From NCBI RefSeq assembly GCF_000013225.1, contig NC_007776.1, forward strand, positions 1,889,001 through 1,953,000: 64,000 bases of DNA, written 5' to 3'. This document shows positions 1-64,000 of this stretch, in pieces. A program made the translations under genes and the position numbers. The stretch's first letter is position 1. Every line of letters starts with the position of its first letter. The notes beneath the pieces are model-generated. The model had not been told where the DNA came from, ran no database searches, and saw nothing but the letters and a program-made list of their open reading frames with translations. This DNA is from Synechococcus sp. JA-2-3B'a(2-13) (GTDB taxonomy: Bacteria > Cyanobacteriota > Cyanobacteriia > Thermostichales > Thermostichaceae).

Positions 1-130
1 GCAGAAGTGTTGCCATAGACCCGCGAGAGAGTTCTGTTGTTTGACGGGTTCGGTCTGCTGTGGCCTTCTGTTAAAGAACGGATGCTACCGCTCCATAGGT
101 GGGCATGCTCTATTTTGGGATGAGCCCCCT

Positions 131-136
131 TATAAT
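131..136 (+). promoter_or_regulatory. -10 box of the petE promoter
   Basis: A perfect TATAAT lies about 125 bases upstream of the plastocyanin start. I see no good -35 hexamer 17 bases further up, so this could be an extended or activator-dependent promoter. The implied transcript has a leader of roughly 115 nt. The first 250 bases of the window hold no other gene that I can support. Confidence 0.45.
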
Positions 137-259
137 GAACATTAGGAATCCAAGTGTCCCTGCTGTCCCTCCGCCTGGCTGGGTTCTCTTCACTGCATAC
201 AAGGGAACAACCGAGCCGCAAAGTCCGGGATAGCTGCTGTTGCGTTTTGAGAGGAATCC

Positions 260-670
260 ATGTCTCTAGTTTTTAACCTGGTGAAGCGTTTGCAGCTCAT
301 CCTGCTCAGCCTTGTGGTTGGGGGATTGGCTGTGGCGTTCTTGTCCAACCCTGCTGCTGCCGAGACCTACATTGTCAAAATGGGATCTGACAAGGCCCAG
401 TTGGTCTACGATCCGCCTTCTCTCACCATCAATCAAGGGGATACCGTCCAATGGGTGAACAACAAGGTCTATCCCCACAACGTCGTCTTTGACAAGGTGC
501 CCGGTGGAGATGCGGCTTTGGCGGCCAAACTCTCCCACAAGGCGCTGCTTACAGCTCCCAAGCAGGTTGTGGAGTCAGCTTTTGTCGATGTTCCTCCAGG
601 TGAGTACACCTACTACTGCACGCCCCACCGTGGGGCCGGAATGGTCGGCAAGATCATCGTGAACGGCTAA
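260..670 (+). CDS. petE: plastocyanin precursor
   Basis: Blue copper protein that carries electrons from cytochrome b6f to photosystem I in the thylakoid lumen. The 136-residue product begins with a basic N-terminus and a hydrophobic segment ending at about residue 34 (SNPAAA/ET), a typical lumen-targeting signal peptide. The mature domain shows the copper ligands: His in the VYPHNVVF strand, and Cys, His and Met in YYCTPHRGAGMVGKI near the C-terminus. Length and C-terminal end match the family. The ATG follows a GAGAGGAA Shine-Dalgarno. The gene stands alone, between a consensus -10 box and a hairpin terminator. Confidence 0.97.
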   Translation: MSLVFNLVKRLQLILLSLVVGGLAVAFLSNPAAAETYIVKMGSDKAQLVYDPPSLTINQGDTVQWVNNKVYPHNVVFDKVPGGDAALAAKLSHKALLTAPKQVVESAFVDVPPGEYTYYCTPHRGAGMVGKIIVNG

Positions 671-757
671 ATCCACACCCCAAGTGCTGAACTTCTAGGG
701 ATCCCACTTTTGGTTTTGCCTTGCTGGACAGGGATCCCTGCCTTTAGCATAAAAGTT

Positions 758-785
758 AGCCCTCTCAGGAGTGGGAGGGCTTTTT
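758..785 (+). terminator. Rho-independent terminator after petE
   Basis: AGCCCTC pairs with GAGGGCT across a short loop and is followed directly by a run of T. It lies about 90 bases after the petE stop and ends its transcript. Confidence 0.85.
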
Positions 786-853
786 GGTGAATGAATACGC
801 ATTCGACCGGCTTGCCCTGTACTGCACAAGTTTAGTCCACAAACGGGTTCTCT

Positions 854-1084
854 ATGACCACCAGCGTTAAAGGTTACCTGCTCTTGGCCGTTTCCTGCCT
901 CAGCGCCATTGCTGCTGTTGGCTCAATTTTCGAGTTGGCTTCTGGCGAGCCGGATTTTGGCGTCGGCCCCACCAGCATCATCTTGGTTGTCGCTGCTCCA
1001 TTGGCTGTTTGGCTGTTTCAGGCTGCGGTTGGAGCGGCACGGGCCGGCAATACGGCCGGAAAGGGGAGCAAAAAGAAAAAGTGA
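854..1084 (+). CDS. small two-helix membrane protein, unknown function
   Basis: A 76-residue product with two hydrophobic segments (about residues 7-28 and 40-62) separated by a short acidic/Gly-Pro loop, and a Lys-rich tail ending KGSKKKK. By the positive-inside rule the tail is probably cytoplasmic. I do not recognise the family, although small two-helix proteins of this kind are common in cyanobacteria. The gene sits between the petE terminator and the convergent DUF2997 gene. The overlapping reading frame at 909-1178 is a shadow. Confidence 0.65.
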   Translation: MTTSVKGYLLLAVSCLSAIAAVGSIFELASGEPDFGVGPTSIILVVAAPLAVWLFQAAVGAARAGNTAGKGSKKKK

Positions 1085-1120
1085 GAAGATGGTGAGAACC
1101 CTAGGCAAATGGATATGGAG

Positions 1121-1333
1121 TCAGCGGGTTTGCTTCAAAGAGACTTCTGACTCCCTCTCGATTTCAGTCAGTTGGTGAAACTCCGGCAAGAGCTCCCGTT
1201 TCTGCACAGTTCCGAGAGCCGATTCCAAGCCGGCGGTAGCTAGGGTACAACTGGAGCCAGAACCATTCAGTACGGTCTCGGTGACCTGTCCGTTTTTGTC
1301 GATCCGATATTCCACTTTGATGTATTCAGGCAT
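1121..1333 (-). CDS. DUF2997 family protein
   Basis: A 70-residue soluble protein. The pattern EYRIDKNGQVTETVLNGSG followed by CTLATAGLESALG matches the small DUF2997 family: a beta-strand pair, then a conserved Cys in a helix ending in LG. In many cyanobacteria this family sits beside the Ycf35/DUF1257 gene, which is absent here. The ATG at 1333 was chosen over an upstream GTG because a GGAG motif lies 5 bases before it. The function is unknown. Confidence 0.75.
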   Translation of the reverse strand: MPEYIKVEYRIDKNGQVTETVLNGSGSSCTLATAGLESALGTVQKRELLPEFHQLTEIERESEVSLKQTR

Positions 1334-1421
1334 CCGCACTCCACTTGTTACCGAACAACAACGGGTTCTTCCCCATTCTAGTTCTTGCTTCCTTTTCCTG
1401 GGCTAGATCTGGCTGGGCTCT

Positions 1422-2471
1422 ATGGCTTCTGCTCGTCCCCCCTTCCAGGCTGCCAAAAGGGATCCCGGGATCCGGCGAGACCTCGGCTTGGGTGTGGGGG
1501 CATTGGTGTGTGTGGTGCTGATCGGCACCCTCTGGTACCACGGGGTGGAGCAGTGGCCTTGGGTGGAAGCTTTTTACATGACCGTTATCACCCTAACCAC
1601 CGTGGGCTTCATGGAGGTGGGGCCGCTGGGGGAGCGGGGGCGTTTATTTACGGTGGCCTTGATCCTGATGGGGGTCTTGAGCATTGGGTTCATGGTGAAT
1701 CGCTTTACAGAGGCCCTCATCCAGGGACATTTTCAGGAAGGGATCCGGCAACGGAAATGGAAGAAACAGATGGAAGCGCTGAACAACCACTACATCATTT
1801 GCGGTTTCGGGCGCATTGGGCGGCAGGTGGCTCAAGAGTTTCGAGCAGAAGGGGTGCCATTTTTGGTGATCGATCAGTCTGCTGAGGCGATTCAGGTGGC
1901 TCAAGAGCTGGGATATGTGGCTCTCCAGGGGGATAGTACTCTGGATGCCACTTTGCTCGAAGCGCGGGTGCAACAGGCGGAGGGGCTGATTGCCGCCCTG
2001 TCTTCCGATGCCGAGAACCTCTACGTGGTCTTGTCGGCCCGCACCTTGAACCCCCGCATTCGCACCATTGCCCGCGCCAATACGGAGGAGGCTTTGCAAA
2101 AACTGCAGCGGGCGGGCGTTGCCCATGCCATTTCTCCTTACATCACGGGCGGAAAACGCATGGCGGCGGCTGCCCTGCGTCCTCGGGTTGTGGACTTTGT
2201 GGATGGCATCCTTGCCGGTCGGGATCGCACTTTCTACCTGGAGGAGTACGAGCTGGCAGCCCAAGAATGTCCTTATGTCGGGCAAACCCTACGGAAAGCC
2301 GATTTGCGCAACCGATCCGGAGCTTTAGTGGTGGCAATCCGGCGGGCCGATGGCCAGTTGATCGGTGGCCCCAGCGGAGAAACCCTGTTGCAGCCGGGGG
2401 ATCTGCTGCTGTGTATGGGCACTGCAGAGCAGTTGCGCCGGCTTGGTCAGCTGCTCTATCCACGCCCGTAG
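1422..2471 (+). CDS. potassium channel protein with RCK (TrkA-N/TrkA-C) domain
   Basis: Predicted two-helix K+ channel of the MthK/Kch type in the plasma membrane. Residues about 22-45 form TM1, the pore helix and filter lie near TVITLTTVGFMEV, and TM2 follows (about 75-95). A cytosolic RCK domain starts at IICGFGRIGRQVA (Rossmann GxGxxG) with an acidic residue ending the second strand (VIDQS), then an RCK-C domain near the C-terminus. The filter reads T-V-G-F-M rather than T-V-G-Y/F-G (see findings). At 349 residues the length is normal for the family. It is monocistronic and convergent with the PHP gene. Confidence 0.88.
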   Translation: MASARPPFQAAKRDPGIRRDLGLGVGALVCVVLIGTLWYHGVEQWPWVEAFYMTVITLTTVGFMEVGPLGERGRLFTVALILMGVLSIGFMVNRFTEALIQGHFQEGIRQRKWKKQMEALNNHYIICGFGRIGRQVAQEFRAEGVPFLVIDQSAEAIQVAQELGYVALQGDSTLDATLLEARVQQAEGLIAALSSDAENLYVVLSARTLNPRIRTIARANTEEALQKLQRAGVAHAISPYITGGKRMAAAALRPRVVDFVDGILAGRDRTFYLEEYELAAQECPYVGQTLRKADLRNRSGALVVAIRRADGQLIGGPSGETLLQPGDLLLCMGTAEQLRRLGQLLYPRP

Positions 2472-2500
2472 CAGCCCGTTCTCCACCTGGGTAGCCTGGC

Positions 2501-3169
2501 TCAAATCCGCCTCAGAATACTGGGGCCATGAGAGTCGGTGCCACAGGTTTTCAAAAGTCCGTAGGTCTCGGCCAGCTCTTCGGCTTTCTCCGTCACTTCC
2601 GGGCTAGGGATCCAAATCTCCGGGTTTTTGTAGGCGTAGTAGACCTCAAGGCCATCTATTCCCAACTCCGCTGCGGCTGGGACAATTTCCTCTGCAGGCA
2701 GGCAATAGCGAAAGGGATGGGCCAACACCGCCAAGCCTCCTGCCGCTTGAATGGCCTGGATCGCGTCGGCGGCGGGCAAGCCGGGAACCTGCTCCCCTTG
2801 GGCAAAGGGATCCAGGACACCATCGGTGGGATCGAAGCCGTAGCCCAGAATATGCACTTCACAGCCCAACAGGTTGGCGGTGATCTCGATCCCCGGCCAC
2901 AGGATGGGGTCGTCGGGACGATCCAGGTGGGCGCGGGCTCGCTCGTAGCCCTTCAGGGTGTGGTGATCGGTGATGGCCAGTCCCTTCAGACCGTGCCGGC
3001 GTGCTTGCTCCGCCAGATCCACGGGATCCATCTGCCCATCCGAACAACGAGTGTGTAGGTGAAAGTTGTACTGCAAGGGACAAGAACGAGGGCCAACCCC
3101 CTGTAGCACCTGCCGCAACTCCCCAGCAGAAGGCACCACGCAGGGATCCCGTTCCAAGCTGACAACCAT
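2501..3169 (-). CDS. PHP-domain metal-dependent phosphoesterase
   Basis: The product has the PHP signature: NFHLHTRCSDG (motif I, two metal-binding His and Asp), ITDHHTL (motif II), then PGIEIT, LAHPFRY and GTDSHGP. These residues ligate a di- or trinuclear metal centre. Related enzymes include YciV-type 5'-nucleotidase/exonuclease (RNase AM) and histidinol phosphatases, so a nucleotide or phosphate-ester hydrolase is likely but the substrate is unknown. The start was set at the ATG at 3169 because AAGGG sits 5 bases upstream. A GTG two codons earlier is the alternative. Confidence 0.88.
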   Translation of the reverse strand: MVVSLERDPCVVPSAGELRQVLQGVGPRSCPLQYNFHLHTRCSDGQMDPVDLAEQARRHGLKGLAITDHHTLKGYERARAHLDRPDDPILWPGIEITANLLGCEVHILGYGFDPTDGVLDPFAQGEQVPGLPAADAIQAIQAAGGLAVLAHPFRYCLPAEEIVPAAAELGIDGLEVYYAYKNPEIWIPSPEVTEKAEELAETYGLLKTCGTDSHGPSILRRI

Positions 3170-3267
3170 AGCCACCCTTGGGTTCTGAAGTTTTATTAAG
3201 CATGTCCCCCCATTGTAGCCAGGGGCAAGGGTCAGTGCTATGGGTCAAAGACTACTGAGCTGGGGGC

Positions 3268-4431
3268 TCAGAAGCCGTGGGCCAGTACTTCCTCGGCGGC
3301 GCGAGTTCCCGCCCCTGGGGTGAAGTCGCTGTAGCCCACGGTGTGTAAAGCTGACTCCAGAGCAGCCAAGGTCATCAGCACATCGCGGTCACTCACAAAG
3401 CCCAAATGGCCAATGCGGAAGATTTTGCCCTTGAGGTGGTCTTGTCCAGCGGCAAGGGCGATGTCGAAGTGTTTCTTCAAGGTGCTGCGAAGGGTATCGG
3501 CATTGATCCCTTCGGGAGCGAGTACAGCTGTTACCGAAGGACTGGCCGCTGACTCTGGATCAACCAAGAGCTTTAGCCCCAGAGCCTTGACGCCAGCACG
3601 GGTGGCTTGGGATAACCTGGCATGACGCCGGTAAATGGCCTCCAAACCCTCTGCCCGCATCATCTGTAACGTCGTTCGCAGGGCATAAAACAGGTTCACC
3701 GCCGGTGTAAAGGGAGTGGTGCCTTGGCGCAGGGCCTTTTGCGCCAGCTTAAAGCTCCAGTAGTACTTGGGAAACCTAGAGCGCTCCGTAGCGGCCATGG
3801 CCCGCGGGCTGACGGCCACAAATCCCAGCCCTGGTGGGATCATATAGCCCTTCTGGGATCCCGAGGCCACCACATCCAAGCCCCATTCGTCCATTAACAC
3901 CGGCATTGCCCCCACGCTGGTGACCCCATCCACCAGGACGAGGGCTTCCCCGTGCTCGCGGGCAGCAGCAGCAATGGCTTGGACATCGTTGGCTACGCCG
4001 CTGGAAGTCTCCGAGTGGGTGAGGATGACGGCTTTGATGGTTTTTTCCCGGTCGGCAGCCAGCTTTTCTTGGAAGATCTCGACGGGGTAAGGGATCCCCC
4101 AGGGGGTTTCCACCCGCTCACACTGAAGGCCAAACTGCTCGGACATTTCCGCCCAGCGCTCCCCAAACTTGCCGTTCACCCCCACCAAAACCCGATCCCC
4201 AGGGCTGAGGGTGTTGAGGATCCCGGCTTCCATAGCGCCGGTGCCACTGGCGGAAAAGACAAACACATCGGAGGTGGTTTGGTGCAGCCAGCGCAACCCA
4301 TCGGTGACCTCTTCCAAAATGGCGGTGAACTCTTTGCTGCGGTGCTCGATGGGCCCCCGTGCCATCGCCAGCAGCGCACTCTCGGGAACGGGAGTGGGGC
4401 CGGGGATCATCAATATCAGCTTGTCTTTCAT
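3268..4431 (-). CDS. class V aminotransferase (alanine-glyoxylate / serine-pyruvate type)
   Basis: PLP enzyme of the alanine:glyoxylate aminotransferase family; in cyanobacteria it is often labelled the 'soluble hydrogenase 42 kDa subunit'. A role in photorespiratory glyoxylate conversion is plausible. Visible features: IPGPTPVPE at the N-terminus, SASGTGAMEAG for phosphate binding, LVDGVTS with the PLP-ring Asp, and SGSQKGYMIPPGL with the Schiff-base Lys. The ATG at 4431 was chosen because the longer frame runs back into the tRNA-Cys gene. The product is 387 residues, normal for the family. Confidence 0.9.
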   Translation of the reverse strand: MKDKLILMIPGPTPVPESALLAMARGPIEHRSKEFTAILEEVTDGLRWLHQTTSDVFVFSASGTGAMEAGILNTLSPGDRVLVGVNGKFGERWAEMSEQFGLQCERVETPWGIPYPVEIFQEKLAADREKTIKAVILTHSETSSGVANDVQAIAAAAREHGEALVLVDGVTSVGAMPVLMDEWGLDVVASGSQKGYMIPPGLGFVAVSPRAMAATERSRFPKYYWSFKLAQKALRQGTTPFTPAVNLFYALRTTLQMMRAEGLEAIYRRHARLSQATRAGVKALGLKLLVDPESAASPSVTAVLAPEGINADTLRSTLKKHFDIALAAGQDHLKGKIFRIGHLGFVSDRDVLMTLAALESALHTVGYSDFTPGAGTRAAEEVLAHGF

Positions 4432-4465
4432 GCTTGCCCTGCTTGGGATGCAAGTGAGGTTTAAA

Positions 4466-4537
<72 letters not shown>

Positions 4538-4619
4538 CCATTGCTCAACTGGGCGCAGATATTGTATCCGAAAAGGGGATCCCCCTTCCAGTAACCAAAA
4601 GTAGCAGTTCCCAGCTCAG

Positions 4620-5801
4620 CTAGGCCTCAACCCTTTCTTCCTGCACCTTTAACAGACGGGATCCCAGCAGGCGCTGCAGCCAAGGAGCCAGAAACTTGCG
4701 GTTGGCCAACTGCTGCTGGGGATCCTGAGTTTCCAGAGGGAAGGGGGCAAGAGCCCGCAGGGCGGCAGTGGTAACACAGAACATGGCCTTTTGGAAGCTG
4801 AGGCAGATTTTCACCCGCAGGTCATCATCCCCGCGAGGCTGGCGGCGGTAGTGCTCTCGCAAGTAGGGGGGCAGGTGGCGCATCATATCCTGCATCAACA
4901 GGGTAGGCGGGATCCCAGCGCTGCCTACCGGCAGCGGATCGGCGTAGAGGGCGCCGTAGGCAAAGTCAGCCTGCTCAGCCGGGATCTGGTGGGCCTGGGC
5001 GTTGTAGGAAACCGTGCCCATAAAGGGAAAGGAGCGGAAAAACACCGCTTCCACATAGGGAATAGCCGTATCTGATAGGAAAGTCAGACCCGCCGAGAGA
5101 GGGATGATCTCGTAGCGGCGGCCCCAGATGCAGGGAGCGTAGGTGATAGGCTTGTCGGCAGCTGCCACCAACCCCTGCTGGATGTGAGCCACCACGTCGG
5201 GAATGGTGAGGTGGGGTTCTGTCTCAGAGCGCTTGGCCAGCGCCAGGAAAATATCGCTCATCACCCGCCAAAACTGGCCCAAGCCGCTGTACATAGCCAG
5301 CATGCGCACCTGTTCTAGAGCAAAGTCGGGAAACAAGATCCCCAAGCCCTGCAAGAAGGGATTGAAGCGGATTTTGGCCCGGATGGCTCTCTTGGCCCGC
5401 TCGACAAATTCAGGGGTATCCAGGTAGCGGTCTAGCCCCCCTCCCCCATGCCAGAGCATAGCCTTCATGCAGTATTCGGCAAACTCGTAGTTGATGCGGT
5501 CATGCCACAGGTAGCGCAGCCATTTGCCCAGGGTAATCTCGCCGTTGAAATACTTGAACGCCGGAAAAAGCTCCAAAAATTGGTGGTCGGCAATAAAGAT
5601 CAAATTGCGCGAATAGGCATCCAGCACCTCGCCGTAGCTATGCAGGATGCCAATGACCTCTAGGCGATTGGCAGGGGCATCCGGCACAAGGGCTCCCCCT
5701 GCCTCTAGGCGCTGGACAATAGGAGCCAGTTGCAGTTGCTCCAGAGGAGATAAGCCGGCCAGAAAGAAGCAGGAAGGAGCAGGAGCAAGAGTGGCAGTCA
5801 T
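4620..5801 (-). CDS. CO2 hydration protein (CupA/CupB, ChpY/ChpX family)
   Basis: The peripheral subunit of the specialised NDH-1 complexes that convert CO2 to bicarbonate on the cytoplasmic side of the thylakoid. It is recognised by long conserved stretches such as LIFIADHQFLELFPAFKYFNGE, CMKAMLWHGGGGLDRYL, YSGLGQFWRVMSD and SYNAQAHQIPAEQADF, rich in His, Asp and Glu that could ligate zinc. It is the last gene of ndhF-ndhD-cup, 36 bases after ndhD. No cupS (fasciclin-like) gene follows, and no LysR regulator precedes ndhF, which fits the constitutive NDH-1MS' (CupB) form better than the inducible CupA form. That choice is an inference. Confidence 0.9.
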   Translation of the reverse strand: MTATLAPAPSCFFLAGLSPLEQLQLAPIVQRLEAGGALVPDAPANRLEVIGILHSYGEVLDAYSRNLIFIADHQFLELFPAFKYFNGEITLGKWLRYLWHDRINYEFAEYCMKAMLWHGGGGLDRYLDTPEFVERAKRAIRAKIRFNPFLQGLGILFPDFALEQVRMLAMYSGLGQFWRVMSDIFLALAKRSETEPHLTIPDVVAHIQQGLVAAADKPITYAPCIWGRRYEIIPLSAGLTFLSDTAIPYVEAVFFRSFPFMGTVSYNAQAHQIPAEQADFAYGALYADPLPVGSAGIPPTLLMQDMMRHLPPYLREHYRRQPRGDDDLRVKICLSFQKAMFCVTTAALRALAPFPLETQDPQQQLANRKFLAPWLQRLLGSRLLKVQEERVEA

Positions 5802-5837
5802 GGGAGCAAAAGAAACTCCGTCGATCTCATCAAATCA

Positions 5838-7346
5838 TCAAAAGGAAGACAACCCAAACTGAAAGGCAGTGACCAGTCCTGCAACACCAGCTAGGTTAGC
5901 CTTGGCCAAGGCCAAGGTGGTGGACTCCACCCAGCGGGTTGCCCAGCTAGGCTGCAGGCCCAGTAACACCACCAGCGTTGCCAAAACAACAGCAGGCAGG
6001 CGCTCTTCAGTGGCGTGGCGTTGCATGGCTATGGCCACTTGCGAGAGGCGCCCAAAAAAGACACGGTTCACCATCAGCAGAAAATAGGCCGCCGTCAATC
6101 CCGTCCCCACCATGCACAGGAGCGTTTGCAGGGGAAAGACGGCAAAGCTGCCCCGAAAGAGGGTGAACTCAGCTATAAAGCCCACCATGCCCGGTGTGCC
6201 GCCACTGGCCATCACCCCTAGCACCATCAAGCTGCCAATAAGCGGTAAGCCCCGCTCCGGGTTGAGCAATCCCCGCAGCAGCTTGAGATCCCGTGTGCCG
6301 GTGTTGGCATAGACGGCTCCCACCAGAAGAAACAGCAGCGAGGAGATGAGGCCATGGCTGACCATCTGGAAGACGGATCCCACCAGGGAGAGGGGAGTGG
6401 CTGCTGCTACAGCCAAGAGGATGTAGCCCATGTGGGCAATGGAGCTGTAGGCCACCAGCTTTTTCATATCCTGCTGCACCAAGGCGTTCAGGGATCCATA
6501 GAGCACGTTAACCACCGCCCAACCGGCCAGCCAAGGCCCGGCTTGATCCCAGGCATCCGGCAAGAGCTGCAGGCCAAAGCGCACCAGGCCGTAGGTGCCC
6601 AACTTCAAAAGCAAACCCGCCAGCAACACGGAAATGGGGGTGGAAGCCTCCACATGGGCATCCGGCAACCAGGTGTGGAAGGGCACCAAGGGGATCTTGA
6701 TGGCCAGGCCCAGCAGAATGGGAATGAGCAAAAGGATCTGCGACAGCCGAGGTAAAGGGTGGGCCTGCAGGACGGTGTAGGTAAAGCTGTGGGCATCGCT
6801 CAGCCAACTGAGGCCGAAAAAGCCAATCAAGAGGAGGATCCCCGACAGAGCGGTGTAAACCAAAAACTTGGTGGCGGCATAGGTGCGGCGCGGCCCTCCC
6901 CAGATGGCGATGAGCAAATACAGGGGGATCAGCTCCACTTCATAGAACAGGAAAAACAGCAGCAAATTCTGAGCCAAAAAAGCTCCGGCCACCGCTGCCG
7001 CCAGCATAAGCACCAAGCTGTAGTAGAGGCGGGGCCGCTCCACCTGGCCACTGGCCCAAATGGCCATCAGCACCAGCAGCCCGGTCATCACCACCAAAGG
7101 CAGAGAGATCCCATCCACTCCCACCTCATAAACCAAGCCCAACTGGGGGATCCAGGCCATCCTTTCCGCCAATTGCAGGGATCCAAGGTGGGGGTCAAAG
7201 ATCAGCAACAGCCCCGCGCTCAGGCCAAACAAAACCCACCCAAACCCCAAGGCCAAAGCCCGGTGCAAGCCCTTCCCCGCCTGCTCGGGAATCAACCCAA
7301 TCAAGATGCTCCCCAACAACGGGATCCCAATCAAAAGGCTCAACAT
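5838..7346 (-). CDS. ndhD: NAD(P)H dehydrogenase subunit NdhD (D3/D4 type)
   Basis: Polytopic proton-pumping subunit related to Mrp antiporters and complex I NuoM. The 502-residue product has about 14 hydrophobic helices. Key charged motifs are visible: FFLFYEVELIPLYLLI with the conserved membrane Glu, KIPLVPFHTWLPDAHVEASTP and LLLKLGTYGLVRFG. Its place between ndhF and the CO2 hydration protein assigns it to a CO2-uptake NDH-1 complex rather than the respiratory/cyclic-flow one. It starts only 12 bases after the ndhF stop, so the two are co-transcribed. Confidence 0.93.
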   Translation of the reverse strand: MLSLLIGIPLLGSILIGLIPEQAGKGLHRALALGFGWVLFGLSAGLLLIFDPHLGSLQLAERMAWIPQLGLVYEVGVDGISLPLVVMTGLLVLMAIWASGQVERPRLYYSLVLMLAAAVAGAFLAQNLLLFFLFYEVELIPLYLLIAIWGGPRRTYAATKFLVYTALSGILLLIGFFGLSWLSDAHSFTYTVLQAHPLPRLSQILLLIPILLGLAIKIPLVPFHTWLPDAHVEASTPISVLLAGLLLKLGTYGLVRFGLQLLPDAWDQAGPWLAGWAVVNVLYGSLNALVQQDMKKLVAYSSIAHMGYILLAVAAATPLSLVGSVFQMVSHGLISSLLFLLVGAVYANTGTRDLKLLRGLLNPERGLPLIGSLMVLGVMASGGTPGMVGFIAEFTLFRGSFAVFPLQTLLCMVGTGLTAAYFLLMVNRVFFGRLSQVAIAMQRHATEERLPAVVLATLVVLLGLQPSWATRWVESTTLALAKANLAGVAGLVTAFQFGLSSF

Positions 7347-7358
7347 GGCTCTCTCCCA

Positions 7359-9212
7359 TCAATAGGCCAACCCCAAATGGGGCGAACGCAGTAGCCAAGC
7401 TGTAACCAACACCATCCCGATGACAATCACCAGCACATAGAGTTGCATCCGCCCCGACAGGGTGTACTTGAGGGCTTCGCCGCTGAAGAAAAAGGCCAGG
7501 CTCACCCCGTTCACCAAGCCGTCCACTCCGTTGCGATCCAGCCACTCCAATCCGCGGGAGAGGGCGCTGACCGGTTGCACCACCAGGGCTTGGTAGAGGT
7601 GCCCCGTGTAAAAGTCGTGGGCCAGCAGATCCTGCAACTCCGGCCAGGGCAGATATACCCTCCGTTGGTCCCCCCAGTACAGCCAGCCGCCAATGGCTGC
7701 CCCCACCAGCCCAGCAGCCGTCAGCAGAGCCGCCATCCACCTCAGCTGCGGGTTCCAGTCGGGATAGAGCCCCCAGCGCCCCAACAGCCAGGGCATGAGC
7801 AAGGTTTGCACCGTCAGGATGCCCATGGGCAGAGCCATCAGCCAGCCCACCTCAGGGGCCCGGCGGGTTTTGGGTTGCGGGGATCCCAAAAAGACCAGGC
7901 CAAACACCCGCGCCAGGTTGAGAGCCGTCAGCCCATTCACCAGCAGCAGCACCCCCACCAGGGCCGGCTGCACCCCGCTGTAGACCAGCGCCAGGCGGGT
8001 CAGCGTCCAAAAGCACCCTAGGGGCAGCAGAGCCACCATCCCCAGGGATCCCACCGCAAAGGCGGCAACTGTGGCCGGCATACGGCTGCGCAACCCTCCC
8101 AATTCCGTCAGGTTTTGGGTAGCGGTGGTGTAGATGAGGGATCCCACCCCCATAAACAGCAGCGCCTTAGCCAGGCCGTGCATGAGCAGCAACTCCAGGG
8201 CCAGCTCCGGCTGCTGCATTCCCACTGCCACAAACACCAACCCCAAGTAGGCACTCGTGGAGTAGGAGAAGGTGCGTTTGATATCGATTTGCGCCAAGGC
8301 CACCAGGGATCCGCCCAGGGCTGTGATCGTGCCGATGGCCACCAAGACCCCATTCGTAATCGGCGACAGGGCCAGTAGCGGTTGCAGCTTAATCAGCACA
8401 AAAGCCCCGCAGGCCACCACTGCCGAATTGCGCAAAATCGAAGCCGGGTTGGGCGCTTCCATCGCCTCATCCAGCCACAGGTGCAGCGGAAACTGGGCGC
8501 ATTTCCCCAAAGGCCCTGCAATCAAAGCCAACCCCATCAAAGCCGCCCAGGCCGGATCCAAGCTAGTCGTAGCCGCCCAGTCCCGCAGGCCGGAAAAGGT
8601 CAAGGCCCCAGAAAAGTTGGAAATTGCCACCACCCCCATCAGCAGCAACAGATCCCCTACCCGCTTGGTTAAAAACGCATCCCGCGCCGCCGTCACCACC
8701 AGAGGCTGGGCGTACCAAAAGCCCACCAGCAAATAGGTGGAAAGGGTGAGCATCTCCAGCAGGGCATAGCTGAAAAACAGCGAGTCGCTGAGGGCGATCC
8801 CTGTCATTCCCCCCTCGAAAAAGCCCATCAGGGCGGCAAAGCGACCCAGGCCCCAGTCCTTATCCAAATACCCCAGCGCATAGATCTGGGCCAGCAGGCT
8901 CAAACCGCTGATCCAGACGACGGCCCCCATTGTCAGGGGCGAGATCTCCAAAGACAGAGTCAAATCCAAATCGGCCACCCGAAACCAGGGGTAGTTCAGG
9001 ATCTGGGGATCCCGACCCCAAACCTGCCGCAACAGCCAAAGGCCATGGGCAAAGGCGGCAAAAGTCAGAAGGATGTTGAGGTAAGCTGCCGGGCGCGGGC
9101 CACTGCCCTTGACCCACCCCGTTGCCCAGGGAATGGCCAAAGCTGTTCCCGCCCACCCATAGCAAGGGATCCACCAACTGCTCTCCAACCCCAAAAGAAG
9201 GTTCAAGGCCAT
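7359..9212 (-). CDS. ndhF: NAD(P)H dehydrogenase subunit NdhF (F3/F4 type)
   Basis: First gene of the CO2-uptake operon. It encodes a NuoL-like antiporter subunit of about 617 residues with around 16 membrane helices and a long amphipathic C-terminal region. Motifs include LLEMLTLSTYLLVGFWY, KCAQFPLHLWLDEAMEAPNPAS and KRTFSYSTSAYLGLVF. The ATG at 9212 is preferred over a TTG one codon upstream. Together with NdhD it determines which Cup protein docks on NDH-1. Three ATTGTGA boxes lie 77-111 bases upstream (separate entry). Confidence 0.92.
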   Translation of the reverse strand: MALNLLLGLESSWWIPCYGWAGTALAIPWATGWVKGSGPRPAAYLNILLTFAAFAHGLWLLRQVWGRDPQILNYPWFRVADLDLTLSLEISPLTMGAVVWISGLSLLAQIYALGYLDKDWGLGRFAALMGFFEGGMTGIALSDSLFFSYALLEMLTLSTYLLVGFWYAQPLVVTAARDAFLTKRVGDLLLLMGVVAISNFSGALTFSGLRDWAATTSLDPAWAALMGLALIAGPLGKCAQFPLHLWLDEAMEAPNPASILRNSAVVACGAFVLIKLQPLLALSPITNGVLVAIGTITALGGSLVALAQIDIKRTFSYSTSAYLGLVFVAVGMQQPELALELLLMHGLAKALLFMGVGSLIYTTATQNLTELGGLRSRMPATVAAFAVGSLGMVALLPLGCFWTLTRLALVYSGVQPALVGVLLLVNGLTALNLARVFGLVFLGSPQPKTRRAPEVGWLMALPMGILTVQTLLMPWLLGRWGLYPDWNPQLRWMAALLTAAGLVGAAIGGWLYWGDQRRVYLPWPELQDLLAHDFYTGHLYQALVVQPVSALSRGLEWLDRNGVDGLVNGVSLAFFFSGEALKYTLSGRMQLYVLVIVIGMVLVTAWLLRSPHLGLAY

Positions 9213-9288
9213 CAAATACTTATACTTAAAAACGGAAAACTAAACTTAACAGCAATAAGTCGGGCCTTTTAACGACCTGCTCCCCATT

Positions 9289-9323
9289 TCACAATATATT
9301 TCACAATGTGTCTGGCTCACAAT
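9289..9323 (-). promoter_or_regulatory. three ATTGTGA boxes upstream of ndhF
   Basis: Read toward ndhF, ATTGTGA occurs three times, at 9317-9323, 9301-9307 and 9289-9295. The two distal copies are each part of the near-palindrome CACATTGTGA within a perfect 16-bp tandem duplication (9302-9317 and 9318-9333). TGTGA is the CRP-type half-site, so a CRP/SyCRP1-like regulator is one candidate. The array sits at promoter distance from the carbon-uptake operon and overlaps the stop codon of the upstream gene. Confidence 0.4.
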
Positions 9324-10567
9324 GTGTCTGGCTCGAACGGTTCCAAAACCGGGCCGGCTGGCCGGAGCCAATCTCGAAGTTGAGCGGCAATGCGCCGGGC
9401 GGCCCCTGGGGATCCCATGCGGCGGCGTCCATGGGCCCGCAACTCAGCCGCGTAGTTGGGATCGGCGGCCAGGCGTTCCAGAATCCGGCCAACCACGGCG
9501 GGAGCCTGCTCCACTGAGGTCAGGTGGACGGCGGATCCCAAAAGACGAGTCTGTGCTTCGGCAAAGCGCGGGGTAAACTGCGGTCCCTCTCCCGGCAGGG
9601 TCACCACCGGTTTTCCCAAGCCCACACATTGCTCGGTGGCCGTTCCCGCCATGGCCAGCACCACCGTTGCTCGTTGGGCACAGGCGCCGAAGTCCCCCCA
9701 AACCAGAAGCACATCGCTGCGCTGAGATGGGATCCGAGCCTGAAGCGGGTCTCGCTCCAGGTTGGGGCTGAGGGCAGCATAGACTTGCAGCTCCGTTGGG
9801 AGCCGCTCCACCACCTGCATCATCAGGGCCCAGTTGCGATAGGCTTCCGGCGGACGGGATCCGGGCAAGAGCAGCAAGGCCGGCCGGTGGGGATCCAAAG
9901 GCAATGTCCCGCGTGGCTCTAGGCCATCCATCATCGGGTTGCCCAGGTAAAAGGCCCTTAGGCCCCGTTTTTGCAAAGCTGTAGCCGTCAGCTCATCCCG
10001 CAAAAAAGAACCCAGGCAGCGCTTGTGGGCCATCAGCCAGCGCTCCCAGGGCAGGTAATCGGAAATCGGCTGCCCAAAAGGGATCCAGGGGCGTCGGTAG
10101 GGCCCCCGTTCATCCCGCCAGTAATAGTCCGACTTGGCCGTGCCCACAAAGGCGTAGGGGATCCCGCTCCACCATGCCATCAGCAAGGGCACAATATCCC
10201 CCACGGCCAGCACCAGGTTCCTCTGGGCTGCTGCCCGCCGAACCAACGCCAATTGCCGCCCCGTCAGCCCCAGCAAACCGGCCCGCAAATCCCGCCACAA
10301 CTGCCGCCAATCCTGATAAATAAACCCCCCCGACGGCATCACCTGGGCAATGGGCAGCAGGGGGATCCCTTGGCGTTGGTAGGCTGTCCCTTCTCCCACA
10401 ATCGGCAAGGCTTGCACCGGGATCCCCAGTTGGACTAGGGCAACAGCAAGGCGACTGCCCACCTCATCTTCCCCGTGTCCATTGCTCAGACACAGCACCT
10501 GCGGTGGATTCGTTGGATTCCATTGGGTTTCCACAGCTTGCCGTAGGCGCAATCTGGGCTGAATCAA
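9317..10567 (-). CDS. lipid-A-disaccharide-synthase-related glycosyltransferase
   Basis: Distant LpxB-like protein of the family found widely in cyanobacteria (TIGR03492 type). Visible motifs are LCLSNGHGEDEVGSRLA at the N-terminus, VGTAKSDYYWRDE, YLGNPMMDGL, LLLPGSRPPEAYRN and AMAGTATEQCVGLGKPVV, a GT-B sugar-nucleotide binding pattern. The acceptor is unknown and may not be lipid A, since classical lipid A is doubtful in many cyanobacteria. The frame opens with a TTG preceded by GGGGGA. A GTG at 10498, just before LCLSNG, is the alternative start. The last codons lie in a 16-bp tandem duplication. Confidence 0.8.
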   Translation of the reverse strand: MIQPRLRLRQAVETQWNPTNPPQVLCLSNGHGEDEVGSRLAVALVQLGIPVQALPIVGEGTAYQRQGIPLLPIAQVMPSGGFIYQDWRQLWRDLRAGLLGLTGRQLALVRRAAAQRNLVLAVGDIVPLLMAWWSGIPYAFVGTAKSDYYWRDERGPYRRPWIPFGQPISDYLPWERWLMAHKRCLGSFLRDELTATALQKRGLRAFYLGNPMMDGLEPRGTLPLDPHRPALLLLPGSRPPEAYRNWALMMQVVERLPTELQVYAALSPNLERDPLQARIPSQRSDVLLVWGDFGACAQRATVVLAMAGTATEQCVGLGKPVVTLPGEGPQFTPRFAEAQTRLLGSAVHLTSVEQAPAVVGRILERLAADPNYAAELRAHGRRRMGSPGAARRIAAQLRDWLRPAGPVLEPFEPDTL

Positions 10568-10635
10568 GAGGGATCCCCCAGCTCACCAGAAATCTCCTCA
10601 TAGAATAGAGCCAATCCAAGAGGGGAACCCGGGAG

Positions 10636-10971
10636 ATGATCCGAAATGAGCGACAACGAGCCGAGCTTATTGCAGCGGTAGAAGCCCTTCAGCTGGAAGG
10701 CCCCTACTTTATAGAAGAGCGCCTCGCCCGCCATCGCGGCCCTTTCTTGCGGGCAGTGAAAGATGTGCCTGTAGGGGGAACTTGGTGGGAGATCCGCTAC
10801 TTTCCCGCCTGCGAGCGCTATGCTTGGGCCTACTTGCCGGAAGGGGCCGGCCCACGGGCCTTCGCCTGGGGACACACGCCGCAGCAAGCCTTTCTTAACG
10901 CCTTATGGCATCACCCTCTTTCTCCTCAGGGCCAAGGACAGCCTCAGGGAAACCATTCCGATTTACAGTGA
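10636..10971 (+). CDS. conserved hypothetical protein
   Basis: A soluble 111-residue protein that I do not recognise. It has a charged N-terminal helix, then an aromatic-rich core (GTWWEIRYFP, YAWAYLPEG, HTPQQAFLNALW) and a polar Gln/His tail. GGGAG precedes the ATG at a suitable distance. It lies between the divergent LpxB-like gene and thiE. The codon usage looks like that of its neighbours. Confidence 0.65.
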   Translation: MIRNERQRAELIAAVEALQLEGPYFIEERLARHRGPFLRAVKDVPVGGTWWEIRYFPACERYAWAYLPEGAGPRAFAWGHTPQQAFLNALWHHPLSPQGQGQPQGNHSDLQ

Positions 10972-11015
10972 ATTGACTACTCTCCACCCTACTGACTTGC
11001 TTCCGGCTAAGGGTA

Positions 11016-11050
11016 GGACGGGGCTTTAGGCGCATTTTTTTGGTAAAAAT
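11016..11050 (+). repeat. 35-bp dispersed repeat, copy 1 (upstream of thiE)
   Basis: It matches 34961-34995 at 31 of 35 positions, with shared core GGACGRGGCTTTAG and shared end TTTTTTGGTAAAAAT. It ends 30 bases before the thiE start codon. The GC-rich stretch followed by a T-run resembles the right end of IS200/IS605-type elements or their guide RNA, but it also looks like a terminator. See findings. Confidence 0.7.
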
Positions 11051-11080
11051 TAAGCAACTCTCTTCCCACGTATAGGGAAC

Positions 11081-12127
11081 ATGAAACCCCAGGCCGTCGC
11101 CCGTATTCTGGATGCCAACCTCGATCGAGCTCGTGAAGGACTACGGGTATTGGAAGAATGGTTTCGTTTCGGCCTGGAAGAGGGAAAGCTCTCTGCCGAA
11201 TGCAAGGCCATGCGCCAAGCCCTGGCCCGCTGGCACAGCGATCCCCTGCGTTTGGCCCGCGATACTTCCGCCGATCCAGGCACCCAGATCTCCCACCCGC
11301 AAGAGGAGCAACGGCGGGATCTCCGCCACCTCTTGCAAGCCAATTGCAGCCGTGTGCAAGAAGCCCTGCGGGTGTTAGAAGAATACGGCAAGTTGGCCGA
11401 ATCCCACCACTGGGTGGCCCCTGGCCTGGCCAAGCTGGCCAAAGACATGCGCTATCGGCTCTACGTCTTGGAAAGTGAACTGCTGGGCGGATCCCTGCGG
11501 CAGCGTCTCCTGGCAGCCCATCTTTATTTGGTGACCAGCCCTGTGCCCCACTGGCTAGAGGTGGTGGAAAAATCCCTGCGGGGCGGGGTGACCCTGGTGC
11601 AATATCGCCGCAAAAACCTCCCCGACGGCGAGATGCTGCGGGATCTCAAACAGCTGCGGCAGCTGTGCGACCGCTACCAGGCGCTGATGATCGTCAACGA
11701 CCGGGTGGACTTGGCTCTGGTCAGCCAGGCTGATGGGGTTCACCTGGGCCAGACGGATCTGCCGGTCGCCCAAGCTCGGCACCTCCTGGGATCCCAGCGG
11801 CTCATTGGCCTGTCCACCACCAACGCCGAAGAGCTGGCCCAAGCCCTGAACAGCGACGTGGACTACATTGGCGTCGGCCCCGTTTACCCCACCCCCACCA
11901 AAGCGGAGAAACCCCCTGCCGGCCTGGAGTACGTGCGCCTGGCTGCCGAGAAAGCCCACCTGCCCTGGTTTGCCATCGGCGGCATCGATCCCCACAACCT
12001 GCCCGAGGTGCGTCGAGCTGGGGCCACCCGTGTAGCTGTGGTGCGGGCTTTGATGGAAGCTGCCGATCCCACCCAGACAGCCCGCACCATGCTGGCCGAA
12101 CTGCAAGGGATCCCTGCCCTATCCTAA
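11081..12127 (+). CDS. thiE: thiamine-phosphate synthase (cyanobacterial long form)
   Basis: Joins HMP-PP and the thiazole phosphate to make thiamine phosphate. The catalytic TIM barrel occupies about residues 140-345: YRRKNLPDGE, LMIVNDRVDLAL, DGVHLGQTDLP, GLSTTN and IGVGPVYPTPTK are standard ThiE motifs. The first ~135 residues are an extra helical domain seen in cyanobacterial ThiE (DANLDRAREGLRVLEEW, repeated in kind as RVQEALRVLEEYGKLAE). The product is 348 residues, against about 210 for the core enzyme. thiL, which acts next in the pathway, lies at 61.5-62.6 kb. Confidence 0.93.
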   Translation: MKPQAVARILDANLDRAREGLRVLEEWFRFGLEEGKLSAECKAMRQALARWHSDPLRLARDTSADPGTQISHPQEEQRRDLRHLLQANCSRVQEALRVLEEYGKLAESHHWVAPGLAKLAKDMRYRLYVLESELLGGSLRQRLLAAHLYLVTSPVPHWLEVVEKSLRGGVTLVQYRRKNLPDGEMLRDLKQLRQLCDRYQALMIVNDRVDLALVSQADGVHLGQTDLPVAQARHLLGSQRLIGLSTTNAEELAQALNSDVDYIGVGPVYPTPTKAEKPPAGLEYVRLAAEKAHLPWFAIGGIDPHNLPEVRRAGATRVAVVRALMEAADPTQTARTMLAELQGIPALS

Positions 12128-12244
12128 AGATCAACCGTGAAGCTCAACCGTGAGCATTTTGCTGCTTATTGGCTGTTCCAATCCAAATGGTTTCTGAACA
12201 AGTGAGAGGAAGATGAAGTAAGGATGTTCTAAACTCCAGAGGCG

Positions 12245-13870
12245 ATGACAGAAGCCGCAAGAAAAACAAATCCAGACAGCAGGGATCCTGCCCTGGTCGA
12301 GATCCCGGCGGAGCTGCAAGCAGGGCTGGTGACAGAGCTGGATTTGATGATCCGGGCCCGCTACCCCCTGGTTTACTTGGTCTCTCCAGAAGAAGAGCCT
12401 GCCGATGCCGTGCTAACCCAAGTAGCCAGACGGACAGACCCACCGCGGCAATTGTTGTTCTGGGACTTGGTGCGGGGCTGGCAAGATACAGGCGAGGATC
12501 GGGGCTCCATCATGGCAGCTCTGGGGCGGGTGTGGCGCTCTGCCCCCAACGAGGACACCCTGTTTGTGCTGCGGGATCTGCACTTTGTGTTGCGCAACGC
12601 CAGCAGCGACAAAAACGCTCCCATCATCCGGGAGCTGAAAAACCTCAGCCGCGAGCTCAAGCGCACCCGCAAGATGCTGATCCTGCTCAGCCACACCCTG
12701 GAAGTGCCCAGCGACCTGACGGAGGAGATCACCGTCGTCGATATTCCCCTGCCCAACAGCGAAGAGATCAGCCGCCTCATCCAGCTCTATGTGGCTCCAG
12801 ATAAGCTCAAGCTTACCCCTCTGGCCCGCGAGCAACTGGTCAAAGCCTGTCAAGGGCTGAGCCGAGAACGTATTCGCCGCGTTTTGGCCCGCGCTTTGGC
12901 CGCCAAGCAGGAGGTCAATGAAGCCGATATCGACCTGGTGCTAGAGGAAAAAAAGCAGGCCATCCGCCAAACCGGCATCCTGGAGTTTTTCACCGCCCGC
13001 GAGACCCTCAAAAGCGTGGGGGGCCTAGATAATCTCAAGGCCTGGGTGCGGGTGCGCCAGGAAGCCTTTACCGAAGAGGCGCGGCGCTATGGCCTGCCCA
13101 ACCCCAAAGGCGTGCTGCTGGTCGGGATCCAGGGCACCGGCAAATCCCTCTCCGCCAAGACCATCGCCAATGAGTGGCGGCTGCCCCTGCTGAGATTGGA
13201 TGCCGGGCGGCTGTTTGCCGGCATCGTCGGCGAGTCGGAAAGCCGGGTGCGGCAGATGATCCAACTGGCAGAGGCGATGGCCCCCTGCGTGCTTTGGATC
13301 GACGAGATCGACAAAGCCTTTGGCAACATCACCAGCAGTGCCGATGGAGATTCTGGTACCAGCCGCCGGGTGTTTGGCAGCCTGATTACCTGGATGCAGG
13401 AGAAAACCAGCCCTGTTTTCATTGTGGCCACCGCCAACAACGTGCCGCTGCTGCCGCCAGAGCTGTTGCGCAAGGGCCGCTTTGACGAGATTTTCTTCTT
13501 GAACCTGCCCACCCACGCTGAGCGCAAAGAGATCTTCCGGGTGCATTTGCAGCGGTTGCGCCCCAGCCGCCTGCGAGAGTTCGACCTGGAAGCCTTGGCA
13601 GCCGCAGCTCAGGATTTCAGTGGTGCCGAGATCGAGCAAGCCATTGTAGATGCCATGTACAACGCCTTTGGGGGCAGTGGCAGCGGCGCCCGGCGGGACT
13701 TTACCCAAGAGGATATCCTGCAGGCCATCCGCGAAACCGTGCCTTTGGCCTCGATTGCCCGCGACCAAATCGAGAGTCTTAAGTGCTGGGCTGCTCAAGC
13801 GGGCGCGAGAACGGCCTCTCAAGATGCCCAGGTGCTGCAGGAGATGAAGCAGTGTTTTGCCTCTTCTTGA
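12245..13870 (+). CDS. ycf46: AAA+ ATPase, Ycf46
   Basis: Conserved in cyanobacteria and red-lineage plastids and linked in the literature to CO2-responsive regulation of photosynthesis. The N-terminal part (about 25-240) is a degenerate AAA-like domain with no P-loop. The C-terminal half is a classical AAA module: Walker A GIQGTGKS, Walker B VLWIDEIDKAF, sensor IVATANN and the arginine finger region RKGRFDE. The small helical domain ends near residue 490. The length of 541 is at the upper end for the family. It is monocistronic. Confidence 0.92.
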   Translation: MTEAARKTNPDSRDPALVEIPAELQAGLVTELDLMIRARYPLVYLVSPEEEPADAVLTQVARRTDPPRQLLFWDLVRGWQDTGEDRGSIMAALGRVWRSAPNEDTLFVLRDLHFVLRNASSDKNAPIIRELKNLSRELKRTRKMLILLSHTLEVPSDLTEEITVVDIPLPNSEEISRLIQLYVAPDKLKLTPLAREQLVKACQGLSRERIRRVLARALAAKQEVNEADIDLVLEEKKQAIRQTGILEFFTARETLKSVGGLDNLKAWVRVRQEAFTEEARRYGLPNPKGVLLVGIQGTGKSLSAKTIANEWRLPLLRLDAGRLFAGIVGESESRVRQMIQLAEAMAPCVLWIDEIDKAFGNITSSADGDSGTSRRVFGSLITWMQEKTSPVFIVATANNVPLLPPELLRKGRFDEIFFLNLPTHAERKEIFRVHLQRLRPSRLREFDLEALAAAAQDFSGAEIEQAIVDAMYNAFGGSGSGARRDFTQEDILQAIRETVPLASIARDQIESLKCWAAQAGARTASQDAQVLQEMKQCFASS

Positions 13871-13873
13871 GAT

Positions 13874-14831
13874 TCAGAATGGGTGAAATCCACCTCCCAG
13901 CCCAAATAAGGCGGCTAGTATGCCAATACCCACAGCAACTCCAGCCGCTATCTTCAAGTTTTCTTCTAGGCTTTTAGCATCTGCCTTTTCCTTCATTGCA
14001 GTTAGCAAAAATAGCTGATCCTCCCCACTCAGCCCACTTATAAAATGGGGATATAGATTCGATAGGGACAGCTTTAAAATGATCGATCCTACTTCTACAG
14101 TGAAGCTCAAGCTGGGAAAGCTTCGAGTTCCTATCTTTCTCTATCTGGGCTATTACTGATTTTGCCTCTTCCTGTAGCTTCTTAGCGCTCTCAACTTGCG
14201 ACTTGCTATATCCTTTATCAAAAATGGCCATAAAAAGACTAATAACTGAGATTAGAAAGAGCACAAGCCCGATTGAGCTACTTAAGGCACCAATGAACAA
14301 GCTCAGGACTAAAAGCGAGAGGGCACCCAGTATAGTGTCACTTTTGGTGGCAAAGGTATGATCAATTTTAGCTTCCTCTTGTTTTATTCCGATAGAGATC
14401 AAGTTTCTCCTTAACTCAGACTTAACTTGCTCTACTCTTTGGTTATAGTTGGCCTCGATGTTTTTCTTACGACGTTCTATCTCTTCTGCAGCTTCCTTTA
14501 TCTTGTCGAAGTCAAAGGGCCAAGGTTTGCCATCTTGTGTGCTGTAACCGCGTTCTGCTTTTAAGTCTTGGTCATACCCGCTCCCTTTTGTGGGCGAAGT
14601 CTGGGAAAGCCTTTGGGAGTCATAGGCTTTTCGCTTCACAGGATCACTCAGGACCGAGTATGCTTCCTGAATAGACTTAAACTTTTCCTCAATGTACTGC
14701 CGCCCCTTAACAGGTGTATCTGGGTGAAGTTTATCGGGATGGTATTCTTTGGCAAGCCGCCTGTAGCTCTCTTTAATTTCTTCTAGAGTTGCATTGGGCT
14801 GTAATTCCAGCTCGCGGTAAAGGTCTTTCAT
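13874..14831 (-). pseudogene. DnaJ-domain membrane protein with a probable C-terminal frameshift
   Basis: Residues 1-70 are a J domain with the HPD motif ([10 protein letters not shown]). A charged coiled coil follows, then two adjacent membrane segments (about 165-205) and a second coiled coil. The frame that carries all this stops at 13974. A second frame, open from about 14110 to 13874, carries the natural-looking end [20 protein letters not shown] plus a hydrophobic Gly-rich tail (AAGVAVGIGILAALFGLGGG). One frameshift near 14020-14100 would join them into about 318 residues. It is either a real mutation, a sequencing error or programmed slippage. The gene is more AT-rich than its neighbours. 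Confidence 0.7.
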
Positions 14832-15033
14832 GGGAGGATCCGGCGCAGGGGGCCTTGTGCCAGCTACTTTGATGCGGGGATCCTATTCCCTGAGGGGAAG
14901 CCTTGCAAAGTGCTACTCAATACCTAGACTCTTTTTTAAGCCTATTTTAGGGATCGGACAGCTCCAGCCAAGCAGCCCTTGGCTCCTCCCTCAGTAGATG
15001 CTTTTTCAAGGCCCAACGTCCAGAAAGGCGGGG

Positions 15034-16566
15034 TTATGAGCAAGCTGCTGCGGCTTGCCGCGCCAAGACCCACTCCACCAGGGTGCGCACCCCATAACCG
15101 GTGGCCCCTTTGTTGTTGTAGCCTGCATCCTTCTCTGTCCAAACGGGGCCTGCTATATCCAGGTGGGCCCAAGGGGTTTTCTCCACAAACTGCTTCAGGA
15201 ACAGGGCAGCGGTGATGGATCCCCCTGAGCGGGGGCCGGTGTTTTTCATGTCGGCCACAATGGAGCTGAGACCCTCGAAGTAGCCTTCTTCCAGCGGCAG
15301 GCGCCAGATTTTTTCGCCGGAAAGGTTGGCAGCTTGCTGTAGCTCCTGGGCCAACGTCTCATCCGGGGTGAACAAGCCGGCAATTTCTTCCCCCAGGGCA
15401 ATCACACAGGCACCGGTCAGGGTAGCCAGATCGAGGATGGCATCAACGCCCAGCTTTTCCGCAAACACCAGTGCATCCGCCAAGGTGAGGCGACCTTCTG
15501 CGTCGGTGTTGTTGACCTCGATGGTCTTTTGGTTAGAGGCGGTGAGGATATCCCCTGGGTGGATGGCATGGCCGCTGATCATGTTTTCCGTGGCAGCGAC
15601 GATGAAGTGCAGCTCCACTTGCGGCTTGAGGGCGGCTAGGGCCCGTGCAGCTCCCAAAACTGCCGCTGCTCCCCCCATGTCGGTTTTCATCATGGCGATG
15701 CTGCGGGAGTCGGTTTTGATGTTCAGCCCACCGGAATCAAAGGTCAGCCCCTTGCCCACCAGGGCCAATTTGGTAACAGGATCCCCTTGTGCCGGCTTGT
15801 AGGTGAGGTGAATGAACTGGGGCGGCAGGTCAGAGGCTTTGGCCACACCCAAAAAAGCCCCCATCCCCAGAGCTTCGCATTCTTCCTGTCCCAAAATCTC
15901 CACCTCTAGACCATATTCCTGGGCCAGTTGGCGGGCGGTATCGGCCAGGGCAAGAGGAGTAACAATGTTGGCGGGGGCAGCCACCAATTCCCGAGCCAAG
16001 ATGGTTCCTGCCGCCATCTCAATGGCCCGCTGCAGCGCGACTTCGTAATCGGGGCGAGCCTGGGCCAACCCCGGCACCAAGAGAGTTACTTCCTGCACAG
16101 AAAAGCTGTTTTCCTCTTCCCCTTTGGCTGAAGATTTAAACCGATTGTCCCGGTGCGCCACCAGTAGGCAGGCTTCGGCCACCGCCTGAACCCCACGCAC
16201 CCGATCCAACCCCGTCTCCGGCAAAGACAGCATCACCTGCTTGGCTTTTAGGCTGTGAGCCTGGCGCAGGCCGTTGGCTGTGGCCCGTCGTAGGGCTTCT
16301 AGCGTTAGGGCGGCGGGATCCCCTAGCCCCACCAACACCAGTTTGCGGATCTCTCCTGTCAGGCGCAGGGCAACACTGCTATTCGGCTTCCCCTGAAACC
16401 CCTGCTCCTGAACGGTTTCCGCCACCAGCCCTGACCACGCCTTTTCATCCCAAGAGGCGATCTCAGGGGGCAGAGGAAAGCGGCCATTCCCGCCGGAAGC
16501 GGCAAAGCAATAGACCAGGGCACATTCCCCTTGAGTGAGTGGCGGCTCGCTAAGATGAAGCTGCAT
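15034..16566 (-). CDS. pepA: leucyl aminopeptidase (M17)
   Basis: Cytosolic dinuclear-zinc aminopeptidase that trims N-terminal residues from peptides. At 510 residues, the C-terminal catalytic domain shows [16 protein letters not shown] (active-site Lys and Asp), [11 protein letters not shown] and the family signature [14 protein letters not shown] with the metal-binding Asp and Glu. The N-terminal domain is the usual poorly conserved macro-like fold. It is monocistronic and the start ATG is unambiguous. Confidence 0.95.
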
Positions 16567-16647
16567 GAGAAACCCTTGACCAAGCTGTTGACAGCAGATC
16601 CTCAGTTTATCTAATTTTGCCGGCTCTTAGGGCAAGGGATCCCCCCT

Positions 16648-17973
16648 CTAGTGGGCGGGCCGGAAGATCCCGAAGCAGGAAGTGTAGCCGTGCAAAAAGG
16701 TGGATCCCCCAACGGGGCCGATCTCACCATTGCAAAAGAACCCCCCCAAGGGCAGCTCTCCAAGCAATTCCCGAAACCGTTGCGAGTCAAAATCGGGAGT
16801 GCCGTACAGGCCCTTGCCTCGCCCCAAACAGGAGAACATCAACGCCCCACAAGGCTCCGGCCTCGGTTGAGAGGGGCTTTGCCTCAAGTTGCGCTCGGCA
16901 CAATAGCGGCTGAGGGCCCAACGCAGATCTTCTGCCGAAGTCTGGGCATCCCGCAGATGAAATTGCACCGTCTGGCCAGGGCGCACCTGATCCCCGATGG
17001 CCAGCGCCCCCACGCGCGGATCAACGCCCAAGATTACGCGAATGAGGAAATCTCCCGGCGTCGGCTCCGACTTGAACTCATCCATCAGCAGGCCGATGAA
17101 GAGAGAGTGGCGGGCCAATCGCTGATCCACGGGACTGAGCCGCTCTGCCAAGTCCTGCAAAACCGCTAGAGGAGGGCGACCCTCCAAGCCAAGAATCACA
17201 TTCCCCTCTGCTTCCGTCACCCGCAAGGGATCCCCAATGGGGCGACACCCCTGGGCCACCACTGCATCCAGCACCACATTGCCGTAGAGCGCTAGCCCCA
17301 CTGTGCCCTCTCGATACAGCTCCCGCCGAGGTGTGAGGGTACGCGCATCCAGCAAAAACAGAGCATTGCCCCGAGGGCCGCGGCCCCCACTGGCCAATCC
17401 CCCCACTTTGACTGATCCCGGATAGGCGAAATCCAACCCCTGCAGCAACTCTGAGATGCCAGAGGAAAATCCATCGGCCAAGAGCAGAAAATGAGGCTTG
17501 CTCTGCGGCGAAACCCCAACACAATCGACCCAGGCAGAAGGAGCCGCATCCAAGTCTGGCAATTGGTTCCCCCGCAGATGAAAAGGATGCAGCACCACCT
17601 CCGGCATGACCGCCAAAGACAAGGAGAGAGCCGGGCCATCCTCAATTTCATGCCCGCCACCCACAATGCCACCCCCGGAGCAGCCGATCAAAACGTCCAC
17701 CTCCAGCAGCCCCGACAGCAACGGCAACACCCGGATGTATTCGCTGGCAAAGGCCGCCGACACAAACAAAACCCCCAGGTTGGGCCGCAGAGGCTGAGAG
17801 GGGACATACCCCGTCAGCAGCCCCGGCAAGCTGCCGGATCCCACCGTCTGCACCTGCCGACTCAAGGCACTTTTCAGCTGGGCCGCCTGAAGCTTGGCCT
17901 TGGCTTCCTCCACCACCTGCCGCAGAGCCGCTTCTAGGGAAGGGAGCTGGGAGAGCGCGTTCACCCACTGCAT
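16648..17973 (-). CDS. FIST-domain (FIST_N/FIST_C) sensory protein
   Basis: The 441-residue protein has the FIST_N pattern (LGVLFVSAAFASEYIRVLP, DVLIGCSGGGIVGGGHE, SVKVGGLASGG) followed by FIST_C (DEFKSEPTPGDFLIRVILGVDP; GALMFSCLGRGKGLYG; FCNGEIGPVGGSTFLHGYTS). FIST domains are predicted small-ligand sensors, often for amino acids, linked to signal transduction. Here it stands alone with no kinase or cyclase attached. The ligand is unknown. No signal peptide or membrane segment is seen. Confidence 0.85.
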   Translation of the reverse strand: MQWVNALSQLPSLEAALRQVVEEAKAKLQAAQLKSALSRQVQTVGSGSLPGLLTGYVPSQPLRPNLGVLFVSAAFASEYIRVLPLLSGLLEVDVLIGCSGGGIVGGGHEIEDGPALSLSLAVMPEVVLHPFHLRGNQLPDLDAAPSAWVDCVGVSPQSKPHFLLLADGFSSGISELLQGLDFAYPGSVKVGGLASGGRGPRGNALFLLDARTLTPRRELYREGTVGLALYGNVVLDAVVAQGCRPIGDPLRVTEAEGNVILGLEGRPPLAVLQDLAERLSPVDQRLARHSLFIGLLMDEFKSEPTPGDFLIRVILGVDPRVGALAIGDQVRPGQTVQFHLRDAQTSAEDLRWALSRYCAERNLRQSPSQPRPEPCGALMFSCLGRGKGLYGTPDFDSQRFRELLGELPLGGFFCNGEIGPVGGSTFLHGYTSCFGIFRPAH

Positions 17974-18065
17974 CGGCGTGTTCCTACGGTCTGGAGTTTG
18001 CTGTTTTTAGGCTAGCAATTTATGGCCAGGCTGGCTGTTCTGCACGGTCTCTGTTCAAGACAGGA

Positions 18066-19748
18066 TCAGGGCAGATAAGGCCGGGGATCCACAGGCGCGC
18101 CCCCGCCGGGGCGGACTTCAAAGTGCAGATGCGGCCCTGTGCTCCAGCCAGTGCTGCCGCGGCTCATGATTGTCTGCCCCTGCTGCACGTACTGTCCCGT
18201 GGAAACATAAATCTGATGGCCGTGGGCATAGCGAGTAACAATTCCGTTGGGATGGCGAATGTCCACTCGATTGCCGTAGCCATCCCCAGCATTCCCCGCG
18301 AAGATCACCACTCCCTCCTGAACGGCTACAATGGGGGATCCCACGGGGCCAGGAATATCTACCCCTGCATGAAGGCGACCGCGACGGTAGCCAAAGCCAG
18401 AGGTGATTTGCCCGGAGACCGGCCAGACAAACCCACTGCTGCGAACCTGGGGAGGGGCTGGAGGGGGCGCTGGCGGAGCCTGTCGGGCAGGAGCAGGGGT
18501 GGGCTGCGTACCCGGCGCCGGAATCGTAAGGCGTTGGCCAATGCGCAGCCAGTGGGGATTGCGCAAGTTGTTGGCTTGAATAATGGATCGCTGAGTTACC
18601 CCATAGCGGGCGGCGATCCGTTCGATGGTGTCACTGGCTCCAACTGTGTGGGTCAGGGATCCACCGGCCAAGAGGGCCTGCCGTTCTTGTTCCATTTGCT
18701 GGGCCCGGCGTTGCTGTTCCGCCTGTAATCGAGCTTGGGCTTCGGCTTGGCGTTGGGCTTCCTCCTCTTGCTGGCGGCGCTCTTCCTCTTCGCGAGCTTT
18801 CTGGGCAGCGATCATCTCCTTCTGACGCTGGATCAACTCGCCCACATCGCCGGGGATGAGCAGGCGTTGGCCAATGCGCAGATATTCCGGGCGATCCAGA
18901 GGAGTCGCTTCGATAATCCGCTGCTGGGGAACTCGGTAGCGGTTGGCAATGTCCTCCAGTGTGTCTCCCTGCTTGACGGTGTAGATCAATCCCGGTTGGC
19001 TGGGGATGAGGAGAACTTGCCCCGGCTTCAGCTCAGTACTGGCCTGAATACCATTGGAGACGGTGATGGCAGCCGCGTCGAGCTGATACATCTGGGTCAG
19101 TTGCCAGAGGGTTTCCCCCGGCTGAATTTCATGCTCCAGAATGCCTCTGGGCCCTTCTCCTGTCGGGATTCGCCCTTCTGCGAAGGCTTGGCGCAGCTGC
19201 TCCTTTTTCCGCTCGTAGTTTTGCTGCAGAGCGCCAGATAGCGTATGCACAGAGGGTGGGATCGGCTCTACCGCCGGAGACAGGGGGCGATTCAACTGTC
19301 GCTGCTGTAGGGTAGCGACTCCGGCCAAGCCCAGCATCAGCAAAAGACCAGTGGCCCAAGCCGGATATCCCCGACGCGCAGGAGCAGAATCCCCCGGCTC
19401 TGGATGGGCTGTCTCAGGCTCGGTTGGGCACCTGGGGGTGGCCGGCAGCTGCTCTTCCCCAGCTTCTGCGCAGGGATCCGCCTCCAGCTTCAGAAGCCAT
19501 ACCAGGCCCGTTAAGCTGAGAGAGAGGGCCAAACCAACCCATCTTGGCTTCGACCGCCCAGAGAGAGGGGCTGGAGCCCACTCCAGAAGATAGGCTTCCT
19601 CGGCAGATGAATCCGCAGAAGTCCAGGACTGTTCTGAAGGGATCCCTGCCGAGCCCTTTGGGGGTGGGGGGGAAAGGGTGCTCACGGCAGCACCGCGGAA
19701 ATCCAGCTCCCCGTTTTGGGGATTGGGGAAAGTGGGTTTTAAAGGCAT
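18066..19748 (-). CDS. M23 metallopeptidase with three LysM repeats (NlpD/EnvC-like)
   Basis: Cell-wall endopeptidase or amidase activator of the periplasm. Order of parts: a disordered N-terminus; a membrane helix near residue 75, with a second hydrophobic helix near 130-145; LysM1 (PGETLWQLTQMYQLD), LysM2 (QGDTLEDIANRYRVP), a Glu/Gln/Ala-rich coiled coil of about 70 residues, LysM3 (ASDTIERIAARYGVT), a Pro/Ala linker and a C-terminal M23 domain. The M23 domain keeps the zinc ligands (GRLHAGVDI and PHLHFEV), so it may be active. The ATG at 19748 is preferred to a GTG two codons earlier. Confidence 0.9.
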   Translation of the reverse strand: MPLKPTFPNPQNGELDFRGAAVSTLSPPPPKGSAGIPSEQSWTSADSSAEEAYLLEWAPAPLSGRSKPRWVGLALSLSLTGLVWLLKLEADPCAEAGEEQLPATPRCPTEPETAHPEPGDSAPARRGYPAWATGLLLMLGLAGVATLQQRQLNRPLSPAVEPIPPSVHTLSGALQQNYERKKEQLRQAFAEGRIPTGEGPRGILEHEIQPGETLWQLTQMYQLDAAAITVSNGIQASTELKPGQVLLIPSQPGLIYTVKQGDTLEDIANRYRVPQQRIIEATPLDRPEYLRIGQRLLIPGDVGELIQRQKEMIAAQKAREEEERRQQEEEAQRQAEAQARLQAEQQRRAQQMEQERQALLAGGSLTHTVGASDTIERIAARYGVTQRSIIQANNLRNPHWLRIGQRLTIPAPGTQPTPAPARQAPPAPPPAPPQVRSSGFVWPVSGQITSGFGYRRGRLHAGVDIPGPVGSPIVAVQEGVVIFAGNAGDGYGNRVDIRHPNGIVTRYAHGHQIYVSTGQYVQQGQTIMSRGSTGWSTGPHLHFEVRPGGGAPVDPRPYLP

Positions 19749-20088
19749 CCTCACACCAACAGGCTGACACTAGAGTGCAAGAGAAGAAGATGTCAAAATG
19801 AGGGGCATAAGCCCCTTGGCACCGAGCACCCCAGGGGTGACTCAAGCCGGGGTGGAGCTCGCTAATGAACAGGCTGGCTCGCACTCAGGTTAGAGTACCG
19901 TAGTTAACAAATCTAGACAAGTCTTGGCAGGTAATTTCAGCCACAATGCTTGCCTCACAATGGTTCCAGCCCTTGGCTCGTTGAGATTTTGTCGAGCCTC
20001 ATCCGATTCAAGACAAAGTGCGCCATCGTCTTTTTTTGGAAGACAAAGCCTGTTTTGCTGTAGCTGAAACTACAAACTAGGGATACCC
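19749..20088. other. intergenic region between the M23 gene and cysS
   Basis: About 340 bases between divergent genes. It holds the promoters of both, but I find no convincing -35/-10 pair. The 19-base stretch around 19864-19883 (GAACAGGCTGG then CGCAC) recurs with small changes near 24854-24873 upstream of rne. No reading frame or RNA gene is supported. Confidence 0.4.
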
Positions 20089-21672
20089 ATGGATTTGGTT
20101 GTCTATAACACATTGACTCGCCGCAAGGAAGTGTTTCAGCCGCTGGCAGCAGGTGGATCTCAATCCGTTTCCGTCGGCAATTCCCAGGGATCTGCAGCTC
20201 CAGTTGCGGAGGAGAAGCCCCTGGTGCGGATGTATGTCTGTGGTGTAACGGTTTACGACCTCTGCCACCTCGGCCATGCGCGTACCTACGTGGTTTGGGA
20301 CATGGTGCGTCGCTACTTGGAGTGGCGCGGCTACCGAGTGAAGTATGTGCAGAATTTTACCGATGTGGACGACAAGATCCTCAAGCGGGCGTTGGAACGT
20401 GGCGAATCCATGCAAGCGGTGGCGGAGCGCTTCATCGCCGAGTATTTCCGAGATATGGATTGCCTGAACATCAAGCGGGCCGATTTCTACCCGAGGGCAA
20501 CGCAATCGCTGCAAGCCATGTTCCAGTTGATCCAATCTTTGGAGCTCAAAGGCTTTGCCTACCGGGTACGGGATCCCATTCGACACCAGACCGACCAGTC
20601 TTCCCTCCTGCAAGCGGGACACCAGCCAGAGACCCCCGCCTCTGTTCAGTACTCTGTTTACTACTCTGTCCGCAAGTTCCCGGATTACGGCCAGCTATCC
20701 GGTCGAAAACTGGAGGAGATGGAGGCGGGAGCCAGTGGCCGGGTAGGAGAAGAAGGAGCTGAGAAACAGGATCCCTTCGACTTTGCCCTTTGGAAAGCGG
20801 CCCCCCCTTCTGAGCCGGGGTTTGCCTCCCCTTGGGGTTGGGGGCGACCGGGCTGGCACATCGAATGTTCCGCCATGGTGCGGGAGACCCTGGGAGATCA
20901 CATCGACATTCACGCCGGCGGGGCAGATTTGATTTTCCCCCACCACGAAAATGAGCTGGCCCAATCGGAGCCAATCACCGGCAAGCCGATGGCCAAGTAC
21001 TGGATGCACAACGGTTTTCTCAACATCAACGGCGAGAAAATGTCCAAATCTTTGGGCAACTTCACCACCCTGCGACAGGCCCTCGCCGTCTATCACCCCA
21101 TGGCCTTGCGGCTGTTTCTGTTGCAGACCCACTACCGTAGCCCCATAGATCTCACCGAGGCAGCCATGCAGGCGGCTAGCCGTGGCTGGGAAACCCTCCA
21201 GAAAGGGATCCACTGTGCCCAGCACTTCTGCAAAGAAGAAAAGGGATCCCCTGATGCTGAGGCCATGCAAGCCTTTCAAGCTGCTATGGACAATGATTTT
21301 GGCACCCCTGAAGCGCTGGCTATCGCCTTTGAATTGGCCAAAGAACTCACCCGCGAACACAACCTGTTCACCCATCAAGGCCAAACCCATCTGGAGCCCC
21401 AGGCCCTCAAACAAAAAAGCGCTGCCTTGCTGGAGATTTTGGCTACTTTGGGATTCTGTTGGCCCTCATTCTCTGAATTCGAGGGATCCAAAGAAGCAGC
21501 TACAAATGGGGAACTTAACTTTAAAAAAATCGAGGAGCTGATCGCGCAGCGCTCGGCAGCCCGTAAGGCGAAAAACTTTTCAGAGGCAGATCGCATTCGG
21601 GATCAGTTGAAAGCCCTGGGCATCACCCTCATCGATCAAAAAGATGGCACCACCCGTTGGCTGCGAGAATAG
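20089..21672 (+). CDS. cysS: cysteine-tRNA ligase
   Basis: Charges tRNA-Cys, which is also encoded in this window. Class I signatures are HLGHART (HIGH) and EKMSKSLGN (KMSKS). The zinc ligands include the Cys in YVCGVTVYD and the Cys/His of HIECSAM and HHENELAQ. The 527-residue length exceeds the usual ~460-480 because of insertions: about 20 residues after FQPLAAGG near the N-terminus, and about 25 residues around residues 160-190 (PIRHQTDQ to SVQYS) before the [12 protein letters not shown] motif. Both insertions are Gln/Ser/Gly-rich and probably surface loops. Confidence 0.95.
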
Positions 21673-21824
21673 GGGTTGAGGAGCATTCCTCGGGCTCATT
21701 CAAAATGGATGTGGCTGTAACCTAGGGGCTCAGAGGGGCAAAGTGCTTCTCCCTTCGTTTGGGTTGCTGGAAAAGTTCGGCTAGAGTCAGATCAGTGACT
21801 GTGTCAACGTCTCGGCGGATCTCA

Positions 21825-24488
21825 ATGCTTTCTCCAGCTACTGCGCAAACTGATCTGAGTCCCATCGATCTGGATTGCCTGCTCACCCCTGAGATTCAGC
21901 GGCCAGCCCGCTACTTGGGCAAAGAGTTTGGCGCCGTCCACCGTCCTTGGGATTCGGCACGGGTGCGTTGGGTGCTGAGCTATCCAGAGCTGTACGAGGT
22001 GGGAGCTTCCAACCTAGGCCACCTCATCCTTTACAACATCCTCAACGCCCAGCCGGATCAACTGTGTGACCGCACCTACTTGCCAGGCCCGGATCTGGCG
22101 GCCCGCCTGCGGCAGTTGGGGATCCCGCTGTTTGCCGTGGAGTCCCGCCGCCCTCTGCGCGCTTTCCATATCATTGGCTTCAGCCTGGCTTACGAGCTGG
22201 GGGGCACCAACATCCTGGAGATGCTGGACCTGGCCGGGATCCCGCTCAAGTGGTGGGAGCGGCAGCCCTTTACCCCGGAAGAGTGCCCTCTGATCTTTGC
22301 CGGTGGGCCAACCGCCACCTCCAACCCAGAGCCTTTTGCCGACTTTTTCGATTTCTTCGTCTTCGGAGATGGGGAAGAGGTGCTGCCGGAAATTGGCCAA
22401 GTGCTGGCCGGATCCCTGTCCAAGCCCCGCCGAGAGGTCTTGCTGGAGCTGGCCCAGGTGCCGGGGGTGTACGTGCCCCAGTTTTACGAAGGGATCCCAC
22501 CGCGGCCCATCGTGCCTGGGGTGCCGGAGCGCATCCGCCGTCGGGTGGCCCTGCCTCAACCCCAATACTCCGTCGGCCTGGTGCCTTTGGTGGAAACCGT
22601 CCACGACCGCCTGGTGATGGAAGTGCGGCGGGGCTGCACACGGGGCTGCCGATTTTGCCAGCCGGGAATGCTTACCCGCCCAGCGCGGGATGTGGCTCCG
22701 GAAGCAGTGGTGGAGGCTGTGGTGCAGGGCTTGCGCAAGACCGGCTACAACGAATTTTCCCTCTCTTCTCTCAGTTGCTCCGACTACCTTTCCCTGCCGG
22801 CGGTGGGAGCGGAGCTGCACAACCGTCTCCTCAGAGAACACATTGCCCTTTCCCTGCCCAGCCAGCGGGTGGATCGTTTTGATGAGCAAATTGCCGCCAT
22901 CATGAAGGGATCCCGCCGCTCCGGCCTCACCTTTGCCCCCGAAGCTGGCACCCAAAGGCTGCGGGACATCATCAACAAGGGCCTCACCGATGCCGACTTG
23001 ATTCGCGGCATTCGCACCGCCGTCCAAGAGGGCTGGGACAAAATCAAGCTCTATTTCATGATTGGCCTGCCCGGCGAGACCGACGCCGATGTCCTGGGGA
23101 TCGCCCGCACCGTCGAGATGCTGCAGCGAGAATGTGCAGCCCTGGGTCGCAAGCGGGTGGAATTTACCCTCACCCTCTCCAACTTCACCCCCAAGCCACA
23201 CACCCCCTTCCAGTGGCACCGGGTAGACTATGCCGACGTGCAGCGGAAGCAGGCCCTGCTGCAGAAGGAGCTGCGGCGGCTGCGGGGCGTCAAAGCCCAC
23301 TTCACCGATATCCGCTTCAGCATCCTGGAAGACTTCATCGGCAAAGGGGATCGCTCCCTGGGACAGATGATCGAGCGGGCTTGGCGGGCCGGTGCCGGCA
23401 TGGATGCCTGGTGGGAAAGCATCGACACCGCCTATGCTGCCTGGGTGAGGGCCTACTGCGGCGAAGAGGTGGATCCTGCCGCCGATCCGGTCGCCCTCTG
23501 CGCCCATCTCCCCATCCGGGAATTGGGCCTGGAGGATCCCTTGCCCTGGGATCACATCGATACCGGCATCGACAAAAAATGGCTGCAAAAAGACTACCGC
23601 CGCGCCCTGGAAGCCCTCACCGTGGAAGACTGCTCCTTCGAGGGCTGCTCCGCCTGCGGCATCTGCGGCCCCGGCTTCGGCCACAACATCGTCATTCCCC
23701 CTCCGCCCGTCCCGCCCCTGCAGAGCAAACCCACCCCCACCCCGGATCCCCTGGAGCCGGAGCCACCTGCCCAGCGTTTCCGCATCACCTACGGCAAAAT
23801 CGGGGATCTGCGCTGGCTGGGCCACCTGGATCTCATGCGCCTGTGGGAACGGGCCTGTCGGCGAGCGGGGTTACCTCTGGCCTTCAGCGGCGGCTACCAC
23901 CCCATGCCCCGCCTGGCCAACGCCAACGCTCTGCCCATCGGCCAGGAAGGCTACGGCGAAATCCTGGATCTGGAGCTGCTGGATCGGCCTGAAGGTCCTC
24001 TGACGCCTGAGAAACTGCGCGCCCTTCTGAGCGAACAGCTGCCCCCGGAGATCCCCATCCAAGCGGTCCAAGAAATTAGCCTTCGGGATCCCTCGGCCAC
24101 CGCAGCCGTTTACGCCGCCGAATATCAGCTCACGGTGAGCTGCGAGTTGCCCAAAGCCGTTCACGGCAGCGGGACGGAGTCCTCTTGGCCTGCCTGGGTC
24201 ACCCAGATCCTAGACGCGCAGGAAATCTGGATTGAAAAAACCTCCAAGTCTGGCAAGTCCTCTCCCTTCAATGCCCGCGCCCTGCTTTACTACCTAGAGT
24301 TTCAGGGCCTGACCCCCGAGGGCAGCGCTTGCCTCCTTTACCGGGGCAGTTGCCGCAACGACGGTGCCTACCTGCGGCCCACCCATCTGGTTCAAATGGC
24401 CGAGTCATTGGGGTTGCCCCACTGGACACTACAGACGGCAAAGCGGCTGCGCCTGTTGTGGGAGAACCCCCTAGCCGATCCAGATTGA
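21825..24488 (+). CDS. radical SAM protein (TIGR03960-type) with C-terminal DUF2344
   Basis: Large cyanobacterial radical SAM protein. It has an N-terminal B12-binding-like region (about 60-230), a radical SAM core with the 4Fe-4S motif RRGCTRGCRFCQPG near residue 290, and GLPGETDADVLGIA in the barrel. A Cys-rich stretch (EGCSACGICGPG) around 620 is followed by a DUF2344 domain (RITYGKIGDLRWLGHLDLMR). The reaction is unknown; relatives are annotated as tRNA- or ribosome-modifying. The frame can start at a TTG at 21759, but the ATG at 21825 is preferred. The C-terminal part contains a copy of the SGTES repeat (24168-24182). Confidence 0.88.
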   Translation: MLSPATAQTDLSPIDLDCLLTPEIQRPARYLGKEFGAVHRPWDSARVRWVLSYPELYEVGASNLGHLILYNILNAQPDQLCDRTYLPGPDLAARLRQLGIPLFAVESRRPLRAFHIIGFSLAYELGGTNILEMLDLAGIPLKWWERQPFTPEECPLIFAGGPTATSNPEPFADFFDFFVFGDGEEVLPEIGQVLAGSLSKPRREVLLELAQVPGVYVPQFYEGIPPRPIVPGVPERIRRRVALPQPQYSVGLVPLVETVHDRLVMEVRRGCTRGCRFCQPGMLTRPARDVAPEAVVEAVVQGLRKTGYNEFSLSSLSCSDYLSLPAVGAELHNRLLREHIALSLPSQRVDRFDEQIAAIMKGSRRSGLTFAPEAGTQRLRDIINKGLTDADLIRGIRTAVQEGWDKIKLYFMIGLPGETDADVLGIARTVEMLQRECAALGRKRVEFTLTLSNFTPKPHTPFQWHRVDYADVQRKQALLQKELRRLRGVKAHFTDIRFSILEDFIGKGDRSLGQMIERAWRAGAGMDAWWESIDTAYAAWVRAYCGEEVDPAADPVALCAHLPIRELGLEDPLPWDHIDTGIDKKWLQKDYRRALEALTVEDCSFEGCSACGICGPGFGHNIVIPPPPVPPLQSKPTPTPDPLEPEPPAQRFRITYGKIGDLRWLGHLDLMRLWERACRRAGLPLAFSGGYHPMPRLANANALPIGQEGYGEILDLELLDRPEGPLTPEKLRALLSEQLPPEIPIQAVQEISLRDPSATAAVYAAEYQLTVSCELPKAVHGSGTESSWPAWVTQILDAQEIWIEKTSKSGKSSPFNARALLYYLEFQGLTPEGSACLLYRGSCRNDGAYLRPTHLVQMAESLGLPHWTLQTAKRLRLLWENPLADPD
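24168..24182 (+). repeat. SGTES repeat element, short copy inside the radical SAM gene
   Basis: The core AGCGGGACGGAGTCC is identical to the copies in rne, after hemE and in the inositol-phosphatase-like gene. It is read in frame as Ser-Gly-Thr-Glu-Ser. The upstream part of the element (TTCGCGCC) is not conserved here. Confidence 0.75.
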
Positions 24489-25254
24489 GCACTTCCTCTG
24501 GGAGCAACCCAAGGGCTAAGGGTCTGTCTGGGCTGAGGGATCCCACAAGCGCTATAATGCTGCTATTGCTGGCTCCTGCCGCTGTGGGGCTCGCCAAGCA
24601 TCAACTTGACCAAGGGCGGGGTGAGCAGCAGGCAAAAGCTGGGCCGGATTCTGGAATGGAGACACTCTTAACTCAGTACCCAGGGCAGGTAACAGGCGTG
24701 ATGGGGTCGAGTCGATAGGTGCAACAGAAAAGTGTGCCTCTTCGACCTAGCCCAGATCTAACCAGAAAATTTTACCCTGAGAAGGTGCTTCTTTCCGCGC
24801 GCAAACCCTGTCTTGTTGTGGACTATCGCTACGCGACGCTTTCGCGAACAGGCTGGGCCGCACAACTGGGGTTCTGCAATGGGCCAGCGTTCGATCTCCC
24901 GAGGCGGAGCCGTCTTGCTCCCTGAGCCTATCGATTGAGCCCATCCATGAATCTCCATGCAAACCTCACCGAATCCATTCATCCCATCCGATGAGTTTTC
25001 CTTCCAATCAGCAGAAGCCCCCCGCTGTACCCACCAGAGCCAGCATTGGGTAGTTCACATGCACTTAAACTCACCTCACCCATTGGAGAGGAAACAAAGC
25101 CAAGCGTCAAAGCAGAGCTGAGGGTAATGGACAGCCCCATGACGACTCGATCCTGGTTAAAGAAACTTGAGCAGATCCCAGCAAAAGGACAACACCTCGC
25201 CAGAACGAGGGTTCAATCCGTAACCGCGTGCCCTTGGGGCGGGGAGGGAAGTTA
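24489..25254 (+). other. long intergenic region / probable rne 5' leader
   Basis: A 766-base stretch with no supported reading frame. It contains several short inverted repeats, for example near 24820-24860, where CGCTACGCGACGC and TTCGCGAAC lie side by side. Long untranslated leaders that mediate feedback control by RNase E are known for rne in other bacteria, including cyanobacteria. Whether this leader does so is inference. Candidate promoters could not be placed reliably. Confidence 0.45.
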
Positions 25255-27426
25255 ATGCCCAGGCAGATTGTCATTGCCGAGCAACATCGCGTGGCAGCCG
25301 TCTTCGCCGAAGATCAAGTGCAAGAGCTGATCGTCGCCAGCGGCGCTCACCAAGTGGGAGACGTTTACGTCGGAATCATCGAGAACGTTCTGCCCAGCAT
25401 CGATGCCGCTTTCGTCAACATCGGCCCTGCAGAGCGCAATGGGTTTATCCACGTCAGCGACCTGGGCCCGCTGCGCCTCAAGCGAAGTCATGCCTCGATT
25501 TCTGAGCTGGTCTTGCCGCAGCAAAAGGTGCTGGTACAGGTGATGAAAGAGCCTACCGGCAACAAAGGGCCAAGGCTTACCGGAGATTTGGCCTTTCCAG
25601 GGCGGTATTTGGTGTTGCGACCCTACGGAAAAGGCGTTCATCTGTCCCGCCGCATCGAGGATCGAGAAGAACGCAACCGTTTGAAGTCGCTGGCCATTTT
25701 GATTAAACCCCCGCAGATGGGCCTGTTGGTGCGCACCGAAGCGGAAGGTGTGTCCGAAGAAGCGATGATCGACGACCTGGAGCAATTGAAGAAACTCTGG
25801 GAAGATATTCAACAGCAGTATCAGGCAGCACGGGGGCCGGGGCTACTCAACCGGGATGACGACTTTATTCAGCGGGTGCTGCGGGATGTTTACTCCGACG
25901 ATGTGAACCGTATTGTGACCGACTCTGCGGCAGGAGCGAAGCGAGTCCGTAGCTATCTGCAGGGCTGGAACAAGGGCCAAATGCCCCCCGGTGTCGTTGT
26001 CGATGCCCACCGCGAGCCCACCCCCATTCTGGAGTATTTTCGGGTCAACGCGGTCATTCGGCAGGCGCTGCGGCCACGGGTGGATCTGCCCTCTGGTGGC
26101 TACATCATCATCGAGCCCACCGAGGCCCTGACGGTAATTGATGTTAACTCGGGCTCCTTCACCCAATCGGCCACTTCTCGGGAGACAGTGCTGTGGACAA
26201 ACTGTGAGGCGGCTACCGAGATTGCCCGCCAATTGAGGCTGCGCAACATTGCCGGTGTGATTGTGGTGGACTTCATCGATATGGATTCCCGCCGCGACCA
26301 GTTGCTGGTTTTGGAGCATTTTAACAAGGCCCTCTCCAGCGATAAAGCTCGCCCACAGGTGGTCCAACTGTCGGAATTGGGGCTGGTGGAGCTCACCCGC
26401 AAACGGCAGGGGCAAAGCCTTTACGAGATCTTCGGCTATTCTTGCCCCACCTGTGAGGGGCTGGGGATCCTAGCCCGCTTGCCGGGGGCCGAGCCAGGGC
26501 ATCTGTTAACAATAGAAAGCGGCCTGACGGTAACGCTACCCACCGAGGCGGAAGGAGGGGATGAGGAAGAGGCCGGCCCGATCCTGCCCCGCGATGGCAA
26601 CCCCCAACGGGCACGCCTGCGAGTGGGGAGCGATGGGCTGTCTCGAGGCGATAGCCGTGCGCTGCTGCGGCGGTCGCGCTCTGCCCCCGGACAACGACGC
26701 CCCAGCCCGGATCCCTTTACGACTTCAGACGATCTGGAGGAAGAGCCACGGGTTGAAACGGGACGCAAGCGTCCCCGTGAAGACTGGGGGGATCCCCGCA
26801 CTGGCCAGCGCCTCGTTGCCCGGAGCCTGGATACTCCTGTAGAAGAGGAAGCCCCAGAGCCGATGCAACTGCCAGGGGGCGGAGCAGACCTAAAGCGTCA
26901 AGAACCCCGCCGTTCTGGCCCTGGGGAAGAGGCAGAATCCGCCTCACGCAAAGATCACACTTCCCCAGCCCGCACCGTTCGCGCCAGCGGGACGGAGTCC
27001 TCAGAAGGCCGTCCGGCTCCGGTACGGCAAACCGTCACCGTGGAGATGACCCCGTTACAACAACGGGTCTACTCGGAGTTGGGGCTGTCGCCGCTGTTGC
27101 TGCTTGACCAGCCGCCGCCTTGGGGCCGAGACACGGCGGTTAGGGTGGTTCTGCCGGGAACTCTCGAGGTGGAAAGTAGCCCAGAGGTGGAGACTGAGGC
27201 AACTTCTCAGGCGGAGGAGTTGGCGCCCGAACCGGATGCCTTGCAGGAGAAGGAGCCGCTGGATACCGTTTCTCCACCCGAACCCTCGGAACCCGAAATC
27301 TCCTCTGCTGAATCGTTCCCGTCAGCCGTGCAGAGCAGCTTGGCCGAGCCAGCGGCGGAACTGGGGATCAGCCCTGCCCAGCAATCTCCAGCAGCCTCCA
27401 GGCGACGGCGCTCCCGCAGCAGTTAG
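25255..27426 (+). CDS. rne: ribonuclease E/G
   Basis: Endonuclease that starts mRNA decay and processes rRNA. The 723-residue product has an S1 RNA-binding domain (about 30-120), a 5' sensor/RNase H-like region and a DNase I-like catalytic domain with acidic residues in IDVNSGSF and [13 protein letters not shown]. The zinc-link CPTCEGLG is near residue 400, and a long disordered tail of about 310 residues rich in Glu, Pro, Arg and Ser follows. The extreme C-terminus (RRRRSRSS) resembles the Arg-rich peptide by which cyanobacterial RNase E binds polynucleotide phosphorylase. The ATG at 25255 follows GGGAGGGAAG. The tail contains a full SGTES repeat. Confidence 0.95.
26974..27000 (+). repeat. 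SGTES repeat element, full copy inside rne
   Basis: About 27 bases ending AGCGGGACGGAGTCC and containing TTCGCGCC. It differs from the copy at 56521-56547 (opposite strand) at one position. Translated in frame it gives Thr-Val-Arg-Ala-Ser-Gly-Thr-Glu-Ser within the disordered RNase E tail. Confidence 0.8.
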
Positions 27427-27461
27427 GCGCTGCTCTCAAGCCCAGGGGCAGGCATGGGAGT

Positions 27462-28103
27462 ATGGTGGAGCGGGCAAGGCCGAGTTTGATCTGGGAGGGA
27501 TCCCTTTGGCAGCAGGGGATCCTGCGGGTGGCGGGGGTGGATGAGGTGGGGCGGGGAGCCCTGGCTGGGCCAGTGGTGGCGGCGGCGGTAATTTTGCCCG
27601 CCCAGATGGATCCCAAAGAACTGGAGGGAGTGAGGGATTCCAAACAACTGCGTCCGCAGCAACGCGCTCAATGGGCGGAACGGATTCGGCAGGTGGCTTT
27701 GGCTGTGGGCGTTGGCAGTGCCTCTGCTGCTGAGATCGACCGGCTCAACATTCGCCAGGCCACGGTGCTAGCCATGCAGCGGGCTTTGGCCAAGTTGGAT
27801 CCAATCGAACACATTTTGCTGGATGGATTGCCGCTGGCCGAGCTGGGATCCCGGCAAACGGCCCTGGTCAAGGGGGATCACATCAGCCTCTCCATTGCCG
27901 CTGCTTCAGTTGTGGCCAAAGTCTGGCGAGATGCCTTGATGCAGAGCTGGGATCGGCAGTACCCCGGCTACGGCTGGCGCACCAACGCTGGCTATGGCAC
28001 GCGGGAGCACCGACTGGCGTTGCAGAACTTGGGGCCCACCCCGCAGCACCGCCGCAGCTTTGCCCCCTTGGCAGAACTGAAAGTCAGCAGATATGATGGT
28101 TAG
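27462..28103 (+). CDS. rnhB: ribonuclease HII
   Basis: Cleaves the RNA strand of RNA-DNA hybrids and single embedded ribonucleotides. Motifs: [21 protein letters not shown] (first catalytic Asp-Glu), LLDGLPL (third acidic residue), and [22 protein letters not shown] with the last Asp. The product is 213 residues, normal for the family. It starts 35 bases after rne, an arrangement common in cyanobacteria, so co-transcription is likely. Confidence 0.95.
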
Positions 28104-28116
28104 TGCAGTTGCATTG

Positions 28117-28190
28117 CCCACGTAGCTCAGTGGACTAGAGCACTGGGTTCCGGTCCCAGGTGTCGGAGGTTCGAATCCTTTCGTGGGCGT
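28117..28190 (+). tRNA. tRNA-Arg (CCG)
   Basis: Acceptor GCCCACG/CGTGGGC, anticodon stem-loop CTGGG-TTCCGGT-CCCAG (anticodon CCG) and T-loop GTTCGAATC are all present; discriminator G. It is 74 nt with no encoded CCA, lying 13 bases after the rnhB stop and just before the tnpB element. Confidence 0.94.
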
Positions 28191-28204
28191 CTTCAGCTAG
28201 AAAT

Positions 28205-29465
28205 CGCAGGAGCCCCGCACTGTACCCGTAGGGTCAGTGTCGGGAGGAATGCGGAAGTTATGATAGAACCATGACCCAAGTCCTGACTGTAGCTTGCAAA
28301 CTCAAGGTGTCCCAGTCCCAGGCCGCAAAGTTGGATGCGACAATGGATGCCTTTGTGCAGGCGTTGAACTGGGTCAACCAAAACACACCAGAAAAAGTAG
28401 TCAACGCAGTCAAACTCCAATCCCTTTGCTATTACCAGATTCGCGCTCGGTTTGGCTTGTCCAGTAATCTGGCCCAGCAGGTCTGCAGACGGGTGGCAGG
28501 CGCTCGCAAAGTGGCGAGACAGCGCAACCGTCCAGTTAAAGAGTTCAAGCGTAGGTTCGTTACCTACGATGCACGTATCTTCTCGTTTCGCGAGAAAGAC
28601 TGGACAGTGTCGCTTGCCACGGTTGATGGAAGAGAACGCTTTGAGCCAGCCATTGGCAACTACCAGAGGGGAATGCTGGCTGGCTCTAACCCCAAATCGG
28701 CCACCCTAGTCCAGCGCAAAGACGGCTCCTACTCCATCCAGATTTGTGTCGAGGCAGAGCCCCCCAAGCAACAGAACACCGACAAGGTGATTGGTGTTGA
28801 CCTGGGACGGCGAGACATTGCACATACCTCCGAAGGAGACAACTGGAATGGACAGCAGCTGAACAAAGTCCGAGATCACTACTGTCGGTTAAGAGCGTCT
28901 CTTCAGCGCAAGGCCAGTAAGGGCACCCGCAGTTGCAGGCGGCGATGCCGTCAACTGCTGCAACGGCTGTCTGGTAAGGAGAGACGCTTTCAAGCTTGGG
29001 TGAACCACAGTATCGCTAAGCGCATCGTTAAAGCAGCAAAATCTCTTTCTGCCTGCATTGCCATTGAGGACTTAAGCGGCATTCGAGAACGCACCAATCA
29101 ACACCCCCGCAGTCGTGAGGAGCGGCGGCGTAGCAATAGCTGGGCGTTCTACCAGCTGCGGCGGTTTATCGAATACAAGGCTGTGAGGGCGGGTGTCAAA
29201 GTGGTAGCTGTCCCTGCGGCCTATACCTCGCAGATCTGCCACAAGTGCCTGCATATTCATCCCGACTCCGCTCAATCCTATCGCAAGGGTAAGCAGTTCA
29301 AATGCGGGCACTGCGGTTGGGAAGGGGATGCGGATTTTAACGGTGCGAAGGTGATTGCGCTTTTGGGGGCTGCCGTAAACCAGCCTAGAGGTTCGTGGTT
29401 GGCTTGCCAACTGCAGGGCTACCGAAAGCCCGCCCTGTACTGCGAAGCAGTCAGGGTCGGGTAGT
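28205..29465 (+). mobile_element. IS200/IS605-like element carrying only tnpB
   Basis: Boundaries are approximate. At the left, 28218-28239 folds as CACTG-(bulged T)-ACCC-loop GTA-GGGT-CAGTG. At the right, 29433-29456 folds as CCCTG-(bulged T)-ACTGC-loop GAA-GCAGT-CAGGG. Both hairpins have one bulged T at the same place and both are followed by TCGGG. Such subterminal imperfect hairpins are what Y1 transposases (TnpA) recognise. No tnpA lies in the window, so movement would need one in trans. The right hairpin overlaps the end of tnpB, where the guide (omega/re) RNA is expected. The element sits between tRNA-Arg and msrP. Confidence 0.75.
28271..29464 (+). CDS. tnpB: TnpB, RNA-guided transposon nuclease (OrfB)
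   Basis: A 397-residue TnpB with an apparently intact RuvC-like centre: first Asp in IGVDLGRRDIA, Glu in IAIEDLSGIRE and last Asp in the GDADFNGAKVI motif. A zinc ribbon with two Cys pairs (CHKC and CGHC) lies between the second and third catalytic motifs. The N-terminal part is the helical recognition domain with an OrfB-type start. TnpB proteins are ancestors of Cas12 and cut DNA guided by a transposon-end RNA, which maintains the element at its donor site. The stop lies one base from that of the convergent msrP. Whether it is active is not known. Confidence 0.93.
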   Translation: MTQVLTVACKLKVSQSQAAKLDATMDAFVQALNWVNQNTPEKVVNAVKLQSLCYYQIRARFGLSSNLAQQVCRRVAGARKVARQRNRPVKEFKRRFVTYDARIFSFREKDWTVSLATVDGRERFEPAIGNYQRGMLAGSNPKSATLVQRKDGSYSIQICVEAEPPKQQNTDKVIGVDLGRRDIAHTSEGDNWNGQQLNKVRDHYCRLRASLQRKASKGTRSCRRRCRQLLQRLSGKERRFQAWVNHSIAKRIVKAAKSLSACIAIEDLSGIRERTNQHPRSREERRRSNSWAFYQLRRFIEYKAVRAGVKVVAVPAAYTSQICHKCLHIHPDSAQSYRKGKQFKCGHCGWEGDADFNGAKVIALLGAAVNQPRGSWLACQLQGYRKPALYCEAVRVG

Positions 29466-30422
29466 TTACCCATATAAGTGGGCAACATACTCTCCGTACC
29501 CGTTGTAGGGCAAGGTGGGAACGATTTGCCACTGGGAACGGGATCCGAAACCGATCAAGACTTCCTGCTCCTGTGACCAGCGGGGGTGGGGCACCCTAGG
29601 ATCCACATTGGCCTCAAATCCATACTCCTCAGGGGCGAGGGTATTCCAAAACGTGGAGGGTTGACGGGCCAAAAACTCGATTTTGACGATGGATTTTCCC
29701 CCTTTAAAGCCATACTTCCAGGGAACCACCATGCGAATTGGCGCTCCGTGCTGTTTGGGCAACGGCTTGCCATAAACGCCGAGGGCAAAAAAGGCCAACT
29801 CGTTAGCCATTTCCTCGATCCGCAACCCTTCCGTGTAGGGCCAAGGCAAGTTGGGGGGCCAGATTGGGCCAGGCATAATTTCCGGATCGTAAAAGGAAGT
29901 GAAGCGGACAAATCGAGCCGTCGGCAAAGGATCCACCCGTTCCAGCAACAGCCGCATCGGAAAGCCCAACCACGGCACCACCATCGCCCAGGCTTCCACA
30001 CAGCGAAAGCGATAGATGCGCTCTTCGAGGGGGAAGTTAAACAGATCTTCCAGGCCCAACCGCTGAGGATGCCGCACCAGCCCGGTAATCTCGACAGTCC
30101 AGGGATCCGTGGGCAAAGCCTGTGCAGCCCGCCAGACGCGCTTGCCGGAGCCAAACTCGTAAAAGTTGTTGTAACGAGTAGCTACAATCTCCTCGGTGAC
30201 GGGCCTGCCCACATCCGAAAAGTGGGGGTTGAGTGGGATCCCCGTCAGCTCTCGTTCTACCGAGGGAGCGGATCCCCTGCTGCCAAACCCAAAAATAGAA
30301 AAACTGGCTCCCACCCCAACGGATCCCAGTTGCGCTAGAAATTGCCGCCGGCTGAAAAACATCTCTTCTGGAGTGACCTGTGCCTCTCGTTGCCAGGGGC
30401 GAGGAACTCGGATCCCGAACAT
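29466..30422 (-). CDS. msrP: MsrP (YedY), molybdenum-cofactor methionine sulfoxide reductase catalytic subunit
   Basis: Periplasmic repair enzyme for oxidised methionine. A twin-arginine signal (SRRQFLAQLGSVGVGAS) is near residue 26. The sulfite-oxidase-fold core shows FRCVEAWAMVVPW with the molybdenum-ligating Cys, DPEIMPG, LPWPYTEGLR, NELAFFALGVYGKPLPKQHGAPIR and PWKYGFKGGKSI. The product is 318 residues and ends in YVAHLYG. The stop codon lies at the border of the tnpB element, so the last residues may have been cut or replaced by the insertion. No msrQ (YedZ) partner lies next to it. Confidence 0.92.
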   Translation of the reverse strand: MFGIRVPRPWQREAQVTPEEMFFSRRQFLAQLGSVGVGASFSIFGFGSRGSAPSVERELTGIPLNPHFSDVGRPVTEEIVATRYNNFYEFGSGKRVWRAAQALPTDPWTVEITGLVRHPQRLGLEDLFNFPLEERIYRFRCVEAWAMVVPWLGFPMRLLLERVDPLPTARFVRFTSFYDPEIMPGPIWPPNLPWPYTEGLRIEEMANELAFFALGVYGKPLPKQHGAPIRMVVPWKYGFKGGKSIVKIEFLARQPSTFWNTLAPEEYGFEANVDPRVPHPRWSQEQEVLIGFGSRSQWQIVPTLPYNGYGEYVAHLYG

Positions 30423-30540
30423 CCATCAGCCATCCTTTGATTCAGAGTCAGGGAAAAAGTCTGCCGCCCGAACTACTACATCCTAAATGAATTACTACAT
30501 CCTAAACGGATCTAAGCCGACATTCCCCGAGCTCGTTTCC

Positions 30541-30660
30541 AGCGCTGCCCCATGTGTAGTCATTTCAAATGTAGTCATTTCAAACAGCAATGAAACGATT
30601 TGTTATGTCTGTCCCTGGCTCCCCTCTCCTTTTGAGAGAGGGGTTGGGGGTGAGGGAAAC
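30541..30660. repeat. intergenic repeat region related to the MITE-like family
   Basis: The 15-base unit TGTAGTCATTTCAAA occurs twice in tandem (30555-30569 and 30570-30584). AATGAAAC and, further on, AGCTCCC-like text then follow, as in the elements at 38154 and 47222. At 30621-30643 the hairpin CCCCTCTC/GAGAGGGG is followed by a GGTTGGGGGTGAGG-type stretch that is common in cyanobacterial intergenic repeats. I could not find the opposite terminal repeat, so this copy looks partial. No gene is supported in 30423-30746. Confidence 0.55.
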
Positions 30661-30746
30661 CCTGCAGGCTGGGATGATCGGTGACGAAATCACGGTATAG
30701 CCGTGTTGGCTGAGTCCGTGCTGCTGGAAAAAAGTGTGGGGATCAG

Positions 30747-31166
30747 CTAAGGACTTGAGCTGGGCTCCGGCAAAACGTAGATGGACTCCACTTGCCGCCC
30801 TGCCGATGGCACTGCCTGGATGGTGCCCTTGTCGATGTGGTAAATGACTTTCTCCGCTTGCAACTGATTCTCCCCTTGGTTGATGATGACCTGGCCCTCC
30901 AGCTCAATGCGTTGCTCCTGGCTGTAATACACAGCTCTTTGGGCGCGGGCCGTAAGCCGCTCGGCAGGAAAACTGAGGGTGACATTGCCAATGGCCGTAA
31001 AAACCCCTGTGTTGGCGTTGGCCTCCTGCACATCGGCGCTGATGCTGATGGCACGGGGATTCTGACCCCAAGCCGGGATTCCAAGGGCCAGCACCACACC
31101 CACAGCCCAGCCCAGCGTCCCTAGCCGCTGCCAACCCTTCCGGTCAAACGCCATCTCCAAAGCCAT
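30747..31166 (-). CDS. LptA/OstA-like periplasmic protein
   Basis: A 139-residue protein with a signal peptide (hydrophobic 17-33, cleavage near AWG/QNP) and a short beta-jellyroll of the OstA/LptA type: ISISADVQEANANTGVFTAIGNVTLSFP, LTARAQRAVYYSQEQRIELEGQVIINQG and LQAEKVIYHIDKGTIQA. LptA homologues bridge lipopolysaccharide from inner to outer membrane. A similar role in outer-membrane lipid transport is inferred. The gene lies downstream of gvpJ on the same strand with a 74-base gap, so it may or may not share the gvp transcript. Confidence 0.82.
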   Translation of the reverse strand: MALEMAFDRKGWQRLGTLGWAVGVVLALGIPAWGQNPRAISISADVQEANANTGVFTAIGNVTLSFPAERLTARAQRAVYYSQEQRIELEGQVIINQGENQLQAEKVIYHIDKGTIQAVPSAGRQVESIYVLPEPSSSP

Positions 31167-31240
31167 GCCCCATCACCCCGTCAAACCACCCCAGCAGCCA
31201 GTCTAGCCCGTCAATCCAGGTCACAATGGCGGGGGGCAGC

Positions 31241-31585
31241 CTATGGGTCCGTTCCCTTTCCCCCCTGGGGCAGAGCTTGGGCAAGCTGTCTTTCCAATTC
31301 GGCAACGCGCTGCATGAGCTGTCGGTTGGCTTCCAGCAGCTCCCGCGCCTGGCTGTTGAGATAGGGATCCGACTCCCACCAATTGATGCCGATCTCCTTG
31401 GCCTTATCCACCGAAGAAATCAGCAGGCGAATGCGCACATTCAGCAACTCCACATTGCCCACCGAAACGGTGATGTCTCCGGCGATCACAATGCCCTTGT
31501 CCAGCACCCGCTCCAACACATCGGCCAGCGAGGAGCCGTGAGTAGCCGTGGTCAAGGGTTGAGAGCTAATCGGCACAGAGTTCAT
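31241..31585 (-). CDS. gvpJ: gas vesicle protein GvpJ (GvpA-like)
   Basis: Minor gas vesicle protein with the GvpA core (SLADVLERVLDKGIVIAGDITVSVGNVELLNVRIRLLISSVDKAKEIG) followed by a C-terminal coiled coil (LLEANRQLMQRVAELERQL) missing from GvpA. The coiled-coil extension and the Trp-rich linker GINWWESDPYL separate it from GvpA. The start is set at the ATG at 31585; nine more codons are open upstream. It is the last gvp gene of the cluster and starts 32 bases after the gvpN stop. Confidence 0.88.
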   Translation of the reverse strand: MNSVPISSQPLTTATHGSSLADVLERVLDKGIVIAGDITVSVGNVELLNVRIRLLISSVDKAKEIGINWWESDPYLNSQARELLEANRQLMQRVAELERQLAQALPQGGKGTDP

Positions 31586-31617
31586 CGACCTCCAAAGTGT
31601 ACCAACAGGCAAAAGAC

Positions 31618-32502
31618 TCAGCCAGGCAGTTGGTCTAGCAGATAATTCAGCAGCTGGGATCCCTCTTCATAGCGCTTGCCAGCCCGGGGCAACAGCACAT
31701 CCGCACACAAAGCGCGAAAATCGGCATTCTCTTTGCTAACTGCCAGCTCATGTTCCTTGACAATGCGCCCGATCATCAAACAACTGCGCAGGCTGGGGTG
31801 GCGCGTCAGATCCAACTTGCGGCGAAAAGCCCGCACAATGTGGACGATCTTGAGGGCGTCGGGGCCGGATAAGCCTATTCGCGAGGTGAGAATCTCCTTT
31901 TCGGTCTCGATGTCCGGCTCCCCCATATCGATGGTGATCATCCGATCCAGCAGCGCATCTTGGGCCCTGTGAACCCCGGTATATTCCTCCGGGTTAGAGG
32001 TAAAAATGGCCCGGAACTGGGGATGCACCCGCAGATATTCCGAGCGGTTGCTGTCCGGCGGCAACACCAGCAGCCTCTCCTCCAAGGCACTCAGGAGAGC
32101 ATTGTTGGCCTCAGGGCGGGAGCGATTGAACTCGTCGTAGATGAGGGTAAACCCCTCTCGGCAAGCCAAGGTGAGGCGGGCATCCACCCAGCGCTGCTGC
32201 ACATCCTCCTCCGTCTTCACCACCGAGTGAATGAAGTTGTCCACCACCCGCCGATGGGTAAAACCGGTGCGCCCCCCGATGAGGTCGGAAGAATCGAAGC
32301 GGTCATCCCCGTAGATCAGCATGATGGGGCGGCCCAGCAGGCTGGCCAGATGCATCGCCAAAGTGGTTTTGCCCGTACCCGAAGGCCCCCGCAAATGCAC
32401 CGCAAAGCCCGATTGCAAATAGCGCAAAGCGCGGCGGGTAATCCGCTCAATGTAGGGGGTGTTCACGAACTGGCGGGGACGCGCCTGCAGAACTGTGGCC
32501 AT
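31618..32502 (-). CDS. gvpN: gas vesicle ATPase GvpN
   Basis: AAA+ MoxR-like ATPase needed for gas vesicle growth. Walker A is RGPSGTGKTTLA, Walker B is TLIYDEFNRSRPEANNALL, and IFTSNPEEYTGVH is the sensor region. The product is 294 residues, the family norm. The ATG at 32502 gives the usual N-terminus (ATVLQARPRQFVNTPYI). It is transcribed after gvpA and gvpC. Confidence 0.95.
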   Translation of the reverse strand: MATVLQARPRQFVNTPYIERITRRALRYLQSGFAVHLRGPSGTGKTTLAMHLASLLGRPIMLIYGDDRFDSSDLIGGRTGFTHRRVVDNFIHSVVKTEEDVQQRWVDARLTLACREGFTLIYDEFNRSRPEANNALLSALEERLLVLPPDSNRSEYLRVHPQFRAIFTSNPEEYTGVHRAQDALLDRMITIDMGEPDIETEKEILTSRIGLSGPDALKIVHIVRAFRRKLDLTRHPSLRSCLMIGRIVKEHELAVSKENADFRALCADVLLPRAGKRYEEGSQLLNYLLDQLPG

Positions 32503-32581
32503 AGAGATACCCAACCTCTTTGCTGCCCTGGACTCTTTTGCCTTGACTATAGCTCGGATGTTCTTCCTGCGCTCTGTTCAA

Positions 32582-33598
32582 CTAAACTGCGACCGTCCCC
32601 GACACCATGCGCCGCAGCGTAGCCAAGATTTCCGAGGGATCCAACCCCAGATCCACCGCGCCGCGGGCCAACAAATCCCGCACCCGTTCCCGATCCCCAA
32701 TTACCTGCAGCAGGGTCAAGTTGGGATCCTGCGCTTGTAGATCACTCACATACTTGTTGACATAGTCAAGGATGGGATCCACCTGTTTCTCAACAGTAGG
32801 CGGAACTTCAGGGGGTTCGAGCGTTGTCAAACCCCCTGGGGGTTGGGAAACAGAGACCGGGGCGGACGGCTCCACCGGGGTTTGACCTTCGGCTACAGGC
32901 GTTGAGTCGGAAGCAGTCTCACCGGCAGTCGCAACGGCACTGTTAGAGCTTGCACTGGAAGTGGAGACTTCAGGTTCTGGGATGAGGTCAGGGATCCCAT
33001 TGCCCCACACCTGCTTATGCAACTCCGCCCGGAAAGTGGCCAGGGATCTCCGTAGGGCCTGGGCCTGGGCTTGCTGTTCCTGAGCCATCTGAGCCAGCTC
33101 CTGTCGAGCCATTTGCCGGAGAGCCTGTACCCACTGCCGCAAATCGGCGCAAAAAGACTGCCGCGCTTGCTGAGTTTTGTCGGCCATCGCCTGCCGAGCC
33201 TGCGTATAGGTGCTCAGCAAATGCTCCACAGCCGCAGTCAAGTTAGCCCGGAAAGCCTGCAATTGCTGCCGGCTGACTTCCAATTGAGCAGCTCGTTCCT
33301 GCTCCAGGCGAGCCAGACTCTCTGCCACCGACTTGGCCCGCTGAGCCGCCGCTTCCGAACGGGAGCATTCGTCCAGGGATCGCCTCACAGCCCGCTCCTG
33401 CCTCAGTTTCTGCAATTGGCTGCGGGTTTGCTCCGTCTGGTGCCGTATTGCTTCTTGTCGTTGCTGGCGGCGCTGCCCCAGCTCAACCATCAGGGCTTGG
33501 TGCTGCTCTAGGCGCTGCTGCCGGGATCGGCTTAACAAACTTCGGTTTTGAGTCACCCGCCGGCTGCGAGCTATGGCCCATTGTTCCTGCAAACTCAT
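32582..33598 (-). CDS. gvpC: gas vesicle outer-rib protein GvpC with an added C-terminal domain
   Basis: The N-terminal ~195 residues form a long Gln/Arg/Glu/Ala-rich helix. The motif FRANL recurs as FCADL exactly 33 residues later, the period of classical GvpC repeats, and again as FRAEL 40 residues on. A Ser/Thr/Pro-rich linker of about 75 residues then leads to a compact C-terminal domain of ~60 residues (from ILDYVNKYVSD to ATLRRM) that I do not know from typical GvpC. GvpC coats and stiffens the GvpA shell. Position between gvpA and gvpN supports the call. The ATG at 33598 starts MSLQEQWAIARS, a GvpC-like beginning. Confidence 0.85.
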   Translation of the reverse strand: MSLQEQWAIARSRRVTQNRSLLSRSRQQRLEQHQALMVELGQRRQQRQEAIRHQTEQTRSQLQKLRQERAVRRSLDECSRSEAAAQRAKSVAESLARLEQERAAQLEVSRQQLQAFRANLTAAVEHLLSTYTQARQAMADKTQQARQSFCADLRQWVQALRQMARQELAQMAQEQQAQAQALRRSLATFRAELHKQVWGNGIPDLIPEPEVSTSSASSNSAVATAGETASDSTPVAEGQTPVEPSAPVSVSQPPGGLTTLEPPEVPPTVEKQVDPILDYVNKYVSDLQAQDPNLTLLQVIGDRERVRDLLARGAVDLGLDPSEILATLRRMVSGTVAV

Positions 33599-33887
33599 GA
33601 TCTCCAATCCCTCACGTCGTTTTCAATGCTTGGGTGGATACAGCTTCTCTGCCTGTTCCCAACTGGATGGCACTGCCAACCTGTAGCTCAGTGCGGCTGC
33701 AAGACTCAATCCTCGAACAAAACCCGCAGAAGCAAGGCAGAGACCGGCGGTGGATCCCTGCCTCGCTTTCCGACGGCTAGCTTCCTACGCCTCCGCCCAG
33801 AGAGCATAACTCATCCAACCATTGCGATGCTCAAGGCGAGAGGGTTGTGGGCACTTTCCTTGGTTGAGTGATTTTGGTTAGGCAGAT

Positions 33888-34106
33888 TTAGACGGCAGGA
33901 GCAGCAGCAGTAGCCGTCAGACCCACAGCCTCAGCGTACTTCAGGTAGGTTTCCACGGAAGCCACAACGACGCGGGCTTCAATGGCCAACAGCTCGATCC
34001 CAACCAAAGAAACCCGCACCCAGGCATCGACCACGATACCTTTGTCCAAGATGCGATCGATCACTTCGGCCAAGCTGGACGAGGAGTTCACTTTCTCTAC
34101 TGCCAT
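33888..34106 (-). CDS. gvpA: major gas vesicle structural protein GvpA
   Basis: The 72-residue protein has the highly conserved GvpA body ([53 protein letters not shown]). It forms the ribbed wall of gas vesicles. The ATG is preceded by AGGAGAG. The reading frame stays open about 200 codons upstream, but that extension lies over the hfq gene and lacks any GvpA relation. It is the first gene of the cluster. The 289 bases between gvpA and gvpC hold no gene. Confidence 0.96.
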
Positions 34107-34512
34107 AACGATCTCTCCTGCACTGATACTGCTGATACTGATGAGGGTTGAAAAGGACAGACAACTCGGCGGCAAAATGGCATGTAGAAGGGATCCCAGC
34201 TGAGGATTCACCTTCCCTAGGGCGACAGCCGCACCCTCTATCACCCTAGCCCTATTGTGCTGGCTTTTTTCGGGGAGAACACCCGTAGATTCGCTTAAAA
34301 AAGACGGCGAACTCGAAAGGTTTACCGCTTTTCTAAGCGCCATCCCCCCTACATAGTACTCGCCAGCAGAAAAAATGGGCAAAGATGAGGGCGAGTTTTG
34401 AGCCCAAGTTGTGGAAGTGTGGTGGAGGGGCAGTGGGAAGCGGCAGGGATCCCCTATACTGGGGGCAGTGGGCTTGCTGACATACCGTTTCTCGCTGGCT
34501 GATAGGGCTGTC
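34107..34512. promoter_or_regulatory. divergent control region between gvpA and hfq
   Basis: About 400 bases separate the two divergent starts and must hold the gvpA promoter (minus strand) and the hfq promoter (plus strand). I cannot assign boxes with confidence. Two GGGATCCC-type octamers lie in it. No reading frame is convincing. Confidence 0.4.
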
Positions 34513-34731
34513 GTGACCGATTTCAACACCGGGATCCCGAGCGTGCGTCGCCTGCAGAAGGTCATCAAGGATCGGGAAACCCTCGAGGTCAAACTCAATA
34601 CCGGAGATGTCTTCGTCGGCCAGTTGCGCTGGCAGGATCCCGATTGCCTCTGTTTAGCCGATGCCGAGGGGCGGGAGTCGCTGCTGTGGCGGTCTGCCAT
34701 TGCTTTCATCAAGGTCAGGCCTCAGTCTTAA
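34513..34731 (+). CDS. hfq: Hfq, cyanobacterial type
   Basis: Sm-like RNA-binding protein. In cyanobacteria Hfq is a short divergent form that interacts with the pilus motor base and affects motility. Residues 1-72 match its pattern: [43 protein letters not shown] then [14 protein letters not shown]. The frame is open upstream to 34411, but family length (about 70 residues) supports the GTG at 34513. It is divergent from gvpA. Confidence 0.85.
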
Positions 34732-35054
34732 GTACTGCTCCGGATCCCTGTACAGCTCTTCTTCCCAATTTTTGAATAAATCTTTACAACAACTCAGGGC
34801 TTTTCTGTCTCCCTCTGAGGGCAGTTTTCTCCAGTTGACCCACTCCTGCTGGGTTTTTGGAGTGGTTGACTACCCTGCCGTCGCCCTGAGTCTATCCCAA
34901 AGCCGTCCCCCATTGCTCCGCAACGCTGTTGCAACTGCGTCAGCGGGCCGTAGGCCTTGAGGACGAGGCTTTAGACCCAGTTTTTTGGTAAAAATGCCAA
35001 TTAAGAAGGGTATGATAAGGAGTGTTAAAAAATCTGATCTCTCCTCACCCAACC
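34732..35054 (+). other. intergenic region before the V4R operon
   Basis: It carries the second copy of the 35-bp repeat (34961-34995) and, 15 bases further on, a good -10 box TATGAT (35011-35016) that may drive the operon. The downstream GGAG at 35019-35022 is too far from the ATG to be its ribosome binding site. No reading frame is supported. Confidence 0.5.
34961..34995 (+). repeat. 35-bp dispersed repeat, copy 2 (upstream of the V4R operon)
   Basis: It has the same core and end as the copy at 11016-11050: GGACGAGGCTTTAG, then TTTTTTGGTAAAAAT. It ends 59 bases before the first V4R start codon, in the same orientation relative to the gene as the thiE copy. Confidence 0.7.
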
Positions 35055-35738
35055 ATGACGACTGCCCCCATTGAGATACCTCTTCAGCCTGCCGCCCAAC
35101 GGCATAACCACTACAGCCGCGAAGACTTTTTCCGCTTTAATCTCTCCCAGGGATCCCTTGTGGACTGGACGGGCGCCCGCAATGTCTTGGTGAGCGAAGA
35201 CTTTATTCTGGGCTTGCAGCAGGGCCTGGAAGAAGAAGTGGGAGATGCCTCAGCTTCTCTGATGTACACCATTGGCCGAGAGTGGGGACGCAACGATGCT
35301 GTCCATTTTTCCCGCTGGTTTGAGGAGGAATATCGGCGCCACCCCAAGCAGAGTAATCTCATGTTTCTCTTGGAAACCTGGTGGTGGCCTCTGACCTCGC
35401 AAGGATGGGGGCGCTGGGAGGTAGAAACCGAGAGTCGGCGGCAAGGGTTTATTTTCATCAACCTCTTTGACTCCGCCGTGGCCCGCACCCTGGGGGATGT
35501 GGGCAAACCTGTCTGTCATCTTTACGCCGGATTGTTTGCCGGCTTTTTTAGCACCATGGTGGAACGGCAGCTCAACTGCATCGAGATCCAGTGCTATTCT
35601 ATGGGGGAAAGCTACTGCAAGTTTTTGCTCGGCAGCAAAGATCGCATTGATGCGGCTGCCTTCTGGCTGAACGAAGGGGCCAGTGCTGGTGAAATTGCCC
35701 AAAAATTGCGTTCAGGTCAGGGAGTAGCTAAGGCATGA
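35055..35738 (+). CDS. V4R-domain protein 1 (Slr0144-like)
   Basis: A 227-residue soluble protein with a C-terminal V4R (4-vinyl-reductase-like) domain: SLMYTIGREWGRNDAV, then VCHLYAGLFAGFFSTMVERQLNCIEIQCYSMGESYCKFLLGSKDRID. V4R domains are predicted to bind small hydrophobic or tetrapyrrole-like ligands. Gene order V4R - small - all-helical - V4R matches Synechocystis slr0144-slr0147, part of an operon reported to aid photosystem II assembly. The ATG at 35055 is the likely start. Its stop overlaps the next start (ATGA), so translation is coupled. Confidence 0.82.
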   Translation: MTTAPIEIPLQPAAQRHNHYSREDFFRFNLSQGSLVDWTGARNVLVSEDFILGLQQGLEEEVGDASASLMYTIGREWGRNDAVHFSRWFEEEYRRHPKQSNLMFLLETWWWPLTSQGWGRWEVETESRRQGFIFINLFDSAVARTLGDVGKPVCHLYAGLFAGFFSTMVERQLNCIEIQCYSMGESYCKFLLGSKDRIDAAAFWLNEGASAGEIAQKLRSGQGVAKA

Positions 35739-35986
35739 CCTGGAAGATTACTTTAGAGGATTCGGTGCAGAGCTTTTTTGCCCGTCTAAATTGGGATAAC
35801 CGCCCCCTACAGATGCGCTCTCTGCCAATGCCTTTTCTGCAAGTGCAGGAGCATTTTGGCTCCATTCCCTGGGCCGGGGATCCCCTGAGTTTGGCTGCGC
35901 ATTCTCTGGGATCCCTGTCGGCAGCACCAGAACCCGAGCCGGCAGAAGAACAGATCACCTTGGCAGATCTGTTCAGCTTGTTTTGA
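35735..35986 (+). CDS. small operon protein (Slr0145-position)
   Basis: An 83-residue product that starts in a 4-base overlap with the preceding V4R gene. It opens with a short conserved-looking section (TLEDSVQSFFARLNWDNRP, then MPFLQVQEHFGSIPWAG), followed by a Pro/Glu-rich linker and an acidic amphipathic end (ITLADLFSLF). No known domain. Operon position suggests it works with the V4R proteins in photosystem assembly (inference). Confidence 0.75.
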   Translation: MTWKITLEDSVQSFFARLNWDNRPLQMRSLPMPFLQVQEHFGSIPWAGDPLSLAAHSLGSLSAAPEPEPAEEQITLADLFSLF

Positions 35987-36022
35987 GTCTCCTAGCACCC
36001 ACTGACATCCGGAAGAAGCGAG

Positions 36023-36481
36023 ATGGTAAGCCCCTTGGAGCAGATGCTGATCGAGTCGGAAGCCCGCTACCTCAAGCCAGAGGAGCTGGAGCATCTGAAG
36101 GCCTATGTTCTCGGCTGGCCAAAACGACAACATGTGTACCGAGTTTTGCGGGAACGGGAGAGCCAGGTGGTGAGTAAAACCCTAGATGCCCTGCAAAAGG
36201 AGATGCCCGACCTTTCTCCCCAAGTGTTGGATCTGTGCCGGCGACACCTGCTGTTGCTGCTGCGTCACAGCGCTATGGCCATGTTGCTGCAGGACGAAAA
36301 CCTCCTGAAAGAGCGGCTGCTCGAGTGGATGGAGGAAGAGGTGCGCCTGTACGGGCTGCAGAGGGTTTATGAGGTTGCCTATCGGATTTTCCAGCAAGAG
36401 CTGAGAGACCATTTGGCTCCTGGAGAGTTGGAGTTTATCCGCCCTTTGATCACCCAGGTACAGGTGGCCTTGCTGTTTTAG
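36023..36481 (+). CDS. all-helical operon protein (Slr0146-position)
   Basis: A 152-residue, all-helical soluble protein (ESEARYLKPEELEHLKAYVLG; CRRHLLLLLRHSAMAMLLQDE; LREHLE-type helices to the end). The helix pattern and the CRRHLLLLLRHSAMAML stretch remind me of the phycobiliprotein/globin fold (CRDLxxxLR xxxYA), but no chromophore Cys in the usual place is certain. It lies 36 bases after the 83-residue gene. The function is unknown; a bilin- or chlorophyll-related scaffold is speculative. Confidence 0.72.
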   Translation: MVSPLEQMLIESEARYLKPEELEHLKAYVLGWPKRQHVYRVLRERESQVVSKTLDALQKEMPDLSPQVLDLCRRHLLLLLRHSAMAMLLQDENLLKERLLEWMEEEVRLYGLQRVYEVAYRIFQQELRDHLAPGELEFIRPLITQVQVALLF

Positions 36482-36750
36482 AGCTAGATACTTTTTTGCT
36501 TTTTGCATTTTTCGGTGCTAGAGCGCTCTATCTCAACTAGCCGGAGACTTCAGTGTCGTTGGAGTTAATGTTAGCGTTGTAGTAAATCTGCCCAAGGGGT
36601 ATTCAATTGCTGGAGGGATCGCCATAAGATTTGGAGCGTAAACAACCGTTCTCCCAGCTCAACAACCAACGAACTGTCAACTGCACCCTGCTCCTATTTG
36701 GATGCTTAAAGCTCAATAACGACTTGGATTGGATAACCAGGGGATCCCTT

Positions 36751-37437
36751 ATGACCGGCACTAGCTCTATCTCCAATGGCTCAGTCACCTTTGATCCCTA
36801 CACGCCCGTTTTGGCCAACTACTACACACCCAGCGCTTATCTGCGAAGCGATTTGGAATCGGGCTTACTGGAAAGTCGCCACGGTGAACGTCTCTTGGCC
36901 CTTCCAGAGGCATTGCTGCGGGGCATCTACACGGGCCTGGAATACGAGACCGGCCAGGCTGCTCGTTTGGTGTTGCGCAACTGTGGTCGGATGTGGGGCA
37001 AGGAGTTTTTCCGCCGTTTTGCCCAAGAACTCTCCGACTACTACCAGAAGCCTTTGGCCGAGCTAGAGATGGGCACCTTTCTGCAAAGTCTGAGACAAGC
37101 CTGGAAAGCTCATGGCTGGGGATTGATCGAGATCGACTGGACTTACAAAGATCAAGGAGTGCTGGTGGTGTCGATTCGCAATTCCCCCTTCGCTGCTGTC
37201 ACCCCTCCCCATTTCAAGCGTCCGATGGGCTTTTTGGAGGCAGGGCTGTTGGCCACCTGGTTTAGCCAGCTAACCGGCCAGGATTTGCTCTGCGTGCAAA
37301 CCGCCAGCGAGGCTCTGGGAGCGAAGAGCAATTTGTTTGTCGTAACCGCTGCTGCCCGCCTCAAAGAGGGAGAAGCCTGGGTGGACTCCGGCCTCAGCCA
37401 CGAGCAGATCCTGGAAAAGCTCCTGCAGCCCAGCTAG
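36751..37437 (+). CDS. V4R-domain protein 2 (Slr0147-like)
   Basis: A 228-residue protein with a V4R-type C-terminal half (YETGQAARLVLRNCGRMWGKEFFRRFAQEL; then GFLEAGLLATWFSQLTGQDLLCVQTASEALGAKSNLFVVTAAARL). It differs from the first V4R protein of the operon, so they are paralogues that may pair. The ATG at 36751 was chosen; the longer frame from 36631 lacks a plausible start site. The 269-base gap before it contains the perfect palindrome TAGAGCGCTCTA (36519-36530) and may hold a second promoter. Confidence 0.8.
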   Translation: MTGTSSISNGSVTFDPYTPVLANYYTPSAYLRSDLESGLLESRHGERLLALPEALLRGIYTGLEYETGQAARLVLRNCGRMWGKEFFRRFAQELSDYYQKPLAELEMGTFLQSLRQAWKAHGWGLIEIDWTYKDQGVLVVSIRNSPFAAVTPPHFKRPMGFLEAGLLATWFSQLTGQDLLCVQTASEALGAKSNLFVVTAAARLKEGEAWVDSGLSHEQILEKLLQPS

Positions 37438-37531
37438 GCGATGGGGGCTGGTTTTCCCCAGAGGGATGGGATCCCAACAGGGATGAGTCTGTATAATTTT
37501 CTGGAAGCAAGGCGAGCTCAAGCGCGCGAGG

Positions 37532-37915
37532 GTGTGGCCATTGGGGTGGCGAGTCAGAGCAATTCGGGGAGCCATCACCGTACCTACAAACAGTGCCGAG
37601 GCCATTGGCGCGGCGGTGGCTGAGCTGCTGGATACGCTAGAGCACCGCAACGCCCTCGATCCAGCTGAACTAGTCAGCGTTATTTTTTCCGTTACTCCTG
37701 ATTTAAATGCAGCTTTTCCCGCCCAGTTTGCTCGTCGTCGCCCCGGTTGGGAGTCGGTGCCTCTGTTGGATGTGCAACAGATGGAGGTGAGCGGCGACTT
37801 ACCCCGTTGCATTCGGGTTTTGATCCAGTTGAATACTCCACTTGCTCAAGCGGACATGCAGCATGTTTATCTGCGAGGTGCCCGCGAGTTAAGGCCAGAT
37901 CTCAGCACTGTTTGA
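37532..37915 (+). CDS. aroH: chorismate mutase, AroH type
   Basis: Converts chorismate to prephenate on the way to Phe and Tyr. It is a trimeric AroH fold: VRAIRGAITVPTNSAEAI at the N-terminus with the active-site Arg, SVIFSVTPDLNAAFPA, and CIRVLIQLNTPLAQADMQHVYLRGA with the C-terminal Arg. The product is 127 residues, a normal length. It has no ATG: GTG at 37532 or TTG at 37541 begins it. It lies 94 bases after the V4R operon. Confidence 0.9.
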   Translation: MWPLGWRVRAIRGAITVPTNSAEAIGAAVAELLDTLEHRNALDPAELVSVIFSVTPDLNAAFPAQFARRRPGWESVPLLDVQQMEVSGDLPRCIRVLIQLNTPLAQADMQHVYLRGARELRPDLSTV

Positions 37916-37952
37916 TCGATCCATACAGCACCAGCACAGGGTTGACACTCTC

Positions 37953-37970
37953 ACCGACTAAAGTCGGGGG
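37953..37970 (+). other. hairpin ACCGACTaaAGTCGGGGG
   Basis: CCGACT pairs perfectly with AGTCGG over a 2-base loop, then GGGGGATTTCTAC follows. There is no T-run, so it is a weak terminator candidate for aroH. The motif resembles the ends of IS200/IS605-like or IS607-like elements common in cyanobacteria, so it may be the scar of one. The interval 37916-38153 otherwise holds no gene. Confidence 0.4.
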
Positions 37971-38153
37971 ATTTCTACACTGGAGGTGGGACAGTCTGTT
38001 GCCATGGGCAACATGGGGCATGATGGATCCCGGATTTGCCCCGCTTATTCTGGGGGAAAAGAATGGCTTAACTCAAGTTGATCCGGGTCGTATCACTACT
38101 GATTTGGGAAGGCGCAGAACATCCAGATTCACTCATAGACTTACTTGGACTTA

Positions 38154-38269
38154 CAGTCATTTTAAACAGGTATGAAACATTTCCATCCAGCTCCCCTTTC
38201 TTTTTAGGAGATGGGGTGATGGCAGCGGCACAGAGCACTTGGGGGGCTTCTCAATTAGCTTAAAATGAC
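38154..38269. repeat. MITE-like element, copy A
   Basis: It is bounded by perfect 10-base inverted repeats, GTCATTTTAA (38154-38163) and TTAAAATGAC (38260-38269). The left side continues as ATGAAACATTTCCATC then AGCTCCCCT, and the right side contains GCAGCGG. A second copy with the same parts is at 47222-47328. It holds no reading frame, so any movement would need a transposase in trans. Confidence 0.7.
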
Positions 38270-38299
38270 TCTACTTAAGATAAGAGTAGATCTGAGAGC

Positions 38300-38701
38300 T
38301 CAAGGAGACAGCTTTTCTCGCAGACGGTTTTCCCACTGTTGCAGTTGCTCTTGGCGAGCGGCCACCTCTGCTTCGCGACGGCTCAGCTCTTGGCTTTGCC
38401 GAGTCAAGGATTGCCGCCAGCTTTCAATCTCCGACAGATCCACCAGACTGTGGGTTCGGGATAGGTTGTGCAACATCTCCACCAGCTTCATGGCTGCCTC
38501 TTCCGCCCGCCGTACCTGCCGCTCTTCCGAAAGCTCAACCAGCAGCAACACCCCAATGTTGTAAGGGCCAACCTCTTTGCAGGTGACCCCTTCTGGCTTG
38601 CGCAGCGGCATCCAAACACCGTCCTCGGCCTGCCGGGCCAAGAGCTGCAGCTCCCCCTGGCCGAAGAGACTTTTTTTGTGTACCCGTGCCAGATACAGCA
38701 T
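38300..38701 (-). CDS. short protein resembling the N-terminus of HmpF
   Basis: A 133-residue protein starting MLYLARVHKKSLFGQGELQLLARQ, followed by LLLVELSEERQVR, then a coiled coil (IESWRQSLTRQSQELSRREAEVAARQEQLQQWENRLREK). This matches the start of the cyanobacterial pilus-motility coiled-coil protein HmpF, which continues for several hundred more residues. Here the frame ends soon after the coiled coil begins, so this is either a short family member or a truncated one. In filamentous relatives HmpF acts at cell poles with Hmp chemotaxis proteins, none of which are here. The match is from memory. Confidence 0.6.
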   Translation of the reverse strand: MLYLARVHKKSLFGQGELQLLARQAEDGVWMPLRKPEGVTCKEVGPYNIGVLLLVELSEERQVRRAEEAAMKLVEMLHNLSRTHSLVDLSEIESWRQSLTRQSQELSRREAEVAARQEQLQQWENRLREKLSP

Positions 38702-38882
38702 GGAACATGCAGGAAGATGCTGCCGATTTTAGCACCGATCCCTTTTATTGAAGAGGGATCCCGTCCCTACACCCAAACCTGGGTTTTGTTGTCCGTGCCA
38801 CCAGGAGGATCAATGCTAGGATCGGCTGTGGAATGGATAAGGCTCAACGCTCTCCCGTCTTCATCGTTTAGGGATCCCTGGC

Positions 38883-39686
38883 ATGTTTCTCACCCAAAGC
38901 CCCTACTTTTTGATGGCAGCGCTGGTGGCGATTGCCAGTGGAGCCATCTTCGCGGTTCGGTTCATCAAGCGCGAGGCCTCCGCTGAGTACGACGTGATTT
39001 TTGCCACGATGGGCCTGATCTATTCCGTCTGCTTGCTCTTGGAAGGTCAGCGGCTCATCCCGTTGCTGTTCTTTGCGCAGGTGTTGCTGGCGGTGATGGC
39101 CGGCTGGTTTGCCATCGAAACCTTCCGTTTGCGGATTCTCTTAAGCGAAAAAGCACGGCAGGTGGGCGGGGCTCGTCCGACCGTTCGGCGGCAAGGCTTC
39201 AGCCGCACCTATCCCCCGGATGGCTATGCCCAAGGACGCACGGTTTCCACTCGAGCCGAGGGATCCCGTATCCGCGATACATCCTCTTACAGTCGCTCCA
39301 TTCCTGGGCGCAGTGGTGAAGATCCTAGCCGTCGCCCCAGGCCCCAACTGACCGGCGATACCCGTGTGCGTCCACGCCGCCGACCCGAAGGGGATGAGTA
39401 TTACGAGGAGCCAGGAGTCCGCCCGCGTCAGGACACCGACTACGATGAGCCGGCTCCGCCGCCAGAGGCCCGTCGCCCCCGTCGCCCTGCCGGAGAGTAT
39501 CCAGAGGATGTGGATGTGCAGGAAGAGCGCAGCACAGGTACAGCTACCCGCCGCCGTCCCCCACGGTTGCCCCAAGACCAAGGGGAAAGCTACGCGGATG
39601 AACCTCCCCGCCGTCCTTCCCGCCGCGTTGTCGAAGTAGAGCCAGTAGAAGTGGAGCCAGAAGAGTATGATGACGATCTGTTCTGA
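38883..39686 (+). CDS. ycf66: Ycf66 family membrane protein
   Basis: Cyanobacterial/plastid Ycf66 homologue of unknown function. Residues 5-100 hold three to four membrane helices (YFLMAALVAIASGAIFAVRFI; IFATMGLIYSVCLLLEGQR; LLFFAQVLLAVMAGWFAIETFRLR). The remaining ~165 residues are a low-complexity, disordered tail rich in Arg, Pro, Glu, Asp and Tyr, typical of the family. The tail has the look of an intrinsically disordered cytoplasmic domain. It is monocistronic. Confidence 0.9.
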   Translation: MFLTQSPYFLMAALVAIASGAIFAVRFIKREASAEYDVIFATMGLIYSVCLLLEGQRLIPLLFFAQVLLAVMAGWFAIETFRLRILLSEKARQVGGARPTVRRQGFSRTYPPDGYAQGRTVSTRAEGSRIRDTSSYSRSIPGRSGEDPSRRPRPQLTGDTRVRPRRRPEGDEYYEEPGVRPRQDTDYDEPAPPPEARRPRRPAGEYPEDVDVQEERSTGTATRRRPPRLPQDQGESYADEPPRRPSRRVVEVEPVEVEPEEYDDDLF

Positions 39687-39767
39687 TAGGCTCTCGACAC
39701 TGCTCTGAAACTCAATAGGGACAGCGCCAGCCTTGCTTGGGAGGTGTGGTGAATCCGGTTGGATCCC

Positions 39768-42704
39768 TCAGCCCGTGTTGCGCATCCCGGCGGCAATGCC
39801 GTTGATGGTGAGCAGAGCCCCACGCAGAAGTTCAGCTCGGTCGTAGCGTGTTCGTCCGGTGCGGGATCCCTGACGCTCCCGCAGGCGCTTGAGGAGAGAG
39901 ACTTGAATAAAGCCCAAGGGCACAATAGAGCGGTTGCGCAACTGCACCGAGCGCTTCAAATAAGGGTCGTTCTCCAACAGTTCCCTGTGGCCCGTAATCT
40001 GCAACACTATTGTGCGAGTACGGTGCATTTCTTGGGCAATACACTCAAACAGCTCCATCGCCCGCTCTAGACGCTCTGGAGAGCTCATCTCCCGCACGTA
40101 GTGACGCGCTATTTGCAGATCCACTTTGGCCAGAGTCATCTCCACTTTGGAGATCACCATGCGGAAGAAAGGCCATTCGCGATAGAGGTGCTGCAGGTGG
40201 TTGAGGTTGTGCTCGCCCCTGGCCACGTATTCTTGTAGGGCGGTGCCAACCCCATACCAGGCCGGCAAGAGAAAGCGGCTTTGCGTCCAACTGAATACCC
40301 AGGGAATGGCCCGCAGGGATCCGATGTCTTTTTGGCTACCGCTGCGGCGGGCGGGACGGGAGCTGATCTGCAGTTGGCTGATCTCTTCAATGGGGGTGAC
40401 CTCGTGGAAAAACTCCACAAAGCCCTCCTGCTCGTAGACCAGGTTACGGTACACCTGCCGGGAGCGCTCCGCCAAGGATTCCATCAGGCGCGACCACTCG
40501 TGCAGATCGTTGGGGTAGGTGCGCAGTAGGCTGGCCTGGATCACGGCGCTGGTGACGGTTTCCAGGTTAAAAATGGCCAGATCCTGGAGGGAATACTTGG
40601 AGGCCAACACCTCTCCCTGTTCGGTAATTTTGATGCGGCCCCCCACACTGCGCCCTGGCTGAGCCAAGATGGCCTCGTAAGCCGGGCCCCCTCCACGGCC
40701 CACCGAACCGCCCCGGCCATGGAAGATCTGCAGCTTCACCCCGTAGGATTCGGCCACCGTCTGCAGGCGTTGTTGAGCCTTGTAAATCTCCCAGTTGCTG
40801 CTCAAAAAGCCGGAATCTTTGTTGCTATCGGAGTAGCCCAGCATCACCTCCTGTAGATTCCCCTGCTGAGCCAAGTACTGGCGATAGAAAGGGATCTCCA
40901 GCAACTGCCGCAAAACTTCCGGGGCCCGCTTCAGGTCTTCGACGGTCTCAAACAGCGGCACCACCGCCAGGGATCCGCGACCACTGATGGGATCGTAGAG
41001 ACCCACCTCCTTGGCCATCAGCAGCACCTCCAACAGGTCGCTTAACTGGCGGCTCATGCTGATCACATAGGTCTGGCAAATGGCCAAGCCGAATTCCTGC
41101 TGCAGGCGGCGCAGGGTGCGAAAGGTGGCGATCAGCTCTGCCGTTTTCTCGGAAAAGGCGATCTCCAGCGGTATCAGAGGCCGACGTGTTTGTAGCTCCT
41201 GCAGGAGAAAGGCGGTTTTTTCCTCTTCCGTCATCTCGTTGTAGGGACGCGGCAAAATGCGCAAGTACTCGAAAATCTCCGTGAGAGCGGCTTCGTGGTA
41301 GCTGCTGTCTTGGCGGATATCCAGATGGGCCAGGTGAAAGCCAAACACCTGTACCTGTTGAATGAGATGATCCAACTGACGGCAGGAAAGGCCGCTGTTT
41401 TTCAAGCTTTTCTGGATAAGCTGCAAGTCGGCCAGAAATTCTTCTGCGTTGGCATAGGCGTTGTCCACAGGGGGAGGGGTGGGCAAACAAGCGGAGTCGG
41501 CCAAGTTGCGATTGCGCTCCCGCGTCAACTCCAGCCGCCGCTGAATGTAGCTGAGCTTGAGGCGGTAGGGCTCTTGGCGGTATTGCAGCGAAAACGATTC
41601 GTAAACCTCAGGCATGAGGCGGTGATCCTGCTCAAGGGCATCCAGCAGTTGGCTGTCCACATCCCCCCAGTGCAGGGAAATGCTCAAGGTTTTGGTAAGA
41701 GCCTTCACCGATTCGATGTACTTGCCCAGGATGAGGTTGCGCTGATAGCGAGCCGTTTGCCAGGTAACATCGGCGGTGACGGAAGGGTTGCCATCCCGAT
41801 CCCCGCCTACCCACGAGCCGAAGTTGCAAAATCCTGCCGGCGGTGGCTCGACGCTGGGAAAAGCTTTTTTCAGGCTGCGGCTGAGGTACTCGTGCAGCAG
41901 GGGGATGGCCTGAAACAACACCTCTTCAAAATAGTGCAAAGTGTAATCGACTTCGTTCAAAACAGTCGGCTTGGACTGATGCAACTCGTCGGTGCGCCAC
42001 CAAAGCAAAACTTCTTCCGCCATCTGTTCTTTTATCATCTGGGCCTGCAAAGGCTGGGTTTGTTCTGCCCAATCCAGTTGGCTGAGCAAGCGAGAGAAAG
42101 CTCGTTGCTTCTCGCGGATGGTGTGGCGGACGATCTCGGTGGGGTGGGCGGTAAAAACCATGCGAATGTGCAACTGCTCCAGCAATCTGCGCAGTAGGCC
42201 CGGCGGCACCCCTTGAGCCCGCAGGTAAGGGAACAGCCGTTCAAATTTTTCGTTTTCTCGCACGGTACGTTGTTGGCTATCCACCATGCGCATGTCCGAG
42301 TCTTCTGCCCGTTCGTAGTGCTGTTCAACAATGTTGATCAACTGGAAGAAGAGGGCAAAGGCCCGTGCCGTTTGGATGGTGGCGTCGAGGCTGAGGTACT
42401 CGATAATTTGTAGTACCTCTGGGATCGGGTACTCCAGGGCTTGTCCTTCTGGGGAACACATGGAACGCAGTCGCTGCAACAGATCCACCAGAGACTGACC
42501 GCACTCCTGCAGGATCACCGATTCCCAGAGTTCTTCCACCAATTGCAGGCGACGGTTCAACAGGTTGTTCCTGCGGTTGAAGGCTTCGTTGACTTGAAGG
42601 GAATGGGCCAAGGGATCCCGTTCCCCAAACAGGGATGCCTCCTTCAGCCCGTTGGCAGAACCCGCTGCCCCCTCTGCAGCGGTCAGGTGGGGGGAAGAGG
42701 TCAT
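39768..42704 (-). CDS. ppc: phosphoenolpyruvate carboxylase
   Basis: Fixes bicarbonate onto PEP to give oxaloacetate, replenishing the TCA cycle. It is a full-length bacterial enzyme (978 residues) with [21 protein letters not shown], the mobile loop [13 protein letters not shown], and the invariant C-terminal [11 protein letters not shown]. The plant-type phosphorylation Ser at the N-terminus is absent. The ATG at 42704 is preferred to one eight codons upstream because AGGAG lies 9 bases before it. It is convergent with ycf66. Confidence 0.97.
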
Positions 42705-42859
42705 GAAGGCAGCTCCTAGAATAACCATCCCAATATTAGAGCCTGTTTGTCGAAACGGCAGATGTAGCAGGTATCACGCTCAGATTGCGGTCTTCTCCGC
42801 GTCGGATTTTGTAGTTGAGCCTACAAATTGCAAGAAAAAAGTGTTTTACCTTGCCGCAA

Positions 42860-43359
42860 TACCGGTCTAACGCCTTGTTGACAGGAGTTCTGGTGGCTGC
42901 CACCCTGTTTATCAACGCACATCTGCTGGATCCCGACCAGGGATTGGACGAGATCGGGCAACTGGGTTTTCACGTCGGTGGGGGATTTTTGTCTGCCGGC
43001 GGATGAGGCGGGGATCCGCTCAGGGGTGACCACGGTGGTGGAGGCGGGGATCACCTTCCCGGCGTTTTGTGCAACGGTGGCGTCAACTGCCCAGACGCGG
43101 GTTTATGCTTTGATTCTTCTCTGCTCTACATCGCCACTGCGGATTTCATCGCCCACCGCCTCAGGCTGGCTGTGGATTGGAAAAATCAAGATCTGGATCG
43201 GGCCAGAGCAGTGATCGAGACCCATCGCCAGGTGGTGGTTGGCCGCAAGGCTCGTCCCACCCTCAAGCTGGGAGAGAGGGAATCACCCACGCTCACTTCC
43301 GCTCTGATTCTTGGCGAAGAATATGCCTGCCGATCATGATTCATCTGGGCCGCTTCCCG
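42860..43359 (+). pseudogene. decayed amidohydrolase (dihydroorotase-like) gene
   Basis: No single frame is intact, but successive plus-strand frames give parts of one protein in the right order: NAHLLDPDQGLDEIGQLGF (42.9 kb), EAGIRSGVTTVVEAGITFPAFCATVA (43.0 kb), IETHRQVVVGRKARPTL (43.2 kb) and IMIHLGRFPMDEVLDPF (43.33-43.39 kb). These match the N-terminus, the RSGVTTVVDAGS loop and the VKVRAS and MVHIGEPP segments of the amidohydrolase family. At least three frameshifts and a large deletion are needed, so the gene is dead. Limits are approximate. Confidence 0.7.
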
Positions 43360-43530
43360 ATGGATGAGGTGTTGGATCCCTTCGATTTGTTGGATCGCCT
43401 GCGTTCGGGAGAGATTGTTAGCAACGAACAAAAGGCCCGCGCCCGCGACTACGCATTGCAGGTGGCAGAGCTAGAATCCAAGGCAATTGCAGCTTTCAAC
43501 CGCAAGTTGGCAGCCTTGTCACCGGCTTGA
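43360..43530 (+). CDS. small hypothetical protein
   Basis: A 56-residue frame starting MDEVLDPFDLLDRLRSGEIV and continuing SNEQKARARDYALQVAELESKAIAAFNRKLA, a charged two-helix pattern. It ends 26 bases before ribD, so it could be a real upstream operon member whose start overlaps the tail of the decayed amidohydrolase. Its first 10-12 residues also fit the end of that pseudogene, so it could equally be read-through debris. ATG at 43336 is an alternative start. Confidence 0.45.
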   Translation: MDEVLDPFDLLDRLRSGEIVSNEQKARARDYALQVAELESKAIAAFNRKLAALSPA

Positions 43531-43556
43531 GCCGCTCTGGAGCGGATGCCCATTTT

Positions 43557-44669
43557 ATGATTTCGGATCAGCAGTGGATGGAACGGTGTCTATCCCTGGC
43601 CCGTTCCACACCTCAGCGTCCCTCTCCCAATCCGCGGGTGAGTTGCGTGATCGTGCAGGGGGATCGGGTGGTGGGGGAAGGCGTTCATCCGGGGGCAGGG
43701 CAGCCCCATGCGGAGGTGTTGGCTCTGCAACAGGCGGGATCCCTGGCCAGAGGGGCAACGCTCTACGTCAACCTGGAGCCCTGCAACCACTATGGGCGCA
43801 CTCCCCCTTGTACCGAGGCCATCCTAGCTGCCGGGATCCGGCGGGTGGTGGTGGGGATGCAGGATCCCAATCCCTTGGTGGCCGGCAAAGGGATCCGACG
43901 CCTGCAGGAGGCGGGGATCGACGTGACGGTGGGAGTGCTGGAGCGGGAGTGCCAGGAGCTGAACGAGGGGTTTGCCTTCGCCATTGTGCGGCAACAGTGT
44001 TTCGGCCTGCTGAAATACGCCATGACCCTGGATGGCAAGAGCGCCGCCGCCACCGGCCACAGCCGCTGGATCAGCAACTCTCCGGCGCGGCAGTGGGTAC
44101 ACCAACAGCGGGCCTGGCATGATGCCGTCATCGTTGGATCCCGAACCGTTTGGCAGGATAACCCGCGCCTCACCTGTCGCCTGGCGGAGTTGCAGGGATC
44201 CCAGCCGTTGCGGGTGGTCCTCAGCCGTTCCCTGAACCTACCTCCCGTCGCCCATCTGTGGCAGGTGGAAGAAGCGCCGACGTTGGTGATCACAGAAGCT
44301 GTGGCAACCCATCCTTTGTGGGGATCCCTGGCCAAGCAGGGGGTGGAGCTGCTGCATCTGCCCCAAGTAACCCCCTCGCGGGCGGCACAGGTGCTCTTTC
44401 AGCGGGGGTGTCTGAGTGCCCTCTGGGAATGCGGGGGCACGCTGGCCTGGGCAGCCCTCAAAGATGGGGCGATCCAGAAAGTAGCCGCCTTCATCGCTCC
44501 CAAGATCCTAGGCGGAGCCGCTGCGCCAACCCCGGTAGCAGGGGAGGGGATCCCTGATGTAAACCAGAGCTGGCAACTGGTGGAGCCCCGGCTGGAGACC
44601 TTGGGGGATAACTGGTTGATCATCGGAAAGATCTCCTCTTCAGTTGGCCACAGTAGCCTACTAAAGTGA
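43557..44669 (+). CDS. ribD: bifunctional riboflavin biosynthesis protein RibD
   Basis: Pyrimidine deaminase plus 5-amino-6-ribosylamino-uracil reductase of riboflavin synthesis. The deaminase half shows the zinc site QPHAEVLAL and EPCNHYGRTPPC. The reductase half begins LLKYAMTLDGKSAAATGHSRWIS and continues VWQDNPRLTCR and LWECGGTLAWAAL (NADPH site). It is 370 residues, a normal length. The ATG at 43557 starts MISDQQWMERC, the usual N-terminus. Confidence 0.95.
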   Translation: MISDQQWMERCLSLARSTPQRPSPNPRVSCVIVQGDRVVGEGVHPGAGQPHAEVLALQQAGSLARGATLYVNLEPCNHYGRTPPCTEAILAAGIRRVVVGMQDPNPLVAGKGIRRLQEAGIDVTVGVLERECQELNEGFAFAIVRQQCFGLLKYAMTLDGKSAAATGHSRWISNSPARQWVHQQRAWHDAVIVGSRTVWQDNPRLTCRLAELQGSQPLRVVLSRSLNLPPVAHLWQVEEAPTLVITEAVATHPLWGSLAKQGVELLHLPQVTPSRAAQVLFQRGCLSALWECGGTLAWAALKDGAIQKVAAFIAPKILGGAAAPTPVAGEGIPDVNQSWQLVEPRLETLGDNWLIIGKISSSVGHSSLLK

Positions 44670-45009
44670 CCAGCTTTCGATTGCCATACAGGGAGCTTCA
44701 GGTTTCTGAACGAACAGGCTGATATCTGTTCAATGTAAATGGATATACTCATCAGAAAAACACAACATTTCTGCACAATAGGGTTCAGAATTGAGCTAAA
44801 TTGTGCTAAGCTAGTCGGCGTTCTGGGGAGTCAATAACATTTGGGTAAGGTTAGCAAAATCAAGCTATAGGAATCTATCAAGATTCTTCTGAGGTGAGCC
44901 TTGTAAACGGCAACGACCTTGTTCAGCCCTTCTTTGCTTGCCCAGTGAGCAGTTTGAAAGCTCTCCTGTCCCGTTTTCAGGTGCAAATCCCAGGATAAGG
45001 AAGGGCATT
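44670..45009. other. intergenic region after ribD
   Basis: About 340 AT-rich bases. Two small inverted repeats are visible: GAACAG/CTGTTC with an 8-base loop (about 44713-44732) and GCACAAT/ATTGTGC (44773-44779 and 44800-44806). No reading frame is supported. It probably carries the promoter of the following secreted-protein gene. Confidence 0.4.
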
Positions 45010-46041
45010 GTGTTGAATCTTTTTGCCGGCCTGCTGTTTGCATCCGCTTTCATCAGCCCCTCGGGAAACGTTGTTATCGAAGGGGATTCGGGGGAATGGG
45101 TTTTCGCCGATCATCAAGTCCTAGAAGGGGTTACTCTAACCCTTCTCACACGGCCCGGAGAGAGCTTGGCCTCTTGGAGAGAAATGCTCTCCGTCATGGA
45201 CGTTCATGTCCAGGGATCGCCGCGCTTTCTCGCCAACCACATGCGGGACAACATCCTGGCTAGCTGCCCCCAAACGACTTGGGAGTTTCATCGGGAGAGC
45301 GAAGAAGATGTGCTCTACGAGTTCCGCAGTGCTGGTTGCCGTGGGACGGTGAGTGGAGTTGAGGAACATGAGATTGGCCGGATCACCCGAGGCCCGCGCG
45401 GCAGTGTGCGCATTGCCTACGCCGCCAAGCCCCAGATGATGCCTGAACTGCGCAGCCGCTGGCTGAACTTACTGGGCAGCGAGGTGGGGACAGCTCAGGG
45501 TTTTCCCATTCGCAACCTCAGCGGGGCGGCTGCACAGCCTTCTTCCCCGGCTTCAGAAGTCCCAACCTCAGAGCGGCAGATCGCCCAGTGGCTGCAGGAA
45601 GCAACCGATGCCCTGAAGCAGCAGGAAGATTTGCTGGCCGAGCTGGATCGCCTAGGTCAGGAAGCGCAGGCGGATGCCCGTGCCTACAGCCAAGGAACCC
45701 CCAAAGAGGCGGGGCTAAGGACAATCGGCCTGTACCGAGGTCGGGGGGACGGCAGCCCTGGCGAGGCCACAACCGAGTTCAAGACCACTGACACCTTGAT
45801 CTGGGCCATCTTGCCGGTGGGCAACCTTCCTGCCAACGCCAAGGTGGAGATACTCTGGTACTACGAGGGCGGAGAAGCCGGGGGCGAGCAACTGATCCGC
45901 AGGCTAGATGTTCCCTGGGATCCCTTGGCCGATACCGTGCGAGGCTTTCTGAGCTTCAGCCAACCCTACACCGGCCGCTACCGCGTCGAGATTCATGTCA
46001 ACGGCGAGAAGGTGGGAGTTGGCCGCTTCACGATCCGGTAG
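45010..46041 (+). CDS. secreted protein of unknown function
   Basis: About 343 residues. A hydrophobic N-terminus (LNLFAGLLFASAFIS) looks like a signal peptide. Next comes a Trp/His/Cys-containing globular region (residues 25-185), then a Gln/Leu/Glu-rich coiled coil (about 200-235), and a C-terminal beta-rich domain (AILPVGNLPANAKVEILWYYEGG and YTGRYRVEIHVNGEKVGVGRFTIR) typical of exported ligand-binding or adhesion modules. Start is uncertain: GTG at 45010 follows AAGGAAGG, and an in-frame TTG at 44938 would add 24 residues. I do not recognise the family. Confidence 0.72.
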   Translation: MLNLFAGLLFASAFISPSGNVVIEGDSGEWVFADHQVLEGVTLTLLTRPGESLASWREMLSVMDVHVQGSPRFLANHMRDNILASCPQTTWEFHRESEEDVLYEFRSAGCRGTVSGVEEHEIGRITRGPRGSVRIAYAAKPQMMPELRSRWLNLLGSEVGTAQGFPIRNLSGAAAQPSSPASEVPTSERQIAQWLQEATDALKQQEDLLAELDRLGQEAQADARAYSQGTPKEAGLRTIGLYRGRGDGSPGEATTEFKTTDTLIWAILPVGNLPANAKVEILWYYEGGEAGGEQLIRRLDVPWDPLADTVRGFLSFSQPYTGRYRVEIHVNGEKVGVGRFTIR

Positions 46042-46155
46042 TCTCCTGCAAGAAGTACCCCTCCTACGGGGTTACACAGGCTTGGGGGTGGACAATCTCC
46101 ATCACCAACTCCGACGGGGTGAAGACCGCTGTGCTGGGATCCAGAGGGGGGCTTG

Positions 46156-46395
46156 CTATCCTCGACGGGTTCTGCTGACAGGCCTGGCTTTGAGGTTGTA
46201 GATAAGGCTGGTGCGGTATTGCAACAGCAAATTGCGCAGATAAAGGGGCAAGTTGCGTCGGTAGAGGGAGCGGGTTTTGCGGTAGATAGATTTGCTGCGC
46301 CGGTTAATTGCTTGGCTGCGCCGCTGCAAAGAGGTTTGGAGTGGACGTTGGAGTGCCAGGGATCCGGGCACACGCATCAACCTTGGCCGTACCAT
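46156..46395 (-). CDS. possible small basic protein
   Basis: A 79-codon frame giving a very Arg/Leu/Tyr-rich product (RRSQAINRRSKSIYRKTRSLYRRN and so on). A GGGGGG run lies close to its ATG. No relative is recognised and the composition is simple, so this may be chance. It lies in the interval between the secreted protein and the Npun_F0494-like gene. Confidence 0.25.
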   Translation of the reverse strand: MVRPRLMRVPGSLALQRPLQTSLQRRSQAINRRSKSIYRKTRSLYRRNLPLYLRNLLLQYRTSLIYNLKARPVSRTRRG

Positions 46396-46444
46396 ATCCC
46401 CCCTCGAGAGCGGCGTTGAACGTTGGATCCAGTGTAGGGGATCC

Positions 46445-46834
46445 TCAGGGAAGCAGCCGCCAGCGGGTCAGCCTATTCTGCAGGTGGTCTGCCCAGCTTG
46501 CCGAGATCCCGGCAAAAGCTTCATCCCTCTCCAGATCTTGCAGCAACTGCCGACCCAGAGGTGCCAGACGATACCGATCCGTGATCCCCTGCCCATCCAC
46601 TTCCCGCCGCAACAGCCCTACCTGAATCAGCCACATCAGCTCCTGATCCACCCGCATTTCCGATAACGGGCGTCGGCTGTAGCCCGCTTGAACGCCGGCC
46701 CAACCTGCAATCTTCGCTGGTGGGATCCCTTTTGTGCTCATGGCCTGCAGCAAGGGCAACCGAAAAGGGCTGCAAATCCAGGCACGCCAAGCCCTTCTGT
46801 ACACTGACTCAGAGTCATGGAGCATGAGGGACAA
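46445..46834 (-). CDS. Npun_F0494-like small protein
   Basis: A 129-residue protein with a winged-helix look: RAWRAWICSPFRLPLLQAMS, IAGWAGVQAGYSRRPLSEM, LMWLIQVGLLRREVDGQGITDRYRLAPLGRQLLQDL. The conserved block LLRREVDGQGITDRYRLAPLGRQL matches, from memory, a cyanobacterium-only family named after Npun_F0494, of unknown function. DNA binding is possible from the helix-turn-helix pattern. The frame opens with TTG after AAGGA. An ATG at 46825 is the alternative. Confidence 0.7.
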   Translation of the reverse strand: MSLMLHDSESVYRRAWRAWICSPFRLPLLQAMSTKGIPPAKIAGWAGVQAGYSRRPLSEMRVDQELMWLIQVGLLRREVDGQGITDRYRLAPLGRQLLQDLERDEAFAGISASWADHLQNRLTRWRLLP

Positions 46835-46907
46835 GGGGAGTCCTTATGTTCTTATTCAATTCTGTCAATGGCCGTTGAGCAGCAGGCTTGTTACAATAAA
46901 TTACGAT

Positions 46908-47156
46908 ATGTTGATCATCCTTGCCATTGTTGTCCTCCTGGGATTCTGGGCGCTGCGCTTGATGGAGCAGGCTTTTCAGAGTCAGGAGTTCTCGCGCATG
47001 TTGGCAGGGACACTGGTGGCTGTGGCTGCCGGCGGCGTCTTGACCTGTTACTTTCTGATGAGCGATACCCTTCAGATGTTGTTTCATCTGCAAGCGCAGT
47101 CCCCCTCTTCCTACTCTCAAGATCTGCTCTCCGATTTGAGCTGGCTTGATCAGTAA
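46908..47156 (+). CDS. small membrane protein, unknown function
   Basis: An 82-residue product with two helices (LIILAIVVLLGFWALRLMEQAF, then MLAGTLVAVAAGGVLTCYFLMSD) and a Ser/Asp-rich C-terminal tail. The ATG at 46908 is the first plausible start; the frame upstream is chance. No family recognised. Confidence 0.62.
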   Translation: MLIILAIVVLLGFWALRLMEQAFQSQEFSRMLAGTLVAVAAGGVLTCYFLMSDTLQMLFHLQAQSPSSYSQDLLSDLSWLDQ

Positions 47157-47221
47157 ATGGGCGGTCATGAGCTACACCAATGCAGTAGCTCCGCTAGCGA
47201 GGTTGTGACGCAGCTTTTATA

Positions 47222-47328
47222 GTCGTTTTAAGCCGGAATGAAACATTTCCATCTAGCTCCCCTCTCTTGCTGGGGGTAGGGCGGCAGCGGAGAACGCTTA
47301 GGGAGTGTTTCAATCTAGTTTGAAATGG
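47222..47328. repeat. MITE-like element, copy B
   Basis: It begins GTCGTTTTAAGC and is followed by GGAATGAAACATTTCCATCTAGCTCCCCTCTC. After GGGGGTAGGG and GCGGCAGCGG it ends TAGTTTGAAATGG, an imperfect inverted repeat of the start. It shares the same left arm and central blocks as copy A at 38154-38269. It fills much of the 315-base gap 47157-47471, which holds no gene. Confidence 0.65.
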
Positions 47329-47471
47329 AAGGCCAAAGTATCTGGGGTTATGGCATCCTCCTGCATCCGCAAGGATGGAGTAGCAAGACCTGCCGCCCGC
47401 TTGCCAACAGTGAGCGGGAGAAATCCTGCAAGCTGTGAAAAAATCCGTTGACTTGAGCCGTGGGAAGAATG

Positions 47472-48302
47472 TCAATGGGCCAATTGGGTTGCCAGCCAGG
47501 CTCGGATGCTTCGGATCATTTGGTGGTTGGGGGCCAGTAGGTTCTGGTAGATCAACTGTCCAAAAGCATCGATGGGGCTGAACTCCTCCCCGACTTGGAA
47601 AGGATAGCTAAAACCCAGTGGAGTGAGGTGATCCCCCTCGAGATGCTGCCACTCGGTGTGGCCTTGATACTTGCGGCAAAGCTGCTGGTAGAGCAGAGGA
47701 ATGTCGTCAATATCATCCTGTCGAAATTCCACAAGCAGGTTGTTTCTAACCGGATACTGCTCCTCAATTAAGCGGTTGGTTTCTGTCGGGGAAGGCTCGA
47801 ACTCCAACCACAGGTTCACAGGCGGCGAGGAGGATCCCATCCACATCCGCCACAGATCGGCGAGCTGTTGTTGAGGCCAAGCTTGGGTCAACAGCCGCAG
47901 CAATGGCAAAGCCCGATCCAACCCGGCATTGCTGTAGGCCAGAAAAATATTGCCTCGCCGACGGGATCCCAGAGAAGGAACGGCTAGACAAGAGAGGATC
48001 TGCAACTTACAGCCCAGGCTATGACCCAAGCCAAACAGAGGCAACTCCAGCAAACCCTTGCTTTGCAGGCTTCTGTGCAAAGATTGGGCTGCGTTGAGCG
48101 CCAGTTGGGCGTGATCGATATCGGTGGTGTAGGGGGTGGCAACAACGGCCATGCCCATACGGGCCAGTTCTTCCAGCAGGCGGCTGTAGAACACTTGCGG
48201 GGCAGCTCCCACAAAAGCTCCACCCAGAAAGTGAACGACGGCGCGGGGTTGAGGGGGCAGAAGGAACCAAGTATGCCCATCGGTTTGCCAAGTTGGTGCC
48301 AT
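47472..48302 (-). CDS. DUF1350 family protein (alpha/beta hydrolase-like)
   Basis: A 276-residue soluble protein conserved in cyanobacteria and plants. Its N-terminal half (VVHFLGGAFVGAAPQVFYSRLLEELARMGMAVVATPY) and LFGLGHSLGCKLQILSCLAV show the alpha/beta-hydrolase nucleophile elbow, here G-H-S-L-G. The ATG at 48302 (MAPTWQTDGHTW) is the likely start; the longer frame begins upstream. The substrate is unknown. Confidence 0.82.
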   Translation of the reverse strand: MAPTWQTDGHTWFLLPPQPRAVVHFLGGAFVGAAPQVFYSRLLEELARMGMAVVATPYTTDIDHAQLALNAAQSLHRSLQSKGLLELPLFGLGHSLGCKLQILSCLAVPSLGSRRRGNIFLAYSNAGLDRALPLLRLLTQAWPQQQLADLWRMWMGSSSPPVNLWLEFEPSPTETNRLIEEQYPVRNNLLVEFRQDDIDDIPLLYQQLCRKYQGHTEWQHLEGDHLTPLGFSYPFQVGEEFSPIDAFGQLIYQNLLAPNHQMIRSIRAWLATQLAH

Positions 48303-48613
48303 GGTGTTGCAACCTCGCCTGCGATTTTGTTGGAGCTTTTCCCACAACCCGGCAGATCCCACTTGCCCACCTCACGCCGGTTCCCTGCGCTGGCCAGCCC
48401 CTGGAACTCATCCTAATGGACATCTTGCCCAGACATGGGGATCCCCAGTTAACTTCTGATGCAGCAGGCAAAACTCTGCCCCGCCTCAGACTGAGGTTCT
48501 AGCACCGAAGGGTAGTGCGCTACACTCGCCGAGATTGGGTTTTGAGTGTAGGATCCCTGCCCAAAAGTTGCTGTGGCTGCTATGACTAGGGCAGTGGGTG
48601 GTGAGGGATCGTG
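48303..48613. other. intergenic region between divergent DUF1350 and oxygenase genes
   Basis: About 310 bases holding promoters for both genes. Two GGATCC sites lie in it. I find no reading frame or RNA gene and cannot place promoter boxes. Confidence 0.4.
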
Positions 48614-49669
48614 ATGAAGACTTCACAGCTTGCAAAAGGATGCCTGCTGATCGATTGTCGGGACTTTGATGAAAAGACGATAAACCTGTTTTTGGCACCT
48701 GGGCCCGATCCCTACCGGGAAACAGAGGAATTTCTCCTGGACTGCGAGATGCGGGCAGATGAGCTGCCCCGTTATCTGCGGCGGGCCTTGCTGGAGTTTC
48801 AGTTGTATTCCAATTCGGAAGGGATCCTGCTGCTGCGGGGCTTGCCCGTGGATCCCGGACTAGACCATACCCGCACACCGGCTCTGGCGCAGCGCTCTGA
48901 GGAGAAAACCACTTTTGTCAGCGAACGCTGCTTGGCGATGATCGGCAGCCGCTTGGGGCATTTGGTCTCCTACATCCAAGAAAAAAACGGGGATCTGTTT
49001 CAAAACTTGGTGCCTACTCCCGACAGCGAAGAGGTGCAATCTTCCGAGGGATCCCGCACTCGGCTACAGTTTCACCGCGAGACGGTTTTTCATCCCCACT
49101 CACCGGAGTTTTTGCTGCTGTTTTGCCTGCGCCCCGACCATGATCGTGTGGCGGAAACCACCTACGCCAGCATCCGCCATGTCCTGCCTTTGCTGGGAGA
49201 GCGCGATCGAGAGCTGCTGTTTGAACCCCTGTATCGCACCGGCATCGACTACTCCTTCGGCAACCGGCAAGCCCTGATCAATGGCCCCATTTTGCCGGTG
49301 TTGTATGGCCGTCGAGAGGATCCCTTCTGGAACTACGACGAAGACCTGATGGTGGGGCTCACCCCCGAAGCCAGTCTGGCTCTAGAAGCCCTGAGGAAGG
49401 GAATCCACGCTGTCTACCGAGGCATCAAGCTGGAAACAGGGGATCTGCTCTGTATTGACAACCGCCGCACCGTCCACGGACGGACTGCCTTCTCTCCCCG
49501 CTACGATGGCTTCGACCGCTGGATCCAGCGCTCATTTGTGGTGCGGGATCTCGGCCTTTCGGCAGGGGATCGCCATCCCGGTGAGCGCATCATTCGCACC
49601 GCCTTCGCAACAGACGATGAGGCCCAAGCTGCCCTCAATGGGGAGCAGGTCTGTCTCAGAAGATCCTGA
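48614..49669 (+). CDS. Fe(II)/2-oxoglutarate-dependent oxygenase (clavaminate-synthase-like, TauD/TfdA superfamily)
   Basis: The 351-residue protein has the metal facial triad as H-x-E in LQFHRETVFHPHSPEFLLLFCLRP with the distal His in DNRRTVHGRTAF, and the 2-oxoglutarate Arg in DRWIQRSFVVRDL. The H-x-E form, the LLLFCLRPDH and FSPRYDGFDRW stretches resemble arginine/asparagine beta-hydroxylases (VioC/AsnO type) used in peptide antibiotic synthesis. A free amino acid or amino-acid-like substrate is therefore likely, but no biosynthetic cluster surrounds it. ATG at 48614 follows GAGGG. Confidence 0.85.
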   Translation: MKTSQLAKGCLLIDCRDFDEKTINLFLAPGPDPYRETEEFLLDCEMRADELPRYLRRALLEFQLYSNSEGILLLRGLPVDPGLDHTRTPALAQRSEEKTTFVSERCLAMIGSRLGHLVSYIQEKNGDLFQNLVPTPDSEEVQSSEGSRTRLQFHRETVFHPHSPEFLLLFCLRPDHDRVAETTYASIRHVLPLLGERDRELLFEPLYRTGIDYSFGNRQALINGPILPVLYGRREDPFWNYDEDLMVGLTPEASLALEALRKGIHAVYRGIKLETGDLLCIDNRRTVHGRTAFSPRYDGFDRWIQRSFVVRDLGLSAGDRHPGERIIRTAFATDDEAQAALNGEQVCLRRS

Positions 49670-49869
49670 GAAGTTCGCAGACTTCAGCGCCATCCATAGC
49701 TCAAGTCCGTAAAAGTACTATTGGCGATTTCCCCGAAAGGGTTTGGATGAGTCGCCCCAGATTCTGATGTCAAAATACGTGATCCTCACGATGGCTATCG
49801 CAGAGCGTTTCCAGCATTCTAGGCTTATGAGCCAAAGCCATCAATTCTTCTCACGATTGCGAGGTTAAG

Positions 49870-50052
49870 ATGAGCATTCGCCAGATCATCGATGAGGTTT
49901 TACAATCTTCGGTTTTAACTCTGCAGCAGGAGTCCAACATTAACCAAATCCTCTGGGAAAGAAACTATGATCCATCTGATCTAGAGGCTCTGGATGAGTT
50001 GGTAGAAGCCATTTTGCGCCAAGAGGTAAGGGCTGCTTCCGATCCCTGCTAG
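49870..50052 (+). CDS. small hypothetical protein
   Basis: A 60-residue, helical, acidic product (IRQIIDEVLQSSVLTLQQESNINQILWERNYDPSDLEALDELVEAILRQEV). It looks like a short cyanobacterial protein of unknown function. GAGGTTAAG precedes its ATG. The 200 bases before it hold the hairpin GAAGT/ACTTC just after the oxygenase stop. Confidence 0.6.
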   Translation: MSIRQIIDEVLQSSVLTLQQESNINQILWERNYDPSDLEALDELVEAILRQEVRAASDPC

Positions 50053-50144
50053 AAACCTAGCCTTGCTTGCAAACGACGGCAGATCTTGCTCAAAACTTAC
50101 ACACTTACACAACGCACAACTGAGAGCAATTGTGCATGCTCCTA

Positions 50145-50984
50145 TCATGAGTCGGGATGAGATTCCAATCTCTCGACAATTTCCCGGATTAAATGCTCAT
50201 CAGAGCGATTGATCTCGGGGTGGAAAGGCGCCTGTTTTAAGTAGCGCTTGAGATCCTGGCAGGCTTGCTGCCAACGGCCCAACTGATAATACAACAGCCC
50301 GCGATCCCTTAGGTGGGGCAAGGATTCAGGGATCAACAACAAGATCCGTTCCGCTGCTGCCAAAGCGGGTTCCAGTTCGGCGCGGCTCAGATAAATTTGC
50401 TTGAGGTTGTTGAGCAAGCGTACCAAGATCAGGCGGGGAGGGGTGGGGCGTAGGTGGTGTTCTTGGAAAGGGATCCCAGGCCCGTAGATTTGCGACAAAA
50501 GCTCTTGACAATCTTCTGGAAATAAAATCTCCCCCTGCTGAAAGGGATCCACAAAAATCTCGGCGCCTGCAAACAGGGGCCGGATTAAAAAGTGGCCGGG
50601 CATGCCCACTCCTGCCATGGGAAAATCGATCCGCCGCGCCAGCTCTAGATAGATCAGCGACAGCGTAATCGGGATCCCGGTGCGCCGATCGATCACTTCG
50701 TTCAAAAAGCTGTTGCGTGGGTCGTAATAATCTTCGCGATTGCCACGAAAGCCCAGATCCTCAAAGAGATAGTGATTCAAGATCTTGATGACCCGCAGGG
50801 GATAACGCTCCGGGGGAAGGCGCTCTTGCACCTCTGCGGCCATCTCATCCAGAGCGGCCACATACTCTTCCACCTCCAGATCGGGATAGGCTTCTTGGGC
50901 AATCCAGAGGGCCGCCCGACCCAGATCGATGGGCTCCGATTGGATTTCAAGGGCAAAGCGTTGACGGGCAGCAGGAATGCTCAT
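50145..50984 (-). CDS. SirB1-family transglutaminase-like protein with TPR-like end
   Basis: The 279-residue protein shows the SirB1/Transglut_core2 pattern: ILNHYLFEDLGFRGNREDYYDPRNSFLNEVIDRRTGIPITLSLIYLELARRI, then GVGMPGHFLIR and FVDPFQQGEIL. The catalytic Cys of true transglutaminases is not evident. The final ~90 residues are TPR-like helices (LKQIYLSRAELEPALAAAERILLLIPE). The function is unknown. It starts next to an AT-rich TAAATAT repeat (about 50990-51008). Confidence 0.85.
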   Translation of the reverse strand: MSIPAARQRFALEIQSEPIDLGRAALWIAQEAYPDLEVEEYVAALDEMAAEVQERLPPERYPLRVIKILNHYLFEDLGFRGNREDYYDPRNSFLNEVIDRRTGIPITLSLIYLELARRIDFPMAGVGMPGHFLIRPLFAGAEIFVDPFQQGEILFPEDCQELLSQIYGPGIPFQEHHLRPTPPRLILVRLLNNLKQIYLSRAELEPALAAAERILLLIPESLPHLRDRGLLYYQLGRWQQACQDLKRYLKQAPFHPEINRSDEHLIREIVERLESHPDS

Positions 50985-51029
50985 GAAATGTTAAATATTA
51001 AATATTAAGGTTCTTTGCAAGGATCTCGG

Positions 51030-51647
51030 TTAGAACAGCAGCGTGCAAAAGCTGGTCAACAGCAAGGTCACCGCCGTCAGGAGCAGGCTAAAGCTCCAAA
51101 GCCGCAAAGCGGCAAGCAGCAGGATCCCGATCACCCAAATCAGCAGAGCATTCCAATAGGGTCGGTTGGGGGCTTTGGACACATTAATTTTCTGGAAGAA
51201 GGGCAGCAGGATGAACGATACATCCAACAACAGGCGCGGCAGCCGCAAATTGTCCGGCAGCGGCAGATCTCGCACCGCCAAATAAAGCAGCCCCCAGCTC
51301 AACAAAAGCGGGATTAGGAGCAGATAGTTGGATTCGGCCAGCAGGGGTCGATCCACCACCAGCGGAAACAGAGGGCTGATCCCCCAGAGCAGATAGAGGT
51401 AAAAGTTGAAGTTCAGCAGCGGCTGTAGCAGAGGGGGCACCTTGAGGCGTTGACCTTGGGATCCGATCCCGTTTACCTGAGCTGCGATTTTCTGGCCCAG
51501 GGATCCGCCTTTTTGAGGGGCTTGCGCTGCCGGGGCCGCCCGCCAACCGCAGTGGTCGCAGTAGGGAGACTTGAACCGGTAGGCTGGGATCGGCTTGCCA
51601 CAGGAAGGGCAACGTTGGATCGGACGAGGTTGAGAACTGGAAGCCAT
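51030..51647 (-). CDS. zinc-ribbon membrane protein
   Basis: The 205-residue protein starts with a zinc ribbon (CPSCGKPIPAYRFKSPYCDHCGW), then an Ala/Gln-rich linker and four or five hydrophobic helices (about 85-205). The start at ATG 51647 removes ten doubtful upstream codons. The family is not known to me. It lies 43 bases before the PAP2-like gene start on the same strand, so it may be co-transcribed with it. Confidence 0.7.
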   Translation of the reverse strand: MASSSQPRPIQRCPSCGKPIPAYRFKSPYCDHCGWRAAPAAQAPQKGGSLGQKIAAQVNGIGSQGQRLKVPPLLQPLLNFNFYLYLLWGISPLFPLVVDRPLLAESNYLLLIPLLLSWGLLYLAVRDLPLPDNLRLPRLLLDVSFILLPFFQKINVSKAPNRPYWNALLIWVIGILLLAALRLWSFSLLLTAVTLLLTSFCTLLF

Positions 51648-51690
51648 GACCACCCCGCGGTACTTCTGCCTTAGCATGCCCCAATGGCTC

Positions 51691-52152
51691 TCAGTTTACT
51701 CCCAGGGCAAACGACAATGTAATACAGGCTGCCCCCAAAGCCGCGCCGGCCATGACCTGAACGGGAGTGTGCCCCAGCAATTCTTTCAGGTAGGGTTCTG
51801 GAAAACGGTCGGCGCCCTTTTCTTCAAACCATTCTTCCAGGAGGCGATTCAGCACCCGCGCCTGTTTTCCAGCGGCTTGGCGGATCCCCGCGGCATCGTA
51901 CATCACCACCAATGCGAAAACCACCGTCGCGGCAAACAGCAGGCTGTCCCAGCCTTCCTGCATCCCCACCCCAACGGACAAAGCCGTCACCAACGCTGCG
52001 TGGGAGCTGGGCATTCCCCCGGTTTCCACCAAGACTCGCAGGTTAACCTTGCCTGACCGCACATAGGAAAGGATCAGCTTGATGGCTTGGGCCAACACAC
52101 TGGCCAGCAAAGCAACCCAGAGGACATGATTGGCCATCAACTGTTGCAGCAT
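51691..52152 (-). CDS. divergent PAP2-family membrane phosphatase (DUF212)
   Basis: A 153-residue membrane protein with the divergent PAP2 pattern: LAQAIKLILSYVRSGKVNLRVLVETGGMPSSHAALVTALSVGVG, and ending GHTPVQVMAGAALG. The Ser-His of MPSSHAA and the later His are the phosphatase signatures. The ATG at 52152 was preferred to one five codons upstream. It is downstream of crtE and, in some cyanobacteria, also next to it; a lipid or isoprenyl phosphate substrate is possible. Confidence 0.85.
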   Translation of the reverse strand: MLQQLMANHVLWVALLASVLAQAIKLILSYVRSGKVNLRVLVETGGMPSSHAALVTALSVGVGMQEGWDSLLFAATVVFALVVMYDAAGIRQAAGKQARVLNRLLEEWFEEKGADRFPEPYLKELLGHTPVQVMAGAALGAACITLSFALGVN

Positions 52153-52222
52153 ACGGCTCTCCAGCACAGGAATGCGAGCAGGGTCTCCAGGGATCCCATC
52201 TAACTTGTCCTCTTGTCCTGCC

Positions 52223-53116
52223 CTAATGCTGACGGCGAGTGATGAAGTCCGCCAGAGCCAGCAGCGGTTCTGCCCGCGGTCCGTAGGGGCGCAACGTTTC
52301 CTTGGCCGATTGAATCAGCTCCTCGGCTTTTTGCCGGGAGGCCTCTAGGCCCAACAAGCTGGGATAGGTGGCTTTGGCGGCAGCTTGATCCTTGCCTGCC
52401 GTTTTGCCCAGTTGCTCGCTGGTGGCGGTGATGTCCAAAATGTCGTCCACAATCTGAAAGGCCAAGCCAATATCGCGGGCGTAGCGGCTCAGGTGGGCCA
52501 GCAGCTCCTCATCTCCCCCCGCCAGGATCCCTCCCGAAACCACCGAGACTTCCAATAGAGCGCCGGTTTTGTGGCTGTGAATGTACTCCAGAGTTTCCAG
52601 GGAAATGGCCTTGCCCTCCGACTCCAGATCCACCACCTGTCCCCCCACCAAACCGGTTGCAGCCACAGCATGGCCAATGCGGGCGATCACCTGTAACACC
52701 AACTGCGGCGGTACCCCCTGAGTTTGGCTGGCAATGTGCTCAAAGGCAAAGGCCAGCAGGGCATCTCCTGCCAAGATGGCAATGTCTTCGCCGAACACCT
52801 TGTGGTTGGTGGGTTTGCCGCGGCGAAAGTCGTCATTGTCCATGGCCGGCAAGTCGTCATGGATGAGCGACATGGTGTGGATCATTTCCAGGGCACAGGC
52901 GGTAGGCAGAGCCTGCTCCACAGTGCCGCCGGCCAACTCGCAAGCAGCCAGACAGAGGATGGGCCTGAGGCGCTTCCCCCCTGCCAATAGGCTGTAGCGC
53001 ATCGCCTCGTAAATGCGCTCCGGATAGGCGGGAACCAAAGCTGCAGAGAGAGCTTCTTCCACCTGTTGCTGACGCTGGCTCAGGTAGGCTTTCAGGTTAA
53101 AGGTTTGGGCAACCAA
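52223..53116 (-). CDS. crtE: geranylgeranyl diphosphate synthase
   Basis: Makes the C20 precursor of carotenoids, phytol and quinones. Trans-prenyltransferase motifs: first Asp-rich motif [23 protein letters not shown], second [24 protein letters not shown]. The product is 297 residues, normal length. It uses a TTG start at 53116 preceded by GAGAGG; no ATG is available. It heads the crtE-PAP2-like order. Confidence 0.93.
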
Positions 53117-53359
53117 GCGGGGTTTCCTCTCAACTCGGCAATGGGGGGATCCTTGTCGAGCCGTTCTTCAACAGACTTGTCAGGTGTCATTATCTCATGT
53201 CCACTTTAATTGGGGATCCCAGCCCAGAGGCCAAAAGGGTAAGAAGTAACAGCAAGTTGCAGCCGATGAAGAAACTGCAGGGATCCTGAGCCGCCAACTT
53301 GCGGTTGCTGTCGCCACAATGTCAGGATTCATAAGGATCTTTAGCCGGATTGCCCTCCT

Positions 53360-54460
53360 ATGTCCCACTCGCCTGTTCAGCTCAGCGCCACCTCCTCCAC
53401 CGCCAGCGGTGCGGAGCACTTGGGTGACCGTTTGCTGCGGGCGGCCCGAGGGGAAGTGCTGGATCGCCCTCCAGTTTGGATGATGCGCCAGGCGGGTCGC
53501 TACATGGCGGCCTACCGCGAGCTGCAAAGCAAGTACACCTTTAAGCAGCGTTGCGAGATCCCGGAGCTGGCCGTCGAGATCTCGTTGCAACCGTTTCGGG
53601 CCTTTGCCCCTGATGGAGTGATCCTGTTCAGCGATATCCTCACCCCCCTTGAGGGCATGGGCATCCCCTTTGAGCTGGTGGAGCATCAGGGGCCGATCAT
53701 CGACCCGCCGATTCGTTCGCAAGCCCAAATTGAACGCATCCGCCTCCTGGAACCGGAAGAAAGTCTGCCCTTTATCAAGACCATTCTCAGCACCCTGCGC
53801 CGCGAGGTGGAAGGGAAAGCAACGCTGCTGGGGTTTGTCGGCTCCCCCTGGACTCTGGCCTGCTATGCTGTGGAAGGGCGCAGCTCCAAAGATTACGCCC
53901 ACATCAAGAGCTTGGCCTTCGCGCAGCCGCCATTGCTGCATCAGTTGCTGAGCAAGCTGGCCGACAGCATTGCCCGCTACGTGATCTACCAGATCGAGGG
54001 CGGTGCCCAGGTGGTGCAGTTGTTCGATACTTGGGCCGGACAGCTCAGCCCAGTCGATTACGAGTGTTGGGCCTTGCCCTACCAAAAGCAAATTGTGGAT
54101 CAGGTGAAAGCTCGCTATCCGCAGGTGCCGCTGATCCTCTACATCAACGGCAGCGCCGCTTTGCTGGAGCGGGTGGGCAAAGCCGGCATCGACGTGTTCA
54201 GCCTCGATTGGATGAGCGACATGGCAGAGGCCAGGGCTCGCCTGGGATCCCTAGCGGTGCAGGGCAATCTGGATCCGATGGTGTTGCTGGGATCCCCGGA
54301 GTTCATCCGGCAGCGCACCCTAGAGGTGATTCGAAAAGCCGGATCCCGTGGGCATATCATGAACCTGGGCCACGGCATTCACCCAAGCACTCCAGAGGCC
54401 AATGTCCATTACTTTTTCGAGACGGTGCGCCAGTCGGCAGAGCTGATACATTTACGCTGA
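53360..54460 (+). CDS. hemE: uroporphyrinogen decarboxylase
   Basis: Decarboxylates uroporphyrinogen III to coproporphyrinogen III for heme and chlorophyll. Motifs: [20 protein letters not shown] at the N-terminus, [13 protein letters not shown] with the catalytic Asp, [25 protein letters not shown] and [15 protein letters not shown]. The product is 366 residues, slightly longer than usual because of a Ser/Thr/Ala-rich N-terminus. It is monocistronic. Confidence 0.96.
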
Positions 54461-54850
54461 ACACTGCTGAACATCACTGTTCAACTATGCAGCGATAGCA
54501 TTCTGTTTGTTTCCATTCGCGTTAGCGGGACGGAGTCCAAACAGAATGGCGGTATCCCGCAAAGCTTTGAGTAGAATACCCAAAGCGCAGTTTCCGTGTC
54601 GTCTTACTACCAATTTTCTGCTTTGCTTTGGCTACCATGTTGGCAGACTCGAAAGTAAACAGAAAGATCAACTGGTAGTAATCCGTAATGAACATATTAT
54701 ACATTATTTTCAGTATAGTTGAGCTTATTATTGACTAGAGTCATGCTCCTAAAAGCCCTCTAGCCTAACAGGCAGCGCGAACCCCTCCTCCCTGAAGCGT
54801 TTTGCTCAACTTTTGCTCTAAGGTTGCACGGCCATCTCCAGGGATCCCCG
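54461..54850 (+). repeat. intergenic region with a repeat-bearing inverted repeat after hemE
   Basis: The perfect 10-base inverted repeat ATTCTGTTTG (54501-54510) / CAAACAGAAT (54539-54548) encloses a copy of the SGTES repeat (54517-54539, TTCGCGTTAGCGGGACGGAGTCC). Further on, ACTACCAATTTT and AACTGGTAGTA form a second inverted pair (about 54607-54680). No reading frame is supported; the short frames here lack ribosome sites. Confidence 0.65.
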
Positions 54851-55834
54851 GTGTACATCAGCGTCATCATTCCCACCTACAACCGCCGTCCCATTTTGGA
54901 GCAGTGTCTGCGGGCCCTGGCGCAGCAGCAGCCCGGCCCCTACGAGGGCTACGAGGTGGTGGTGGTGGACGATGGCTCCACCGATGGCACAGTGGAATGG
55001 CTGCAGAACAACCCCGTTGGCTTGCCCCAGTGGAAACTGTTGCAGCAGGAGCACCGCGGCCCCGCCGCTGCCCGCAACCTGGGGTTTCGCCACGCCCAGG
55101 GATCCCTCATCGTCTTTATCGACAGCGACCTGGTGGTGGTGGATCACTTCTTGGCCAGCCACGCCCAGATGCTGCGGCGGCACGGCGTTACAGGGGATCC
55201 CCGCTCCCCCCACGAGGCCAAGGTCTTCACCTACGGGCGGGTGATCAACACGAGCAATTTTCAGGATCCCCGCTCCGAACCCTTCAAGCCCACCGATTTT
55301 TCGGCAGCCTTTTTCGCCACCGGCAACGTGGCCATTGCCCGCCATTGGTTGGAGCTGGCCTGCGAAACCCCCGCCGGCCCCTTTGACGAGCGGTTTCACC
55401 TCTACGGCTGGGAAGACCTGGAGCTGGGGGTGCGGCTAAAACGTTTGGGCCTGCGCCTGGTCAAGTGCCCCCAGGCCACCGGCTACCACTGGCATCCGCC
55501 CTTTGAGCTGCAGCAGATCCCAGGATTGATTGAGCGGGAACGGCAGCGGGGCCGCATGGGTATTCTCTTTTACCAAAAACACCCCACCTGGGCCGTGCGC
55601 CTGATGATCCAACTGACGCCCCTGCACCAATTCCTGTGGGGCCTTTTATCCCTGGGGGGCTGGCTGAACGAGAAGCGGGTGGAACCGCTGCTGCGCTGGT
55701 TGATCCGGCATGGCCGCTCGCAGTTGGCCTTGGAGCTGTGCCGGATTTTTTTCCTCAACTGGTACAACGTGCAGGCCGTTTACGAAAGCTACAGAGCGAT
55801 GAAGGCGCGAAATAAGGGGATCCACTCGGCTTGA
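54851..55834 (+). CDS. family 2 glycosyltransferase
   Basis: Membrane-associated GT-A sugar transferase. Motifs: VIIPTYNRRPILEQCL, VVDDGSTDGTVEWL (nucleotide-sugar Asp), FIDSDLVVVDHF (DxD-like), FHLYGWEDLELGVRL with the ED base. The ~328-residue product ends with a hydrophobic/basic C-terminus. GTG at 54851 follows AGGGA; a TTG at 54824 is an alternative. The last 46 bases overlap the convergent inositol-phosphatase-like gene. Substrate unknown. Confidence 0.87.
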   Translation: MYISVIIPTYNRRPILEQCLRALAQQQPGPYEGYEVVVVDDGSTDGTVEWLQNNPVGLPQWKLLQQEHRGPAAARNLGFRHAQGSLIVFIDSDLVVVDHFLASHAQMLRRHGVTGDPRSPHEAKVFTYGRVINTSNFQDPRSEPFKPTDFSAAFFATGNVAIARHWLELACETPAGPFDERFHLYGWEDLELGVRLKRLGLRLVKCPQATGYHWHPPFELQQIPGLIERERQRGRMGILFYQKHPTWAVRLMIQLTPLHQFLWGLLSLGGWLNEKRVEPLLRWLIRHGRSQLALELCRIFFLNWYNVQAVYESYRAMKARNKGIHSA

Positions 55835-56670
55835 GCTGCCACCAGGGCGGGGTAAGTGAGTCGGCCATAATCCTTGCCGGGAATGAGAGGCTGGCCGGGA
55901 TCCGGATCGGCACAGCTCAGGGGTTCCCAAACGGCGCCGGCCCCCTTGACAATGGCCCACACTGCCGCCACATCCCAGATCTTGGGCGAGCGTTCTACCG
56001 CCCCCAAAAGGCTGCCACCGGCCACCGCCAGCAGGTTGTAGGCAGCGCCCCCCAACATCCGCGCTTTGCAAGGGAATTGCGGGCTAATCCAATGGCTGCT
56101 GCGGGAACAGAAATTGAACAATTGGTTGGGGCCGGGTGAGGCGGTGCTAGGACGGATTGGCTGGGGACAGGCGGGATCCCGGTCGTGGCGGGTGAGAAAA
56201 GCTCCTGCTGCTGCATCCCCAGGAAACCGAGGCCAATAACCGTAAAAAGTCTGGCGGATGGGCGGCAGATGGACACAGCCAAACACCGGCACGCCCCAAT
56301 GCAGCAAAGCCAAGGAGCTGCCCCAAATGGGGATCCCACGGGCAAAATTGGTGGTGCCATCCAAAGGATCCACTACCCAACACCACTCCTTCTCGGGAAA
56401 AATGTGGTTGGATTCCTCGCTCAGATAACCGTGATCGGGGTAGGCAGCGGCAATGGCCCCTTGAAAAGCGCGATCCGCCCACTGGTCAGAAGAGGTTACC
56501 AAGCTGCCGTCGGCTTTTAAGGACTCCGTCCCGCTGGCGCGAACCGTAGGGTGGGCCTGGCCAAAGTCTGCCAAGAGCTGGGATCCCACGCTGGCCGTAG
56601 CCTGCAAGGCAAACTCGGTAACCTCCAGCCAGAAAGGGGATAGAGCAGCAGTTGCAGAAGGAGCACTCAT
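55789..56670 (-). CDS. inositol monophosphatase family protein
   Basis: Magnesium-dependent sugar-phosphate phosphatase. Motifs: LVTSSDQWADRAF near residue 60, EESNHIF, then WVVDPLDGTTNFARGIPIWGSSLAL (D-P-L-D-G-T) and KIWDVAAVWAIVKGAGAVWEPL. The length is 293. Residues from about 40 to 50 ([10 protein letters not shown]) come from the SGTES repeat, placed just before the KADGSLVT motif and lengthening a loop compared with family members (inference from memory). Its 3' end overlaps the glycosyltransferase by 46 bases. Confidence 0.9.
   Translation of the reverse strand: MSAPSATAALSPFWLEVTEFALQATASVGSQLLADFGQAHPTVRASGTESLKADGSLVTSSDQWADRAFQGAIAAAYPDHGYLSEESNHIFPEKEWCWVVDPLDGTTNFARGIPIWGSSLALLHWGVPVFGCVHLPPIRQTFYGYWPRFPGDAAAGAFLTRHDRDPACPQPIRPSTASPGPNQLFNFCSRSSHWISPQFPCKARMLGGAAYNLLAVAGGSLLGAVERSPKIWDVAAVWAIVKGAGAVWEPLSCADPDPGQPLIPGKDYGRLTYPALVAAQAEWIPLFRAFIAL
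56521..56547 (-). repeat. SGTES repeat element, full copy in the inositol-phosphatase-like gene
   Basis: On the minus strand it reads ACGGTTCGCGCCAGCGGGAC followed by GGAGTCC, one base different from the copy in rne. In frame it encodes Thr-Val-Arg-Ala-Ser-Gly-Thr-Glu-Ser, the same peptide as in RNase E. Confidence 0.8.
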
Positions 56671-56811
56671 GCCCCAATCCTAGCGGGATCCCTGGCTTTT
56701 GGGGTGGAAAAGGGGTCGCAATGGCAGCGGATCCCTCACAAGCAGGTTCTAGGCCCATAAGCTGAATAGAATCAAATCATAGGTAAACTCCCCAGCTGGC
56801 CACCCTCCTCC

Positions 56812-58782
56812 ATGAACCAGCGCCTGATTGGACAACTGATTGGCAACCGCTACCGGCTGACCCGCCACATCAGCGAGGGTGGCTACGGCAATGTGTTCGA
56901 GGCGGTGGATACCCAGCTCAATGACGAGCTGGTGGCCGTCAAGTTGTTGCGCCCGCCGCCCCCGGACATGGGCCCAGAGTACTACCAGCAACTGCAGCAA
57001 CGCTTCATGGATGAGGCCAGGGTCAGCGCTCTGTTGGGCGAGCACCCCAACATCGTGCAGGTGCGCTCTTACGGCCTGTACCAAAACCAGCCCTATCTGG
57101 TGATGGAGTACCTGAATGCCAAACCCTACAGCGGCCAGGGGTTGGACTATGTGCTGGCTCGGGAAGGCCCCTTGCACCCAGAGCGAGTGGTGAACTTGGC
57201 TCTGCAAATTTGCTCTGCCCTGCACCACGCCCACAACTTTCAGATGGATCTGGGCAAGCACTCCATTCGCGGCGTCATCCACCGCGACATTAAACCCAGC
57301 AACATCTTTGTGCAGAAAGGGCCCGATGGGAAAGAGCGGGTCAAGATCCTGGACTTCGGCATTTCCAAGCTCATGGGGGAGACCTCTCGTGGCCTGACGC
57401 AGACGGGCTATTTTTTGGGCACGATGGTCTATGCCTCGCCCGAGCAAATGCGCGGAGAAAAGCTGGATGGCCGCTCCGACATCTATTCCCTGGGGGTGGT
57501 GCTGTACGAGCTGTTAACTGGTGCGTTGCCCTTCGAGCCGGATACCGACACCTTGCAAGGCTGGTACCACGTCCACAACTTTCAAAAGCCCCGCCCCTTC
57601 CAAGACCACAAGCTAGCCCACCCCATCCCCGCTGCCCTGGAGAAGGTTGTCCTCCAGTGCCTAGAGAAAGACCCTGCCCTCCGCCCGGCCAACATGGAAG
57701 TGCTCGGCCAGCAGCTACAGGCTGTCTATGGAAACAAGGTTGCCCCTCCTGCCCCGTTCGTCCCCTCAAATTCCTCTCGTTCACCTCAAGGTGTTCGCCC
57801 CCCGCGGATCCCGACCGGATTTGGCCAGCCGACTTCCCAACAGCCCCGAACTGCCCCAGTTGAGGAAGAAAAGCTCCAGCAGGCGGTCAGTCTGATCGAG
57901 GCAGGCGAGTACAAGATGGCCGTCCATTTGCTCAACGAGCTGATCCAGAGCGCCCCCAACGAAGCCCGCTACTATCTCTACCGCGGCCTGGCCCACCAAC
58001 GACAGGGGCATTGGGGCCTTGCCCAGATGGACTATCAAGGGGTGCTGCGGCTGGAACCGGGTAACCCTTCAGCGGAACAGGGGCTGCGCGAGGTGGAACA
58101 GAAGGTTGGGCAGGAACATATCAACAGCAAGTCCGGCTCTCATCTGTTGGATGCACCCCTGAATGCACCCCGCCTGGGCAAAGGGTCGGCGTTGAGTTGG
58201 CTCTTGGCCAATTTGGGGGCGGCTGGGATCGGCTACCTGGGGCTGGGGGCATCAGCGCCTCTGCTGGCGGCTTTGGGATCACTACAAGAAGCGGTGGCTG
58301 GAGCCGGCCTTGGCTTCCTGATGGGGCTGCTGCAGTGGCTGGTGTTGCGGCGGCAGGTTTCGGTGGGATGGGTGGCTGCAACTTTGCTGGCCACGGCTTT
58401 GGGCTGGGCGGCGGCGGATTTCCTCGCTCCCCAGGTGGGGGTAGCAACCTCTGCTTTTAACCCGACGGATCCCTGGCTCCAAAATGTCTTGCAGGCAATG
58501 GGAGATGCGCTGCGCGGTTTGCTGGTGGGGGTCGGCGTTGGTGGGCTGCAATGGGCCTTGTGGTCTCAGCGCTGGAAAGGTAGCCGGGCTTGGATCTTGG
58601 CGGCAGTTGCCGAAGGGGCAGGATCGGCTCTGTTGATGGGTTGGCTGCTGGACAATACTACCTTGAACAGTTGGCTGCTGCTGATCGTGGGGCTACTGGC
58701 CAACACGCGCCCCCTTAGCGCAATGGTGCTTTTGAATTTGCGCCGGATCCCTACTGTTCAAAATCAACAACAAGCCCCTTAG
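56812..58782 (+). CDS. Ser/Thr protein kinase with TPR and C-terminal membrane domain
   Basis: A Hanks-type (PknB-like) kinase of 656 residues. The kinase domain spans about 10-285: ISEGGYGNVFEA (P-loop), VAVKLL (Lys), VIHRDIKPSNI (catalytic loop), ILDFGISKL (DFG) and YASPEQMRGE. A Pro-rich linker leads to TPR-like helices (about 340-430), then at least five hydrophobic, Gly/Ala/Leu-rich helices (about 455-645). The membrane part is not the common PASTA type. The target is unknown. It is monocistronic. Confidence 0.9.
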   Translation: MNQRLIGQLIGNRYRLTRHISEGGYGNVFEAVDTQLNDELVAVKLLRPPPPDMGPEYYQQLQQRFMDEARVSALLGEHPNIVQVRSYGLYQNQPYLVMEYLNAKPYSGQGLDYVLAREGPLHPERVVNLALQICSALHHAHNFQMDLGKHSIRGVIHRDIKPSNIFVQKGPDGKERVKILDFGISKLMGETSRGLTQTGYFLGTMVYASPEQMRGEKLDGRSDIYSLGVVLYELLTGALPFEPDTDTLQGWYHVHNFQKPRPFQDHKLAHPIPAALEKVVLQCLEKDPALRPANMEVLGQQLQAVYGNKVAPPAPFVPSNSSRSPQGVRPPRIPTGFGQPTSQQPRTAPVEEEKLQQAVSLIEAGEYKMAVHLLNELIQSAPNEARYYLYRGLAHQRQGHWGLAQMDYQGVLRLEPGNPSAEQGLREVEQKVGQEHINSKSGSHLLDAPLNAPRLGKGSALSWLLANLGAAGIGYLGLGASAPLLAALGSLQEAVAGAGLGFLMGLLQWLVLRRQVSVGWVAATLLATALGWAAADFLAPQVGVATSAFNPTDPWLQNVLQAMGDALRGLLVGVGVGGLQWALWSQRWKGSRAWILAAVAEGAGSALLMGWLLDNTTLNSWLLLIVGLLANTRPLSAMVLLNLRRIPTVQNQQQAP

Positions 58783-59150
58783 CCCACAGGGATCCCATCT
58801 GAGTTCTCTCTCAAGAAGAGGGAAAGACAGGAATCAAAACCGCTCATTATTTTTCTCACGATTTTTCTCACGGTTACCGGGGAGCGCCGTGAGATCCCCA
58901 GCTCAGAGCTACGCGACTGGTTGTAGGGAGTAGGGTCGTTTGAGCTACTGAGAAAAGCCCTATGGCCCTGTGCATGCAACGTTTTGGGTGTGGGCCACTG
59001 TCCTGGCCTAAATTTCAAGAGGGCAAGGATGCACGCTATAGAGGAACTTTCTAGCGGAGCTATTGCACCGGCTAGTGTCTCATTGCCATTTGAATTGACT
59101 ATAAGTGCTGCTGCAAAACCAGGAACCAGAATCCTCGCCCGGCGAGTATG
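58783..59150. other. intergenic region between the kinase and S10 peptidase genes
   Basis: A 368-base gap between convergent genes. TTTTTCTCACG is repeated directly (about 58850-58873), and TCTCACGG (58866-58873) pairs with CCGTGAGA (58887-58894) to form a strong hairpin that may end kinase transcription. A frame at 58984-59184 is open but has no ribosome site and no recognisable product. Confidence 0.45.
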
Positions 59151-60674
59151 TTATGACTCTGAGCTGGAAGCTGTTTTCGAGTAAAACTCACGCATTTCTG
59201 TAAACCACTCCAATCGCGAGGGATCCCAGGTGTAGAACATGTGTCCGCCGCGATAATGACGTAGGGTGAGGTTGGCCTTCAACCGCGGATCCAACTTCAT
59301 CAAATCCACCAGGTGATTCGAGGCAAAGTAGGGCGTGACCAGGTCGTAAAAGCCATGATGAATGCTCACCCGCATGTGGGGGTTGAGGGCCATGCTGCTG
59401 CGCAGCTCGTCCATTGCCCCGATGAATCCTTGCTTAAACTCTCCTTTTGGGGTGAACCGCCAGGACTTGAACACCTCCAGGTTCAGTAGGTGATAGGTCA
59501 ACTCCGTTTCCACCTGCAAGGTCTCTCGCAAGTGGCTGTTGATGGCTGCCGTGAACAGGCGATCGATCCCATCCAAGGTGGGATCGGATCCCTCGAAGGT
59601 AGGCCGATCCGGAAAGGGATCCACCGTGGTTACAGAAGCATCGTAGAGCCCCAGCACCAGTCGCTGCGACCGCAACAGCTCGCGGGCAAAACTGGCGATA
59701 TCGATCCGCCCGCCTCTGTGGGCTACATATTCTGGAGATAGGCCGATCCCTGCTGCCATTTCCTGATACACCGCTTGCCGTTCTGCCTCTGGCATTGCCT
59801 CCCCCATGGCCAAGAGGGGCAGCAGACGTTGTCGGGCAAAGTGTTCTGCTTTGGGCAGCAGGATCTGCAAATCCTCCCCCCAGCCACACCGTCCATGATG
59901 GGCTGCTGTGGCCACATAGGAAGGGAAAAGGGCTGCCCAGGTGCTGAGGTTGTAATCGTTGGTCTCCAGCAACCCAAACTCAATCGCAGGCGAGATGAGA
60001 ATGGCCCCCGACAGGCCCACGCCAAACCTGGACTGCAGCTCCTTGGCCAGCCGCGCCACCCGAAACCCACCGTAACTCTCGCCGGCAATGAAAATGGGGG
60101 AGAGCCAGCGTTTGTATCGGGAAAGGAAGCCCTGAATGAACTCGCCCAAGGATTGCAAATCCCGCTCCACATCCCAGAAGGGCGATTCCTTAGGAGGCTC
60201 CTCCGCCTTAGCATCCGGCTGAGGGGGCTTGGATGCCGGATCGGATTTCTCCCGGGAATCTTTGGGGTCTTGAGAATCCTTGGGCAGGGCGCGGCTGAAC
60301 CCTGTCCCCACCGGATCGACAAAGACCAGGTCGGAAAAGGGCAACCAACTTTCGGCATTGTCCACCAGCCGCACCGGGGAGGGGGGCAAACTGCCGTTGG
60401 GCCCGAAGCAAATCCGTTTGGGCCCCAGCGCTCCCATGTGCAGGTAGGCAGAAGCTGCCCCAGGCCCACCGTTGAACACAAAAGTGAGAGGGCGGTGCTG
60501 AGAGGCGGAGTCTTGCTTCAGATAGGCGACGTGAAAGATCTCGGCCACCGGTTTTTCCCGCTGAAAAAGGGTCTGCCAACCGGCCAGCGCTCTGTAGGTA
60601 AAGCTCTCCTCTCCAGCCGTAAACCTGTGCTCGGTGGAGGAGAGGGGGGAAGTGGGCTTAGATTCAGTAGCCAT
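59151..60674 (-). CDS. S10-family serine carboxypeptidase-like protein
   Basis: The 507-residue protein shows the oxyanion/substrate motif FVFNGGPGAASAYLHMGALGP, the nucleophile elbow IAGESYGGFR, a catalytic Asp near IHHGFYDLVTPY and the His in RHYRGGHMFYTW. S10 enzymes are common in eukaryotes and present in some bacteria. No clear signal peptide is seen, so localisation is uncertain. A low-complexity Asp/Lys/Pro insertion (about 150-180) lies between the Gly-rich motif and the nucleophile. Substrate unknown. Confidence 0.88.
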   Translation of the reverse strand: MATESKPTSPLSSTEHRFTAGEESFTYRALAGWQTLFQREKPVAEIFHVAYLKQDSASQHRPLTFVFNGGPGAASAYLHMGALGPKRICFGPNGSLPPSPVRLVDNAESWLPFSDLVFVDPVGTGFSRALPKDSQDPKDSREKSDPASKPPQPDAKAEEPPKESPFWDVERDLQSLGEFIQGFLSRYKRWLSPIFIAGESYGGFRVARLAKELQSRFGVGLSGAILISPAIEFGLLETNDYNLSTWAALFPSYVATAAHHGRCGWGEDLQILLPKAEHFARQRLLPLLAMGEAMPEAERQAVYQEMAAGIGLSPEYVAHRGGRIDIASFARELLRSQRLVLGLYDASVTTVDPFPDRPTFEGSDPTLDGIDRLFTAAINSHLRETLQVETELTYHLLNLEVFKSWRFTPKGEFKQGFIGAMDELRSSMALNPHMRVSIHHGFYDLVTPYFASNHLVDLMKLDPRLKANLTLRHYRGGHMFYTWDPSRLEWFTEMREFYSKTASSSES

Positions 60675-60758
60675 GAAAACAGGGATCCGCAGTCTGATCC
60701 CCAGTGAATCACAAGTTGCCGACCCTCAACACTCCCAGAGGAATCTCCAAACGGCACC

Positions 60759-61352
60759 TCACAAAGTCAGCGGAGCTTCCAAAGTTAGATTGAAAGATTG
60801 GCCGGGGCGCAGCACCACCACCTGCGGAGCGGTAACATTGCCCACCACCACTCCGGTCGCGGCACCTCCCAGGACATTGCCCACTGATACTCTGCCCGTG
60901 ATGGCCCCCAAAATGGCTCCCGCGGCTGCCCCAATGGCTGCATCCTGAGCGATGGCCTCAGCCGAATACTGACGGGGATCCTTTTCGTCGTGGAGGATGT
61001 TGGAGGAAGCCCGCAGGCTGTAGGTACGACCGCCGAGAACAATGGAAGTGCCGACAAAGCGGGATCCGCCCGGTGCAGGTTCCATCTGTCCAAAAATGCG
61101 GCTACCCGCCGGGATCACCAAGCGCCCCTGGCTGTCAAAAATGTTCTGAGTAACGGCCACTTCCAGGGGATAGACGGTGTCGGGGTAAAAGTATTGCGGC
61201 CCTTCGCTACTCAGGCTGCCGACCGGGATAATCGTCCCCTGCTCAAGGCGGTAGGCACCCAATTCAAAAAGCGGCTGAGCCGAACTGGGCAAGGGGGCCA
61301 ACGCAGGGATCCCGGCCAGGCCAATAAGGGCTGCTGTTAAGATAGCTTTCAT
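60759..61352 (-). CDS. secreted glycine-zipper protein, unknown function
   Basis: A 197-residue protein with a signal peptide (KAILTAALIGLAGIPALAPLPSSA/QP), then a beta-rich part with GSRIFGQMEPAPGGSRFVG (a VirB10/TrbI-like Pro-Ala-Gly-Ser turn), and a glycine zipper (IGAAAGAILGAITGRVSVGNVLGGAATGVVVGNV) that may insert in a membrane. The ATG at 61352 was preferred to the frame start five codons earlier. Function unknown; an envelope role is likely. Confidence 0.7.
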   Translation of the reverse strand: MKAILTAALIGLAGIPALAPLPSSAQPLFELGAYRLEQGTIIPVGSLSSEGPQYFYPDTVYPLEVAVTQNIFDSQGRLVIPAGSRIFGQMEPAPGGSRFVGTSIVLGGRTYSLRASSNILHDEKDPRQYSAEAIAQDAAIGAAAGAILGAITGRVSVGNVLGGAATGVVVGNVTAPQVVVLRPGQSFNLTLEAPLTL

Positions 61353-61553
61353 GAGTAGAGTCTCCAATGCTTCTCCAAGTTCTGCCGAGTTCTGAGCAGT
61401 TGCCTGAAGCTATTCCAAGTCAATTTGCTTCCTTGTCTCAGCTTCTCTCCACTTCTAGGTTATCGAATCCTTCCTAGGGCTTGTTTTCTCCCACAAGTCG
61501 ATTTGTTTTCAACTGTTGGCAGTTTGGGTGACCATCCTGCAGCACAACGCCTC

Positions 61554-62576
61554 TTAGAAATGCTGGAAGGCTTGCTGACGACTGAGGGCCTGCCCGTCCT
61601 TCAGCCAGACGGTTCCCTGCGGATCCCAGCCTGTCACTTCTCCAATCCAAACGGCCCCCGGCAATCTTTCCAACAGATGCTTGGCCACCGACACCTCGGC
61701 ACTGAGGAGCAGCTCAAAATCTTCGCCCCCATAAAGCGCCCATTCCAAGGCTTGGGCCGGAAAAGCCTGCCGCAAAGCTTCTGAAATCGGGATCCGCTCC
61801 ACGGCAATCCTTGCCTCCACCCCACTGGCCTGACACACCTGCACCAGGGCATCTGCCAAACCGTCGCTGGTATCCATGCCGGCAATGCGCAAGGGATCCG
61901 GGATCCTTTCCAAGAGGGGCACCAGATCCAGGCGCGGGCGTGGGTATTGGTGAGCCCTGATCAACTGCTCGCGCTCGGCCGCCGTAGCTGAGGATCCCTG
62001 TTCAGGATGGAGAAGCAGCTCCAAGCCTGCCCGCGCATCTCCGTGGGGCCCTGTTACCACCAGCCAATCGCCGGGTTGAGCCCGTCTGCGCTGAATGGCC
62101 CGCCCCGGCTGCACCGATCCCAGGGCCGTGATTGCCACAAATCGATGCGGCGACCGACACAGATCCCCTCCCACCAGTTGGCATTCCCAGCGGGCGCAAC
62201 AGTCCCGCATCCCTTGATAAAGCTCCTCCACCCAAGCAACCGGTGTGGAGCCCGGCAAGCCCAAACCCACCACCAACGCCTGCGGACGGGATCCCATCGC
62301 GGCCAGATCCGACAGATTGGCGGCCACCGCGCGCCAGCCCACCGCATGGGCCGGGGTCGTCAGATCGCTGAAGTGAACTCCCTCCACCAACACATCGGTT
62401 GTCACCACCAACTGCCCCTCCGGAGCAGCCAACACCGCCGCATCGTCTCCCACCACCTGGGCCGGACAGTAGCGCTGCACGATCTGCAGCAGCCCTGCCT
62501 CCCCAATTGCCGAGATGGGTAGGGGGGAAGGATTGCCGTTTTGTGGGGAAGCACTGTCAGGAAGACCGGAGAACAA
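61554..62576 (-). CDS. thiL: thiamine-monophosphate kinase
   Basis: Phosphorylates thiamine phosphate to the active cofactor thiamine pyrophosphate. Motifs: VVGDDAAVLAAPEGQLVVTTDVLVEGVHF, GWRAVAANLSDLAAMGSRPQAL, VGGDLCRSPHRFVAITALG, DWLVVTGPHGDARAGLELL and AGMDTSDGLADAL. The product is 340 residues, family length. It has no ATG; a TTG at 62576 appears to start it. thiE lies at 11.1 kb, not in the same operon. Confidence 0.94.
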   Translation of the reverse strand: MFSGLPDSASPQNGNPSPLPISAIGEAGLLQIVQRYCPAQVVGDDAAVLAAPEGQLVVTTDVLVEGVHFSDLTTPAHAVGWRAVAANLSDLAAMGSRPQALVVGLGLPGSTPVAWVEELYQGMRDCCARWECQLVGGDLCRSPHRFVAITALGSVQPGRAIQRRRAQPGDWLVVTGPHGDARAGLELLLHPEQGSSATAAEREQLIRAHQYPRPRLDLVPLLERIPDPLRIAGMDTSDGLADALVQVCQASGVEARIAVERIPISEALRQAFPAQALEWALYGGEDFELLLSAEVSVAKHLLERLPGAVWIGEVTGWDPQGTVWLKDGQALSRQQAFQHF

Positions 62577-62690
62577 GACAGACCTCTGAGGGTAGCGAGG
62601 ATAGCAAAGCTGAAAAAGCTGATGGATGATGGGTTCTTGTTGGATATTTCCAAGGATCCCGCCTGCACGCCACAGGCAAGCTGGAGAATT

Positions 62691-63434
62691 CTACCCCGCC
62701 GTCCGCTGTCCAATCAGGGCATAGAAGGGATCCCCGCCTCCGCCTGCCCAAAAGCCCAGCCAACCCATAGGGGCAGGCCGCTGGATCACCTTCACCACCG
62801 CAAACCCTGGCACCGACTCAAAATAGCGCCTGACCAACTCCACCCGCCCCGCCTCAGAGTTGTCCCGCCAAGCCTGGATCGCCTTCTGGAAAAACATGCG
62901 ATTGGAGAAGCTGACGATGAACAGGCCCTGGGGCTTTAGAATGCGATACACCTCGGCAAACACCTGCTCTGGCTGCTGCAGATATTGCACCGAGACCGTG
63001 TTTAGCACCGCGTCGAAGGATTGATCAGGGAAGGGCAGACTTGGGTTTTGGTTCAAGTTCTGGATGAAGAAGTGATCCAGCCGGGGGTTGGCCGCCAGTT
63101 CCTCCGGGTTCATCCCATGCCCCTCCACATGGGCAAACTCCATCTCAGGCGGCAAATGGGAGACCCAACTGCTCATCAGATCGAGAATCCGGGTCTGGGG
63201 CCGCAAATGCTCGCGGTATAGATCGGTGAGCTGGCCGATGAAGCCAGAATCCACATGAGTCACGAAGCGAGGATAGCTGTAAAAGAGGGCATCGTCGCTG
63301 GGATCCAACTTGGAGCGCTGCCAATCCTTGAGCACCACCATGGCCAAACGGTTGCAAATCTTAATCAAAGCTAACATTTTGGAAGCTTCGGAAAAGGGGT
63401 GGGCGTGATACCTTAGCAGAGCAACAGTGGCCAT
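62691..63434 (-). CDS. class I SAM-dependent methyltransferase
   Basis: The 247-residue protein has a Rossmann methyltransferase core: RILDLMSSWVSHLP (motif I, degenerate), HVEGHGMNPEEL (motif II), FPDQSFDAVLNTVSVQYLQQPEQVFAEVYRILKPQGLFIVSFSN (motifs IV-VI). The motif order is normal but motif I lacks the usual GxGxG, so its cofactor binding may be altered. The start is either 63434 or an ATG at 63377 that gives the shorter, more usual protein. Substrate unknown. Confidence 0.8.
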   Translation of the reverse strand: MATVALLRYHAHPFSEASKMLALIKICNRLAMVVLKDWQRSKLDPSDDALFYSYPRFVTHVDSGFIGQLTDLYREHLRPQTRILDLMSSWVSHLPPEMEFAHVEGHGMNPEELAANPRLDHFFIQNLNQNPSLPFPDQSFDAVLNTVSVQYLQQPEQVFAEVYRILKPQGLFIVSFSNRMFFQKAIQAWRDNSEAGRVELVRRYFESVPGFAVVKVIQRPAPMGWLGFWAGGGGDPFYALIGQRTAG

Positions 63435-63457
63435 TTCGCGAAGGACTCTTTGCCGTG

Positions 63458-63673
63458 ATGTCTGTGTCTCACCCCTCTTCAGCGGCTCCTTCTTCTTCTG
63501 GGTCTAACTTTGGCCTGCGGGAGTACGTAACCGAACTGCAGCTCCACATGGCTCTGCAGGCTCGCAGCCTTACTCCTTCTCTCAGCGTTTCCCCAGCCCA
63601 GGACAGCCCCCTGGCTCTGGTGCAGCGGGCACAGGCAGCTATGGAGAAGTCCGTTTCCCGCCAGTGGCTTTGA
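63458..63673 (+). CDS. small hypothetical protein
   Basis: A 71-residue product, Ser/Ala/Pro-rich at the start, then a short helix (LREYVTELQLHMALQARSLT) and a second helix near the end. No family recognised. It is divergent from the methyltransferase, with only about 20 bases between starts. Confidence 0.45.
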   Translation: MSVSHPSSAAPSSSGSNFGLREYVTELQLHMALQARSLTPSLSVSPAQDSPLALVQRAQAAMEKSVSRQWL

Positions 63674-63697
63674 GCGGCACAGCCTGGGCAGAGATGC

Positions 63698-64000
63698 TCA
63701 GGCCAAGCTTTTGCGCAACACCCCCTGCACCAGTAGAACCGACACCCCCACAAACCCCGTCAAAAGGCCCAGGGATCCCGCCAGGGTGAGATCGCCCCAG
63801 GGAGCCTGCAGCACCACATCGGCCCAGCTCCAATGGCTGCTGCGGTAAACATGGCGGATGGGCTCGATGGCAAAAGTGAGGGGGTTGAGGCTGGCCACCC
63901 AACGCAGCCAGGTGGGCATAAAGCTCAGGGGAGCCAAGGCCGTGCTGGAAAAGATCAGGGGCAAGTTCACCAAAAAGATGAAAGCCAGCAATTGCTGGTG
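63698..64000 (-). CDS. ABC-2-type transporter permease, C-terminal part
   Basis: The window ends inside the gene; only about 100 C-terminal residues are visible. FLVNLPLIFSSTALAPLSFMPTWLRWVASLNPLTFAIEPIRHVYR is the ABC-2 permease signature seen in DrrB/NodJ-type exporters, followed by a last membrane helix (LGLLTGFVGVSVLLVQG). The ATP-binding partner, if adjacent, lies beyond the window. Confidence 0.85.
   Translation of the reverse strand, partial: HQQLLAFIFLVNLPLIFSSTALAPLSFMPTWLRWVASLNPLTFAIEPIRHVYRSSHWSWADVVLQAPWGDLTLAGSLGLLTGFVGVSVLLVQGVLRKSLA

Follow-up and report, generated by a model that had tools for sequence, protein, structure and literature searches.

The closest described counterparts of the repeat analysed here are the small dispersed repeats (SDR1-SDR8) of Nostoc punctiforme and its relatives, which Elhai et al. 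2008 reportedly characterised as 21-27 nt in length, high in copy number and subject to compensatory changes in their stems, and which are also said to nest in their own copies and in minitransposons. Since the Nostoc report it has been a standing question by what means such repeats, which at about 24 nt are far below the size of any coding sequence, could move, and a route through RNA was reportedly proposed for them. Rickettsia palindromic elements (RPE) are mobile, lie in-frame within protein genes, and measure about 100-150 bp. For one of the Nostoc repeats, SDR5, insertion occurs precisely between bases 3 and 4 of HIP1 (PMC4390886). REP and REPIN elements are found with RAYT (Y1) transposases (PMC3116915, PMC3733652), and untagged cyanobacterial repeats have been cited beside REPs (PMC3733652). 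Thermophilic Synechococcus carry MITEs derived from ISSoc2, according to the citation of Nelson et al. 2012 given in PMC10969869.

The window under study was a stretch of 64,000 nt from Synechococcus sp. JA-2-3B'a(2-13) (NC_007776.1, positions 1,889,001 to 1,953,000). Its genome (G000, one contig of 3,046,682 bases) was compared with five genomes of the same genus (G001-G005), the closest of which, at about 92% identity, was G004, Synechococcus sp. M44_DOE_062. A first-pass annotation of the window had pointed to four copies of a 15-base core, AGCGGGACGGAGTCC, and proposed that they were small inserted elements tolerated inside proteins. Exactly four copies were recovered, at 24168-24182, 26986-27000 and 54524-54538 on the plus strand and 56521-56535 on the minus strand, the third starting at 54524 rather than at 54525 as annotated. 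By chance, 0.18 copies with up to two mismatches are expected in the window, and four or more copies were seen in 0 of 100 shuffles. The copies in rne and in the phosphatase gene did differ at one base in 27, as had been claimed, and were 91% identical across 34 bases; translation likewise bore out the peptide SGTES in three genes and the longer VRASGTES in rne and the phosphatase gene. The 24-nt elements of the window are collected in Table 1. The radical SAM protein also carries DUF2344, and the 24-nt insertion, read as ..HGSGTESS.., is located in that part, while the rne element sits downstream of the RNase_E_G domain and the phosphatase gene specifies an inositol-monophosphatase family protein.

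Table 1. The 24-nt elements of the window, and the larger repeat that hosts one of them.
Feature	Position	Strand	Context and state in relatives
24-nt element TCACGGCAGCGGGACGGAGTCCTC	24161..24184	+	In-frame in radical SAM gene (ORF 21759-24488); one mismatch in hairpin 1
24-nt element TCGCGCCAGCGGGACGGAGTCCTC	26979..27002	+	In-frame in C-terminal tail of RNase E/G gene, rne (ORF 25228-27426)
24-nt element TCGCGCCAGCGGGACGGAGTCCTT	56519..56542	-	In-frame in inositol-phosphatase family gene (ORF 55789-56670, minus), directly before KADGSLVT
24-nt element in MITE-like repeat after hemE	54517..54540	+	Sister copies of the repeat lack exactly 24 bp here
MITE-like repeat, ~306 bp, hosting one element	54443..54749	+	At least 12 copies, 98-99% identity, in G001
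Sibling element, stem TCGC/GCGA, loop GTA	24824..24847	-	Intergenic, radical SAM-rne; G004 lacks it, with a clean gap of 24 bp
Sibling element, stem TTGC/GCAA	34911..34934	-	Sequence only
Sibling element, stem GGCC/GGCC, loop GTA	34935..34958	+	Recognised by sequence

Three of the elements in Table 1 share the same two-hairpin build but have different stem sequences, and came from a search blind to the stem. No empty site was found, in the relatives compared, for the two siblings at 34911-34958, which are of two stem types and meet head to head with no base between them (24+24 bp); a terminator-like repeat (34960-34995, second copy at 11015-11050) adjoins the pair. An element-like stretch within hemE (53398-53421) was rejected as an insertion, relatives showing no 24-bp gap there. 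The MITE-like repeat has a second group of copies in G001, at 91-92% identity. Among other repeats of the window, an IS-like segment (28190-29470) recurs many times in G001, at about 70-95% identity, and is represented in G004 by shorter pieces only, and a pair of 65-nt repeats (38151-38215 and 47217-47281, 80% identical) is unrelated to the 24-nt element.

With up to one mismatch allowed, the core occurs 256 times in this genome (3.05 Mb), where a reversed control pattern was found once, and 36-233 times in the five congeners (71, 36, 62, 233 and 65 copies in G001 to G005, respectively); the other cyanobacteria searched held 0-3 per genome. An apparent desert of exact copies between 2.42 and 3.0 Mb of the chromosome was an artefact, and copies do occur there. 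The exact unit was met rarely in distant cyanobacteria, namely Geitlerinema sp. BBD 1991-9, Baaleninema simplex, a Gloeomargaritales genome and a Thermosynechococcus MAG. In the Geitlerinema strain, an identical unit of the GGAC form lies within a different, larger repeat, and its presence in so distant an organism may reflect horizontal transfer or deep age. The GGAC form was not found in collections of phages, plasmids and viral contigs, nor was an earlier report of this repeat in Synechococcus found by sequence and topic searches, which did not reach subscription papers. The octamer GGGATCCC, previously reported for Synechococcus JA-2-3B and JA-3-3Ab (PMC4390886), is abundant in this genome, at 13-34 per 20 kb.

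The elements are a two-hairpin family of precise mobile units, each adding a net 24 bp, and of this there can be hardly any doubt. Full and empty alleles were taken from syntenic stretches of relatives, together with an all-against-all comparison, which gave a clean empty site of exactly 24 bp for 37 elements and of 48 bp, corresponding to tandem pairs, for 6; many of the 37 derive from a single MITE present in several copies, and the non-redundant sites number 18. An orthologue spanning the site was available for 36 of this genome's own elements, and 16 of these proved to have an empty allele; the two states differed by a net 24 for 13 of the 16 elements, and in 73 of the 81 alignments. Where a gap measured 12, 16 or 18, the aligner had mostly split 24 as 16+8 or 18+6, and a few poor alignments, with gaps of 11, 15, 22 and 23, remain in the empty-site table. 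Insertions were located both within genes and between them, as well as in copies of MITEs and in IS elements, the flanks being identical at 60 of 60 positions in some cases, and were demonstrated for six stem types (GGAC, GTGC, TTGC, TCGC, GCGC and GGCC). Since the insertions into noncoding DNA and MITEs are also 24 bp, the length is not a product of selection for reading frame. Elements were also found inserted in their own copies, giving 48-bp dimers, and in MITEs. Elsewhere in the genome, a GGCC-stem unit, TCGCGGCAGCGGGCCGGAGGCCTT, forms a triple tandem array (G000:C1:370950-371021) and a double array at 512863.

No target duplication was seen in the empty-site alignments. The cut reads YR^A in most of the readable sites, its placement being ambiguous by at least one base in several. 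At copies ending in TT, the empty site has an A directly after the cut, where the full site mostly has a T; this change is not accounted for by insertion of 24 nt alone, and may represent a replaced base or homogenisation between copies.

Within the window, the radical SAM element is missing as a net 24 nt from the orthologue in G001 and is present as a mutated copy in G004. The phosphatase element is likewise missing as a net 24 nt from G001, is retained in G004, and is absent from G002, G003 and G005, these last alignments being looser. On such comparisons both copies are taken to be in-frame 24-bp insertions. The copy after hemE is a 24-bp insertion too, in its case into the MITE-like repeat around it. 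The rne element is also present in G004 and is degraded in G001, the region being unalignable in G002, G003 and G005. Orthologues lacking the element (G001, G002, G003 and G005) do not keep the peptide, and a peptide conserved for its function was rejected. With hundreds of copies, and clean in-frame insertions of 24 bp relative to relatives without them, the proposal that these are small elements tolerated inside proteins was upheld.

The edges of the unit are sharp, as seen in a weight matrix of 181 copies (CCGWTCGCGTYAGCGGGACGGAGTCCTT). Read as a single strand, it consists of two abutting hairpins, CGC(GNNA)GCG followed by GGAC(GGA)GTCC, and the general build is N-T-CGC(GNNA)GCG-NNNC(GNA)GNNN-N, a total of 24 nt. 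The stem-blind search, using the pattern TCGCGNNAGCG-NNNN-GNA-NNNN with the second stem left free, returned 196 elements from the genome stretches collected. The second stem was fully paired in 167 of the 196, with GGAC, GTGC, TTGC, TCGC, GGCC, GCGC, GAGC and GGGC types represented. Across 70 distinct 22-mers, 94.7% of the second-stem cells were paired compared with 79.8% after shuffling, and the covariation score was 0.384 compared with 0.111; either value was reached in 0 of 500 shuffles, and sliding the pairing partner abolished the signal. Judging by these stems, shape counts for more than sequence in defining the element. The first hairpin is invariant because it is part of the search pattern, and therefore provides no independent (covariation) support for itself. 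In 90% of the copies in the weight matrix a pyrimidine occupies position 3 of the first loop, and so this is not the stable RNA GNRA loop. Loops of the forms cGNNAg and cGNAg are unusually stable motifs in DNA, and both loops of the element fit them. Computed folding of single elements, whether as DNA or RNA, was not clearly stronger than that of shuffled sequences.

The use of one reading frame, which the first-pass annotation had put forward, stands as a preference but not as a rule. Sequence picked around copies, 551 kb in all, held 252 distinct sites, of which 107 were called coding by a codon model, and 47 of these used the SGTES frame compared with 28.6 expected (binomial p = 1.7e-4), the null being insertion at CYGA targets in genes and dependent on both the assumed target and the codon-based gene calls. 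All six frames occur, however, and what is constant is the length; 24 bp, or eight codons, leaves the reading frame open and adds eight residues. The element steadily supplies bacterial proteins with in-frame insertions of 8 residues. When 400 kb was sampled in stretches spaced evenly and kept apart from those sampled earlier, 9 of 32 elements were called coding, and the coding share usual for such genomes is well above this value. Elements therefore appear to be under-represented in coding DNA, and copies in genes are probably purged.

The explanation proposed for these observations as a whole, and considered on balance a probable one, is a 24-bp mobile family with two hairpins that is moved as a folded single strand and purged from genes. 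An enzyme supplied in trans would recognise the folded strand by its two loops and the TCGCG motif, with the variable second stem being ignored by this putative enzyme, and the 24-nt unit would be joined as DNA into YR^A sites, in the manner of HuH (Y1) transposases acting on single-stranded DNA with hairpin ends. Selection would then remove most of the copies in genes and retain more of those read as the hydrophilic peptide RVSGTESL. The element is best read as a parasite of a putative recombinase, with no known work for the cell. That the moving form is specifically single-stranded DNA is a reasonable possibility, held with some reserve.

Matches to the Y1_Tnp domain are present in all six genomes of the genus, numbering 2, 19, 4, 3, 4 and 9 in G000 to G005, and do not track the numbers of elements given above for the same genomes. 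The only uninterrupted match in this genome belongs to an intact IS605-type tnpA lying beside a divergent tnpB (G000:C1:544340-544702 and its neighbour). A Y1 (HuH) transposase is favoured by the hairpins, the absence of target duplication, the occurrence of Y1_Tnp in all six genomes and the intact IS605-type pair in this one, while the missing correlation with copy number and the lack of orientation domains may count against it. A lagging-strand bias is expected of Y1 transposition, and no orientation domains were detected along the chromosome (p~0.93), in a test of low power given poor synteny and an origin that was not placed.

Other routes could be envisaged. The elements could be copied during replication, a stalled strand copying 24 nt by way of short CCG/CCTT homology and then returning, or by gene conversion, with no dedicated enzyme. 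Such template switching is consistent with the CC(G) that precedes the unit and the CC that ends it, with the common occurrence of tandem 24-bp dimers, with the variable bases at -8 and +15/+16, and with the finding that no enzyme correlates with copy number. It would, however, require two exact switches, 24 bp apart each time, for six different stems, it leaves the compensatory pairing without a reason, and with a simple return at CC the flank on the right would come out wrong, so that it is judged unlikely. Spread by RNA, in which a hairpin RNA would be copied into DNA and then inserted, suits the compensatory stem changes as well as folded DNA does, and the Nostocales have repeats of similar build. 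Against this, the RVT_1 domain was not found in any of the six genomes of the genus by a search that was positive in control genomes, the first loop is GNYA rather than GNRA, and the RNA folding energy was not better than that of shuffled sequences. An RNA route is accordingly regarded as quite improbable, although it is possible that a reverse transcriptase came from an element since lost, or falls outside the RVT_1 model.

The remaining alternatives dispense with independent movement or with parasitism. Many copies do lie within MITE copies, and those of Geitlerinema within a larger repeat, as would be expected if the elements spread solely as passengers of MITEs or IS elements, but most of the 252 distinct sites have unrelated flanks and the empty sites are of 24 bp alone, even in MITE or IS copies that otherwise match. 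These empty sites already refute hitchhiking as the main route, and the chance that it explains the spread is negligible. A site useful to the host and kept by selection, be it a regulatory RNA, a protein binding site or a peptide module, would be in keeping with the highly conserved core and the preferred frame. Against it are polymorphism for presence and absence at orthologous sites, apparent under-representation in coding DNA, the use of all six frames and the degraded copies held by relatives, and it is considered highly improbable. A mobile element moved as a folded strand is the preferred reading. Because close relatives supply clean full and empty alleles, the length is exact, the target and the shape each follow a rule (that of the shape holding for several stem sequences), and the genus yielded no reverse transcriptase in the search, it becomes possible to put the RNA route and the DNA route to the test.

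Beyond this genus, one family is enriched in units of this design whose first loop is GNA, with 15-96 copies per genome in 6 of its 7 sampled members, compared with 0 for the control. Among the Nostocales units sampled, 18 of 22 were fully paired, with loops GTA, GAA, GCA and GGA, and the plasmid records with a typical unit were all from Nostocales (Nostoc 16, Trichormus 6, Anabaena 2, Tolypothrix 2 and Microchaete 1). These two-hairpin units, set beside SDR by description, probably correspond to the repeats that Elhai et al. 2008 named SDR. A bolder proposal, which is advanced tentatively and is rather unlikely to hold in full, is that a single enzyme recognises a pair of adjoining DNA mini-hairpins by their GNNA and GNA loops, whatever the sequence of the second stem, and places a single strand of 24 nt into YR^A, and that the same shape-based system of DNA, not RNA, underlies the Nostoc SDR and spans the cyanobacteria. 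If true, this would be among the smallest mobile DNAs known.

The likeness to Rickettsia palindromic elements that had been suggested holds as a functional analogy, since the 24-nt repeat is also tolerated in-frame inside protein genes. It does not extend further, the element being several times shorter, of another structure and from another host, and by description it stands apart from RPE and nearer to the small dispersed repeats of Nostoc. In common with REP and REPIN elements it is a short palindromic unit that would be moved in trans, but the weight matrix contains no GTAG/CGTC tag, the unit consists of two tandem mini-hairpins rather than one palindrome, it occurs inside genes, and the intact Y1_Tnp of this genome is of the IS605 type beside tnpB. 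Precise insertion next to a short target without target duplication is shared with IS200/IS605 (Y1) elements. The MITEs of Synechococcus occur in the same organisms, and one window copy lies inside a MITE-like repeat; the 24-bp element itself, however, is without long terminal inverted repeats or target duplication.

The correspondence with SDR is the most extensive. At 24 nt the element falls in the 21-27 nt class, one stem type alone has 256 copies, compensatory changes occur in the second helix (the first being invariant), and the element nests in itself as 48-bp dimers and in MITEs and inserts precisely. Nostocales genomes, the hosts of SDR, share the two-hairpin build, the comparison being one of build. 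The differences are that the host here is a thermophilic lineage outside the Nostocales, that the first loop is mostly GNNA rather than the GNA of Nostocales units, that the target is YR^A in varied contexts rather than the HIP1 used by SDR5 (the genome having GGGATCCC instead), and that the element is frequently in-frame in genes, in a genus where no reverse transcriptase was found. What this analysis adds is the exact length of the unit, its target, a shape rule under which stems are interchangeable, its presence in a lineage other than the Nostocales, and a connection with the repeats of that order.
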